DNA from: Myxococcales bacterium
GTDB lineage: Bacteria; Myxococcota; Myxococcia; Myxococcales; JAJYLH01
Assembly (NCBI GenBank): GCA_021787845.1
Contig: JAJYLH010000046.1
Location: 1 to 46,844 of the forward strand
Direction: 5' to 3'
Length of the DNA stretch: 46,844 bases
A program made the translations under genes and the position numbers. Below the pieces are notes generated by a model. That model worked only from the letters and a program-made list of their open reading frames with translations. It was not told the DNA's origin and made no database searches. Below are positions 1 to 46,844 of this stretch, piece by piece (the stretch's first letter is position 1; each line of letters opens with the position of its first letter).

Positions 1-1
1 G

Positions 2-58
2 GCCTACGTCCCCGACGCCCGCCGGCGCCTTGCCCGTGCCGTCCGCGAGCCACGGTGA
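2..58 (+). CDS. C-terminal tail of an upstream protein (partial)
   Basis: An open frame runs in from the left edge and ends at a TGA at 56-58. It would encode about 18 residues, ending in an Arg-rich tail (…RLARAVREPR). Only the tail is visible, so no family can be named. Codon composition is GC3-rich like the real genes nearby, which is the only support. Confidence 0.3.
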   Translation, partial: AYVPDARRRLARAVREPR

Positions 59-208
59 GGTATCGGAGGCAGAATCCTGACCTATCGGGCGCGCTAAAGC
101 CTCGCGAATGCAGGTAATCAGGTGGTCCAAACCATCTGCCCGGTTACATCGTGGTTCCTAGGCGGCCGCGCGTCGTCCCATGCGCCCGCTGGCGAGCTCG
201 AGGGACCG

Positions 209-625
209 ATGACCGACGCCGAGTGGGCGGAGCTGCGGCGCTTGCGCGCGTGCCTGGCGCCGGCGCGGATGATGGAGAATAAGTGGCTGCTGTGCCTCTA
301 TCCCCAAGGCCCCTGGGACCCGGAGGACCAGCGCTTCTTCGAGGAGGCTTGCCGGCTGGTCGCGAACACGCCCAACGACGGCGGGTATCAGGACCTGCAC
401 GAGTATCTCGCGGCGGTGGCCGCCGACAAGGGCGACCCGGCGCACCTGCCTTTGCTCCAGGCGCTCGCGGAAGGGGCGGGAGACAACGAGCACGACGTGC
501 GAATGTCCATCCGCGAGCTGCGCAAGAAGGCGGGCCTGACCCCGGAGGACACGGCGGAGCCCTCGTCGTCCGCCCCGACCGATGCCGAGGGTCACTCCGA
601 GGAGGACGAAGACGGCGACTGGTGA
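209..625 (+). CDS. Small acidic hypothetical protein (138 aa)
   Basis: I do not recognise the family. The ATG at 209 is preferred because GAGGGA lies about 4 nt upstream; a GTG at 122 would add 29 unlikely residues. The protein is soluble, with no signal peptide or membrane segment. It has a Trp/Tyr-containing centre (KWLLCLYPQGPWDPEDQ), helical segments, and a Ser/Pro plus Glu/Asp-rich tail (HSEEDEDGDW) that is probably disordered. It ends 52 nt before the start of the YhaM-type nuclease on the same strand, so the two may be cotranscribed. No function is assigned. Confidence 0.6.
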   Translation: MTDAEWAELRRLRACLAPARMMENKWLLCLYPQGPWDPEDQRFFEEACRLVANTPNDGGYQDLHEYLAAVAADKGDPAHLPLLQALAEGAGDNEHDVRMSIRELRKKAGLTPEDTAEPSSSAPTDAEGHSEEDEDGDW

Positions 626-677
626 GCGGCGGGCGCGTGTCCGACCCTCGTGTTAAGGTGCGCGGTGGAGGCGCGTG

Positions 678-1853
678 ATGGCTCGGCCGTTCGTCAGCGA
701 GATTCGGGAGCGCGACCGCGTGGTCGCTTTCTTCCTCGTCACGAAGAAGGAGCTGCGCACAACCAAGAACGGCGCGGCGTACCTGGTGGTGACGCTCGCC
801 GACCGGACGGGCGACCTCGAGGGGCGCGCCTGGGAAGATGCCGAGAAGCTCGACCTCCAGTTCGAAAAGGGGTCGTACGTCAAGGTCGACGCCCTGGCGA
901 GCGCCTACAACGGACGGCTCCAGCTCAAGATCGACCGGCTGCGCGCGGTGGCCAAAGGCGAGGTCGATCCGCGCGACTTCCTGCCCGTGAGCCGGTTCGA
1001 CCCGGAAGAGATGTTCCGCGAGGTCCTGGCGCTGGTCGACGGCCTGGGCGACGAGCTCGTCCGAAAGCTCTGCCGCGCCTTCCTCGACGATCCGGACATC
1101 GCCCAGGCCTTCAAGCGCGCGCCCGCCGCGAAAGGCATCCACCATGCGTTCGCGTCGGGCCTGCTCGAACACACGCTTTCGGTCATGCAGCTCGCCCACC
1201 GCATCGCCGACCACTACCCGCGCGCCAGCCGCGACCTGCTCGTCGCCGGGGCGCTCCTGCACGACATCGGCAAGACCCGCGAGCTGTCCTGGGAACAGGG
1301 GTTCGACTACACGACCGAGGGCCGGCTCGTCGGGCACATCCTCCTGACCATCCAGTGGATTCACGAGAAGGCCGCGCAAATACCGAATTTCCCGCCCGAG
1401 CTGGCGATGCACCTCGTCCACATCGTCGCGGCGCACCACGGCGAGCTGGCCAACGGGAGCCCCAAGGAGCCGCTGACGCTCGAAGCGATGATCGTCCATG
1501 CGCTGGACGAGCTCGACTCGCGCGTGCAGTCGTGGACCATGATTTTCGAGCGCGACCGCAACGACGAGTGGACCGACTTCCAGCGCATCTACGACCGCTA
1601 TCTGTTCAAGGGCCCCGGCTGGGGACGCGAGAAGGCGGGGTTGCCGACGGCCGAGGAGGGGCGAGCCTGGCGCGGCGAGAGCCTCTACCGACGGGAGAAG
1701 AGCGGCGAGCCGGTGCCGAGGGCGGTCGAAGCGCCGAAGGAAGAGGCGCAGCCGCTGGCCGGCCTCGAGTCGAAACGCAAAGAGAAGCGCGAAGCGAAAG
1801 AGAACGAGGAGACCCAGACGTTCGACCTGTTCGCGAGACCGAGAGCGGGGTGA
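678..1853 (+). CDS. YhaM-type 3'-5' exoribonuclease (OB fold + HD domain)
   Basis: This 391-residue protein matches the YhaM/CBF1 group, which trims RNA (and sometimes DNA) from the 3' end in the cytoplasm. Residues 10-95 form an OB-fold nucleic-acid-binding region (AFFLVTKKELRTTKNG, then VKVDALASAYNGRLQLK). An HD phosphohydrolase domain follows, with metal ligands at His165 (GLLEHTLSV) and His195-Asp196 (LLHDIGK), and a further HH pair near residue 246 (AAHHGEL). The tail after about residue 330 is charged and low-complexity (KRKEKREAKENEE). I chose ATG 678 over GTG 675 because GGAGG lies 6 nt upstream of the ATG. It is downstream of a small hypothetical gene and upstream of a repeat element. 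The family call is firm; the substrate is inferred. Confidence 0.9.
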   Translation: MARPFVSEIRERDRVVAFFLVTKKELRTTKNGAAYLVVTLADRTGDLEGRAWEDAEKLDLQFEKGSYVKVDALASAYNGRLQLKIDRLRAVAKGEVDPRDFLPVSRFDPEEMFREVLALVDGLGDELVRKLCRAFLDDPDIAQAFKRAPAAKGIHHAFASGLLEHTLSVMQLAHRIADHYPRASRDLLVAGALLHDIGKTRELSWEQGFDYTTEGRLVGHILLTIQWIHEKAAQIPNFPPELAMHLVHIVAAHHGELANGSPKEPLTLEAMIVHALDELDSRVQSWTMIFERDRNDEWTDFQRIYDRYLFKGPGWGREKAGLPTAEEGRAWRGESLYRREKSGEPVPRAVEAPKEEAQPLAGLESKRKEKREAKENEETQTFDLFARPRAG

Positions 1854-1916
1854 GGCTGAGTTGATCGAAGCTTCGCAAGGTGGCCGTGAGCTTCGGCCCA
1901 ATCGGCTTGCGCCCAC

Positions 1917-2080
1917 CCGGTGAACCGCGCGTGGAGCGAGCCGAAGCTCTTCTCGGCTCGCTTAAGCGAGCGGCTCCAACCGAAGGTTCCGGCGTGGGTG
2001 ATCGCTGCGCCTTCCGCGGGAGCCGCTCGCTCCGCATCCGGCGAAAGAGCCCGCCCGATGCTCCACGCGCGGTTCACCGG
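1917..2080. mobile_element. MITE-like element, family A copy 1 (perfect 21-bp terminal inverted repeats)
   Basis: The left end (1917-1937, beginning CCGGTGAACCGCGCGTG) is the exact reverse complement of the right end (2060-2080). With two mismatches the match extends outward to about 33 bp (GCTTGCGCC on the left, GGCGCAAGC on the right). The interior holds further palindromes, for example GAGCCGAAGCTCTTCTCGGC. It fills most of the 297-bp gap between the YhaM gene and proC and has no coding capacity. Its interior resembles the element at 3716-3869 (shared GAGCCGCTCGCTCCGCATCC). Confidence 0.7.
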
Positions 2081-2150
2081 ATAGGCGCAAGCGAACCAAC
2101 AACGCAGCAACGGGAACGACAGCCCTTCGCGACCCTCAGGGGAACCGACC

Positions 2151-2978
2151 ATGCACCTCGGCAAGACGCTCGGCTTCATCGGCGCTGGCAACATGGCGCA
2201 GGCGCTCATCCGCGGGCTCATCGAGACCGGCGCCGCGGTGCCCGACGACATCTGGGCGAGCGCCCGTCGCGAGGAGAGCCGCGAGCACGTCGCCAAGCTT
2301 CACGGCGTCCACCCCGGCGACAACGCGACCGTCGTCCAGCACGCGGACGTCGTCGTCCTCGCGGTCAAGCCGCAGATCATGGACAAGGTCCTGCGCCAGG
2401 TCGGGCCCGCGATGACCGGGAAGCTCGTCATCTCCATCGCCGCGGGCGTGCCCATCGAGGCCATCGAGCGGCGGCTGCACCCGCCGGCCCGCATCATCCG
2501 CACCATGCCCAACACGCCCGCGCTCGTCGGCGCCGGCGCCACCGCGCTCTCCGCCGGCGAGCACGCGACCGACGACGACCTCGCCATCGCCGAACGCATC
2601 TTCACCTCGGTCGGGAAGACCTTCGTCCTCGACGAGACCCAGCTCGACGCGGTCACCGGCCTCTCCGGGAGCGGTCCGGCCTACGTCTTCCTCATCATCG
2701 AGGCGCTCTCGGACGCCGGGGTCAAGGTCGGCCTCTCGCGCGTCGACGCCCAGGCGCTCGCCGCCGAAACCGTGCTCGGGTCCGCGAAGCTCCTCATCGA
2801 GACCGGCGAGCATCCCGGCATGCTCAAGGACAAGGTGACGAGCCCCGGCGGCACCGCCATCGCCGGGCTGCACACGCTCGAAGCCGGCGGGCTGCGCACG
2901 ACCCTCATCGACGCCGTCGAGTCGGCGACCCGCCGCTCCCGCGAGCTCGGCGAAGAGTTCCTGCGCAAGCTCGGGTGA
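2151..2978 (+). CDS. proC: Pyrroline-5-carboxylate reductase
   Basis: ProC catalyses the last step of proline synthesis, reducing 1-pyrroline-5-carboxylate to proline with NAD(P)H in the cytosol. The 275-residue length is normal. The N-terminal Rossmann fold shows GFIGAGNMAQALIRG at residues 8-22 and the second strand motif VVLAVKPQ. The C-terminal substrate and dimerisation domain carries SGSGPAYVF and the signature KDKVTSPGGTAIAGL. The ATG at 2151 has AGGGGA about 8 nt upstream. It is transcribed alone, flanked by repeat-filled gaps on both sides. Nothing is truncated or missing. Confidence 0.97.
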   Translation: MHLGKTLGFIGAGNMAQALIRGLIETGAAVPDDIWASARREESREHVAKLHGVHPGDNATVVQHADVVVLAVKPQIMDKVLRQVGPAMTGKLVISIAAGVPIEAIERRLHPPARIIRTMPNTPALVGAGATALSAGEHATDDDLAIAERIFTSVGKTFVLDETQLDAVTGLSGSGPAYVFLIIEALSDAGVKVGLSRVDAQALAAETVLGSAKLLIETGEHPGMLKDKVTSPGGTAIAGLHTLEAGGLRTTLIDAVESATRRSRELGEEFLRKLG

Positions 2979-3080
2979 AGGGCGAGCCACGGCAGCCTCG
3001 CGACCGGGCGCGTCCGAAGTCGCCGTCCGCGATTGACCCGGCGGGACTTCCAGCGCCTCAGCTTCGTTCCGGTGGGCGTC

Positions 3081-3122
3081 GATCGGACCGATCGGTCGGA
3101 TCGGTCCGATCGGTCCGATCGG
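3081..3122. repeat. 9-bp palindromic array, locus 1
   Basis: Between proC and the response regulator lie four full units and one partial unit of GATCGGWCS in tandem (GATCGGACC, GATCGGTCG, GATCGGTCC, GATCGGTCC, GATCGG). Two neighbouring units form the perfect palindrome GGACCGATCGGTCC. The same array recurs at 8052, 10533, 22717, 30813, 31835 and 44462. The rest of the 337-bp gap (2979-3315) shows nothing I can name. Confidence 0.85.
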
Positions 3123-3315
3123 CAGTTGCCGAGGTCGTCAGCACGCGTCAGCGAGAGGCGGGTCTGCAAGATCGTCCAGCCCGCGCGAGCGGAGAAGCCT
3201 TCCCCCCGTTATCCTCCTGCGTCGCCGCCGGCCAACGCGAGCGTCCTCTCCCCGCTCGGACAGCTTCCGCAACCCGGCGCGCCGTTCCCATCTTCTCGCA
3301 TGAGGAGCAGCGCCG

Positions 3316-3732
3316 ATGTTGTCCGAAGTCCCCCGAGAGAGCCCGAAACCGGCGGCTCGCCGTTGCGCTCACCCGCTGCTGGTCGTCGAGGATGACCCCG
3401 ACATCCGTGAGGCGCTGAGCGACTTGCTGGAAGGCGAGGGCTACGCGGTCCGCACCGCCGCGAACGGCGTCGAAGCGCTCCATCGGTTGGCGGCAAAGCC
3501 GCGCCCGTGCGTCATCCTGCTCGACCTGATGATGCCGGTGATGAACGGCTGGGAGTTCCTGGTCGAGAAGAACCGCAGCCAGGCGCTGAGCCAGATTCCC
3601 GTCGTGGTGGTTTCGGCCGTCAACGGTGGCGCCCCGAACGTCAGCGCCATCATGCCCAAACCGCTGGACGTCGATCGCCTGCTGTCGATCGTGCGGGCGC
3701 TGTGTTTCGGGAAACCTGTGAACCGCGCGTGA
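3316..3732 (+). CDS. Single-domain response regulator (CheY-like receiver)
   Basis: This 138-residue protein is a receiver domain without an output domain, so it would act by protein-protein contact in a phosphorelay or on a motility or secretion target. Residues 21-30 (LLVVEDDPDI) give the acidic pocket (Asp26/Asp27). The phosphoacceptor is Asp70 in LLDLMMPVMNGWEF. Ser100 (VVVVSA) is the conserved Ser/Thr, and Lys115 (MPKPLD) the conserved lysine. The ATG at 3316 has GAGGAG about 9 nt upstream. The last four codons (VNRA) and the stop come from the left terminal repeat of the adjoining element, so the native C terminus was altered. No histidine kinase is adjacent. Confidence 0.92.
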   Translation: MLSEVPRESPKPAARRCAHPLLVVEDDPDIREALSDLLEGEGYAVRTAANGVEALHRLAAKPRPCVILLDLMMPVMNGWEFLVEKNRSQALSQIPVVVVSAVNGGAPNVSAIMPKPLDVDRLLSIVRALCFGKPVNRA

Positions 3733-3869
3733 AGCGGCCCGAGGCTCTTTTCGGCCCGCGGAGCAAGCGGCTCCCGCGGAAGCGCATCGATCGTCGATCC
3801 CGACGCCTTCGGCGAGAGCCGCTCGCTCCGCATCCGGCCAAGAACGCCGGATGCGCCACGCGCGGTTCG
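3716..3869. mobile_element. MITE-like element, family A copy 2, overlapping the response regulator stop
   Basis: The left end TGAACCGCGCGTGAAGC (near 3719-3735) is inverted at the right end (GCGCCACGCGCGGTTCG, near 3853-3869) with two mismatches. The interior closely resembles the copy at 1917-2080, for example GAGCCGCTCGCTCCGCATCCGGC in both (written here as a position, 3816-3838). The left end overlaps the response regulator coding sequence and provides its TGA at 3730-3732. Confidence 0.65.
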
Positions 3870-3920
3870 AGAGGAGCGGCCACTCCTGTCCAAAACAGAT
3901 TCCGTGCCCCCGCGAAGAAC

Positions 3921-4001
3921 CGCTCATTCCGAGCGCAGTCGAGGAACGAGCGGCTCTTCGCGGGGGGCGCCCATCCCTCGACCGCCATCGGGATGAGCGG
4001 A
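3921..4001. repeat. Family B palindrome (CCGCTCATYCCGAGCG type), copy 1
   Basis: About 81 bp forming an imperfect inverted repeat: CCGCTCATTCCGAGCGCAGT on the left, ending GGGATGAGCGG on the right. The inner part also pairs (GCGAAGAACCGCTC with GAGCGGCTCTTCGC). A near-identical unit lies between gspE and gspF at 24899-24977, and rearranged halves lie at 35519-35650. No protein is encoded. It sits inside the 425-bp gap 3733-4157. Confidence 0.75.
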
Positions 4002-4035
4002 AATCTCCGATGCGGCGTGTCTTGGACAGCAGCGA

Positions 4036-4076
4036 GGAGCGGCCAAGAATCGCTCGGCGCTCCACGCGCGGTTCAA
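4036..4076. repeat. Solo right end of a family A element
   Basis: GCTCCACGCGCGGTTCAA (about 4059-4076) is the right terminal repeat of family A. It is preceded by GCGGCCAAGAA, also found near the right end of copy 2. No matching left end is present between copy 2 and here, so this is a truncated or rearranged copy. It lies about 80 bp upstream of hcrC. Confidence 0.55.
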
Positions 4077-4086
4077 CGCGAGCCGG

Positions 4087-4112
4087 CCCGCGAGGTGGCC
4101 ATCTCTCGCGGG
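4087..4112. promoter_or_regulatory. Inverted repeat upstream of the hcr operon
   Basis: CCCGCGAG (4087-4094) and CTCGCGGG (4105-4112) are perfect inverted repeats with a 10-bp spacer, 45 bp before the hcrC start. It could be an operator for a dimeric regulator or an mRNA hairpin. I see no convincing -35/-10 pair to decide. Confidence 0.35.
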
Positions 4113-4157
4113 ACCGAGGCTCGTCTAGGCGGCGAGCGGCGTGTAGTCTTGCGGCCG

Positions 4158-4691
4158 ATGAGCGAAGGAAGCGACGCCCAGCCGATTTCCCTGACCGTCA
4201 ACGGCGAGCCGGTGACCGTGCTGGCAACGCCGTCCGAAACGCTCCTGGAGGTGCTGCGCTATCGGCTGGGGCTGACGGGCAGCAAGCAGGGTTGCGACAA
4301 AGGCGACTGCGGCGCCTGCACGGTGCTCGTCGACGGCCGGCCGGTGCTCGGATGCCTGACCCTCGCGACGTTGTGCGACGGCGCCGAGGTGCGCACCGTG
4401 GAGGGGCTCTCCACCGCTGCCGGTCTCCACCGGGTCCAGGCGGCGTTCGTTCGACACGGCGCGGCGCAGTGCGGCTTCTGCACGCCCGGGATGCTGATGA
4501 GCGCGGTGCGTTTCCTGGAGACCCGCGAGCAAGCGCGCGCGCCCACGCGCGAGGAGGTCGCGGCCGCGCTCTCGGGGAACCTCTGCCGCTGCACGGGCTA
4601 CGCGAAGATTCTCGACGCGGTGATCGACGCGGCCGCCGAGCTCGGGACGCGTTCGGTGCCGGGATCGAACGACGCGGAGGGCGCGCGATGA
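4158..4691 (+). CDS. hcrC: 4-hydroxybenzoyl-CoA reductase-like, [2Fe-2S] gamma subunit
   Basis: This 177-residue protein is the small iron-sulfur subunit of a xanthine oxidase-family enzyme and passes electrons between the FAD/[4Fe-4S] subunit and the molybdenum subunit. Eight cluster cysteines are visible: the plant-type ferredoxin set Cys46, Cys51, Cys54 and Cys66 (GCDKGDCGACTVLVDGRPVLGC, spread over 45-66) and the helical set Cys105, Cys108, Cys143 and Cys145 (QCGFCTPG, NLCRCTGY). ATG 4158 is the best start although no strong ribosome site precedes it. The stop overlaps the hcrA start as ATGA, indicating translational coupling. The subunit type is certain; the substrate assignment comes from hcrB. 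Confidence 0.8.
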   Translation: MSEGSDAQPISLTVNGEPVTVLATPSETLLEVLRYRLGLTGSKQGCDKGDCGACTVLVDGRPVLGCLTLATLCDGAEVRTVEGLSTAAGLHRVQAAFVRHGAAQCGFCTPGMLMSAVRFLETREQARAPTREEVAAALSGNLCRCTGYAKILDAVIDAAAELGTRSVPGSNDAEGAR

Positions 4692-6994
4692 GCGGGTCGC
4701 CTTCCGTTCTCGGCGGGCGTCACGGGCGCATCGACGGCGCCGAGCAGGTCACGGGCGCCGCTCGATTCGCGGACGACCTGTCGCTGCCGCGGATGCTGCA
4801 CGCTCGCATCGTCCGCTCACCGCACGCGCACGCACGCCTGGTCCGCATCGATAGCTCGAAAGCGCTCTCGCTCCCCGGCGTGCACGCGGTCATCACCGGG
4901 CGCGACCTGCCGACGCCGTACGGCATCATTCCGTGGACGACCGACGAGCACGTCTTCGCCGTCGAGCGCGCGCGATACGTCGGCGACGCGGTGGCCGCGG
5001 TGGCGGCGATCGACGAGGCGACGGCGGCCCGCGCGGTCGCGGCGATCGAGGTCGAGTACGAAGTGCTGCCCGCGCTCCTCGATCCGGAGGAGGCCGCGCG
5101 CCGCACGGACGTGCAGATTCACGCGAGCAAGCGCCCCGGCAACCTGACGAAGCAGGTCGACCTCGCCTTCGGCGACGTCGATGCGGCCTTCGCCGAAGCG
5201 CCGCTGCTCCTCGAGAACGATTACGCCTTCCACGGCACGACCCACGCGGCCATCGAGCCGCATTGCGCGCTCGCTCAGGTCGACGGCGACGGGCTCCTCA
5301 CCGTCTGGTCGGCGACGCAGGTGCCGCACTACCTGCACCGCGCGCTGGCGTCGGTGCTGGGCCTGCCGGCGCGGCGCATTCGGGTCATCCAGCCTCCGGT
5401 CGGCGGCGGGTTCGGCGGCAAGTCGGAGCCGTTCGATCTGGAGCTGGCGAGCGCGCTCCTCGCCCTGCGCACCGGGCGCCCGGTCAAAATCCTGTACACG
5501 CGCGAAGAAGTGTTCCTCGCCCACCGCGGCCGCCATCCGACGCGCATCCACGCGCGCACCGCCTTCGACCGCGACGGGCACCTCGTCGCCCACGACGCCG
5601 ACCTCCTCCTCGACGGCGGCGCCTACGCGAGCTTCGGCCTCGTCACGACCTACTACGCCGGCCAGCTCACCTCGCTCCCCTACAGGCTTCCTGCCTACCG
5701 TTACCGCAGCCGCCGGGTCTACACGAACAAGCCCGCCTGCGGCCCCAAGCGCGGCCACGGCGCCGTGCAGCCTCGGTTCGCGATGGAGGTCCAACTCGAT
5801 CGCGCGGCGGTCCATCTCGGCATCGACCCCATCGAGCTGCGGCGCAAGAACTTCATCGGCGAGAACACGCGCACCGTGAACGAGCTGCGGGTCGGGTCGC
5901 TCGGTCTGCTCGCGTGCCTCGATGCGGTCGAGCGCGCGAGCGGATGGAAAGAGCGGCGCGGGCGACTGCCGCGCGGACGCGGGCTCGGCGTCGCGGCGAG
6001 CGCGTACATCAGCGGCACCAACTATCCGATCTACCCGAACGAGATGCCGCAGTCGGCCGTGCAGCTCTGCGCGGACCGCTCGGGTCGCGTGCGCGTCTTC
6101 GCCGGCACCTCGGACATCGGGCAGGGCTCGAGCACGATGCTCGCGACCATCGTCGCGGCGGAGCTGGGCGTCGAGCTGGCGGACATTCGCGTGGTCGCGG
6201 CGGACACCGATTTGACGCCCGTCGACCTCGGCGCCTACTCGAGCCGCATCACGCTGATGGCGGGACACGCCGCGATGGACGCCGCGCGCGAGGTGGCGTC
6301 GATGGTGCGCCGCGCGGTCGCCAAGAAATGGGAGGCGAGCCCGAAGGACGTGTCGCTCGCCGGCGGGCTGGCGATCGACATCTGTGACCCGAGCCGGACG
6401 ATGCCGCTGGCGGACGCCTTTGTGCTCGCCGAGAGCGCTTTCGGGACCCTCGGCGCCGTCGGGTCGTACAACACGCCCAAGGAGGGCATCCACGGCGATT
6501 ACCGCGGCGGCACCATCGGCGCGACGCCGGCGTTCTCCGCCACGGCGCACGTCGCCGAGGTCACGGTCGACGAAGAGACCGGCGACGTCGTGGTGGAAAA
6601 GATCTGGTGCGCGCACGACTGTGGGAAAGCGCTTTCGCCCCTCTTGGTCGAGGGGCAGATCGAAGGCTCGTGCTACATGGGCTTCGGCGAGGCGCTGATG
6701 GAGCATCACGAGACCGATGCCGCGGGGCGTCTGGTCGCGCCGGACCTGCTCGACTACCGAATTCCGACTTCGCTCGACACCCCGTTCATCGCGTCGACCA
6801 TCGTCGAAGCGCCGGACGAGAACGGGCCGTATGGCGCGAAGGAGGCCGGAGAAGGCCCGTTGCACTCCAGCATCCCGGCCATCGCCAACGCGGTGTTCGA
6901 CGCCGTCGGCGTGCGCATCGACGAGCTCCCGATCACGCCGGAGAAGGTTCTCGCCGCGCTCGACAAACAGCGCGAGGAGCAGCACCGGCGATGA
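4688..6994 (+). CDS. hcrA: 4-hydroxybenzoyl-CoA reductase-like, molybdopterin alpha subunit
   Basis: The 768-residue large subunit binds the Mo cofactor and carries the active site. The N-terminal hammerhead domain starts with GRIDGAEQVTGAARFADD. The cofactor-binding part shows PPVGGGFGGKSEPFDLE near residue 240, followed by VKILYTREEVFLAHRGRHP, which I recall as typical of HcrA proteins. The loop ACGPKRGHGAVQPRFA replaces the CO dehydrogenase AYRCSFR motif. The catalytic glutamate region is YGAKEAGEGPLHSS near the C terminus. Start ATG 4688 overlaps the hcrC stop (ATGA), and the stop overlaps the hcrB start in the same way. In Thauera this complex reductively removes the phenolic hydroxyl of 4-hydroxybenzoyl-CoA using ferredoxin. 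No other genes of anaerobic aromatic degradation are in the window, so the substrate remains inferred. Confidence 0.78.
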   Translation: MSGSPSVLGGRHGRIDGAEQVTGAARFADDLSLPRMLHARIVRSPHAHARLVRIDSSKALSLPGVHAVITGRDLPTPYGIIPWTTDEHVFAVERARYVGDAVAAVAAIDEATAARAVAAIEVEYEVLPALLDPEEAARRTDVQIHASKRPGNLTKQVDLAFGDVDAAFAEAPLLLENDYAFHGTTHAAIEPHCALAQVDGDGLLTVWSATQVPHYLHRALASVLGLPARRIRVIQPPVGGGFGGKSEPFDLELASALLALRTGRPVKILYTREEVFLAHRGRHPTRIHARTAFDRDGHLVAHDADLLLDGGAYASFGLVTTYYAGQLTSLPYRLPAYRYRSRRVYTNKPACGPKRGHGAVQPRFAMEVQLDRAAVHLGIDPIELRRKNFIGENTRTVNELRVGSLGLLACLDAVERASGWKERRGRLPRGRGLGVAASAYISGTNYPIYPNEMPQSAVQLCADRSGRVRVFAGTSDIGQGSSTMLATIVAAELGVELADIRVVAADTDLTPVDLGAYSSRITLMAGHAAMDAAREVASMVRRAVAKKWEASPKDVSLAGGLAIDICDPSRTMPLADAFVLAESAFGTLGAVGSYNTPKEGIHGDYRGGTIGATPAFSATAHVAEVTVDEETGDVVVEKIWCAHDCGKALSPLLVEGQIEGSCYMGFGEALMEHHETDAAGRLVAPDLLDYRIPTSLDTPFIASTIVEAPDENGPYGAKEAGEGPLHSSIPAIANAVFDAVGVRIDELPITPEKVLAALDKQREEQHRR

Positions 6995-7974
6995 TGCCGC
7001 TGCCTCGATTCGCGCTCGCTCGACCGGGGAGCCTCGAAGAGGCGGCGCGGCTGCTGTCCGACGCCGGTGCCGAGGGCCGGGTGCTCGCCGGCGGCACCGA
7101 CCTGCTGGTCAACCTGAAGCACGGCCTGGCGGCTCCGCGGCTGCTGGTGTCGATCGACCGCCTCCCGGAGCTGCGCGGCGTCTCCGTCGACGACGCGGGC
7201 GCGCTGGTCGTCGGCGCGGCCGAGCGGCTGGCGGACATCGCCGCGCAGGTGCTCGTGCGCGCGCGCGCGCCCGCGATCGCCGGAGCCGCCGGGCTCGCCG
7301 CCCATCCGCAGGCGCGGAACATGGGAACGCTCGGCGGCAATGTCTGCCTCGACGTGCGCTGCCGCTACGTGAACCGCACGCCGCTGTGGCGCGGCTCGCT
7401 CGGCGGATGCCTGAAAGCCGAGGGCGATGTCTGTCACGTGGTGCCGGGCGGCAAGAACTGCATGGCCGCGCTCTCGGGCGACACGGTGGCGCCGCTCGTC
7501 GCGCTGGACGCGAAGGCGCATCTCGTCAGCGCTTCCGCTGAGCGTTGGGTTTCGATCGAGGCGCTGCGCGGCAAGGACGGCCGGACCCCGGTCGCGCTCC
7601 AGCCGGGCGAGTTGGTCCGGGCCGTTCGCATCCCGGCGGCGCCGCCGAACCGCAGGAGCGCTTATCTCAAGTGGGCGGTCCGCCACGCCGTCGATTTTCC
7701 GCTGGTCGCCGTCGCGCTGGTCGTCGATGCGGGCGCGGACGGAGCGATCGAATCGCTGCGGGTGGTCGCGTCCGTGCTCGGGCCGAAGCCGCGCGTCGTG
7801 GCCGGGCTCGACCGCTTCCGGGGCGAGCGAATCACTCCGCAGCTCGCGAGCGCGGTAGCGGAGCAGGTCACGCGCCAGTGCGTGCCGCTGCCGAACGTGC
7901 TGTACGACCCCCAGCACCGCCGCCGCCGGCTCGGCGTCATGGTGCGCCGGCAGCTCGATGCCTGGGTCGGCTAA
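6991..7974 (+). CDS. hcrB: 4-hydroxybenzoyl-CoA reductase-like, FAD/[4Fe-4S] beta subunit
   Basis: This 327-residue CoxM-family FAD subunit has the flavin motif VLAGGTDLLVNLK at residues 31-43 and the second FAD motif NMGTLGGNVCLD at 110-121. Its diagnostic feature is an inserted loop with Cys124, Cys140, Cys148 and Cys157 (spacing 16, 8, 9; e.g. GGCLKAEGDVCHVVPGGKNC ends at 157). In 4-hydroxybenzoyl-CoA reductase this loop binds an extra [4Fe-4S] cluster that feeds low-potential electrons; ordinary xanthine or CO dehydrogenases lack it. ATG 6991 overlaps the hcrA stop (GAGGAG 12 nt upstream); ATG 6994 directly follows and could also be used. The gene order C-A-B fits the Thauera operon. Confidence 0.85.
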   Translation: MMPLPRFALARPGSLEEAARLLSDAGAEGRVLAGGTDLLVNLKHGLAAPRLLVSIDRLPELRGVSVDDAGALVVGAAERLADIAAQVLVRARAPAIAGAAGLAAHPQARNMGTLGGNVCLDVRCRYVNRTPLWRGSLGGCLKAEGDVCHVVPGGKNCMAALSGDTVAPLVALDAKAHLVSASAERWVSIEALRGKDGRTPVALQPGELVRAVRIPAAPPNRRSAYLKWAVRHAVDFPLVAVALVVDAGADGAIESLRVVASVLGPKPRVVAGLDRFRGERITPQLASAVAEQVTRQCVPLPNVLYDPQHRRRRLGVMVRRQLDAWVG

Positions 7975-8051
7975 GGCGGGCAGGACCCCTCTCGCCGACC
8001 ATCGCAATCAGCAGAACTGGCGTCGGGACTTCGTGGCTTCGCGGGACGTCC

Positions 8052-8087
8052 GATCAGACCGATCGGTCGGATCGGTCCGATCGGTCT
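8052..8087. repeat. 9-bp palindromic array, locus 2
   Basis: Four tandem units (GATCAGACC, GATCGGTCG, GATCGGTCC, GATCGGTCT) lie in the convergent gap between hcrB and the lipoprotein gene. Confidence 0.85.
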
Positions 8088-8101
8088 GGCGCGCAAGGCG
8101 G

Positions 8102-8139
8102 AGAAACGAAACGCGCCGGCGGATCGCTCCACCGGCGCG
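8102..8139 (-). terminator. Intrinsic terminator of the Cys-rich lipoprotein gene
   Basis: Read on the minus strand, CGCGCCGG and CCGGCGCG pair perfectly over 8 bp with a 12-nt loop (8112-8139) and are followed by TTTCGTTTCT. It begins 17 nt after the lipoprotein stop codon. Confidence 0.7.
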
Positions 8140-8156
8140 CTTGCGATTCCCGATGG

Positions 8157-9305
8157 CTAGAAGCAGAGACCGCCGCCGGTGACCGACTGGCAGGTCGAGC
8201 CGCTCGGACAGGTGTTGGCGGTGCCGCCCGGCGTGCACTCGACCACACACCACTTGGTGTTGCCGTTCTGGGCCTGGACCGCGCACTTCGACCCCGCGAC
8301 CGCCGTGCAGTCGGTGTCCGAGGTGCACTGCTGGAGGCATCGGTCTGCCCCGCTGCCGGTGCCAACGCAGTCATCACCCGCGACGCAGTTGCCCGTGGCC
8401 TGCGTACCGCACTCTTGGTAGGCCTGCTGGGTTCCCGGCGCCGCCTGGCACTGCCCGGTCGACTGGTCGCACGTCTCGCCCTGCTGGCAGATGGTCGAAT
8501 CGGTCCGGCAGTCGGGGTAGCACATGCCTTGCGTTCCCCCACCGCTGCTGGCGACGCAGAGGTAGCCGTTACGGCAGGCGCCGGCCTGGACAGACGTGTC
8601 GCAGCCCTTCAGGCAGACGCCCGCGGGTGAGCAGGGGGTGTTGCTGCCGCAGTCCGCGTCGGTAGAACACTGGGTCTTGCCGTCCGCGCAGAGTCCGCCG
8701 GCATTCAAGCAGACGTTGCCGGTGCCGCAGTCAGCGTCGGCCATGCAATTCTTGGAGCAGTAGCCCTGGTACAGATCGAAGCAGTCGTAGCCGCTCTGGC
8801 ATCCGGTCGAGCTACCCTGGCAGTCCTGGAAGCAGGTGCCCGAGGTCGCGGTCGAGGAATGGAGGCAGCTCGACCCGCTCGCGCACGGCTGTGACTGAGT
8901 GCAGGTCGCTGCGCCCGCGGGAGCCCCAGTGCTGCTGTTGGGATCGACGCACTCGTAGTTGCCTTGGCTTGTTGCCATCACGCAATCCTGCCCGGAGGGG
9001 CAAGAGCCCTGCACGTTACAGCTCGACCCGACCAGGCCGTCGCCCTGCTGGTTACCGCTGGTCTGGCAGGCCCCGCTGACGCAGGTCATCCCGCTCCCGC
9101 AGGAGGTGCTGGTACAGACGCACTTGGGCGTCGCGCCGGTCTTGTCGCAGGTCGGCGTCGTTCCAGAGCAGGACGGCGAGCAGGTCGTGCCGCTGCCGCG
9201 CCCGCCGTTGTTGTTGGCGGTGGGACCGCAACCGCTGAGCGGTAGCGCTGCGAAGAGGCATCCGACCGCCAGCATCGCCGCGAAGGAAAGTCGTCGAGCT
9301 CTCAT
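8157..9305 (-). CDS. Cys-rich secreted lipoprotein
   Basis: This 382-residue protein starts at ATG 9305 (GAGGTG just upstream; an in-frame GTG at 9311 is less likely). It has a signal peptide with a lipobox (FAALPLSGC), so the cysteine near residue 26 should be lipidated and the protein anchored in the outer membrane. The rest is a run of short Cys-rich modules such as CTSDTDC, CSTDADCGSNTPC, CMADADCGTGNVC and CRNGYLC. These resemble the disulfide-rich repeats common in myxobacterial surface lipoproteins. Ser, Thr and Gly fill the spacers. No catalytic motif is visible and the function is unknown; adhesion or a structural role is a guess. It ends at a good intrinsic terminator. Confidence 0.8.
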   Translation of the reverse strand: MRARRLSFAAMLAVGCLFAALPLSGCGPTANNNGGRGSGTTCSPSCSGTTPTCDKTGATPKCVCTSTSCGSGMTCVSGACQTSGNQQGDGLVGSSCNVQGSCPSGQDCVMATSQGNYECVDPNSSTGAPAGAATCTQSQPCASGSSCLHSSTATSGTCFQDCQGSSTGCQSGYDCFDLYQGYCSKNCMADADCGTGNVCLNAGGLCADGKTQCSTDADCGSNTPCSPAGVCLKGCDTSVQAGACRNGYLCVASSGGGTQGMCYPDCRTDSTICQQGETCDQSTGQCQAAPGTQQAYQECGTQATGNCVAGDDCVGTGSGADRCLQQCTSDTDCTAVAGSKCAVQAQNGNTKWCVVECTPGGTANTCPSGSTCQSVTGGGLCF

Positions 9306-9348
9306 GTTCACCTCACGTTGAGTCGAGCGAGATGCCGACCCGCTTTGC

Positions 9349-9386
9349 GCCCTCGCGCCGGGCCACTCCGGCGGTCGAGCGAGGGC
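9349..9386. other. GC-rich hairpin between the CDF exporter and the lipoprotein gene
   Basis: GCCCTCGC (9349-9356) pairs with GCGAGGGC (9379-9386), with a nested GCCGG/CCGGC stem. It lies about 120 nt downstream of the exporter stop and 44 nt upstream of the lipoprotein start on the same strand. It has no T-tract, so it could be a Rho-related or 5'-UTR structure. Confidence 0.4.
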
Positions 9387-9505
9387 GGGCAGTGTAGAGG
9401 CGCGGCAAGAGGCGTGTCAACGGGCCGCAAGCACAGTTCTCGCCCCCGGCTTCGCGGCAAAGTCCGGCGCGACCTTCGGCGCCATCGGCCAGAACGGCGG
9501 CAACC

Positions 9506-10462
9506 TCATCGCGACGGCGAGTCGGGCCGGCCGAGCTGGACGATGCCCGGCGGGAGCGGCTCGGGCTGGACGGTGGAGTGGGCGACGCCGAAGCGTTTCT
9601 CCAGCATCTCGCAGACCGCGCGAGCGACCACGACGCCATGGAAGCCGCCCGGCGCGAGGACGACGTGGGCGGTGACCGCCGGCTCGCCCGCGGAGATCGA
9701 CCAGACGTGGAGGTCGTGCACCGATTGGACGCCGGGGACCTCCTGGATGGCGAGAGCGATTTCGTCCGGGCGGAGCCCTTCCGGGGTGCCTTCCATCAGG
9801 ATGTGGGTCGTCTCGGAGACGAGCCGCCACGCGCTCCACAACAAGAGCGCGCTCACCGCGACCGAGAGCACCGGGTCCGCACGGTTCTCGCCCGTCAGCG
9901 CCACCACCGCACCGGCGACGATGGCCGCGCCCGCCCCTGCCGCGTCGCCGAGCACGTGCGCGAGCGCCGCCCGGACGTTGACGTTCTTCCCGCCGCGCTT
10001 GGAGAGGAAGAGGGCGATGACGAGGTTCACCGCCATCGTCGCGAACCCGGTCACCACCATCCAGCCGCCCAGGACCGCCGGCGGATGGACGAAGCGCTGG
10101 TAGGCCTCGACGATGATGAGGACGCTCGCGGCGGCGAGGAGGACCCCGTTGACCAACGCGGCGAGGACTTCGAACCGCTGGTAGCCGAAGGTCTTCTTCA
10201 GGCTCCGGGGGCGGAGGGCGACCAGCGTCGCGACCAGGGCGAGGGCGAGGCTGCCGACGTCGGAGACCATGTGCCAGGCGTCGGCGAGGAGCGCGAGCGA
10301 ATGGGTGAAGAAGCTCGCGACGAACTCGCCGGCCATCATCAGCACGGTGAGCGCGAGCGCTATCGCCAGGGCGAAGGGGTCCCCCCGAGGGGAGTGGTCG
10401 TGGTGGCCGGCACCGCTGCCGGTCTGGGTGGCGTTGGCGTCTTCTGGGTGACCGTTCGCCAT
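9506..10462 (-). CDS. CDF-family divalent metal (Zn/Cd/Co) exporter, CzcD-like
   Basis: This 318-residue inner-membrane cation diffusion facilitator exchanges cytosolic Zn2+ (or Cd2+/Co2+) for protons. Six membrane segments lie between about residues 30 and 215. The transport site is the paired HxxxD motif: His64/Asp68 in DAWHMVSD (TM2) and His169/Asp173 in AHVLGD (TM5), the zinc-preferring arrangement. The N terminus has a short His-rich tail (GAGHHDH) and the C-terminal cytosolic domain (VPGVQSVHDLHVWSISAGE) is typical of the family. It stands apart from known metal resistance genes here. It is followed by the lipoprotein gene on the same strand after 200 bp. Confidence 0.93.
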   Translation of the reverse strand: MANGHPEDANATQTGSGAGHHDHSPRGDPFALAIALALTVLMMAGEFVASFFTHSLALLADAWHMVSDVGSLALALVATLVALRPRSLKKTFGYQRFEVLAALVNGVLLAAASVLIIVEAYQRFVHPPAVLGGWMVVTGFATMAVNLVIALFLSKRGGKNVNVRAALAHVLGDAAGAGAAIVAGAVVALTGENRADPVLSVAVSALLLWSAWRLVSETTHILMEGTPEGLRPDEIALAIQEVPGVQSVHDLHVWSISAGEPAVTAHVVLAPGGFHGVVVARAVCEMLEKRFGVAHSTVQPEPLPPGIVQLGRPDSPSR

Positions 10463-10532
10463 CGGCCGGGGACCATCGCGCGGCCGGCCGGCTCAGTTCA
10501 AGCCGGGCGAGGGGCCGGCGAAACGCTGGCCG

Positions 10533-10595
10533 GATCCGACCGATCGGTCCGATTCGACGGAGCCGTCCGATTCGACGGAGCCGTCCGATCGGCTG
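10533..10595. repeat. 9-bp palindromic array, locus 3 (with an 18-bp higher-order unit)
   Basis: Seven 9-bp units, three of GATC type at the edges and a doubled 18-bp block (GATTCGACGGAGCCGTCC twice) in the middle. It ends 1 bp before the stop codon of the outer-membrane protein gene at 10597. Confidence 0.8.
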
Positions 10596-10596
10596 C

Positions 10597-12003
10597 TCAA
10601 AAGTTGCAGGCGAGGTCGGTGGAGAGCACGAGGTCGGACACCTGGGTGACCCGCAGCCGCTGTCCCGGCTGGTCGAGGCGGAAGTCGTAGTTCGGGTTCA
10701 CCTCGGGGGTGCCCAGCGTCACGAGGCCGTCCGGCGGCGAGCCCGGCGTCGCGCCGAAGCGGTCGACGCCCACCGTCTCGGCGGTGATGTAGTGCGGCGT
10801 CTCGGTGCCCAAGGACAAGAAGCTCACCCAGTGGACCCACTGGTTGAAACGCAGGTCGACGGTGAGCTTGGCGGCGGTCGTGAAGTACTCGTCCGAGTAG
10901 GTCAGCTTGCGCAGGGCGTCGGAGAGCTCGGTGTAGGTGCGTCCCTTGGAGACGTACTCCGCGGAGAGCTGCACCCCTATCGCCAAGCGGGTGGAGCCCT
11001 TCTCGTCGACCGGGATGAACTCGGTGCCCACCTGGATGCCGCCGTGCTGCGGGGGCTCGAGACCGGTCTTGCCGGCCCAGTAGTTCTGCGGGTCCCAGGG
11101 CTTGCCCGTCGCCGGGTCGGTCGACCCCGGCTGGCAGCTCAACTGCCCCCACGAGCTCATCACCTGGTTGTTCTTGTCGTTGCCGGCGATGGCGCAGTTG
11201 TCGTAGGCGTTCCCCGCCGCGGCCGCGAGCGTGTAGTGGATGCGCAGGTACGGGTCGACGACGCCCACCCGCTTGCTCATCGCCATCCACCAGTCGAACT
11301 GGTGCGCCCCCGAGCCCAGCGAGAGCGGATTCGAGGGGTCGGGGTTGGCCGGGTCCGGCGCGGTCGGGTCCATCGGCTGGATGATGGGCATCGTGTAGTC
11401 GAACCCGATGACCCAGGTCGCGGTCCGCTCCTTGAACGGGAACATGTCGTCGGGCAGCTTCTTGTCGCGCTCGCCGTTCAAGATGCCCCAGGCGAAGCCG
11501 ATCGACGGGTCCATCCAGCCGCCCCGGTAGACCGTGCCCGGCGAGACGAGAATCGGCCGGGTCTGGGTGCAGTCGGCGTTCAGGCACTGGCCGTCGGCGT
11601 CGTAGGTGTTGTTCTGGAGGGTCGAGGTCGACTTGACGTACTGGCCGTTGACGGTCGCGTAGTCCCAGTACTGCTCGTCCTGGATGGCGTAGGGGATGTC
11701 GCCGTGCAGCTCCAGGTCGTGCCAGATGCCGAGCGCGAGCCGCAGGTCCATCACGTGCGTCCAGCGCTGGTAGTGCAGCTCCGTCGCCTGGATGGTCTGC
11801 TTGGTCGCCGGGTCGAACTCCTCCCGGGTGATCTCGGCCCGGTGCTGGAAGCGGCGCCAGCGCAGGTCGAGGTCGAGCTCCACCGGGTTGTCCTGCTCGG
11901 CCGCGGTCGCCACGTGGGTGGCCAGCGCCGCTCTCGCCGGGCGTGAGCCGACGAGGAGCGTTCCCAGGGCGAGAGCGAGTAGGGCGCGTGCCGGCCGAGC
12001 CAT
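10597..12003 (-). CDS. Predicted outer-membrane beta-barrel protein
   Basis: This 468-residue protein has a signal peptide (ALLALALGTLLVGSRPARA, cleavage near residue 25) and then many alternating hydrophobic/polar strands rich in Trp and Tyr, ending in Phe (DLACNF), as outer-membrane barrels do. Segments such as ELDLDLRWRRFQHRAEIT, HDLELHGDIPYAIQDEQYW and KLTVDLRFNQWVHWVSFLSL look like membrane strands. I do not recognise a named family. A pair of extracellular-loop cysteines (GQCLNADC) may form a disulfide. The ATG at 12003 has AAGGG directly upstream, a weak site. Its stop abuts the 9-bp array at 10533-10595. Confidence 0.7.
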   Translation of the reverse strand: MARPARALLALALGTLLVGSRPARAALATHVATAAEQDNPVELDLDLRWRRFQHRAEITREEFDPATKQTIQATELHYQRWTHVMDLRLALGIWHDLELHGDIPYAIQDEQYWDYATVNGQYVKSTSTLQNNTYDADGQCLNADCTQTRPILVSPGTVYRGGWMDPSIGFAWGILNGERDKKLPDDMFPFKERTATWVIGFDYTMPIIQPMDPTAPDPANPDPSNPLSLGSGAHQFDWWMAMSKRVGVVDPYLRIHYTLAAAAGNAYDNCAIAGNDKNNQVMSSWGQLSCQPGSTDPATGKPWDPQNYWAGKTGLEPPQHGGIQVGTEFIPVDEKGSTRLAIGVQLSAEYVSKGRTYTELSDALRKLTYSDEYFTTAAKLTVDLRFNQWVHWVSFLSLGTETPHYITAETVGVDRFGATPGSPPDGLVTLGTPEVNPNYDFRLDQPGQRLRVTQVSDLVLSTDLACNF

Positions 12004-12079
12004 CCCTTGGGACCCCTTCGAAAGGCGAAAGAGCGTAGCAGCGCCGCCGAGATGGGGTCAACCGTTCGGACGCTCGGAA

Positions 12080-15000
12080 TCAGGGGACGAGGAAGACGCA
12101 CTCCGCGAACCTTCGGTTCAGGGCGCGGCCCTGGGGGGTCAGGTTCGAGGCGATCGGCCGGGTGTCGCCGTAGCCCTCGACCGCGACCCGCTTTTCGTCG
12201 ACCCGCTCGGAGGCATGGAGGAACTGGCGCACGCTCGTCGCCCGGCGCAGCGACAGGCCCAGGTTGTACTCGGGCGTCCCGATGTTGTCGGTGTGCGACT
12301 CGACCCGGATCTTCAGGGCGGGGAAGGCCCGGATGACCTTGCCCAGCTCGTCGAGCTTCCCCCGCTCGCTCGGCTTGATTTGTGTCGAGTCGAAGTCGAA
12401 GTGGACGTTGGTGCTGACCGCGACCCCTTCCGCCGTCTCCCGCGCGGTCAGGTGGGTCTGGGTCCTGACGAACCGGAGGATGGCCGCGATGATCTGCGCG
12501 CGGCGGTCGGTCGCCGGCGGCTTCTTCTCGACGAGGAACGTCCGCGGCGGGCACGCCTCGCTCACGCCCCTCGCCGTCGACTGAGTCGCGATGAGCTCGT
12601 GGAGGCCGGGGACCAGGTCGAACGCGGGCACCACGCGGAAGCGGCCACGCCGGTCGACCCGAACCGACGAGAGGTCCTCGCCGTCGAGGACGAGGGCGAC
12701 CCGGGCGCCAGGCTCGGCGGTCCCCTCGATGGTCGGGCGCGCGAGGCGGACCACTTCGCCGTCGCCCGGCTTCAAGAGCGTCGGGGGCGGGACCGGCACG
12801 AAGGGTACGGCAGCGGTGGCAGGGGGCGGCAAGCGCTTCCAGCCCAGGGAAGCGAAAGCGGTGAACGCTGGCGACCCCGCCGCGGTGGAGAGCCCTCGGC
12901 CGGCGGCGGCGGTGACGCTGAGCCCAAGGGGGAGCAAGAGCGTTACCCCTCCCTCGGCAAGCACGGGCCCGTCGGCGGCGGAAAAGGGGAACTCGAAGGG
13001 CGAGCTCGCGAGGAGCGTGGCGAACGGCGTGAAGGTGCCCAGGCGGACCGAGACGCCGGCGCGCAGGTCGAGCTGGGGCCCGGCAGGTAGAACGAGCGCC
13101 TCGCGGGCGACGCCGGCGGACTGCGCGCCCAGGGCGAGGGCGAGGGCGAATCGGCCGAGGGAAGCGTTCGCGACGAGGTCGCCGCCGCCCGCGAAGGAGC
13201 CGGTGCCGAGAAGCGGCGTCGTCGCGCTCGGCGCGCTCAAGGACAGGTCGAGGCCCAACCGGAAGGCGGGGCCGGTGACGAGGCCGACGAGCGCGCCCAA
13301 GGAGAGGTCGCCGACGCCGGGCGCGGCGGGGGCGAAGGTGCCGAGGGCGCCGGAGCTCTGGGCGACAGGGGAGCCGGGGAGCGACAGCGATAGCGCAAAG
13401 CGCCGCCCGAAGGAGTAGGCGACGACCGCCCGCGCCTCGACCTCGTCGCGCACGAGCGAGCCGATGGCGTGGCGACCCGCGTCGGTCACCAGAATCGGGT
13501 CGTGCTCGTAGCCGAGGTCCAGCCGGACGGCCGGGCCCGCGTGACGGTCGCCGGTGGCAGCCCCGACGGAGGGAACGTCGCCGGCGAAGGTCGCCTGGTC
13601 GGCGAGGCCGAGTGCCTGGGCGCGCGCGGCGACGAGGACGAGGAGGACGAGAAGCGCCGACCGGCGCCGGCGGAGGAGGAGCGCGAGCCCGACGACGAGG
13701 AGCATCAGCGCTCCCGCTGGCACGCTGGCGCAACCGCCGCCGCCCTTGACCCCGTAGCGTTCCTGCTGGGCGGCAGCGCCGCCGTCAGTCGTGTTGGCGC
13801 CGCCATCCGCGGTGATCGTGCCGCCGTCGGAGGTTCCACCGTCGGGTGTGATCGTGCCGCCGTCTTCGATGCCGCCGTCGGGCGCGACTGTGCCACCGTC
13901 CTCGATGCCGCCGTCGGGGGTGCCCGCGTCGGGCGGGTTCTCGATGGTGAAGGAGCTGGTCGCGACGGCGCTGTCGACGCCCGCGAGGCTCTCCTGGCGG
14001 GCGTCGAGCTGGTGCGCCGCCGGGTCGGCTTGGAACCCTTGGGTCCAGCGGCCGCTGGCATCGACGGTGACGCTGGCGAGCGCCTGGCCGTCGAGGGCGA
14101 GCAGGACGCGCAGCCCCGGGGTGCCGGTGCCGGCGGCATCGACGGAGGTCGAATAGAGCACGGTGCCGGTCGCCGGCGAGTCGATGGCCGGTGCCGCTGG
14201 CGGGTTCGGATCGAAGACGACGTGCAGGGTGGTCGACGGCGCGCTGATGACGCCGTCCGCCTCGGCCGTCGCGAACAGCGCGTTGTCGCCTTCGGTCAAG
14301 GGAACGTTGGCCGAGAACGCGTCCGACGAATCGGCCTGGACGTCGACCAGGTCGTCGCTCGCGCGCCAGACGCGGACGGTCGTTCCCTCGTACGAGGTTC
14401 CGGTCAGCGCCATCGACGGCGAGGCCGTGTAGACAGGGGCAGCGCTCCCGCTGAGCGCCGGCGGGAGGCGGGCCTGGGCGGTGTTGTTGGTCTCGTCGGT
14501 CTCCTCGAGGACGCCGCTCGCCGCGAGGGGACCGTTGGTGCCGGAGGAGGTCCCTCCGAGAAGGTTGACGGTCCCGCCGGCGGTCCGGTTCTCGCAGTCG
14601 GCGGCATCGACCCGCACCGTCAAGAGCTCGCCGGGCTTCAAGAAGTCGGTCTGGGCGTCGATGGGCGCCGTCGTGCCGGCGGCGAGCGCACCCAAAGGCG
14701 CGATCGCCTGGCCGTCCGGCGCCAAGAACGAGACCTCGGCGCCCGCGGGAACGTCGCCCGCGAGGGATGCTTGGATCGTCGCGACCGAGTGGTCGAGAGC
14801 GGGCGCGACCGACGCGACGGAGAGATCGATCGGCGCCGGGTCGTAGGTGACGGTCATCTGGTAGAGCAAGCCTCCCAGGACCGCTCCTTTGTCCCAGGAC
14901 CACACGGCGATGCCGAGCGCGTTGCGCCCTACGGTCAGCGGGAGCGCTTGCGTGGAGGGTGTGAGGTACGAAGGCTCTCCGGTAGCGGCGCAGTCCGGCG

Positions 15001-15688
15001 TCCCGTCGCAGGTGTCGAAGACGTGCTGGCCGTCGGCGGAGACGTCGGCCTCGCTGTCGGCGAAGAGGTCGATCTGGGTGTCGAGGTTCTCCGCGTTCAG
15101 CGGCAGGCACAGCTCGCGGCGGAAGAAGGCGGCGGAGTCGACCGCGTCGGGGATGTAGCCGTTGCCATAGGGCGCGTCGGGACGGAGGGCCGAGTAGCGG
15201 CGGGGAAACTGGGTTCCGTTGTCGGAATCGGGATAGAAGAGCGCGTCGAGCCCGGAGTCGAGCGGCGTCGACCAGATCCAGTCCGCCAGGACGTGACCGC
15301 TGTCGTCCTGCGGCAGCCCTGCTTTGGGCCAGCTACCATCCCGCCAGACGGGGAGGGCGTTCTTCCAGGCGCCAGCTTCCGTGTAACCGGGCGTGGCGAA
15401 GCCGAGTCCGGCCTCGTCGGCGGGCGGCGGCGCGGGCTCGGCCGGTGGCGCCGGGTTGGTCGAAAGCCACACGCGGTCGACCGCGGTGGACGAATCCTGG
15501 CCCTCGTTGCTGACGAGCCGGATGGTCTCGGCGCTGACCGCAGCGCTCGACAAGAGCACCACGGCCGCGACGACCTCGGCTGTCGTCCGGCGAGCCACGG
15601 TCGTTGCTGTCGGCACCTCCGGCGCCGGCTTGAGGGCGAATACGGGCCGAGAGAGGCGGCAACAGCCTCGCTGGACGCCGAGCCCCAC
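12080..15688 (-). CDS. MYXO-CTERM-like surface protein fused in frame to an OmpA-family protein
   Basis: One 1202-residue frame reads like two proteins. Residues 1-661: a signal peptide (AEVVAAVVLLSSAAVSA), a beta-rich domain, a CARDB-like part (EETDETNNTAQARLPP), Ig-like domains, then PDGGIEDGG-type linkers and a MYXO-CTERM-like signal with Cys653 and an RRRR tail at 673-676. With no stop, a second signal peptide follows (SALLVLLVLVAARAQA), then a barrel domain and a C-terminal peptidoglycan-binding OmpA domain (HFDFDSTQIKPSERGKLDEL; SHTDNIGTPEYNLGLSLRRA). An internal ATG at 13705 has GGGAG 5 nt upstream and could start the OmpA half alone (541 residues). The true N-terminal start is uncertain; GTG 15688 has AGGAG 3 nt upstream. 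The two-protein reading is inference. Confidence 0.75.
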   Translation of the reverse strand: MGLGVQRGCCRLSRPVFALKPAPEVPTATTVARRTTAEVVAAVVLLSSAAVSAETIRLVSNEGQDSSTAVDRVWLSTNPAPPAEPAPPPADEAGLGFATPGYTEAGAWKNALPVWRDGSWPKAGLPQDDSGHVLADWIWSTPLDSGLDALFYPDSDNGTQFPRRYSALRPDAPYGNGYIPDAVDSAAFFRRELCLPLNAENLDTQIDLFADSEADVSADGQHVFDTCDGTPDCAATGEPSYLTPSTQALPLTVGRNALGIAVWSWDKGAVLGGLLYQMTVTYDPAPIDLSVASVAPALDHSVATIQASLAGDVPAGAEVSFLAPDGQAIAPLGALAAGTTAPIDAQTDFLKPGELLTVRVDAADCENRTAGGTVNLLGGTSSGTNGPLAASGVLEETDETNNTAQARLPPALSGSAAPVYTASPSMALTGTSYEGTTVRVWRASDDLVDVQADSSDAFSANVPLTEGDNALFATAEADGVISAPSTTLHVVFDPNPPAAPAIDSPATGTVLYSTSVDAAGTGTPGLRVLLALDGQALASVTVDASGRWTQGFQADPAAHQLDARQESLAGVDSAVATSSFTIENPPDAGTPDGGIEDGGTVAPDGGIEDGGTITPDGGTSDGGTITADGGANTTDGGAAAQQERYGVKGGGGCASVPAGALMLLVVGLALLLRRRRSALLVLLVLVAARAQALGLADQATFAGDVPSVGAATGDRHAGPAVRLDLGYEHDPILVTDAGRHAIGSLVRDEVEARAVVAYSFGRRFALSLSLPGSPVAQSSGALGTFAPAAPGVGDLSLGALVGLVTGPAFRLGLDLSLSAPSATTPLLGTGSFAGGGDLVANASLGRFALALALGAQSAGVAREALVLPAGPQLDLRAGVSVRLGTFTPFATLLASSPFEFPFSAADGPVLAEGGVTLLLPLGLSVTAAAGRGLSTAAGSPAFTAFASLGWKRLPPPATAAVPFVPVPPPTLLKPGDGEVVRLARPTIEGTAEPGARVALVLDGEDLSSVRVDRRGRFRVVPAFDLVPGLHELIATQSTARGVSEACPPRTFLVEKKPPATDRRAQIIAAILRFVRTQTHLTARETAEGVAVSTNVHFDFDSTQIKPSERGKLDELGKVIRAFPALKIRVESHTDNIGTPEYNLGLSLRRATSVRQFLHASERVDEKRVAVEGYGDTRPIASNLTPQGRALNRRFAECVFLVP

Positions 15689-15899
15689 GGTCTCCTAGCG
15701 CGACGATGCATCCAGCGCGTTGCCCTGTCGCCTCCTCCGGTGGCCGCGGGCCGCCGGCCCACCGTGGATTAGTGCAGACGCTCTCGCCCGGTCGACCGGT
15801 GAGGCACGCACGGCGGAGGTGACGGACGTCCGCGGGTAGGCGTGCGTCTGCGCAGGTCGCGTTGTGTGTGGGCGGCCGGCGCTCGAGGTACGCGAAGCG

Positions 15900-16787
15900 T
15901 CAGTACCGAGCGAACCCGGGTAGCTGCAAGGGCCGGCTGAGCGGCCCGTCCAGAGGGAGCTCAAGAGCGCCGTCGGGCTTCCGGAACGGTCCTGCGAAGC
16001 CCAGCAGCCCCTTGATATCCGAGTTGCGCGACAAGTAGGCGTCGGAGAGCTTCAGGCGGACGTGGCCCTTGATGAAAGACGCCATCAGGTTCGGCACCAG
16101 GGTCACGTCGCCGGTCAGCTCGAGGTCGAGGTCGCGGCTCTTCGCTTGGCCCTTCTCGATCTTCGCGTGGCTCTTCTTGACGGCGACGCTCAGCTCCGGC
16201 GAGCCGAGGTCGGTGGCGGGCACCTTGAAGCCCATGATCGTCCCGCTCTTGATCTTGCCGCCGGCCAGCACCGCTGCCAGGGAGCCCTGGGTCACCTCCC
16301 CGCGGGCGTCGGTCGACAGCTCCACCCGACCGCTCAAGCCCCCCGCGATCTTGAGGCCGGTGGCGCTCTCGACCGTTTGGCCGACGTCGAGCTGGAGCCC
16401 TCTCGCCACCGCCGTCACGCTCAGGCCCTTGCGGTTCCCGGTCACCTCGCCGTCGAGCGAGCCCGCGTAGGCGTCGACGCCGAAGACCGCGCCGAGCTTG
16501 CCCTTGAAGAGCGGCAGGAGCGCCGGGCGCACTCGGACCCGGTCGAGAATCACCTTGATCTCGCGGCCGTTGACCTCGCGGTCGAAGATGACGTCGCCCA
16601 GGCGAAGGCCGAGCGGGAACGCCGGACCGATGTCGTTGATCACCAGCTTGGAGCCCGGCAGCGCTCTTGCTGCCTCCAGCTCCAGGCGCCGCCCGAGGGC
16701 CTGGTACGGGAAGGTCAGGACGAGGCTCGTCACCAGCGCGACGAGCGTGAACAACACGTAGAGCGGAATTTTCCAGCGGCGCGCCAT
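15900..16787 (-). CDS. gspN: Type II secretion system protein N
   Basis: This 295-residue inner-membrane protein has one N-terminal membrane segment (residues 8-27, VLFTLVALVTSLVLTFPYQ) and a large periplasmic beta-rich domain. The pattern PYQALGRRLELEAARALPGS followed by a repetitive AsmA/GspN-like region fits GspN, an accessory of the T2SS platform. Its ATG (16787) follows the gspM stop TAG with no gap, and GGAG lies just upstream. It is the last gene of the operon. The following 211 bp (15689-15899) contain no gene, only a segment around 15772-15795 that loosely resembles the repeat at 41387-41415. Confidence 0.85.
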   Translation of the reverse strand: MARRWKIPLYVLFTLVALVTSLVLTFPYQALGRRLELEAARALPGSKLVINDIGPAFPLGLRLGDVIFDREVNGREIKVILDRVRVRPALLPLFKGKLGAVFGVDAYAGSLDGEVTGNRKGLSVTAVARGLQLDVGQTVESATGLKIAGGLSGRVELSTDARGEVTQGSLAAVLAGGKIKSGTIMGFKVPATDLGSPELSVAVKKSHAKIEKGQAKSRDLDLELTGDVTLVPNLMASFIKGHVRLKLSDAYLSRNSDIKGLLGFAGPFRKPDGALELPLDGPLSRPLQLPGFARY

Positions 16788-17348
16788 CTAGTCTCCGTTC
16801 ACGAGCGAGTAGGTGGCGACCGTCAGCGAGACGTTGAGCGACTTGTCATCCCCCGAGATCCGCCGCACGTGCAGCTTCTCGACCCGGACCACGTGCGGGT
16901 TCTTCTCCACCTCGTTCAAGAGGTTCGTCAGCTTGTCCAGGGGCGTCGACGCAATCTGCACCTCGACCATCGACTCCTTCACCTTGCCGCGGGTCTGGTC
17001 GCCGCGGGGGTTCATCGACGCGATGGCGAGCCCCTGCTGCTCAGCGAGCTTCTGCAGGTCGGTCATCAGCGCCACCGGCGGGCCGGCGAGGCGGCTTTGC
17101 ACCTGTCGCCGCCGCTGCTCGTTGGCCGCGTAGCTCTGGGCATAGACCTGCACCTTCTCCAGGCTCCGCTCCTTGTCGGAGATGGCGTCCTCGCGGCGGG
17201 CGATCGAGGAGCGGATGGCGGCGACGGAGAGGGAGCCGACGAAGAGCACCATCGTGGCCGCGGCGGCGCCGAGCATCAGCCGCTCGCGCCGGGTGAGCTG
17301 CGCCAGGTAGCGGCTCGCGTCGGAAAAGAGCGCGCGCAGGCGGTCCAT
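16788..17348 (-). CDS. gspM: Type II secretion system protein M
   Basis: GspM is a bitopic inner-membrane protein that stabilises GspL and the assembly platform. This 186-residue protein has a cytosolic stub (residues 1-25), one membrane helix (LMLGAAAATMVLFVGSLSVAA) and a coiled-coil-like stretch (SSIARREDAISDKERSLEK). It ends in a ferredoxin-like periplasmic domain (VEVQIASTPLDKLTNLLNEV … VRVEKLHVRRI). It starts at the base right after the gspL stop codon and its own stop precedes the gspN start without a gap. Confidence 0.9.
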   Translation of the reverse strand: MDRLRALFSDASRYLAQLTRRERLMLGAAAATMVLFVGSLSVAAIRSSIARREDAISDKERSLEKVQVYAQSYAANEQRRRQVQSRLAGPPVALMTDLQKLAEQQGLAIASMNPRGDQTRGKVKESMVEVQIASTPLDKLTNLLNEVEKNPHVVRVEKLHVRRISGDDKSLNVSLTVATYSLVNGD

Positions 17349-18938
17349 CTAGCTGCCCTCCCGCTTCGACCCTTCGCACGAGTAGCGGGCGTCGAGTCGG
17401 AAATGGATGCGGTTGTCGCTCCCCTTCAGGAGGTCCCCCTTCTGGATGTCGCCGAAGCACTTGTGGCGCTGGAGGGCGCCGACCAGGTCGTCCACCGACT
17501 GGTAGCTCTTGGCGCTCCCCTTCAGGGTGACCCGGTCGTCGACCACGTCGAGGTCGTCGAGGATCGAATCGCTGCCCGGGGGGAAGGCGCCCGAGACCGC
17601 CTTGACGAGGTCGACGGCGCTCCACTTCGGTATCGCCGCTGCCGGTGAGCCCTGGCCCTTCAGCTTCCCGAGAGCGACGCGGTAGTCCGTCTCGCAGGTG
17701 CCGAGGATCCGCCGGGTCGTGGCGCAGAGGGCGTGGTCGAGCTGCGCCTCCCTCTGCGAGAGCGCGTGCAGGCGGGCCCAGGTCGACACGCCGAGGAGGA
17801 CCAAGAGGACCGCCGCCATCACGCCGATGGCGCCGAGCTTGGTCCGCCAGGCGACCTGGGCCTTGGCCGAGGCGTAGGCGCCCTTGCGGAAGTTCAAGCG
17901 GGAGGCGCGCGCCGCCTGGGTCGCCTGCAAGCCGAGCGAGAGCGCCAACGTTCCGGGCAAGAGCTCCTGGGGGGCGGGAAAGGCGTGCCCGCCTTGGAGC
18001 TCCAGCAAGGCGACGGAAAGGCCGAGCGTGTGGGCGAGGGTGCGGGGAAGGCCGCCCAGACGCGCGCCGCCGCCGCAGAGGACGAGCCGGGCCACCTTCT
18101 CCTTCGTGCGCGCGAAGTGGCCGGCGAAGGTGGACCGCAGCTCCCGGACGAGCATGCTGACCGCCCGCTCGAGGGCGGCGCCCGCCTCGGGACTCGAGGG
18201 TTCCTCCAGGGAGAGGGAGCGCTTCAGGTCCTCGGCGGTGCCGGGCTCCATCACCCCGGAGCCTTCCAGGGTGCGGGTGACGAGGCCGCCGCCGGTGGCG
18301 ATCGTTCGGCAGAAGCGCACCTGCCCGCCGCGGGTGATCAGCACGTTCGTGCGCTCGGCGCCGACGTCGACGAGCGCCTCGGTCTCCGGCTCCGGTGCGC
18401 CCGGCTCGCGCGTCGTCTCCTCCAGGTACCCGTTCGCCTGGAGGTTCGCGAGGGCGAGAGCGGAGAAGGTGACCACCGCCGGGTCGACGCCGACCTCGGA
18501 AAACAGGCTCAGGGTCCGCTCGAGGTCGTCCTTGCGGGCGACGGCGACGATGAGCTCGGTCCGGTCGCGGGTGCGGGAGACGACGTGGGAGTCGAACACC
18601 ACCTCGTCCAGGTCGAAGGGGATGAGCCCCTCGATCTCGAACTTGAGGGCCTGGTCGACCCGCCGCTGGTCGCCGAAGGGAAGGGTGATGAGGTGGGTGG
18701 CGACGAGCGCGGCCGGCAGCGCGCACACCACCGTGTCGGCCTTGAACCAGTCGTCCAGCGCGAGCGCCTTGAGGGGCGCGAGGGCCCGTTCGGCGTAGGT
18801 CTTCGGCTCCTCGCCCTCGCCCGCCGGCCCGAGCGCGAGCGCCCGGTAGTCGCGGATCACGTGGGAGCGGAACGACGCCTCCAGCGCCACGGCCTTCACC
18901 GCGCTCGCGCCCAGATCGATGCCGACGATCTTGTGCAT
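17349..18938 (-). CDS. gspL: Type II secretion system protein L (PilM-like ATPase-fold plus PilN-like part)
   Basis: GspL couples the GspE ATPase to the inner-membrane platform. Residues 1-370 form an actin-like (PilM-type) cytosolic domain with HKIVGIDLGASAVKAVAL at the start, DVGAERTNVLI and RTIATGGGLVT in the middle and LVLCGGGARLGGL late. One membrane helix follows (LGAIGVMAAVLLVLLGVSTWA, about 385-405), then a periplasmic PilN-like domain ending in the Cys-containing RLDARYSCEGS. At 529 residues it is a long GspL, typical of deltaproteobacteria. ATG 18938 has AAGGA 4 nt upstream. A 100-bp gap separates it from gspK. Confidence 0.92.
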   Translation of the reverse strand: MHKIVGIDLGASAVKAVALEASFRSHVIRDYRALALGPAGEGEEPKTYAERALAPLKALALDDWFKADTVVCALPAALVATHLITLPFGDQRRVDQALKFEIEGLIPFDLDEVVFDSHVVSRTRDRTELIVAVARKDDLERTLSLFSEVGVDPAVVTFSALALANLQANGYLEETTREPGAPEPETEALVDVGAERTNVLITRGGQVRFCRTIATGGGLVTRTLEGSGVMEPGTAEDLKRSLSLEEPSSPEAGAALERAVSMLVRELRSTFAGHFARTKEKVARLVLCGGGARLGGLPRTLAHTLGLSVALLELQGGHAFPAPQELLPGTLALSLGLQATQAARASRLNFRKGAYASAKAQVAWRTKLGAIGVMAAVLLVLLGVSTWARLHALSQREAQLDHALCATTRRILGTCETDYRVALGKLKGQGSPAAAIPKWSAVDLVKAVSGAFPPGSDSILDDLDVVDDRVTLKGSAKSYQSVDDLVGALQRHKCFGDIQKGDLLKGSDNRIHFRLDARYSCEGSKREGS

Positions 18939-19038
18939 GGCGTCCTTTTCGTCGAGAGCGCCGCCCCCTCACGGGTGCGGTACCGATAACCTCGAGCCCT
19001 GTCGTCCTGCGGCGCCGCTCGAGCCGTGCCGCGCCGCC

Positions 19039-20505
19039 CTAGCTCTCGTGCCAGTACAGGAGCTGTCCGAGACCGCTGTCGTAGCGCACCACCGCCGTCA
19101 GGGTCCGCTTGATCGTCCGGGCGCCGCTCTTGACCGAGCCGGTGGCGACGATCCGGAAGGTGGTGCTCTTGTCGCCCAGATACACGTTCTGCGCGCTGTT
19201 CAGCTTGATTTCCGGCTTCACCACGATGCCGTTGCCCTCGAGGATGGCGACGAAGGTGGGCACCGAGATGCCGATGAACGGGAACCGCTTGACGAGCTCG
19301 ATCTGCTGCATGATCAGCTTTAGGCGCATCGGGTCCTCGAGCAGCGGGTCGAGCGGGTTCGCAGCGGCGGTGCGGATGTCGGTGAGGAGCTGCTTCGGGT
19401 CGTCGGTGTTGATGTCGAGGGTCCCGTTGACGTCGGGGTAGACCGTCAGCCGGTCGCCGAAGGCCTGCATGAAGGCGTCGTTGACGCCATAGACCATGTG
19501 CAGCTCGCCCAGGGTGTCGAGCTTCGCGTTCTTCGCCTTGTAGGGCGGGTCGTAGCGCAGGTAGGGGGCGTTCTCGTCGCCGGTGCCGGTGATGAAGAGG
19601 TTCTGCGCCAGGGCGGTCGGCGCCTCGAGCACCGTCGGGTCGAGCTGGCTCTGCTGCTGGTCCGGGTCGATGAAGTCCTTGATGGCGACGATGGTGTCGT
19701 TGCGGCTGACCTGGTCGCCGTTCGCATCAGGCTCGTTGAAGATGAAGTCGTACTTGCGCGGGTCCATCATCGCGTGGAGCTGGAGGAAGGTCGCCTGCGG
19801 CCCTCCGCCGAGGGAGTACTGGAGCCGCTGGACGTTGATCTTCTGGTCCTCGTCGGTGATCTGCGCGCCGAAGTCGCCGCCGAAGTCGCCGAAGTTCGCC
19901 TGGACGGGCTTGCCCTTGTCGTCGGGTCCGACCTGCGCGTCGGCGAAAGCCTCCTGCGCCTTCTGGTACGCCTTGCTCCCAGGGAGGGGCTCGGCCGCCA
20001 TGAAGCCGGCGAGGAGGGTGCCGGAGTCGAGCTTGCCCCCCGGCAGCGCTTCCCAGAGGCGGATGGAAGGCATGGCCCCGCCGGTCCCCATGCCGCCGAT
20101 GGCGCCTTGCATCACGCTCTGCACCATGGTCGGGTCGATGCCGGCGCTCTGGGCCATCTGCATCAGGGAGTCGAGACCGCTGCCGCCCCCCGCCGCCTGG
20201 ACGGTCTGCATCAAGCCGCCCAGCCCCTGGCCGGCCGCGTTGGAGACCTGGTCGAGCTGGTACTGGAAGTGGAGGAGCAAGCGGGCGAAGCTCATCGCGC
20301 TCATCGCGAGCGAGCGCGCGCGCAACGAGTCGCGGCTCTCCACCGCCAGCTCGAAGTTGACCCGGGCGGAGTAGGTGAAGTCGAGGGCGATCGCCGTGAG
20401 GATGGCGACGGTGGTCAAGACGAACAGGAGCGCCACCCCTGGCCCGGAGCGGTCCTGCCGGCAGGCGAGAGCGCAGCGCTTTTTCGGCCGGGCGACGAGC
20501 TGCAT
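19039..20505 (-). CDS. gspK: Type II secretion system minor pseudopilin K
   Basis: GspK sits at the tip of the pseudopilus in the GspI-J-K complex. This 488-residue protein has the degenerate prepilin signal expected for GspK (SGPGVALLFVLTTVAILTAI, no Phe-Thr-Leu-Ile-Glu) and a following DFTYSARVNFELA helix. It then has the large alpha-domain insertion and a GspK core (QLLTDIRTAAANPLDPL, PVTFVAILEGNG-like end). A Gly/Met/Gln-rich stretch (residues about 85-150) is unusually long. Its ATG at 20505 overlaps the gspJ stop (TGATG). Confidence 0.92.
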   Translation of the reverse strand: MQLVARPKKRCALACRQDRSGPGVALLFVLTTVAILTAIALDFTYSARVNFELAVESRDSLRARSLAMSAMSFARLLLHFQYQLDQVSNAAGQGLGGLMQTVQAAGGGSGLDSLMQMAQSAGIDPTMVQSVMQGAIGGMGTGGAMPSIRLWEALPGGKLDSGTLLAGFMAAEPLPGSKAYQKAQEAFADAQVGPDDKGKPVQANFGDFGGDFGAQITDEDQKINVQRLQYSLGGGPQATFLQLHAMMDPRKYDFIFNEPDANGDQVSRNDTIVAIKDFIDPDQQQSQLDPTVLEAPTALAQNLFITGTGDENAPYLRYDPPYKAKNAKLDTLGELHMVYGVNDAFMQAFGDRLTVYPDVNGTLDINTDDPKQLLTDIRTAAANPLDPLLEDPMRLKLIMQQIELVKRFPFIGISVPTFVAILEGNGIVVKPEIKLNSAQNVYLGDKSTTFRIVATGSVKSGARTIKRTLTAVVRYDSGLGQLLYWHES

Positions 20506-21305
20506 CAGAAGTCCAGGCTCTTCGTGAGCATGATTTGGGTCTGGGTGGAAATCTTCCGGTCGTCTCCGTTCTCGTCCTTGTACTTCAAGGTGATTTTGAC
20601 GCGGTCGGGGAGGACGCCGTCGTGCTCCGGCTTGTTCGTGTCCCACTCGTCGACCCAGTCGTCCTGCTTCTGGTCCCAGTACTTGAAATCGAGGCCGCGG
20701 ACGTTCTCGCACAGCACCTGGCGGCGGCCCTTGCGCATCGCGTCCTCGTCGATGATGGGATTGGTCCGCCGGTAGAGGTCCTGGTAGTCGTGGTCGGGGT
20801 CCTGGCGCAGGAAGTACTTGAGCACCACCTCGTCGCTGGTCTTCTCGTCGGGGCGGAACCGTTCGTTCGCGAGCGCGGTGAAGGTGAGCTGGTCGTTGTC
20901 GCCGTCGTCCTCGCCCTTGAAGCGGGTGGGGCGCTGCTGGTAGCGCGACCGGTCGAAGTGCTCGGAGACGAAAGCCTCGGAGATCTCCAGCGCCATCCGG
21001 TCCATCGCCGCGCGAATCTGCTGGTAGCGGTTGTCCTCTTTCTCCGTGGCCTGCTTCTGGCGGTAGGCCTGCTCGAAGGAGCCGAAGACCAGCGTTCCCA
21101 TCAGCGCCAGGATCATCCCGGCGATCATCACCTCGATCAGCGTGAAGCCGCGGAGGACGCTGGGCGTGCGCGTCGAGGGCGGCTCTTGCCGACAACCCGA
21201 ACCGTAGGATGGGTGAAGCGGAGCGCAGCCCATCAACGACGGCCCGGATGATGGGCTCCGCTGCGCTCCACCCATCGTACGAGTCTCAGGGCCGCGGCGG
21301 GTCAT
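20505..21305 (-). CDS. gspJ: Type II secretion system minor pseudopilin J, with a repeat inside its leader
   Basis: GspJ is a tip pseudopilin. The mature protein begins after Gly53 in VLRG-FTLIEVMIAGMILALMG. A globular domain follows, ending ISTQTQIMLTKSLDF. ATG 21305 overlaps the gspI stop (ATGA), the usual coupling in this operon, which gives a 53-residue leader instead of the common 5-15. Residues 9-34 of that leader (MGGAQRSPSSGPSLMGCAPL is part) are encoded by a dispersed 77-bp palindrome. No ATG, GTG or TTG exists in frame between the palindrome and the cleavage site, so translation must begin before or within the repeat (an ATG inside it gives a 29-residue leader). The family call is firm; the start is inferred. 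Confidence 0.9.
   Translation of the reverse strand: MTRRGPETRTMGGAQRSPSSGPSLMGCAPLHPSYGSGCRQEPPSTRTPSVLRGFTLIEVMIAGMILALMGTLVFGSFEQAYRQKQATEKEDNRYQQIRAAMDRMALEISEAFVSEHFDRSRYQQRPTRFKGEDDGDNDQLTFTALANERFRPDEKTSDEVVLKYFLRQDPDHDYQDLYRRTNPIIDEDAMRKGRRQVLCENVRGLDFKYWDQKQDDWVDEWDTNKPEHDGVLPDRVKITLKYKDENGDDRKISTQTQIMLTKSLDF
21204..21280. repeat. Family C palindrome (GTAGGATGGGT type), copy 1, inside gspJ
   Basis: GTAGGATGGGTGAAGCGGAG on the left pairs with CTCCACCCATCGTAC at the right end, and the inner parts also pair (GCAGCCCATC with GATGGGCTCC, loosely). A second, more symmetrical copy is at 35384-35461 and a half copy at 46415-46436. It contains no stop in the gspJ frame. Confidence 0.85.
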
Positions 21306-22027
21306 GGCAACCTCATCTGCGGCGAGAAGCCGTTGAGCCGTCCGGAGAGGCCCGGCGCGATGCGGTTGAGCTGCTGCTGGATGTTCGGCGTCATCGCGCC
21401 CGGCGTCAGCCCGGAGGTGGTGGTCGAGCCGGTGCTGTTCGCGAGGATGATCATGTCCTGGACCACGTCGAACGACTCCGTCTCGCCGCCGACCTTCCAG
21501 TAGACGGTCAGCTTCACCTCCCGCACCGACTGCTTGATGGTCTCGCTCATCGCCTGGATCTGGGTGTCGATGACCCCCGACAGGGCTCCGCCGGCGGCGA
21601 GCGGGTTCGACATGCCTTGTGGCAGCGGTGCCGGAGAGTCGCCCGAGACCGAGCTCTGATCTCCGGTCGGAAGGCCCATCTGCGCGCTGATGAACTGCGT
21701 CACCTGGTCCGGGTTGACTTCGAAGTTCGGCTTGATGATGAGCGCCTTCCAGGTGTAGTCCGGCCACCCCTCGTCGGAGAAGTCGCCGTCGTACTCCTTG
21801 GAGAAATCGCTCAAGCCGTCCTTGTGCATCTTGTGTTCTATGTCCAGAAGCTTTCCGCGGGCGAGCTGGACCGCGATGGAGAGGCTCTTCGAGTAGGCCT
21901 CCATCCGCACGGCGCCGCCGTTGATGTCGCCGATGGCCAAAAGCGCGATCGCCAGGATGCCGAGCGAAACGATCACCTCGAGGAGGGTGAAACCGCGGCT
22001 GGCGCGGGCTCGGTGGAGGCGCTTCAT
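21302..22027 (-). CDS. gspI: Type II secretion system minor pseudopilin I (long form)
   Basis: The short leader MKRLHRARASRG is cleaved before FTLLEVIVSLGILAIALLAI, a canonical class III signal with Glu at +5. GspI nucleates the pseudopilus tip with J and K. At 241 residues it is about twice the usual 120-130. The extra part (residues about 105-170, a Gly/Ser/Pro-rich stretch including SVSGDSPAPLPQGMSN) and the tail (TSGLTPGAMTPNIQQQLNRI) have no obvious counterpart in the family. Start ATG 22027 overlaps the gspH stop (TGATG). Confidence 0.88.
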   Translation of the reverse strand: MKRLHRARASRGFTLLEVIVSLGILAIALLAIGDINGGAVRMEAYSKSLSIAVQLARGKLLDIEHKMHKDGLSDFSKEYDGDFSDEGWPDYTWKALIIKPNFEVNPDQVTQFISAQMGLPTGDQSSVSGDSPAPLPQGMSNPLAAGGALSGVIDTQIQAMSETIKQSVREVKLTVYWKVGGETESFDVVQDMIILANSTGSTTTSGLTPGAMTPNIQQQLNRIAPGLSGRLNGFSPQMRLP

Positions 22028-22884
22028 CAGAAGTCCTCCTCGTCGCTCGAGTCCTGGTCGGGAATGTCTTCCTTGTCGCCGACGACCTTGATTTCTCCCG
22101 AGAGCGGGTAGACGTGAATCGAGTACCAGTCGTCCTCGCCGTGGTGCAGCTCGATGTTCGCGAGCTCGGTCTCGCCGGAAGGGAAGAAGTAGAGGTAGGC
22201 CTTCCCTTTGTCGTACTTTTCGGTCTGGTGCGCGACCCAGATGTCACCGAAGTCGATGCCCTTGAGCTTCTGGACCGGCAGCACCGGGGAGGGCTTGAAC
22301 GCTGTCTTCTCTTGGAGTCGCTTGCGCTCCTGGGCCGCCTCGTCGGACTGCGAGACGTCGAAGTCGTCCGAGTCGGCCTGGTCCATCTCCTGGTTGCGCG
22401 AGCCCTCTTTCTGGATGGTCGCGTCGCCCTTGGTGCACTCGACGTAGTAGCTGTTGTCCGGCTGCGACTGGCCCTTGCCGGCGGCGGTGCAGTCCTTGAT
22501 GCAGAAGACCATCCGGCAGGTCTCGTCGGCCACCGCCGCGTGCCCGCGGGTCGCCCGGATGTTCGAGGCGAGCGCGCTCACCTCCTGCCGGGCCTTGATG
22601 CCGACCACGCTCTCCAGCGTCGGAATCGCGATGCCGATCAACAGCACCATCACCAGGAGGACGACGCCGATTTCGATGAGCGTGAAGCCGCGAGGCGGTC
22701 GGCCCGGGCCTGCGGCGATCGGACCGATCGGTCCGATCCGACCGATCGGTCTGATCGGCCTGACTTGGCTTGGCGGCCACGGCACGGCGAAGGAGAAAAG
22801 AACGCGCGGCCGCCGGCGCGAAGCCGATTCTCGCCGGCTCGTGCCCTGCCCTCGACGTTCCATCTGGCGCTGGCCGGCCGTCAC
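22027..22884 (-). CDS. gspH: Type II secretion system minor pseudopilin H, with a repeat inside its leader
   Basis: GspH connects the tip to the shaft. The mature protein starts at FTLIEIGVVLLVMVLLIGIA after Gly66 and ends with a globular domain. Residues 140-180 include an acidic DQADSDDFDVSQSDEAAQER stretch. No start codon in this frame lies close to the cleavage site. The best start is GTG 22884, 13 nt after the gspG stop, with GAGG 10 nt upstream; ATG 22863 is an alternative. This gives a 66-residue leader whose residues 42-56 (RPIRPIGRIGPIGPI) are encoded by the 9-bp palindromic array. The family call is firm; start and leader are inferred. Confidence 0.85.
   Translation of the reverse strand: MTAGQRQMERRGQGTSRRESASRRRPRVLFSFAVPWPPSQVRPIRPIGRIGPIGPIAAGPGRPPRGFTLIEIGVVLLVMVLLIGIAIPTLESVVGIKARQEVSALASNIRATRGHAAVADETCRMVFCIKDCTAAGKGQSQPDNSYYVECTKGDATIQKEGSRNQEMDQADSDDFDVSQSDEAAQERKRLQEKTAFKPSPVLPVQKLKGIDFGDIWVAHQTEKYDKGKAYLYFFPSGETELANIELHHGEDDWYSIHVYPLSGEIKVVGDKEDIPDQDSSDEEDF
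22717..22761. repeat. 9-bp palindromic array, locus 4, inside gspH
   Basis: Five tandem units (GATCGGACC, GATCGGTCC, GATCCGACC, GATCGGTCT, GATCGGCCT). The 9-bp unit keeps the reading frame open on the gspH strand and encodes a Gly-Pro-Ile/Gly-Arg-Ile repeat. Confidence 0.85.
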
Positions 22885-22896
22885 CGCGAGAGTGCC

Positions 22897-23319
22897 TCAG
22901 TTCCCCTGGTTCCCGTTGCCGTTGGCGCTCTTGTCGCTCGAGTCGACGACGATGTCGTCACCGCCTCCCTGCGCGCCGTCGGGGCCATACGAGATGACCT
23001 GGTACGCGTTGTCACCGTTCTTGACGTACACGTACGGATGCTTCCAGGGGTCCTTGTGAATGTCGCGGATCTCCGCCGGCACCAGTTGATCGAGGCTGTC
23101 GGGGAGGTTTCCGTGCTTGATGTTGTACATGTCGACTGCGTTGGCGATGTTCCTGCAATCGAGCGTGGCGCTCTTGATCTTCGCGTCCTTGAGATTGCCG
23201 ACCACGTTGATGCCGATGAGCGTGGCCATCATCCCGAGAATCACCAGCACGACCATGATCTCGATGAGGGTCATGCCGCGTTGGGCGCGGCGGGCCTTGC
23301 GGCGAGCTGTCGTCTTCAT
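22897..23319 (-). CDS. gspG: Type II secretion system major pseudopilin G
   Basis: GspG forms the shaft of the pseudopilus. The leader MKTTARRKARRAQRG is followed by MTLIEIMVVLVILGMMATLI with the essential Glu at +5; position +1 is Met rather than Phe. The body carries the family pattern ALDMYN-like (AVDMYNIKHGNLPDSLDQL), PWKHPYVY and the C-terminal calcium-binding loop region (ISYGPDGAQGGGDDIVV). The protein is 140 residues. The start at 23319 has GGGAG 5 nt upstream and overlaps the stop of the small membrane protein gene (ATGA). It ends 13 nt before gspH. Confidence 0.95.
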   Translation of the reverse strand: MKTTARRKARRAQRGMTLIEIMVVLVILGMMATLIGINVVGNLKDAKIKSATLDCRNIANAVDMYNIKHGNLPDSLDQLVPAEIRDIHKDPWKHPYVYVKNGDNAYQVISYGPDGAQGGGDDIVVDSSDKSANGNGNQGN

Positions 23320-23594
23320 GTCCACTCCCGACGGGCGCCTGCGCCCGCATGCGAATGTTCGTTGCCCCCGTCTCGGCTCCGGCGCGACCGGCGCGCCTCC
23401 AGGAGCAACACCGCTCCCGGAAGGCTCGCCAGCACGAGACCGCTCGTTCGCAGGGCCGCCGACAGCCCCGTCTCCGGGTAGAACCCGCCGACGTGCACCA
23501 GCATTGCTCCCAGCGCGACCGGCGCGCCGAGGCTGACCGTCCATCCCAGGAGGGCGGCCGGGCGCAGGGCGAAGCGTTTGGTGAGAAGGCGCAT
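23316..23594 (-). CDS. Small two-helix membrane protein inside the T2SS operon
   Basis: I do not recognise this 92-residue protein. It starts 7 nt after the gspF stop and its stop overlaps the gspG start as ATGA, so it is embedded in the operon and probably translated. Two hydrophobic helices are visible: residues about 12-35 (AALLGWTVSLGAPVALGAML) and about 49-66 (TSGLVLASLPGAVLLLEA). The tail is basic (ARRSRRSRDGG) and then polar. No catalytic motif or prepilin signal is present. It is not one of the named Gsp components; a platform accessory is possible. Confidence 0.65.
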   Translation of the reverse strand: MRLLTKRFALRPAALLGWTVSLGAPVALGAMLVHVGGFYPETGLSAALRTSGLVLASLPGAVLLLEARRSRRSRDGGNEHSHAGAGARREWT

Positions 23595-23601
23595 CAGCGA
23601 G

Positions 23602-24831
23602 CTACCCCTGGGCGAAGGTGTTCATCTGCAGAATCGGCAGGAGAATCGAAATCACGATGAACGCGACCGTGCCGCCCATCAGGACGATCATCACCGGCTC
23701 CAGGAGGCTGGTCAGAGCGCCCACTCGCGATTCGACCTGGGTGTCGTAGGTGTCCGCCACCTTCTTCAGCATCTCCTCGATCTGGCCGGAGCGTTCGCCA
23801 ACGGCGATCATGTGACAGACCATCGGCGGAAACTCCCCGGAGCGCTTCAGGGGACCGGAAATGGTCTCGCCCTCCCGGATGGAGTCGCGCGCCTTCTCGA
23901 TGACGCCCTGCAGAATCACGTTGCCCACGATGTTGCGAACGATGTCCATCGCGGTCAGCAGCGGGACGCCGCTGGAGAGGAGCGTGGAGAGCGTGCGTGA
24001 AAAACGGCTCATCGCCACCAGCCGGGAGAGGTGGCCGAAAATCGGTAGCCGCAACTGAAGGCTGTCGGCCTTGATGCGCCCCGCCGGCGTCCTGAGGTAC
24101 GCGCGCAGGCCGAGCACCGTCGCGACGACCATCCCCAGCGCCAGGTACCAGTCGTGACGCGCGAAGTTCGCCACCGCAATCAAGATGCGGGTGTAGATGG
24201 GCAGGACGACGTTCATGTCTTTGAAGATCTGAGTGACCTTCGGAATGACGACGGTGAAGAGGATGCCGACGATGATCGCCGAGACGACCACCATCACCGC
24301 CGGGTAGGCGAGGGCACCGATGACCTTGTTGCGCAGCTTCGCCTGGCTCTCGGTGAAGTCGGCGAGGCGGGTGAGCACGATGTCCAGAGCGCCCGAGCTC
24401 TCGCCGGCGCGAATCATGTTGACATAGAGGTTCGAGAAGACCTTCTGGTGATCGTTGAGCGCGTCGGCGAGGCTCGCGCCTTCGTTCACCCGCTGCTTGA
24501 CCTGGCTGATGATGCGGCGCAGGCGCGGGTGCTCGATCTGATCGACCAGCGCCGTCAGCCCCTCGACCAGCGGGATGCCCGCGCCGATGAGCGTCGCGAG
24601 CTGCCGGGTCATGATGGCGATGTCGCCCGACCCGACCCGGCGGTTGAAGAACTGCTTGCCCTCCGCCTCGCCGGTCTTGCCCTTCGCGGCGCCGCCAGAG
24701 AGCGCCACGTTTGTCAGGAAGACGCCTTCCTTGCGCAAGGTCGACCGCAGGGCCTTGTGGGAGTCCGCCTCCCGCATGCCCTTGATCGGCTTGCCCTTCT
24801 CGCTCAGCCCCTGGAATTCGTAGAGCGCCAT
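23602..24831 (-). CDS. gspF: Type II secretion system inner-membrane platform protein F
   Basis: GspF is the polytopic core of the assembly platform and transmits GspE motion to the pseudopilus. This 409-residue protein has the usual N-terminal tag (ALYEFQGLSEKGKPIKG) and two cytosolic F domains (TRQLATLIGAGIPLVEGLTA; SRFSRTLSTLLSSGVPLLTA). Each ends at a membrane helix (MVVVSAIIVGILFTVVIPKV, then the last helix FIVISILLPILQMNTF). The internal repeat of the two domains is clear. A 182-bp gap with a palindromic repeat separates it from gspE upstream. Confidence 0.96.
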   Translation of the reverse strand: MALYEFQGLSEKGKPIKGMREADSHKALRSTLRKEGVFLTNVALSGGAAKGKTGEAEGKQFFNRRVGSGDIAIMTRQLATLIGAGIPLVEGLTALVDQIEHPRLRRIISQVKQRVNEGASLADALNDHQKVFSNLYVNMIRAGESSGALDIVLTRLADFTESQAKLRNKVIGALAYPAVMVVVSAIIVGILFTVVIPKVTQIFKDMNVVLPIYTRILIAVANFARHDWYLALGMVVATVLGLRAYLRTPAGRIKADSLQLRLPIFGHLSRLVAMSRFSRTLSTLLSSGVPLLTAMDIVRNIVGNVILQGVIEKARDSIREGETISGPLKRSGEFPPMVCHMIAVGERSGQIEEMLKKVADTYDTQVESRVGALTSLLEPVMIVLMGGTVAFIVISILLPILQMNTFAQG

Positions 24832-24898
24832 TCAGCTCCTTGGGTTGCCACACCTCTCACGGTCAGACCCCGATCCGTTCGACCGGCCGCCCGCAAAA

Positions 24899-24977
24899 CC
24901 GCTCATCCCGAGCGTAGTCGAGGGACGAACGGCTCTCGCGGCGGCGCCCATCCCTCGACTGCGCTCGGGATGAGCGG
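24899..24977. repeat. Family B palindrome, copy 2, between gspE and gspF
   Basis: CCGCTCATCCCGAGCGTAGT on the left mirrors the right end TGCGCTCGGGATGAGCGG. The right part shows GCGCCCATCCCTCGACTGCG, as in copy 1 at 3921-4001. It could form a strong hairpin in the operon transcript. Confidence 0.8.
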
Positions 24978-25013
24978 GAAACACATTCGCGGCATCTCGG
25001 GGTCGCCGGTGTC

Positions 25014-26822
25014 TCACCCCATGTTCTCCTCGGTCACGCGCATCACCTCGTCGAGCGTGGTGATGCCCCAGGCCGCCTTCTTCACGCCGTCCTCGCGCAA
25101 CAGCCGCATCCTCTGTCCGCGCACCGCCTCCTTCTTGATGGTGCTGGAGTCCGTGTTCTTCAGAATCAACGCCCGCACGGCGTCGTCCACCAGCATGATT
25201 TCGTAGATGCCCGTCCGGCCGCGGTAGCCCGAAAAACTGCAATGTTCGCAGCCTTGGGGATTCGCGTCGAAGAACGTCCCTTGGTGCAGCCACTCCTCCA
25301 GCATCTCCGGCCGCACCTGCGCGCTCTCCAACTCGTCCCGCGTCACGCGGTGCGGCAAGCGACAGCTCGGACAGACGACGCGCACGAGCCGCTGCGCCAT
25401 CGCCGCCACCAGGCTCGATGCCACCAGGAACGGCTCGACGCCCATGTCGACGAGACGGGTAATCGACCCCGGCGCGTCGTTGGTGTGCACCGTCGAGAAG
25501 ACGAGGTGGCCGGTCAAGGACGCCTGAATCGCGATTTCCGCCGTCTCCAGGTCGCGGATTTCGCCGACCATGATCACGTCCGGGTCCTGGCGGAGGAAGC
25601 TGCGCAGCCCGTTCGCGAAGGTCAGCTCGATTTTCGGGTTGACCGGCGTCTGCGAGATGCCCCGGAGCTGGTACTCGACCGGGTCCTCGATGGTCATGAT
25701 GTTCAGGTCCGGCGTGTTGATCTTGTTCAGCGCCGCGTAGAGCGTCGTCGTCTTGCCGCTGCCGGTCGGGCCGGTGACCAGAATGATGCCGTGCGGCCGG
25801 TCGATGAGGCTCTGCATCACTTGGAGCTGCTGGTCGTCGAACCCGATGTCCTTCAGGTCGAGCAGCGTCGCGCTCTTGTCCATCAGACGCATCACGATAC
25901 GCTCGCCATGGACGGTCGGCGTCGTCGACAGACGGATGTCGATGTCGCGCCCGGCGATCTTGATGCGAATGCGTCCGTCCTGCGGGAGCCGCTTCTCCGC
26001 GATGTTCAACGAGCCCATCACCTTGATGCGGCTGATGATGGAATTCTGCGCGCGCTTGGGCGGGTTGATGACGTTCTTCAAGACGCCGTCCACCCGGTAG
26101 CGCACCGCCATGTCGCGCTCGTACGGCTCGATGTGGATGTCGCTCGCCCGCTCCTTCACCGCCCGGAACAACAGGCTGTTGACGAGCCGGATGATCGGCG
26201 CTTCGTCGGTGCCCTGCTCGAGGATGTCCTGCGCCTCTTCGACCTCATGGGTCAGGTCGGCCAGGTCCTCGGTGCCTTCGAGGTCGTCGACCAGCCGCTG
26301 GCTCTCGTTGGCCGCCCGGTCGTAGGCGCCGTTGATGGCGTCGAGCACCGCGGTCGGCGTCGCCAAGACCAGCGAGGTCGGCGCGCCGACCATGATCCGC
26401 GCGTGGTCGATGGCGCTCGTCTCCGAGGGGTCGGCGACCACGCACTGCACATGGCCGTCCGGCAGCAGCTTCACCGGAAGAATCTTGAACTGCTTGGCGA
26501 ACGCAATCGGCAGCCGTGCAATCAGCTCGCCGTCCACCTCGTCGACCGGGATGCGGGCCTTGAGCTCCAGGTCGAACTGCGCGGCGAGCGCGTGGTAGAG
26601 CTGGTCCTCGGTGATGTGCTTGCCGGCGAGCAGGATTTCGCCCAGCCGACCGCCCTTTTCGGCCTGGATGGCGAGCGCCTCGTCGATGGTCTCTGGCGAG
26701 AGCCCGGCGAGCAGCACCAGAATCTCCCCCAGCGGCCGCAGATGCATCGGCAGGTGGGCGCGCTCCTGCCCGGCGGAAGCGCTGGTGGGTTCCAGCATCG
26801 TCACGCTGCTGTCCAGGCTCAT
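25014..26822 (-). CDS. gspE: Type II secretion system ATPase E
   Basis: This 602-residue hexameric cytosolic ATPase powers pseudopilus assembly. Residues about 30-165 are the N1/N2 (MshEN-type) domains contacting GspL (LGEILLAGKHITEDQLYHAL). Walker A is GPTGSGKTTT at 351-360. The Asp box is MTIEDPVEYQL and the Walker B region VIMVGEIRDLETAEIA. The His box is STVHTNDAPGSITRL. A four-Cys zinc site is formed by CPSC and CEHC. The C terminus ends in LDEVMRVTEENMG. ATG 26822 has GGGAGG 5 nt upstream. Confidence 0.97.
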   Translation of the reverse strand: MSLDSSVTMLEPTSASAGQERAHLPMHLRPLGEILVLLAGLSPETIDEALAIQAEKGGRLGEILLAGKHITEDQLYHALAAQFDLELKARIPVDEVDGELIARLPIAFAKQFKILPVKLLPDGHVQCVVADPSETSAIDHARIMVGAPTSLVLATPTAVLDAINGAYDRAANESQRLVDDLEGTEDLADLTHEVEEAQDILEQGTDEAPIIRLVNSLLFRAVKERASDIHIEPYERDMAVRYRVDGVLKNVINPPKRAQNSIISRIKVMGSLNIAEKRLPQDGRIRIKIAGRDIDIRLSTTPTVHGERIVMRLMDKSATLLDLKDIGFDDQQLQVMQSLIDRPHGIILVTGPTGSGKTTTLYAALNKINTPDLNIMTIEDPVEYQLRGISQTPVNPKIELTFANGLRSFLRQDPDVIMVGEIRDLETAEIAIQASLTGHLVFSTVHTNDAPGSITRLVDMGVEPFLVASSLVAAMAQRLVRVVCPSCRLPHRVTRDELESAQVRPEMLEEWLHQGTFFDANPQGCEHCSFSGYRGRTGIYEIMLVDDAVRALILKNTDSSTIKKEAVRGQRMRLLREDGVKKAAWGITTLDEVMRVTEENMG

Positions 26823-26970
26823 CCTCGCCTCCCTCGGCCCGGCACCGTCCGTTCGGGACGGGACCGCCGGCCGCGAGCGGTCCGTCCCTGCTCATCCCGT
26901 GCCCAGCCGAAGGGCTCGGGGCGAGCGGTGCCAGTAGCGATCAATCGCCCAGGCGATCCCACGATTCCCT

Positions 26971-29463
26971 CTAGCCGCCCGGCGGAGCCGTCGGCGGGCT
27001 GGTCGGAGCCGGCACAGGCGCGGGCGGCGTCGGCTGCTGGCTCTGGTTCAAGCTCTTGGGAGTGATCACCTGCTCGTTCGGCGTCCCGGGACCACCGTTT
27101 TCCGCCTTCTGCAGCTCCTCGTGGACGTCCTCGTGCAGAATCGCGAGCGGGCCCTTCTTGCGCGCGTAGTCCACGGTCACCCGATACTGCTCGGTGTTCC
27201 CGAAGTAGCGCGCGACGAACTCCTCGCGCTCCTTCATCTTGCGCTCGAAGATGCGCCGGAAGTCCTCCGGCCCGCGAATGATGTACGGCGTCAGGAAGAC
27301 GAGCAGGTTCGTCCGCTCCCGGGTGACATCCGTGTTGCGAAAGAGCATCCCGATCAGCGGGAGCGACCCGAGAATCGGCACCTTCTCCTCGCCGCGGGTC
27401 ACCCGGTCCTGAATCAGCCCGCCGATGACCACCGTCGATTGATCCTTGGCGACCACCGTCGTCTTGATCGCGCGCTTGGAGGTGGTCGGGCCCCGCTGCG
27501 GGTCGACGCTCGCGATTTCTTCGTTGGAAAGGTCGATCTTCAGCTTGACGTAGTCGCTCTGGTTGATCTGCGGCTTGATCTTCAGCTTCAGCTCCACCGG
27601 CTGCCGCTGAATCGGAACGATGCCGCCGTAGCCGTAGCCCCCGAGGCCGAAGCTGCCGAGGCTGCTCAAAAGACTCGTCGCCGCGGTCGAGTTGGTGAGG
27701 CTGCTCGTTCCCATGGTCCCCAGGTTCGCCAGGCTGGACAAGCTCCCGCTTCCGTAGCTGTTCGTGACCGCCGTCTGGAACGGCACGCTCTCGCCCACCT
27801 CGATGTCCGCGTCCTGGTTGTCGCTCGTCAGGATGTCCGGCGTCGAGAGGACGTTCACGTCGGAGTTGTTCTGCAAGGCGTTCAGGATGACCCCGAAGCT
27901 CGGCAGCGTGATGTCCACTCCGTTCACGTTGATCGGCGGCCCCTGGATGCCCGCGAGAAAGCCGGACATCGAGGCGAGCCCCGCCAGATTCAACGACGCC
28001 GCCGGGCTCGACACCTCGCTGCCGACGATGAGTGGGGCGGTACCGCTGTTGGTTCCCGGCAGCTTCACGTTGGTGAAGGCATAGCCGGAGTGGAAGTCGA
28101 GTCCGGCGGTGTTCTCGTCGTGCAGCCGCACCTCCATGATCACCGTTTCGATGAAGACCTGGCGGCGCGGCACGTCCAGCTCCTGGATGACATGGACGAG
28201 GTTGCGGTAGTCCGAGGGCGACGCGATGACCAAGAGCGAGTTCGTCGCCTTGTCGGCGGTGACCTTGATCTTGCCGGTCAGCATCCCGGTCGCCGCCGCT
28301 TGTTGCTGGACGGCCACCGGTAGGCCGTTGCGGCGCTGCTGGTTGCCGGTGATGCCTTGAGCGATGCCGTTGAGCGTGCTCGCGAGCTCCTTCGCGTCCG
28401 CATTCTCCAAATAGTAGACGTGGATTTGACCGGTCGCGGTGGGCACGTCGAGCTGGGCGACCAGTGCCTTGATCCGGTCGAACGTCCGCCCGCCGGCGAT
28501 GATGATGAGCTTGTTCGTCCGCTCGTCCGCGATGATCTTGCTCACCTCCGCCGCCGACTCCGGCTGGGCGTTGGCGGCCACGGGCGGGTGGTACATCGGC
28601 TGACCCACTCGCCGCTGAGCCATCGGGACGAACGTCGGATGGTAGCCCCCCGGCTGCCCTGCCGCCCCCTGGGGCTGGAAAATCTGAAGCAGGGTCTGCG
28701 CGAGCTGCTGCGCGTTCGCGTGCTCGACCTGGAGGACGTTGATTTCGTTCGCGCTTCCCGGCTGGTCGATGGCGTCGATGATGTGCTGGACCCGGACCAC
28801 GTTCTCCGCGTCGTCGGAGATGATGAGCACGTCCGGCGGATAGGTGACGATGTTTCCGGTCCGGGTCGTGAATTGCTGGACTACGTTGCGAATCTGGTCC
28901 GCCTGCGTGTACTTCAAGCGCACGAGCTTGGTGACGAGCTGCTCGTTGAGCGGAATGGTCCCGCCGCCGTCGAGAAACGTCGGCACCGGCGACCGCGAGG
29001 CGTCCCGCTTCGGAACCACCTTCAAGAACTTGCCGGTCGGCGTCAGGGTCAGGTCGTTCACCTCCAGCGCGGCGAGGAACGCGTCGTAGGCCTCGTCGGC
29101 GGTGACGTCCTTCGGCCCGATGATGGTGATGCGGCCCCGGACGTTCTCCGGCAGGATGAAGTTCTTGTCGGTCCACTGCGCGATGTACTTGATCACCTCC
29201 AACAGGTCGACCTTGTCGAAGTCCATGTGGAACCGGGCGTTCTTGCGCTCGGCGGCGGTCAGGGTCCGCGCGTGGTCGGGGCCGATCACCTGGCCGTGCC
29301 CGCCCGGAGCGGGCCTGACGATGGCGTGGGCCGGCGCCCGGTGCGGCAGGCGGTGAACGTGCGGAACCATCGGGCGCGGCGGCAAGGCGCCGGCCGGGCC
29401 GCCTAACGAAAGCGCGAGGAGGAGCACCAGAGCGGCGCGGGAGAGGGAGCGGGACACGTGCAT
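26971..29463 (-). CDS. gspD: Type II secretion system secretin D
   Basis: GspD forms the outer-membrane gate. The 830-residue precursor has a signal peptide (AALVLLLALSLGGPAGA), then an unusual His/Pro-rich spacer (HVHRLPHRAPAHA), the N0 domain (MDFDKVDLLEVIKYIAQWTD), and N1-N3 repeats (e.g. TNKLIIIAGGRTFDRIKALV). The secretin core contains VPRRQVFIETVIMEVRL and the signature VPILGSLPLIGMLFR. After residue about 770 comes a Pro-rich tail (PTPPAPVPAPTSPPTAPPGG). The start at ATG 29463 has AAGGA 11 nt upstream; an open frame continues further upstream but without signal peptide logic. Confidence 0.95.
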   Translation of the reverse strand: MHVSRSLSRAALVLLLALSLGGPAGALPPRPMVPHVHRLPHRAPAHAIVRPAPGGHGQVIGPDHARTLTAAERKNARFHMDFDKVDLLEVIKYIAQWTDKNFILPENVRGRITIIGPKDVTADEAYDAFLAALEVNDLTLTPTGKFLKVVPKRDASRSPVPTFLDGGGTIPLNEQLVTKLVRLKYTQADQIRNVVQQFTTRTGNIVTYPPDVLIISDDAENVVRVQHIIDAIDQPGSANEINVLQVEHANAQQLAQTLLQIFQPQGAAGQPGGYHPTFVPMAQRRVGQPMYHPPVAANAQPESAAEVSKIIADERTNKLIIIAGGRTFDRIKALVAQLDVPTATGQIHVYYLENADAKELASTLNGIAQGITGNQQRRNGLPVAVQQQAAATGMLTGKIKVTADKATNSLLVIASPSDYRNLVHVIQELDVPRRQVFIETVIMEVRLHDENTAGLDFHSGYAFTNVKLPGTNSGTAPLIVGSEVSSPAASLNLAGLASMSGFLAGIQGPPINVNGVDITLPSFGVILNALQNNSDVNVLSTPDILTSDNQDADIEVGESVPFQTAVTNSYGSGSLSSLANLGTMGTSSLTNSTAATSLLSSLGSFGLGGYGYGGIVPIQRQPVELKLKIKPQINQSDYVKLKIDLSNEEIASVDPQRGPTTSKRAIKTTVVAKDQSTVVIGGLIQDRVTRGEEKVPILGSLPLIGMLFRNTDVTRERTNLLVFLTPYIIRGPEDFRRIFERKMKEREEFVARYFGNTEQYRVTVDYARKKGPLAILHEDVHEELQKAENGGPGTPNEQVITPKSLNQSQQPTPPAPVPAPTSPPTAPPGG

Positions 29464-29564
29464 CGTCTTCGGTATCCTTGGTGGGCTAAGAGCGTTCGCC
29501 CATGGCAGAAGCGCCGCCGGCGACAGGGAGCGGTCTGGAAACCCGCGCGGGCGCCTTTGAGGGT

Positions 29565-30530
29565 TCAGCGAATCGAGTAGTGGTACGTCAGCGTCTCCCC
29601 GTGCCGGTCGACCTGGAGGTCCACGTTCTGCGCGTCCTTCAGCCGCTGGTAGATCTCCAGCGCCTTGTCCGGCGAGTTGATGTCGTAGCCGTTGATGCGG
29701 GTGATCACGTCGCCGTTCTCGATGCCGATGGCGCTGTAGATGGAACCCGGCTGGATGCTGAAGAGCTTGAACCCGTTGGCGACCCCGTTCTGGAACGACG
29801 GGACGATCCGCGCCTGGGTCGCCACCTGGTTCAGGTTCCCCAGGGTCGCGTTGAGCCGGCCGCGGGTGATGTCGTAGCTCGTCCCGCCCAGGTGCGTCAC
29901 CCCCGAGAGCGGCGCGTTCGACGCGTAGGCATTTCCGACCATCGGGTTGTAGGGCAAGGGCGAGGTGCCGAGGCTCGCGATCCCGACGTTGGCGGCGCCG
30001 CTTCCGGGCACGCTGTCGATGTACTCCAGCCGGTGGGTGTCGTTGTTGACGATGACCACCCGCTGCGGCTCGCGCTGGATGTCGTAGACGACCGCGTTCT
30101 TCACCGGGTCGCCGATGAAGTAGTAGCTCGTCGACTGCTTGTCGAGGTCGGTGATCAGCGCCATCGACCACTTCTCTTCGTTCGCCACCATCGTCGCGAG
30201 AAGCTGCAGGCGCAGGTTCGACTTGACCGGCGCGCAGGTGTAGCAGACCCGGGTGTCCTTGGGCGCGTTCTGGGCGGCCGCGGCCAGCGGGTCGGCCGGC
30301 GGCGGCGGCGGGTCGATGCCGAAGAGGTGCCCGAACTTCGTCTCGTCGACCTGGGCCGGCACCGGCGGCGGCACCCACGCGCCCCGCGGCGGGCCCGCCA
30401 GCCCGAGGTCCGGCGCCGGCGAGAGCGCGCTCGCGACGAAGCTGTTCGCGGTGCGCGCGACCAGGGTCGAGGACAGGGCGAGGAACACCAGCCACACCGC
30501 CCAGAAGTGCCGTCTGAAGAGAAGCTCCAT
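29565..30530 (-). CDS. gspC: Type II secretion system protein C (HR and PDZ domains)
   Basis: GspC links the platform to the secretin. This 321-residue protein has one N-terminal membrane helix (HFWAVWLVFLALSSTLVA, residues 8-25) and a Pro-rich linker (PPPPPADPLAAAA). The homology region LQLLATMVANEEKWSMALIT … YFIGDPVKNAVVYDI contacts the secretin, and a C-terminal PDZ domain follows (SIQPGSIYSAIGIENGDVIT). Two cysteines (VCYTCAP) precede the homology region and could pair. ATG 30530 is chosen so that the protein begins at the short basic stub before the helix; an upstream ATG at 30593 is unlikely. It is the first gene of the operon, so the operon promoter should be in 30531-30904. Confidence 0.92.
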   Translation of the reverse strand: MELLFRRHFWAVWLVFLALSSTLVARTANSFVASALSPAPDLGLAGPPRGAWVPPPVPAQVDETKFGHLFGIDPPPPPADPLAAAAQNAPKDTRVCYTCAPVKSNLRLQLLATMVANEEKWSMALITDLDKQSTSYYFIGDPVKNAVVYDIQREPQRVVIVNNDTHRLEYIDSVPGSGAANVGIASLGTSPLPYNPMVGNAYASNAPLSGVTHLGGTSYDITRGRLNATLGNLNQVATQARIVPSFQNGVANGFKLFSIQPGSIYSAIGIENGDVITRINGYDINSPDKALEIYQRLKDAQNVDLQVDRHGETLTYHYSIR

Positions 30531-30705
30531 CCGTCCGCCCGTCTCCGCCCCGCAGATGAGCAAGCCACGTGCCACCTTCGCCGGCTGCACCACCGACCGG
30601 GGGTAACGACCAGCCGGCCGGAGAGATTCTCGGAATCCGCGGACTCGGCTGGCGGGTCGGGGGGCGCGCGGGCAACGGCTCGGGCCGGGGTGCGGCTTTC
30701 GCGAG

Positions 30706-30758
30706 TGCCAATGTGGCAGGCTGGCCGGCGGAGACCCGTGTGCCTTGCCAAGTTGGCA
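30706..30758. promoter_or_regulatory. Two TGCCA-N3-TGGCA palindromes upstream of the T2SS operon
   Basis: TGCCAATGTGGCA (30706-30718) and TGCCAAGTTGGCA (30746-30758) are palindromic sites with identical half-sites. Their centres are 40 bp apart, close to four helical turns, which would place them on the same DNA face. They lie 176 and 216 bp upstream of the gspC start. The arrangement resembles paired operators for a dimeric regulator. The remainder of 30531-30904 holds a 9-bp array but no gene. Confidence 0.45.
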
Positions 30759-30812
30759 GCCGCACGGGCGGAACGGCTGCGCCCCTCCGCGTCCGGCCCG
30801 TCCCGCATGTCC

Positions 30813-30839
30813 GATCGGTCCGATCCGACCGATCGGTCC
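30813..30839. repeat. 9-bp palindromic array, locus 5
   Basis: Three units: GATCGGTCC, GATCCGACC, GATCGGTCC, between the amidase gene and the T2SS operon. Confidence 0.8.
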
Positions 30840-30904
30840 GAGAGCGGGTCCGAGCGCGCGTGCTGCTCGCGCTAGCCGGCAGCGCTTCGGCTAAAAAGTA
30901 GCGC

Positions 30905-31726
30905 TCACGTCAGGCGTCGATGGGCGAGCGCCGGGAGCATCGTCCGGTAATGCTCGACCACCGCGGGCTCGATCCGCGCGAGGACGAAGGTGTCAGGCGC
31001 CTGGCCACCGTCGGCAAGGACCTCGCCCCAGGGGTCGACGACGAGCGCGTGGCCGTAGCTCTGCCGGCCAGGAAAGTGTTCGCCGACCTGCGCCGGCGCG
31101 AGGACGTAGGCCAGGTTCTCGACAGCACGGGCGCGCAACAGCAGCTCCCAGTGCGCCTGCCCCGTCGGCACCGTGAACGCGCTCGGCACCGCGAGCATCG
31201 TCGCCCCCTGGGCGGCCAGCCGCCGGTAGAGCTCGGGAAACCTCAGGTCGTAGCAGACCGAGAGGCCGAGCATCCCGAACGACGTCGCGGCGGCCACCAC
31301 CTCGTCGCCCGGCTCGACGGCAGCGCTCTCCCGGTACGACGCGCCATCCGGGGTCTCCACGTCGAAGAGGTGGAGCTTGCGGTAGACGGCAGCGATGCCG
31401 CCCCGTGGATCCACCAGCACCGAGGTGTTGCGGATCCGCTCTTTGGTAGCGCTTCTCTCCCCGAACGAGCCGATCAGAATCCACCGCGAGAGCGCGCGAG
31501 CCTTCTCGCGCACCGTGGAGACGAACGTGCCGTCGAGGGATTCCGCGCCGGCGAGCCGCTCCTCCCGCGGCGCGATCTGGTCCGTGTTCTCCGGCGTCAG
31601 AATCAGGTCCGCGCCCGCCGCCGCGGCCTCGTCCAGGCAGGACAAGAGCCGCTCCCGGTTCGCTGAGCGGTCGGGCGTCGAGCGAAGCTGGAGCACCGCG
31701 GCCGTGAAGGGCGGGAGAGTCGTCAT
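30905..31726 (-). CDS. Nitrilase-superfamily carbon-nitrogen hydrolase (Nit1/Nit2 amidase type)
   Basis: This 273-residue cytosolic amidase carries the superfamily triad: Glu46 (LTPEN), Lys117 (VYRKLHLFD) and Cys158 ([16 protein letters not shown]). The [12 protein letters not shown] and [11 protein letters not shown] signatures point to the Nit1/Nit2 branch, which hydrolyses deaminated glutathione or omega-amides such as alpha-ketoglutaramate. Length is normal. The gene is divergent from the nucleotidyltransferase gene over a 297-bp gap with a 9-bp array. The exact substrate cannot be set from the sequence. Confidence 0.93.
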
Positions 31727-31834
31727 GGCACCCGGTTCTTAACCCGGATCGCCGATGGCGCGCCTGCCTGGCTTCAGCGCAGTGCGCCCAACGATCCGCG
31801 GCCCGAAGAGCGAACGTCGCCGGCGCAGAGGGAC

Positions 31835-31879
31835 CATCGGACCGGTCGGTCGGATCGGTCCGATCGGTCGGATCGGTCC
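31835..31879. repeat. 9-bp palindromic array, locus 6
   Basis: Five units (CATCGGACC, GGTCGGTCG, GATCGGTCC, GATCGGTCG, GATCGGTCC) in the shared upstream region of two divergent genes, so it may affect both promoters. Confidence 0.8.
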
Positions 31880-32023
31880 GAGTCCGGCAGGCTGGCGGCT
31901 TCATCGGGCGGATGAGCCCTGCAGCGCTGCCAAGCGGTTTCCCTGGCGAATCCCGTGCCCGCCGGCACCGCTTCTCCCAGCCGGCGTGCGAACGGAGCGA
32001 GACCGGTCTAGTCTCGCGCTGGG

Positions 32024-33436
32024 ATGAACCCCCAACCGACCAGGCGAGACCTCGAAACGCGCCTCGCCGGTGCGGCCGACCAGGTCCCGCCGGCGGTGCA
32101 GGGCGTCCTCGCGCGGCTCGCCCAGGCGGGGCACGAAGCCTTCCTCGCCGGCGGCTGCGTGCGCGACATCCTCCTTCGCCGGGTAGCCGACGACTTCGAC
32201 GTCGCGACGAGCGCCCGTCCCGACGAGGTGTTGCGACTCTTCGAGCACGTGGTGCCGACCGGCATCCAGCACGGCACGGTCACCGTCATCCTCGGACGAG
32301 AGCCGCACGAGAAGGTCGAGATCACCACCTTCCGCGGCGAGGGCGAGTACCTCGACGGCCGCCGGCCGGAGTCGGTGCGCTTCCTGCGCGACATCGAGGA
32401 GGATCTCGCCCGGCGCGACTTCACCATCAACGCCATCGCCTGGAACCCGCTCTCGGGCGACGTGCGCGACCCGTTCGGCGGCATCGGCGCCATCGCCCGG
32501 CGGTCGATTCGCGCCGTCGGCACCCCCCAGGAGCGCTTTCGGGAGGACGGCCTGCGCCCCTTGCGCGCGGTGCGGTTCGCGTCCGTGCTCGGCTTCGGCA
32601 TCGAGGAGGCGACCCGGCAGGCCATCGGCGAGACGCTGGAGGTCTTTCGCAAAGTGGCGCTGGAGCGCGTCCGCGTCGAGCTGGTGAAGCTGCTCTTGGG
32701 CTCGGCGCGGCCGTCGCGGGGCCTGAACCTGTGCGCCGACACCGGGCTGCTCGGCGCCTTCGCTCCCGAGCTCCTGGAGGGCCGCGGGCTGGCGCAGAAC
32801 CGCTATCACCGCTGGGATGTCTGGGACCACACGATGCACGTCGTCGATCGCTCGGCCCCGCGGCTCGTGGTCCGGCTGGCGGCGCTCTTCCACGACGTCG
32901 GCAAGCCGCGGGTCGCCGAGGTCGGCCCCGCCGGCGAGCCGACGTTCTATTCGCACGAGGTCGTCGGCGCGGTTCTCGCCGAGCAGATCCTGGAGCGGCT
33001 GCGCTTCCCCCGCCGGACCATCGACCAGGTCGCGCGCCAGGTACGCGAGCACAACTGGCACTACACGCTCGAGTGGAACGACGGCGCGGTGCGGCGCCAC
33101 CTGGAGCGGGTCGGGGTGGACGCCCTCGACGACTTCTTCGCCCTGCGCGAGGCGGACATCGTCGGGCGCGGCCGGCAGGTGCAGGCGGGCTTGAAGAACC
33201 TCGCCGAGCTCAAGGCTCGCTTCCTCGCCGAGGTCGAGAAGGAGAGCGCGCTCGAGATTTCGGACCTCGCCGTCGGCGGCCGGGAGGTGATGGAGGCATT
33301 GGGGCAGGGGCCCGGCCCCGCGGTCGGCGAGACGCTGCGGGCGCTCTTGCAGCACGTGCTCGACCACCCGGAGGACAATTCGCGCGACAAGCTGCTCGCG
33401 CTCGTCGGGGAGCGAAAGCGTTCAAGCCCCTCGTGA
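32024..33436 (+). CDS. tRNA nucleotidyltransferase (CCA-adding type) with HD domain
   Basis: Class II nucleotidyltransferases of this type add or repair the 3'-CCA of tRNA (or add As, in poly(A) polymerase I relatives). Residues 43-48 (GGCVRD) and the catalytic pair DDFDVAT (56-62) are in place. RRDFTINAIA and ERFREDGLRPLRAVRFA are the ATP/CTP template and neck motifs. The C-terminal HD domain is intact (ALFHDVGKPR, YSHEVVGA). At 470 residues it is slightly long, with the HD part usual for bacterial CCA enzymes. The ribosome site before ATG 32024 is weak (CTGGG). Separation of CCA-adding from poly(A) activity is not possible by eye, so no symbol is given. Confidence 0.9.
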   Translation: MNPQPTRRDLETRLAGAADQVPPAVQGVLARLAQAGHEAFLAGGCVRDILLRRVADDFDVATSARPDEVLRLFEHVVPTGIQHGTVTVILGREPHEKVEITTFRGEGEYLDGRRPESVRFLRDIEEDLARRDFTINAIAWNPLSGDVRDPFGGIGAIARRSIRAVGTPQERFREDGLRPLRAVRFASVLGFGIEEATRQAIGETLEVFRKVALERVRVELVKLLLGSARPSRGLNLCADTGLLGAFAPELLEGRGLAQNRYHRWDVWDHTMHVVDRSAPRLVVRLAALFHDVGKPRVAEVGPAGEPTFYSHEVVGAVLAEQILERLRFPRRTIDQVARQVREHNWHYTLEWNDGAVRRHLERVGVDALDDFFALREADIVGRGRQVQAGLKNLAELKARFLAEVEKESALEISDLAVGGREVMEALGQGPGPAVGETLRALLQHVLDHPEDNSRDKLLALVGERKRSSPS

Positions 33437-33505
33437 GCGCCGGCAGCCGGCGATCGACTCTGGCCAACGGGGCTGTCGCTTTCGTTCACGACGGCGGTCT
33501 TGTCC

Positions 33506-33534
33506 GAGCACCTGCACATGTCGGTGGTGGCGGG
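33506..33534. repeat. 29-bp repeat, inverted relative to 41387-41415
   Basis: GAGCACCTGCACATGTCGGT-GGTGGCGGG is the reverse complement of 41387-41415 at 27 of 29 positions. It lies in the 355-bp gap 33437-33791 before the histidine kinase. The same gap carries two direct copies of CCAGAAATGCASAT (near 33545 and 33623) about 78 bp apart. No gene is visible here. Confidence 0.6.
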
Positions 33535-33791
33535 CCGCTCGCCGCCAGAAATGCACATTAGTCCTTGTCTCACGGGGCAGTGGCCCGCGACCCCCGAGCC
33601 AGCGAGTCGCCGGTGGGGTCAACCAGAAATGCAGATCGCCCTGGAATTGCGGCATCAGTGCCACGCGCGGGCGCTTGTCAGGCACGCGGCTGCCGACGTA
33701 TGAGCCGCAGGTGGTCACCCTGCGAGCAATCGGGCGGCGAATTCTTCCGAGCGACGCGCCGATGCCGGGCGGGCGCGACACGCGCGGGCGC

Positions 33792-35387
33792 ATGACGGAG
33801 CGGATCGCCCTGCTCGGCGTGGTCGTCGCGTGCTTCAGCGTGCTGCTCGACGTCGTCGCGGCGCGGCCCTCCTCCGTCGCGATGGACGTGACCGGCGTCG
33901 TGGGCTTCAGCGCTCTCGCTCTGCTGAACCGGCACGGCTGGGCGCCAGCGCGGCCGGTGCTGGTTCTCTTCGCCGACGTGCTCGTGTTCCTCAGCGTCGC
34001 CCTCTTGGGACGCGGCTCCGGTTTCGAGCTGCTCTTCCTCGACGTCGCGGTGCTGCCGTTCCTCGTCCTCGATTGGGAGCCGCGGTCGATCGTCTGGTTG
34101 ACCGCAGCGCTCCCGGTCGCCGGCTACTTCCTGCTCGTGCTCGGCGGCTACGAGTGGTTCGCGGGCTGGCACCGGCCGCTGGCGTATAGCTACGGCCCCT
34201 ACTCGGCGCTGGTCGCGTTCGCCGGGCTCATCTACGGCGTCGCAAGCCTCGTTCACGAGAACGCGCGCAGCGAGCGGGCGTTGCGCGCGAGCGAGGAGCG
34301 GCAGCGGCTCGTCACCGATCTCGCCCGCGACGCGATCCTCGCGGTCGACGAGCGCCGGATGGTCCGCGCCGCGAGCCCCGCCGCAGTGCGCCTGTTCGGC
34401 CGGCCGTCGCGGGAGATCGTCGAGCAGCCCCTCGCGACGTTCGTCACCGGCGCACTGGCGATCGAGAGCGCTTTCGCCCAGGGCTTCTCCGACGGCGAGG
34501 CGCGGCGGCCGGACGGGTCGGCGGTCCCCGTCGAGCTGTCGGTCGGCGAGCTCTCCAGCACCACACCCGCCTTGCGGACGGTGATCGTGCGCGACGTCTC
34601 GGAGCGGGTGACGATTCAGCGTTCGCTCGACGAAGCGCGCGCGCGTTCGATCACCGCCGGCAAGATGGCGGCGCTCGGCGAGATGAGCGGCGGCATCGCA
34701 TACGAGATCTCGAACCCGCTGACGGCGGCGAACCTCCTCATCGGAAGGCTCGATCGGGCGCTCAAGGAGGACGCCGTCAGCCCGGAGCTCGTGCGTGAGG
34801 TGGCTGGCAAGATGCGCGGTCTCGTCCGGCGCATCGCGCGGGTGGTCCAGGGTTTGCGGACGTTCGCCCACGAGGAGCGCGGTGAACCGTTCGTCGTCGC
34901 GCCGGTCGCGCGGATCCTCGATGACACGCTGGTCTTCTGCCTCGAGCGCTTCCTCCGGCACGGCATCGACGTGCGCGTCGAACCGATTCCGCCCTCGCTG
35001 ACCATCGAGTGCCGTCCGGTCCTCGTCTCGCGGCTGCTCTTGAACGTGCTGATGAACGCGTTCGACGCCGTCGAGAAGCTCGACGACAAGTGGGTGCGGC
35101 TGGACGCGCGCGCGGTCGGCGACGACGTCGAGCTGTCGATCACCGACTCGGGACCCGGCATCGCTCCCGGGCTGCGCGAGCGCATCTTCCAACCGTTTGT
35201 CACCACCAAACGGCTGGAGGAGGGTTCCGGCCTCGGCTTGAGCGTCGCCAGCGGTCTCGCGACCACGCATCACGGGCGGCTCGTCCTCGACGAGAGCTCG
35301 CCGCACACGCGGTTCGTCCTCACCCTCCCGCGCGAGCAGCCGGCAGCGCCGGCGCAGCCGATGCCGTTTCGTTCGCTCCAACTGTAG
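33792..35387 (+). CDS. PAS sensor histidine kinase with tyrosine in place of the phosphoacceptor histidine
   Basis: From ATG 33792 the protein has 531 residues (an in-frame ATG at 33675 would add 39). Several membrane helices (about 1-155, e.g. IALLGVVVACFSVLLDVVAA) precede a PAS domain (RLVTDLARDAILAVDERRMV) and a HisKA/HATPase module. The H-box reads GGIAYEISNPLTA: codon TAC at 34701-34703 gives Tyr304 where His is expected. The ATP domain looks intact: N box LLLNVLMNAFDAVEKL, G1 DSGPGIAPG, F box IFQPFVTTK, G2 GSGLGLSVASG. It may therefore bind ATP without autophosphorylating. Its stop codon TAG is part of a family C palindrome. No response regulator is adjacent. Confidence 0.88.
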   Translation: MTERIALLGVVVACFSVLLDVVAARPSSVAMDVTGVVGFSALALLNRHGWAPARPVLVLFADVLVFLSVALLGRGSGFELLFLDVAVLPFLVLDWEPRSIVWLTAALPVAGYFLLVLGGYEWFAGWHRPLAYSYGPYSALVAFAGLIYGVASLVHENARSERALRASEERQRLVTDLARDAILAVDERRMVRAASPAAVRLFGRPSREIVEQPLATFVTGALAIESAFAQGFSDGEARRPDGSAVPVELSVGELSSTTPALRTVIVRDVSERVTIQRSLDEARARSITAGKMAALGEMSGGIAYEISNPLTAANLLIGRLDRALKEDAVSPELVREVAGKMRGLVRRIARVVQGLRTFAHEERGEPFVVAPVARILDDTLVFCLERFLRHGIDVRVEPIPPSLTIECRPVLVSRLLLNVLMNAFDAVEKLDDKWVRLDARAVGDDVELSITDSGPGIAPGLRERIFQPFVTTKRLEEGSGLGLSVASGLATTHHGRLVLDESSPHTRFVLTLPREQPAAPAQPMPFRSLQL

Positions 35388-35461
35388 GATGGGTGGAGCG
35401 TAGCGCAACCCATCGCTTGCGGCCGTCGCTGATGGACTCCGCTCCGCTCCACCCATCCTAC
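35384..35461. repeat. Family C palindrome, copy 2, supplying the kinase stop codon
   Basis: GTAGGATGGGTGGAGCG at the left is mirrored by CGCTCCACCCATCCTAC at the right (17 bp perfect). TAG at 35385-35387 is the histidine kinase stop. Confidence 0.85.
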
Positions 35462-35480
35462 GACTTCCTCCCGGGCGCCA

Positions 35481-35692
35481 AGAGGGTGTGGCCAAGACAT
35501 CGGTGCGCTCCGCACGATCCGCTCATCCTGAGCGGTCATCCTGAGCGCCAGTCGAAGGACGAGGGATGGGCGGATCGCCCCTGGCCAGAACCCGCTTGTC
35601 ACTTCGACTGCGCTCAGGATGAGCGGGGTGTGCCCGCTCAGGATGAGCGGGTTCTGGCCTGTGCTTGCATCTGCTTCTTCGCCACACCCTCT
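35481..35692. mobile_element. MITE-like element with AGAGGGTGTGGC ends and nested family B halves
   Basis: AGAGGGTGTGGC (35481-35492) is inverted perfectly at 35681-35692 (GCCACACCCTCT). Inside lie rearranged family B palindrome pieces (CGCTCATCCTGAGCG; TGCGCTCAGGATGAGCGG; a second GCTCAGGATGAGCGGG). The right end overlaps the stop codon of the giant repeat protein (35691-35693). The 303-bp gap 35388-35690 is filled entirely by this and the family C palindrome. Confidence 0.55.
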
Positions 35693-38600
35693 AAGTGGGA
35701 GCCGGGACGGGCACGCGCCAGATCGCGCCGGTGACGTTCGACAGCTCGACCACGATGGCGCTCGTGCCGCCGCTCTCCAGGTGAATGCCCTGCGCGGTGA
35801 GGAACTGGCTCGGCGCCAAGAGGTCGACGGCGCCGCCGTCGAGGTACGCGCGGCCGAACGACGCCACCGACTCGGGATCCGTTCCGACGAACACCACGGT
35901 GTCCCCGCTCGCCTCGAGCGCGAAGCGCTCGATGTTCCAGTCGACCAGCTTCGTCACCGTCTTCGCGGCGAGGTCGACGCGCTCGATGCCGTCGGCCGCG
36001 ATGAGCGCCGTGGCGCCGCCCGCCTCGATCACGACCTCGCGCGGATTGGAGAGACCGGAGGCGATGACGGCGTACGACCAGTCCGACGGATCGACCCGCA
36101 GGAGGCGGCCGCCGCCGGTCAGGTCGGTGACGAGGTAGGTTCCCCCGGCCTCCTCGACGATCGCGCCCGGCGTGTCGAGACCCGTGGTCCCGACCGCCTC
36201 CGCGCCGCTGCTGAGCGTGATCTCGACCAGACGTCCGTCCGTCGCGCAGTTGTTCAGGTCGCCCTGGGGACCGCACACGCTGACGAGCGCCTTCGTCCCG
36301 CCGCTCTCGATGACGAGGCCGTGCGGGACGTTGAGGTTCGAGACGATGGGCGTGATCGCGCCGCTCGTGAGGTCGACGCGGACGAGTCGGCCGTCGTTGG
36401 CGCAGTTGCCGCCGTTCGGCTCGGGGTTGGGGCCGCAGTCGAGGAAGAGCGCGGTCGCGCCGCCGGACTCGATCGCGAGGTCGCCGCCGCCGCCGTTCGC
36501 GCCCTGGCCCCACTGGGTGTCGTTGAGGCCCACCGCTATCGACTCGGGCGCGATGGTCGGCGTGAGCGAGATCTGCTGCAGCACGTTGCTCGTATTCGTC
36601 CATCCCGTCGGCACCAGCGCGTGCGTCCCGGCCGCGTCGACGGCGATGCCCTGCGGATGGTCGAGGTCCGATGCCAGCATCGTCTGCACGCCCGTCGAGG
36701 TTTCGACGCTCAACAGGCGCCCGTCGTTGAAATCCGTCACGAGCGCCGCCGTCCCGCTCGGCGCCATCGTCACGCCGTTCGCGAGGGCGATGCCGCGCGT
36801 GAGGGTGCTGTAGCTGCCGTTGCCGAGGTCGACCTTCGCGACCTGCGCATCCGGGATGCTGCCCGAGCCGTTGATGGCGACGAGCGCGGTGCTCCCGTCC
36901 GGCTCGATGGCCACGCCGTCGATGCCGGGCGCGCAGCACCCGCTGCCGGGGAAATCGAGGAGCTGGCTCGGTCCCGGCGACCCGGAAAGCGTGAAGCGAT
37001 CGAGCGGGCCGTCGCCGATGGTGACGAGCGCCGTGGCACCGCCGCTCTCGATGGCGAAGTCGTTGGGCCGGTGGATGCCGCTCGCGAGCGTTGTGATGCC
37101 GCCGTCGGCGAGCGTGACGCGCAGGAGGTCGCCCCCCGCGCCGATGTCGCCCTGAACGAGGAGCGCGGTGGTGCCGCCCGACTCGAGGGCGACGCCCAGC
37201 GTGCGCGGGATGCCCGTCGACGTCGGCGTGATGGCGGTGACGAGCCCCTGCGCGAGATCGACGCTGACGAGCCGGCCGGTGGTCGAACAGTTCGTCGGGC
37301 CGCAGTCGGTGACGAGCGCGGTCGTGCCGCCCGGGCCGAGCGCGATGCCCATCGGCGCGAAGAGCGAGTCGGACGACTGCCGCCCCGGCGCGAGCGTCGC
37401 CACCTGCGAGTCGACGGCCACCCGTACGAGCGGAGCGTCGCCGGCGCCGTTGCGCCCGGCCATCGAGATGAGCGCCGTCCTCCCGCCGGACTCGATCGCC
37501 ACGTCGCTGATCGTCGGCGCGCAGCAGCCGCTCCCCGGAATGGGCGCGATGAAGGTGGAAGTGCCGGTGGCGAGCGCGATCCGATCGACGCCGTTGCCGT
37601 TCACCGCGATGAGCGCGCTCTGGTCGCCGCTTTCCAGCGAGACGCCGTTCGCGTTGTGCAGTCCCGAGGCGAGCGCGGCGATTCCCTGCGTCGTGAGGTT
37701 GATGCGCAGAAGCCTCGCGGTGTCGGGGCTCGCGCCGTTCTCGCCGACGAGGATGTGGTGGCCGTCGGGCTCGGGCTGCACGCCGTAGCCTGGATTGACG
37801 ATGCCTTGGCCGCTCGACGTGATGGGCGTGATGGTGCCCGAGGCGAGATCGACGCTGACGAGCCGGCCCGTCGTCGCGCAGCTCGTGGCACCGCAGTCGG
37901 TGACGTAGGCGAGCGTTCCGTTCGACGCGAGCGCGACGCCCTGCACCGAGCCGGGATGGGTGGAGACGGTCGTCACGGTGCCGCTCGCGAGGTCGATTTT
38001 CTGGAGGACGTTCGGCTCGGAGCTGCGGCCCCAGGTGCCGACGAGAGCGAACGTGTCGGTGGGATCGACGGCGACGCCGTTCAACGTGCGCCCGATGCAG
38101 GAGGCGACGGTCTTGGTCGCGGTGAACTTCGTCAGCTCGACGCGCGTCAGGCGGTCGTCATCGGTGACGAGCGCGGTGGCGCCGCCCGGCTCGATGGCGA
38201 AGGCGCCGATGTCTGGCACACCCCGCGTCGGGCGCACGTTCAGCCCGAAGCCGAAGGTGCGGGTGACGCCGTTCCCGGTCGCGGTGATCGTGACGTTGGA
38301 GGTGTTCCCCGCGGGAACCGTGCTGCCCGCGGTGAGGGTGAGCGTCGACGAGCCGGTCGGCGAGAGCGACGCCGGGTCGAAGGTGCCGGTCACGCCGGAA
38401 GGCAGGCCCGAGATGGAGAGCGCGGTGGGCACGGTCGCGCCCGCGGTGAGCGTCAGCGTGACGCTCGCGCTGCGCGTCTCGCCTTGCAGGAGCGAGAACG
38501 CGCCGCCGTCGCCGCCGTACGGACAATAGAGATTCGACGCGATGGAGAAGTCGAACGAGCGGAACTGCGCGGTGAGCGAATGGTCGGCGGCGAGGTCGGG

Positions 38601-40718
38601 GAAGGCGCACGCGTCCGCGCCGGAGCAGCCGCCGCTCCATTGATAGAACGCCAAGCCGGTCCCGCCGGCGGTGGTGGTGAAGGAGAGGTTCGTTCCCGCG
38701 GGGAAGACGGCCTGGCAGGTCCCCTGGTTGTACGAGCTCGTGGTGGTGGTGCAGTCGATGCCCGCGGGGCTGCTCGTGACGGTGCCGTCGCCCGAGACGC
38801 CGACCGAGATCTGATACGCGACGGCGAAGGTCGCGGTCACCGCGTGGTCGCTCGACATGTCGAGGGTGCAGGCGCCGGTGCCGGTGCAGTCGCCGCTCCA
38901 GCCCGTGAACATCGAGCGCGCCGGGCTGTCGATGTGATTCGCGCTGAGCACCACCGAGCCGCTGCCCGTGTCGCTGTCGGGGAAGGCGAAGGTGCAGGTG
39001 CCGTTCCCGCCGCTCGAGCAGGAGATGCCCTGCGGAGCCGAGCCGACGACGCCCGTGCCCGCGCCGGCTATGGTCACCGTCACCGTGTGCGTCTTCACGA
39101 AGGTCGCGGTGATCGTCGTATCGGTCGTGATCGAGAACGAGCAGGAGCTGCCGCTGCAGCCCGCGCCGGAGAAGCCCGCGAACTGGGAGCCCGCGCTGGC
39201 CGTGGCGCTGAGCGAAATCCACTGGTTGGCAGAGAACGCCGCGCTGCAACTTCCCGAGGGGCAATCGATGCCCGCGGGGCTCGACGTCACCTCGCCGCTC
39301 CCGTCGCCGGCCATCACGAGCGAGAGCACCGGCAGCTTCGCGAACGACGCCGTCGCGGTCATGTCGCTCGTCATGCTGAAGTTGCAGGTCGCGTAGTTGC
39401 TTCCCGTGCAGGGGCCGGCGGTCCATCCGCCGAAGGCGTAGCCCGTCGCGGGCGTGGCGGTGAGCGTGACGGCCTGCTGGTCCGCGAAGGTCGCGCTGCA
39501 CGTGCCGCCGCTCGAGGTGCAGGCGGCGATTCCAGCGGGCGTGCTGTCCACCTCGCCTCCCGCGTTCGCGGTCACGGTGAGCGTGCGCTCGGCGGTGAAA
39601 GTGGCGCTCGCGCTGACGAAGCCGCCGCTCGAAACTTGCACGGTGCAGGTGGGGGAGGTGCCGTTGCAGTTGCCGCCCCAGCCGGCGAAGACCGAGCCCT
39701 GCGCCGCGGCGGCGGTGAGCGTGACGCTGGTGCCGCCGGAGAACTGCCACTGGCAGTCGCCGCTCGTGCAGGTGTTCGAGCCGGAGCTCGCCGTCACCTG
39801 CCCGCTCCCGCTTCCCAGGACCTGCACGTCGAGCGTGCCCTCCTGCGAGCTGCTGGAATTGAAGGTGGCGGAGACGGTGACGGAGCCGTTCACCTGCACC
39901 GTGCAGGTCGCCGCGCTCGGGTCGCTGCAGGGCGGGCCCCAGCCGGCGAAGGTCGAGCCGGAATCGGCAGTGGCGCTGAGCACGACCTCCTGGCCGTTCG
40001 AGAAGCTCGCCGCGCACTGGCTGCCGCAGTCGATGCGCCCGTCGGGCGAGGTGGAAACGACCGTTCCCGAGCCGTCGCCGGTCTTCTGAACCAGGAGCTG
40101 CGCGTTGCCGCCGTTGCCGATCACGGTGATCGTCGCCGTGCCCTTCACGTTCCCGATGGCGGCGTGGATGGTCGCGGTGCCCGGTCCCTCGGCGTGGAAC
40201 CAGCCGTCGTTCTGCTGGTGCGGCGTCGCCACGCTCGGCGCGTCCGACGTCCACGTGAACGGCGGGTGGTTGCCGACCACGTTGTTCTGCGCGTCGCGCG
40301 CGGTCGCCGTGAACTGGAAATCCTGTCCCGGCTGGAGGGTGGTGCTCGCGGGATCGACCTCGATCTGGGCGACCTGCCCGCTGTTCCCTTGGGCAAAAGT
40401 GGCGGTGATGCTGAGGTCCGCGACGGCGCTGAACGCGCACTGCGCGCTCGTGGTGCCGTTGCAGGGGCCGCCGCTCCAGCCCGTGAAGCTCGCGCCGTTC
40501 TGCGGCGCCGCGTTCAAGGTGACCTTCGTGCCGCTCTGGAAATCGGCGTCGCACTGCGACGGACAGTTGATGCCGGCGGGCACCGACGTGACCTGCCCGC
40601 TGCCGTCGACGCTGACGTGCAGGTGATGCTTCGCGGGCGGCGCCGGCTGGGAGGGGCTGCCCTTGCAACCGAACTGCGCCGCGAGAACGGCGAGCGCGAT
40701 CCAACTTGCGCGCGACAT
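35691..40718 (-). CDS. Giant secreted repeat protein: InlB-B-like repeats plus about 18 propeller blades
   Basis: The 1675-residue protein starts at ATG 40718 (GAGGTGG 4 nt upstream). The signal peptide (WIALAVLAAQFGC) ends at a cysteine, so it may be a lipoprotein although the lipobox is poor. Seven divergent InlB B-type repeats follow at about residues 79, 258, 343, 430, 514, 606 and 693 (FTGWSGGPC, FAGWGPPC, FGGWTAGPC, FTGWSGDC and so on), each with a Cys pair. A Big2-like domain is inserted near 116-200. After an Ig-like domain (ALSISGLPSGVTGTFDP), residues 830-1675 hold about 18 blades of the pattern VAIESGGATALVT…GRLVRVDLASG, as in NHL/YncE-like propellers. Four blades carry a C-G-x(n)-C disulfide loop (TDCGATSC, TDCGPTNC). 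A surface adhesin or scaffold role is inference. Confidence 0.8.
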   Translation of the reverse strand: MSRASWIALAVLAAQFGCKGSPSQPAPPAKHHLHVSVDGSGQVTSVPAGINCPSQCDADFQSGTKVTLNAAPQNGASFTGWSGGPCNGTTSAQCAFSAVADLSITATFAQGNSGQVAQIEVDPASTTLQPGQDFQFTATARDAQNNVVGNHPPFTWTSDAPSVATPHQQNDGWFHAEGPGTATIHAAIGNVKGTATITVIGNGGNAQLLVQKTGDGSGTVVSTSPDGRIDCGSQCAASFSNGQEVVLSATADSGSTFAGWGPPCSDPSAATCTVQVNGSVTVSATFNSSSSQEGTLDVQVLGSGSGQVTASSGSNTCTSGDCQWQFSGGTSVTLTAAAAQGSVFAGWGGNCNGTSPTCTVQVSSGGFVSASATFTAERTLTVTANAGGEVDSTPAGIAACTSSGGTCSATFADQQAVTLTATPATGYAFGGWTAGPCTGSNYATCNFSMTSDMTATASFAKLPVLSLVMAGDGSGEVTSSPAGIDCPSGSCSAAFSANQWISLSATASAGSQFAGFSGAGCSGSSCSFSITTDTTITATFVKTHTVTVTIAGAGTGVVGSAPQGISCSSGGNGTCTFAFPDSDTGSGSVVLSANHIDSPARSMFTGWSGDCTGTGACTLDMSSDHAVTATFAVAYQISVGVSGDGTVTSSPAGIDCTTTTSSYNQGTCQAVFPAGTNLSFTTTAGGTGLAFYQWSGGCSGADACAFPDLAADHSLTAQFRSFDFSIASNLYCPYGGDGGAFSLLQGETRSASVTLTLTAGATVPTALSISGLPSGVTGTFDPASLSPTGSSTLTLTAGSTVPAGNTSNVTITATGNGVTRTFGFGLNVRPTRGVPDIGAFAIEPGGATALVTDDDRLTRVELTKFTATKTVASCIGRTLNGVAVDPTDTFALVGTWGRSSEPNVLQKIDLASGTVTTVSTHPGSVQGVALASNGTLAYVTDCGATSCATTGRLVSVDLASGTITPITSSGQGIVNPGYGVQPEPDGHHILVGENGASPDTARLLRINLTTQGIAALASGLHNANGVSLESGDQSALIAVNGNGVDRIALATGTSTFIAPIPGSGCCAPTISDVAIESGGRTALISMAGRNGAGDAPLVRVAVDSQVATLAPGRQSSDSLFAPMGIALGPGGTTALVTDCGPTNCSTTGRLVSVDLAQGLVTAITPTSTGIPRTLGVALESGGTTALLVQGDIGAGGDLLRVTLADGGITTLASGIHRPNDFAIESGGATALVTIGDGPLDRFTLSGSPGPSQLLDFPGSGCCAPGIDGVAIEPDGSTALVAINGSGSIPDAQVAKVDLGNGSYSTLTRGIALANGVTMAPSGTAALVTDFNDGRLLSVETSTGVQTMLASDLDHPQGIAVDAAGTHALVPTGWTNTSNVLQQISLTPTIAPESIAVGLNDTQWGQGANGGGGDLAIESGGATALFLDCGPNPEPNGGNCANDGRLVRVDLTSGAITPIVSNLNVPHGLVIESGGTKALVSVCGPQGDLNNCATDGRLVEITLSSGAEAVGTTGLDTPGAIVEEAGGTYLVTDLTGGGRLLRVDPSDWSYAVIASGLSNPREVVIEAGGATALIAADGIERVDLAAKTVTKLVDWNIERFALEASGDTVVFVGTDPESVASFGRAYLDGGAVDLLAPSQFLTAQGIHLESGGTSAIVVELSNVTGAIWRVPVPAPT

Positions 40719-40942
40719 GGAACCACCTCGGGTACCCGTCTTTCGCCCGTCGGCTGTTGCGGTCACTCGCGCCCGACTGCGCTCGAAACCGAACCGCCGA
40801 CTCCGAGCGAGCCTTCTATCGGATGGACTCGTGCCGGAGGGGATCGCGCCCAAGATGTGCCATCGCGCACGACGATAGGCGAGGTTCGTGCTGGCGGTCA
40901 AGCGGCGCGTCGAGGCGGTGAAGGAGAGGGCATCGACTGACT

Positions 40943-41377
40943 CGGTGCGATCGGCGAGAAACTGGTCCGGAAATCGAGTAACTCGATGCGATCGGCGAGA
41001 AACCGGATGCGATCGGCGAGAAACCGAGTGCGATCGTCGAGAAACTGGTCGGGAAATCGAGTAACTCGATGCGATCGGCGAGAAACCGAGTGCGATCGGC
41101 GAGAAACTGGTCCAGAAATCGAGTAACTCGATGCGATCGTCGAGAAACCGGTCCAGAAATCGAGTAACTCGATGCGATCGTCGAGTAACTCGATGCGATC
41201 GTCGAGTAACTCGATGCGATCGTCGAGAAACTCGATGCGATCGTCGAGAAACTGGTCCAGAAATCGAGTAACTCGATGCGATCGTCGAGAAACTCGATGC
41301 GATCGTCGAGAAACTCGATGCGATCGTCGAGAAACTGGTCCAGAAATCGAGTAACTCGATGCGATCGGCGAGAAGCG
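40943..41377. repeat. Mixed tandem array of 21-bp and 20-bp units
   Basis: Fifteen copies of a 21-bp unit (consensus CGATGCGATCGTCGAGAAAC plus T/C) are interspersed with six copies of a 20-bp unit (GGTCCAGAAATCGAGTAACT). The order from the left is 21-20-21-21-21-20-21-21-20-21-20-21-21-21-21-20-21-21-21-20-21. Units contain the palindromes ATCGAGTAACTCGAT (across the 20/21 junction) and CGATCG. The array lies between two divergent genes, in the 808-bp gap 40719-41526. The rest of that gap holds the leader region of the giant protein and a 29-bp repeat. There are no unique spacers, so it is not a CRISPR array. Confidence 0.95.
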
Positions 41378-41386
41378 GGCCGGCGA

Positions 41387-41415
41387 CCCGCCACCACCGA
41401 CTTGTGCAGGCGCTC
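41387..41415. repeat. 29-bp repeat next to the tandem array
   Basis: CCCGCCACCACCGACTTGTG-CAGGCGCTC matches the inverse of 33506-33534 at 27 of 29 positions. A weaker relative (TTAGTGCAGACGCTCTCGCC) is at 15768-15787. Confidence 0.6.
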
Positions 41416-41526
41416 TCGTCCAGGCGCGATCGACCGGGTGAGCTGCTGCCGGACTCGTCTTCGACCGTCGCCCGCGGTGCCCGAGCGCATGCTAGAGTGC
41501 GGCGCCTTTTTTCGAGGGTCTCGAGG

Positions 41527-42621
41527 GTGCCGAACGCGAGTGAAGCCGTGGTCCAGCGTCTCGTGCGGGCGTTCGCGCGCGCGACGTTGCCCAGGACCGA
41601 GCCCCAGCCGATCGCGGTCGCGGCGCTCAGGCGCGTTCTCGTCGTGCGGCCGGACGACCGGGTGGGCGACGTGCTCTTGACGACGCCGCTCCTGCGCGCG
41701 CTGCGCGAGGGGCTGCCGCACGTGCGCATCGACGTGCTGCTCGCCGCGCGCCGGCAGGTCCTCATCGATGGTCTCTTTCTCGCCGACCGCTTCGTGCCCT
41801 ACGACAAGCGGCGCGCCGCCCGCAACCCGTTCTCCTTCGCGGCGCTGATGCGGCGGCTGCGCCAGGAGGATTACGACCTCGCCATCGACGCGACCCACGC
41901 GGTGAGCTTCTCGTTGACCGCGGCGGTCTTGACCCGGGCGACCAACGCGCCGGCGCGCATCGGGCACGACCGCGGCGACGCCGCGCGCTTCTACACCCAC
42001 CCGGTCCAGGTGCCGCCGGAGCTGCGCCACGACGTCGCGGCGAAGCTCAAGCTGTTGGAGCCGCTCGGCTTGAAGCCGCGGGGCCTCGAGTTGGAGACGA
42101 GCGCGGGGCTCCTGCCCGACGCGGTCTCGCGGGTCGAGGAGCTGCTCGCCGAGGCCCGGCTCGAACGCGGGCGGTACATCGTCGTCAATCCCGGCGCGCG
42201 CAAGGCCGACCGGCGGGTCGCGCCCGAGACGCTCGCGCGCATCGTCCAGCGGCTCCGGGCGGCGACGGGGCTCAAGGCGCTCATCGTCTGGGGTCCTGGG
42301 GAGGAGGAGCTGGCGCAGGCGGTCTGGCGGGTCGCGGGCGACTCGGCGGTGCTCGCGCCGCCGACCGACTTGCACGAGCTCGCGGCCCTCCTGCGGCGTT
42401 CGGCGCTCGCGATCACCGCGGACACCGGGCCGATGCACCTCGCGGTCGCGTGCCAGGTGCCGGTGCTCGCGCTCTTCACCCAGGGCGACAGCGCGCGCTG
42501 GGGCCATCCGCTTCCGACCTTCCACGCCATCGAGCAGGCGGATGGGCGCGCGGATCTCGAGGACGAGGTGGAAGCACAAGCGCTCAGGTTGCTCGACGGC
42601 GCTGGCGTGAGGCGGACGTGA
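41527..42621 (+). CDS. Family 9 glycosyltransferase (heptosyltransferase-like)
   Basis: This 364-residue GT-B enzyme would transfer a heptose or related sugar during lipopolysaccharide core or surface polysaccharide synthesis at the inner membrane. The N-terminal signature VVRPDDRVGDVLLTTPLLRA and the C-terminal ADTGPMHLAVACQVPVLALF define family 9. NPGARKADRRVAPETLARIV is the second-domain start. GTG 41527 is preferred: GAGGG lies 8 nt upstream and the protein then begins shortly before the Rossmann fold, whereas upstream starts run back towards the tandem array. The acceptor cannot be told from the sequence. Confidence 0.88.
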   Translation: MPNASEAVVQRLVRAFARATLPRTEPQPIAVAALRRVLVVRPDDRVGDVLLTTPLLRALREGLPHVRIDVLLAARRQVLIDGLFLADRFVPYDKRRAARNPFSFAALMRRLRQEDYDLAIDATHAVSFSLTAAVLTRATNAPARIGHDRGDAARFYTHPVQVPPELRHDVAAKLKLLEPLGLKPRGLELETSAGLLPDAVSRVEELLAEARLERGRYIVVNPGARKADRRVAPETLARIVQRLRAATGLKALIVWGPGEEELAQAVWRVAGDSAVLAPPTDLHELAALLRRSALAITADTGPMHLAVACQVPVLALFTQGDSARWGHPLPTFHAIEQADGRADLEDEVEAQALRLLDGAGVRRT

Positions 42622-42691
42622 TTCTTCGACGCGAGGTCACTGCCGTTGAAGGCTCCTCAACCGAATCAGTGCGTGCGAATCTAGCCGACCT

Positions 42692-42833
42692 TGGAGCCGG
42701 AGACGTCAGTGTCCGGGTCGGGCACTGTCTTTCGCTCCTCGATCGTCCCAACGTCCCACGCTGGAGTCTAAATGCGACTTCCGCGGTCGGCGAACGGCCT
42801 GCCGGCACCCGGACACTCACGTGTCCGGCTCCA
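42692..42833. mobile_element. MITE-like element with 27-bp imperfect terminal inverted repeats
   Basis: The left end 42692-42718 (TGGAGCCGGAGACGTCAGTG…) is inverted at 42807-42833 with 25 of 27 positions matching. The right end also folds on itself (CCGGACACTCACGTGTCCGG). It sits in the 283-bp gap between the glycosyltransferase and yicC, unlike families A to C in sequence. Confidence 0.6.
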
Positions 42834-42904
42834 GCTCTCGTTCCACAGCGCGCACAGATTTCGTTGGAGAGCCCTGTTTTGGGCACGAGTGACGCGAGGT
42901 CTTC

Positions 42905-43786
42905 ATGGGCTTGAGCAGCATGACCGGGTTCGGGGCGGGCGACGCGGCCGACGGCGACGAGCGCGTCGAGGTCGAGCTCAAGAGCGTCAACGGCAAGTTC
43001 TGCGAGGTGAAGGCGCGGCTCCCGCGGGAGCTGGCGGCGCTCGAGACCGAGGTCGTCAAGCTCATCAAGGATCGGCTGGCGCGAGGGAACGTCGACGTGT
43101 TGGTGCGGCGGCGTTCGACCGCGGCGGGCGCGACGGTCGCCAAGGTGAACGGCGACGCGCTGACCGCGCTCACCCAAGCGCTGACCGATGCGGCGCGCCA
43201 TGCGCGGCTCGACCCGCACCTGCGCATCGGCGAGTTGCTCGTGGTGCCGGGGCTCGTCGCGCTGGAGGAGGCGCCGCCGGACCTCGAAACGGCGCGGCGG
43301 GCGCTGCAGAAGGCGGTGGGCGACGCGTTGGACCGGTTGGTCGAGGCGCGCGCGCGGGAGGGTGCGGCGCTCGGTGCGGAGCTGTCGTCGCGGCTGTCGC
43401 TCGTGCGCGCGCAGGCGGCGAAGATCCGGGAGCTCGTGCCGCAAACGGTCGAGCAGCACCGGGAGAAGCTCAGGGCGCGCATCGCGGAGCTGGTGGGAGG
43501 CGGCGAGGTCGACGCCGGGCGGATCGAGCTGGAGGTCGCGGTCTTCGCCGACCGCACCGACGTGACCGAGGAGCTGACGCGCATCGGGGCCCACTGCGAC
43601 GAGATCGAACGGCTGTTGGGTGAGAGCGGACCGGCTGGCCGGCGACTCGAGTTCCTCTTCCAGGAGCTCGGGCGCGAGGTCAACACCACCGGCGCCAAGT
43701 CGCAGTCGGCGGCGATCGCGCAGCTCGTGGTCGATGCGAAGGCGGAGCTCGAGCGGCTCCGCGAGCAGGTGCAGAATGTCGAGTGA
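42905..43786 (+). CDS. yicC: YicC-family endoribonuclease
   Basis: This 293-residue protein begins MSSMTGFGAGD-like (GLSSMTGFGAGDA), the hallmark of the YicC_N domain. It has ELKSVNGKFCEVKARLPREL and the C-terminal DUF1732 with GRRLEFLFQELGREVNTTG and KSQSAAIAQLVVDAKAELER. In E. coli YicC is an RNase linked to small-RNA turnover. The start has GAGGTCTTC about 6 nt upstream. Its end overlaps the gmk start by 11 bp, a conserved yicC-gmk pairing. Confidence 0.96.
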   Translation: MGLSSMTGFGAGDAADGDERVEVELKSVNGKFCEVKARLPRELAALETEVVKLIKDRLARGNVDVLVRRRSTAAGATVAKVNGDALTALTQALTDAARHARLDPHLRIGELLVVPGLVALEEAPPDLETARRALQKAVGDALDRLVEARAREGAALGAELSSRLSLVRAQAAKIRELVPQTVEQHREKLRARIAELVGGGEVDAGRIELEVAVFADRTDVTEELTRIGAHCDEIERLLGESGPAGRRLEFLFQELGREVNTTGAKSQSAAIAQLVVDAKAELERLREQVQNVE

Positions 43787-44408
43787 AGCGGTCCCGGCCG
43801 CCGCCGGCGGTGTCGATCGGTCGCTGCTGCTCGTGCTCTCGGCCCCGAGCGGCGCCGGGAAGACGACCTTGTGCCGCCGGCTCGTGGCGACGATGCCCGA
43901 CGCGTTCTTCAGCGTCTCCGCGACCACCCGCAAGCCGCGCGGGAAAGAGGTCGAGGGCGTCGACTACCGCTTCGTCAGCGACGCGCGCTTTCGCGAGCTG
44001 GTGCAGAACGACGAGCTGCTCGAATGGGCGGAGGTCCACGGCCACTTCTACGGGACGCCGAGGCGGCCGGTGGAGGAGGCGAAAGCGCAGGGCAAGCTCG
44101 TGCTCTTCGACATCGACGTCCAGGGCGGGATGCAGGTGAAGGCGCGACACCCGGAGGCGGTGACGGTGCTCGTGCTGCCGCCGTCGTACCGGGAGCTGGA
44201 GCGGCGGCTGCGTTCGCGCGGCACCGACGCCGAGCCGGACATCGAGCGGCGGCTGCTCGCGGCGCAGGCCGAGGTGTGGCGAGCGAAGACCTACGACTAC
44301 TGCCTGGTCAACGACCAGGTCGATGCCGCGTTCGAGGACCTGGTCGCGATGATCACCGCGGAGCGCGCCCGCTCGTGGCGCTTCGACCTCGCCGCGTTCG
44401 GGTTCTGA
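43776..44408 (+). CDS. gmk: Guanylate kinase
   Basis: Gmk converts GMP plus ATP to GDP plus ADP in the cytosol. This 210-residue protein has the P-loop SAPSGAGKTTLC (residues 22-33), the GMP-binding stretch SATTRKPRGKEVEGVDYRFV and LEWAEVHGHFYGTP. The lid and adenine region follow (IDVQGGMQVKA, RLRSRGTDAEPDIERRL). The ATG at 43776 overlaps yicC by 11 bp, with AGGTG just upstream, indicating translational coupling. A short GACGCC/GGCGTC hairpin follows the stop, without a T-tract. Confidence 0.97.
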   Translation: MSSEAVPAAAGGVDRSLLLVLSAPSGAGKTTLCRRLVATMPDAFFSVSATTRKPRGKEVEGVDYRFVSDARFRELVQNDELLEWAEVHGHFYGTPRRPVEEAKAQGKLVLFDIDVQGGMQVKARHPEAVTVLVLPPSYRELERRLRSRGTDAEPDIERRLLAAQAEVWRAKTYDYCLVNDQVDAAFEDLVAMITAERARSWRFDLAAFGF

Positions 44409-44461
44409 GTTGACGCCGCAGGCGTCCTGATCCCCCGGGCCGCGCCGTCGCCCGTCAATGC

Positions 44462-44506
44462 GATCGGACCGATCGGACCGATCCGACCGATCGGTCTGAT
44501 CGGACG
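44462..44506. repeat. 9-bp palindromic array, locus 7
   Basis: Five units (GATCGGACC, GATCGGACC, GATCCGACC, GATCGGTCT, GATCGGACG) in the convergent gap between gmk and the outer-membrane protein gene. Confidence 0.85.
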
Positions 44507-44585
44507 GACGCGTGGACGACGCTCCATGCCTCCGGCCACGTACACCAAAAACGCACCCAAGCGAACCGCCCTGAGCGCCGCCCTT

Positions 44586-45692
44586 CTACGAGTCCACGTC
44601 CGAGCCCCACTTGTACTTGATGCCGAGGGCGCCGGTGAACGAGCCGACCGTGCTCCCGTCCGTGTCGATGTCGGAGTCGAGCAGCGCGCTCCCGTCGAGC
44701 TTCCAGCGCTTGGTGATGTGCCAGCCGGCCTTGAGCGTGAGCGACCGCGCCGCGCCTCCGCCGCAGTATGGCCCGTAGCCCAGGCCCAAGCCGACTTCGA
44801 AGATGCCGAGGGTGCGCGTGTAGCTGAGGCTCGCGTCCCACACCTGCGGCGCGAGCAAGACTCCGTTGCCGACCGTCGCGCTGCGCCCGACCGACGCGAT
44901 GCTGAAGTAGCCGACCTCGGTCGGGTCCTGCGAATAGAGATAGTAGTCCCCGCTGAGGGCGAGGTCGTTGTTCGTTGCGATGGTCTCGTCGAGCACGAAG
45001 CCGATGGACATCTCATCGAGCTGCGCGGGCAGGAGCCGCAGCGACTTCCCGAGGCGCCGGCACACCGGCTTGCCGGCACCGCCGCCCGCGCAGTACGCGC
45101 GCAGCTCCGCCAGGTCCACCGGCCCGCGCGGCGTCGCGAGCGCGGCCAGCGCCTGCGTCGTCGAAAGATGCGAGGCCTTGATGACTCCGATGACGTTCGT
45201 GTCCCACGGGTTGCCGCCGTTGTCCCAGCTCGCGATGACCGCGCCGCCGACCGAGCTCGAACGCGCGTTGATGAGCCCGTCGGCGTCGACCTCCTGGCCC
45301 TGGTCGTTCCCGCCGTTCGGGGTGAACGCGACCGTCGTCGTCGACTGCACCATCGTCGCCGGCGAGAAGTTGATCGACGCGTCGAAGAACCACTTGCTCG
45401 TCGGCGCGAAGTCGGCTTCGAGCGCCCCGGCGAAGACGTTCCCACCGTTCGCCCGCATGTTCGAGCCGGCCACCGCCTTCGTCACCTCGTCGTGCGTCCC
45501 CGCGAGGTCGAGCTCGAGCGACCACTTGTCGTTCAGGTCGAGCGACGCCGCGAGGCCGTCGTTGACCGAGCCGGTGCGCGGGTTCGACGGCGTCTGCTGG
45601 GTCGAGTCGAAGCCGGCGGTCTCGGAAACGTAGCTCGCGAGCGCCGTCAGCGGCGCGAGGACGACGAACAGGAAGGCAGCAGCGCTGCGCAT
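44586..45692 (-). CDS. Predicted outer-membrane beta-barrel protein
   Basis: This 368-residue protein starts at ATG 45692 (GGAGG 5 nt upstream) with a signal peptide (AAAFLFVVLAPLTALA). It then shows repeated amphipathic strands typical of porin-like barrels (KWSLELDLAGTHDEV, KWFFDASINFSPATMV, VWDASLSYTRTLGIFEVGLG, KRWKLDGSALLDSD). The last strand region is SFTGALGIKYKWGSD, with a short tail. A Cys pair (YCAGGGAGKPVC) may cap a loop. Related myxobacterial proteins are annotated only as outer-membrane or DUF3570-like; I cannot confirm a family. It is downstream of the RDD gene on the same strand. Confidence 0.65.
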   Translation of the reverse strand: MRSAAAFLFVVLAPLTALASYVSETAGFDSTQQTPSNPRTGSVNDGLAASLDLNDKWSLELDLAGTHDEVTKAVAGSNMRANGGNVFAGALEADFAPTSKWFFDASINFSPATMVQSTTTVAFTPNGGNDQGQEVDADGLINARSSSVGGAVIASWDNGGNPWDTNVIGVIKASHLSTTQALAALATPRGPVDLAELRAYCAGGGAGKPVCRRLGKSLRLLPAQLDEMSIGFVLDETIATNNDLALSGDYYLYSQDPTEVGYFSIASVGRSATVGNGVLLAPQVWDASLSYTRTLGIFEVGLGLGYGPYCGGGAARSLTLKAGWHITKRWKLDGSALLDSDIDTDGSTVGSFTGALGIKYKWGSDVDS

Positions 45693-45770
45693 CGACACCT
45701 CCAGGCTCGAACGCGGAGACCCAGCTCCGCGATGGTTCGACACTCTACCCGAAGAAAATGCGAAAGAGGA

Positions 45771-46367
45771 TCATCCCGCTGGGCGCTTCGGCCGGCGGGA
45801 AGGGCGGACGACGCGCGTCCCAGCGACCAAGTCGTGCAGGCAGCGGTGATCGGAACGGAAGATGAACAGGGCGTCCACACCGAGCAAGGCGAAAGCCGCG
45901 AGCCCGCCGAGGGGGAGGAAGAACGTCAGCGCGGGCGGCACCAGGAACAACGGCAACTCCCGGAGCAGGACGCCACGAACGAACCTGGCGGGCCGGCCGT
46001 CGAGCCGCACGATGCGCGTCCGCGTGACCAACTTGCCGAGCGATTGGCCTCGGAGACCGATCAAGATCAGGTTGACGACGAACGCCACGCCGAGCGCCAG
46101 TCCGATCGCCCAAACGAACCAATCAGGATCCAAGTACGCGGGTGGGAGCGTGTTTCGAAGGTACAACGCTGTCGCGACAAGGGAGGAGACCACGAATGGT
46201 CCAAACACGAAGGCGAAGTCGATGATCCTCGCGAGCAGCCGCCGTCCACGGGACGCCAGCGTGGGCTCGCCGCTCGCCTCGGGTGCCGCCTCGACATCGA
46301 CCCGCGGCGGCGCGTAGGGGTTGCGCGCTTGCTCATCGCCAGAGCTGGACTCCGTCTCGACGCTCAT
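45771..46367 (-). CDS. RDD-family inner-membrane protein
   Basis: This 198-residue protein has a polar N-terminal tail (ETESSSGDEQARNPYAPP). An RDD domain follows: ASRGRRLLARIIDFAFVFGP (the Arg-Ile-Ile-Asp start of TM1), a second helix (WAIGLALGVAFVVNLILIGL) with GQSLGKLVTRTRIV, and a third and fourth (ELPLFLVPPALTFFLPLGGL; FALLGVDALFIF). It ends with the signature DLVAGTRVV. Function in this family is poorly known; some members are transporters. ATG 46367 has GAGG 4 nt upstream. Confidence 0.88.
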   Translation of the reverse strand: MSVETESSSGDEQARNPYAPPRVDVEAAPEASGEPTLASRGRRLLARIIDFAFVFGPFVVSSLVATALYLRNTLPPAYLDPDWFVWAIGLALGVAFVVNLILIGLRGQSLGKLVTRTRIVRLDGRPARFVRGVLLRELPLFLVPPALTFFLPLGGLAAFALLGVDALFIFRSDHRCLHDLVAGTRVVRPSRRPKRPAG

Positions 46368-46414
46368 GCTGCCTCACCGGCCGTTCGACGCCGTGAGATC
46401 GATAGCACGAGCAG

Positions 46415-46436
46415 GTAGGATGGGTGAAGCGTAGCG
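46415..46436. repeat. Half copy of the family C palindrome
   Basis: GTAGGATGGGTGAAGCGTAG-CG matches the left arm of the copies at 21204 and 35384. The right arm is missing and unrelated sequence follows, so the copy is truncated. Confidence 0.7.
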
Positions 46437-46518
46437 AGAGCCTGGCCGAAAAAGGGAGGTTCTGCGCTGCTTGCGGCGGGAGTCGAACATCGAGGCCCAT
46501 GCGGACCGTGGACGGCTT

Positions 46519-46544
46519 GAGCCGCGGGCGTGAGCCCGCGGCTC
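46519..46544. repeat. Perfect GC-rich hairpin (GAGCCGCGGGC stem)
   Basis: An 11-bp perfect stem (GAGCCGCGGGC/GCCCGCGGCTC) with a GTGA loop, upstream of the RDD gene. There is no T-tract. It looks like a REP-type palindrome rather than a terminator. Confidence 0.55.
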
Positions 46545-46570
46545 TTGGCAACCACCCGCGTTGCAGACAG

Positions 46571-46718
46571 GTATTAATCGTTGCGAAAGTAGTCGCAGTC
46601 GGAGTCTCGTGGCACAGGCGTCCTCGCCTGTGAAAGCCACAACGAAGGCTACACGGGCGGGGACGCCCGTGCCACGACTGATGATGCGAGGTGCAGATAC
46701 TTTCGCAACGATTAATAC
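46571..46718. mobile_element. MITE-like element with perfect 21-bp terminal inverted repeats
   Basis: The left end 46571-46591 (GTATTAATCGTTGCGAAAGT plus A) is the exact reverse complement of 46698-46718. The interior has another inverted pair (GTGGCACAGGCGTCCTCGCC and GGGCGGGGACGCCCGTGCCAC, at 46609-46676). The AT-rich ends contrast with the GC-rich surroundings, suggesting recent arrival. It has no coding capacity. Confidence 0.7.
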
Positions 46719-46844
46719 TGTAGACTCTCAAAACCTTTCCCCCCCTGAGCCGGGGATTTCTCAAAACTTTCCCCCCCGGACTTCCAAAACTTTCCCCCCT
46801 TGCGTGACGCCGGGAAGCTGGTCCACGGGAGCGGTCATGGAGGC
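46719..46844 (+). mobile_element. Possible left end of an IS21-like insertion sequence (cut by the window)
   Basis: Directly after the element above, the sequence starts with TGTAGACTCTC and holds three spaced direct repeats of CAAAAC(C)TTTCCCCCC (near 46728, 46761 and 46784). Multiple terminal repeats and a TGT start are features I associate with IS21-family ends. An ATG at 46839 (ATGGAGGC) could begin a transposase. No transposase sequence is visible in the remaining bases, so this is tentative. Confidence 0.3.

Follow-up and report, generated by a model that had tools for sequence, protein, structure and literature searches.

The window, the whole 46,844-nucleotide stretch of Myxococcales DNA that was analysed, carries a tandem array that is probably one locus of a lineage-specific family of dispersed intergenic minisatellites, one that probably serves no function. 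This reading is backed by block duplications, degenerate end units, variants particular to each array, flanks that are not shared between loci and mixed gene contexts. The positions of the array, its units and related features are collected in Table 1.

The array consists of 15 units of 21 bp and six of 20 bp on contig C8. The patterned mixture of the two lengths, already noted in the original prediction, is borne out both by the spacing of a unit anchor ([TG]CGAG[AT]A, 21 occurrences spaced 20,21,21,21,20,21,21,20,21,20,21,21,21,21,20,21,21,21,20,21) and by Tandem Repeats Finder (40940–41374, period 21, 21 copies, score 417). The program also detects longer periods of 62 (score 420) and 83 (score 431), whereas 20 dinucleotide-shuffled versions of the window reach a score of 75 at most. 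The array is therefore confirmed as real, with head-to-tail imperfect short units in excess of chance. The 21-bp unit is made up of a core, TGCGATCGTCGAGAAAC, and a 4-bp linker. The 20-bp unit, CTGGTCCAGAAATCGAGTAA, is related to the 21-bp unit and follows one in every case, so that the visible blocks are 41 bp and 21 bp long. The basic higher-order period of 62 bp corresponds to 41+21, and that of 83 bp to 41+21+21. At 53.5% GC, versus 69% for the window, the array is richer in AT than the DNA around it.

Table 1. Positions of the tandem array, its variant units, neighbouring genes and related arrays.
Feature	Position	Strand	Remarks
Whole tandem array	40940..41376	.	15 x 21 bp + 6 x 20 bp; last unit degenerate (TGCGATCGGCGAGAAGC)
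20-bp unit 1	40962..40981	+	CTGGTCCGGAAATCGAGTAA; anchor spacing, sequence
20-bp unit 2	41045..41064	+	CTGGTCGGGAAATCGAGTAA; anchor spacing, sequence
20-bp unit 3	41107..41126	+	CTGGTCCAGAAATCGAGTAA; anchor spacing, sequence
20-bp unit 4	41148..41167	+	CCGGTCCAGAAATCGAGTAA; anchor spacing, sequence
20-bp unit 5	41252..41271	+	CTGGTCCAGAAATCGAGTAA; anchor spacing, sequence
20-bp unit 6	41335..41354	+	CTGGTCCAGAAATCGAGTAA; anchor spacing, sequence
Run of 21-bp units with linker TCGA	41168..41251	+	CTCGATGCGATCGTCGAG[A/T]AA; palindrome-bearing variant common to C8, C49 and C141/C29
Left neighbour, large protein of 1675 aa	35691..40718	-	InlB-B-like and Ig-like repeats; signal-like N-terminus MSRASWIALAVLAAQFGCKGS
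Right neighbour, glycosyltransferase family 9 (GT9) gene	41527..42621	+	Pfam PF01075; start assigned by eye
Probable ISAzo13-like insertion in sister array	L073 8188-8326 + reverse complement of L070 1-121		TAA duplication
Diverged 21-bp array	L095, C146:50554-50776		TGCGATCGACGAGCGTTGGAG; shares TGCGATCGnnGAG core with main family

The array is intergenic and non-coding. As first proposed, it lies between divergent genes: the minus-strand gene on its left, for a secreted or lipoprotein-like product, starts at 40718, ~220 bp away, and the plus-strand GT9 gene on the other side probably begins near 41527. All six reading frames shift or hit a stop across the array, and it is therefore not a protein repeat, in agreement with the original prediction. 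Proteins recognised in the window include GT9, YicC, guanylate kinase, type II secretion/pilus proteins, P5C reductase and a tRNA nucleotidyltransferase-like protein. A separate intergenic element of 230 bp with an inverted motif, CCGGACACTCACGTGTCCGG, lies on the downstream side of GT9 (42651–42879); a copy ~75% identical to it occurs near the C141 array (L073 7749–7979).

The same units recur elsewhere in the genome. Searching its contigs with up to three mismatches gives unit clusters on C8, C29, C43, C49 and C141 and near-background counts elsewhere, and thus at least three further arrays besides that of the window (C43, C49 and C141/C29). BLAST with the whole array as query adds a weak cousin on C146 (E 0.0155), which keeps the exact 21-bp spacing and TGCGATCGnnGAG but differs in the remainder (CGTTGGAG). 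For the original prediction, a simple strain-variable minisatellite with many unrelated genomic copies and no bound protein would have been a refutation; that picture holds in part, in that related copies are found elsewhere in the genome. Contig C43 ends inside its array, C49 ~190 bp past its array, and C29 and C141 inside multi-copy DNA adjoining theirs. The repeats thus broke the assembly, and the array count is a lower bound.

Each array has its own variants. Similarity is higher within arrays than between them for both the 21-bp units (0.893 vs 0.870, permutation p 0.01) and the 20-bp units (0.937 vs 0.889, p 0.0005), and in C43 the unit spacing is strictly 20,21,21, repeated. With the arrays masked, the DNA adjoining them shows no homology between loci, and the array boundaries fall at different unit phases from locus to locus. 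The gene contexts also differ. The C8 array is in a divergent intergenic region, that of C43 lies ~60 bp 5' of a small gene on the minus strand, that of C49 is downstream of a redoxin gene, and C141/C29 falls between AMP-binding and ResIII genes.

One of the sister arrays is apparently interrupted by the end of an insertion sequence. The sequences on C141 and C29 are most likely halves of a single array into which an ISAzo13-like transposon has inserted, duplicating its TAA target. On the C141 side the array reads ...AATCGAGTAA and then GGCGGCGTAAAT, and on the C29 side ATTTACGCCGCC is followed by TAACTCGATGCG.... The two ends form a perfect inverted repeat of 12 bp (GGCGGCGTAAAT), TAA is duplicated, and joining the two flanks restores a normal unit. 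The element is seen by its ends; the C-terminal 31 aa of a peptide upstream of the C29 junction match the C-terminal end of PF07592 (ISAzo13-type DDE transposase) with an E-value of 3.6e-5, which falls short of the curated cut-off. Another multi-copy element, whose seven copies all run off contig ends, apparently begins just inside the 12-bp left inverted repeat.

Other dispersed intergenic repeats are abundant in this genome. The palindrome CCGATCGG underlies 9/18-bp units (e.g. CGATCGGACCGATCGGTCGGATCGGTCC) that make up six short arrays in the window, at 3080–3122, 8048–8086, 22716–22758, 30809–30841, 31836–31881 and 44461–44505. A rough gene call places five of these arrays in intergenic DNA, and with related copies on C141 and C43 the six form a second dispersed tandem family. 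A ~147-bp MITE-like element is present in the window (46572–46718) and twice on L073 (4158–4306 and 5555–5701). Its copies are 96–98.6% identical, it matches itself in inverted orientation at ~73%, and its ends are TATTAATCGTTGCGAAAGTA.

Outside this genome, the array has no BLAST match among 144 other members of the order, the nearest genomes compared, or among the 146 other genomes covered for the class and the 194 for the phylum. Collections of plasmids (72,556 records) and phages (50,697 records) likewise contain no array match, and an exact 19-mer is absent from viral contigs. In GTDB species genomes the 19-mer turns up 14 times, as single matches that are scattered, with no tandem reported. 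As far as can be tested, the array family thus appears confined to one lineage of Myxococcales-like bacteria.

The copy number and the 21/41/62/83 pattern may have arisen by slipped-strand replication together with unequal recombination, which would duplicate whole blocks, and local homogenisation would then give each array its own variants. Rare exchange between arrays, through recombination or gene conversion, could found new loci, as could illegitimate seeding, with no transposon of their own being involved. Such arrays would presumably be neutral, and this sequence analysis gave no positive evidence of an encoded RNA, an encoded protein or a bound protein.

One hint of function runs against the minisatellite reading. 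In the 41 21-bp units from five contigs, conservation of the 17-bp core is at least 0.90 at all positions but one (T/G after CGATCG), whereas the 4-bp linker varies (0.59–0.85). CGATCG itself is present in 15/15 21-bp units of the window array and in 38/41 overall. In the window as a whole it is not enriched (67 observed vs 63 expected), which speaks against a HIP1-like word enriched across the genome. Together with the C146 cousin, which retains its core at 21-bp spacing, the conserved core and variable linker are compatible with recognition by a protein, as a lead rather than proof. The array could then serve a lineage-specific DNA-binding protein, either a nucleoid organiser or a regulator, as a landing pad with multiple sites, the recognised TGCGATCGNCGAGAAAC recurring every approximately two helical turns. 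This is unlikely, although the conserved core, the frequency of CGATCG and the persistence of both the 21-bp spacing and TGCGATCG in C146 speak for it. No single-copy sites occur outside arrays at 0–2 mismatches, the gene contexts are mixed, and conserved and non-conserved positions are likewise combined in the unit of the BrickBuilt minisatellite (PMC4596501). A fuller version, in which such a protein recognises the core and the dispersed arrays act as chromosome-organising or regulatory landing pads, near two-turn spacing being kept while the linkers drift, would be a little harder still to credit.

The landing-pad reading also has to accommodate helical phase, which the 20-bp units break. 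Each of them shifts the phase by ~34 degrees, which amounts to ~206 degrees over the window array at 10.5 bp/turn. The palindromes had been expected to recur on one DNA face; this is true within runs of 21-bp units, but across the array the 20-bp units make them drift. The conclusion hangs strongly on the assumed pitch, with a phase resultant length of 0.56 at 10.5 bp/turn, 0.93 at 10.4 and 0.09 at 10.6. The palindrome, ATCGAGTAACTCGAT, occurs six times in the window array and is itself due to one linker variant, TCGA. C8 and C49 often carry this linker, whereas C43 never does (0/12).

Dependence on a single linker variant also weakens the reading of the array as a transcribed hairpin RNA (an attenuator, stability element or small RNA), which is very unlikely. 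RNA from the C8 array folds far better than shuffles (z -6.2), but for its homologue in C43 this is not so (z -0.96), because the C43 linkers do not complement the core, and there is no Rfam match. It is just as improbable that the array is a decayed coiled-coil coding repeat, with the 21-bp unit reading LDAIVEK in one frame and the 20-bp unit being a heptad, LVQKIEK, put out of frame by the loss of one base. A length of 21 bp does equal one heptad, and short runs of LDAIVEKLDAIVEKLDAIVEKLVQK occur in one frame. However, heptads can be read from any stop-free 21-bp repeat, the 20-bp unit breaks the frame in every array, and the genome holds no in-gene relative, the best match outside the known arrays being the intergenic C146 array.

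The original prediction likened the array to iterons or centromeres. The palindrome is missing from C43, the phase drifts, no replication or partition gene is present among the window proteins tested and parS is found on C113; an iteron or centromere-like array is therefore unsupported, and an iteron origin or a parS-like plasmid or chromosome centromere is the remotest of the explanations. Tandem ~21-bp units with palindromes do resemble iterons, and in the myxobacterial plasmid pMF1 dispersed iterons serve as centromeres (PMC3235114). However, the pMF1 iteron motif AGATGTCT (PMC3235114) is absent from the window, the subset of window ORFs scanned includes no replication initiator or ParB, and the array has chromosomal neighbours (GT9, YicC and guanylate kinase) and no counterpart in the plasmid and phage records. 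GC skew, proposed as a sign of a nearby origin, does not switch near the array. The published M. xanthus parS consensus, TGTTCCACGTGGAACG (PMC3899335), occurs exactly on contig C113, where a ParA-like gene adjoins it, following yidC and rsmG. Its presence there fits an organism that is probably a deep branch of Myxococcales. A search for parS in the form TGTTTCACGTGAAACA gave no match, and the best matches to Myxococcales parS in the window have two mismatches to the 12-bp core and all lie outside the array.

Among published elements, the closest analogues of the minisatellite family are BrickBuilt and the STAR elements. BrickBuilt, a minisatellite/MITE of Porphyromonas gingivalis (PMC4596501), is similarly an imperfect short tandem unit (23 bp) at several intergenic loci per genome and limited to its species. 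However, it mostly has a shared leader and tail and small terminal inverted repeats, which the present arrays lack. The present units alternate between 21 and 20 bp, and no BrickBuilt element is bisected by a transposon, whereas one array here is apparently IS-interrupted. The STAR elements of Staphylococcus (PMC3532100), whose function is unknown, are also dispersed intergenic direct repeats at species-specific loci, but they consist of a 14-bp repeat with 40 bp or more of recurring sequence between copies, while the present units run head-to-tail without spacers. Iteron arrays and parS clusters share the ~21-bp repeats and the palindromes inside units; they differ in that here no cognate rep/par genes lie nearby among the window proteins scanned, the palindrome is not conserved and a Myxococcus-type parS is found elsewhere in the genome.

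Bacterial VNTR or minisatellite loci resemble the arrays in their head-to-tail imperfect units, edge degeneration and block duplications, but not in having related arrays at several loci and a 41/62/83-bp higher-order period. The family described here is a clear further example of bacterial minisatellites that have such a higher-order structure and are dispersed over several loci, and would matter more only if its conserved core is a protein site.
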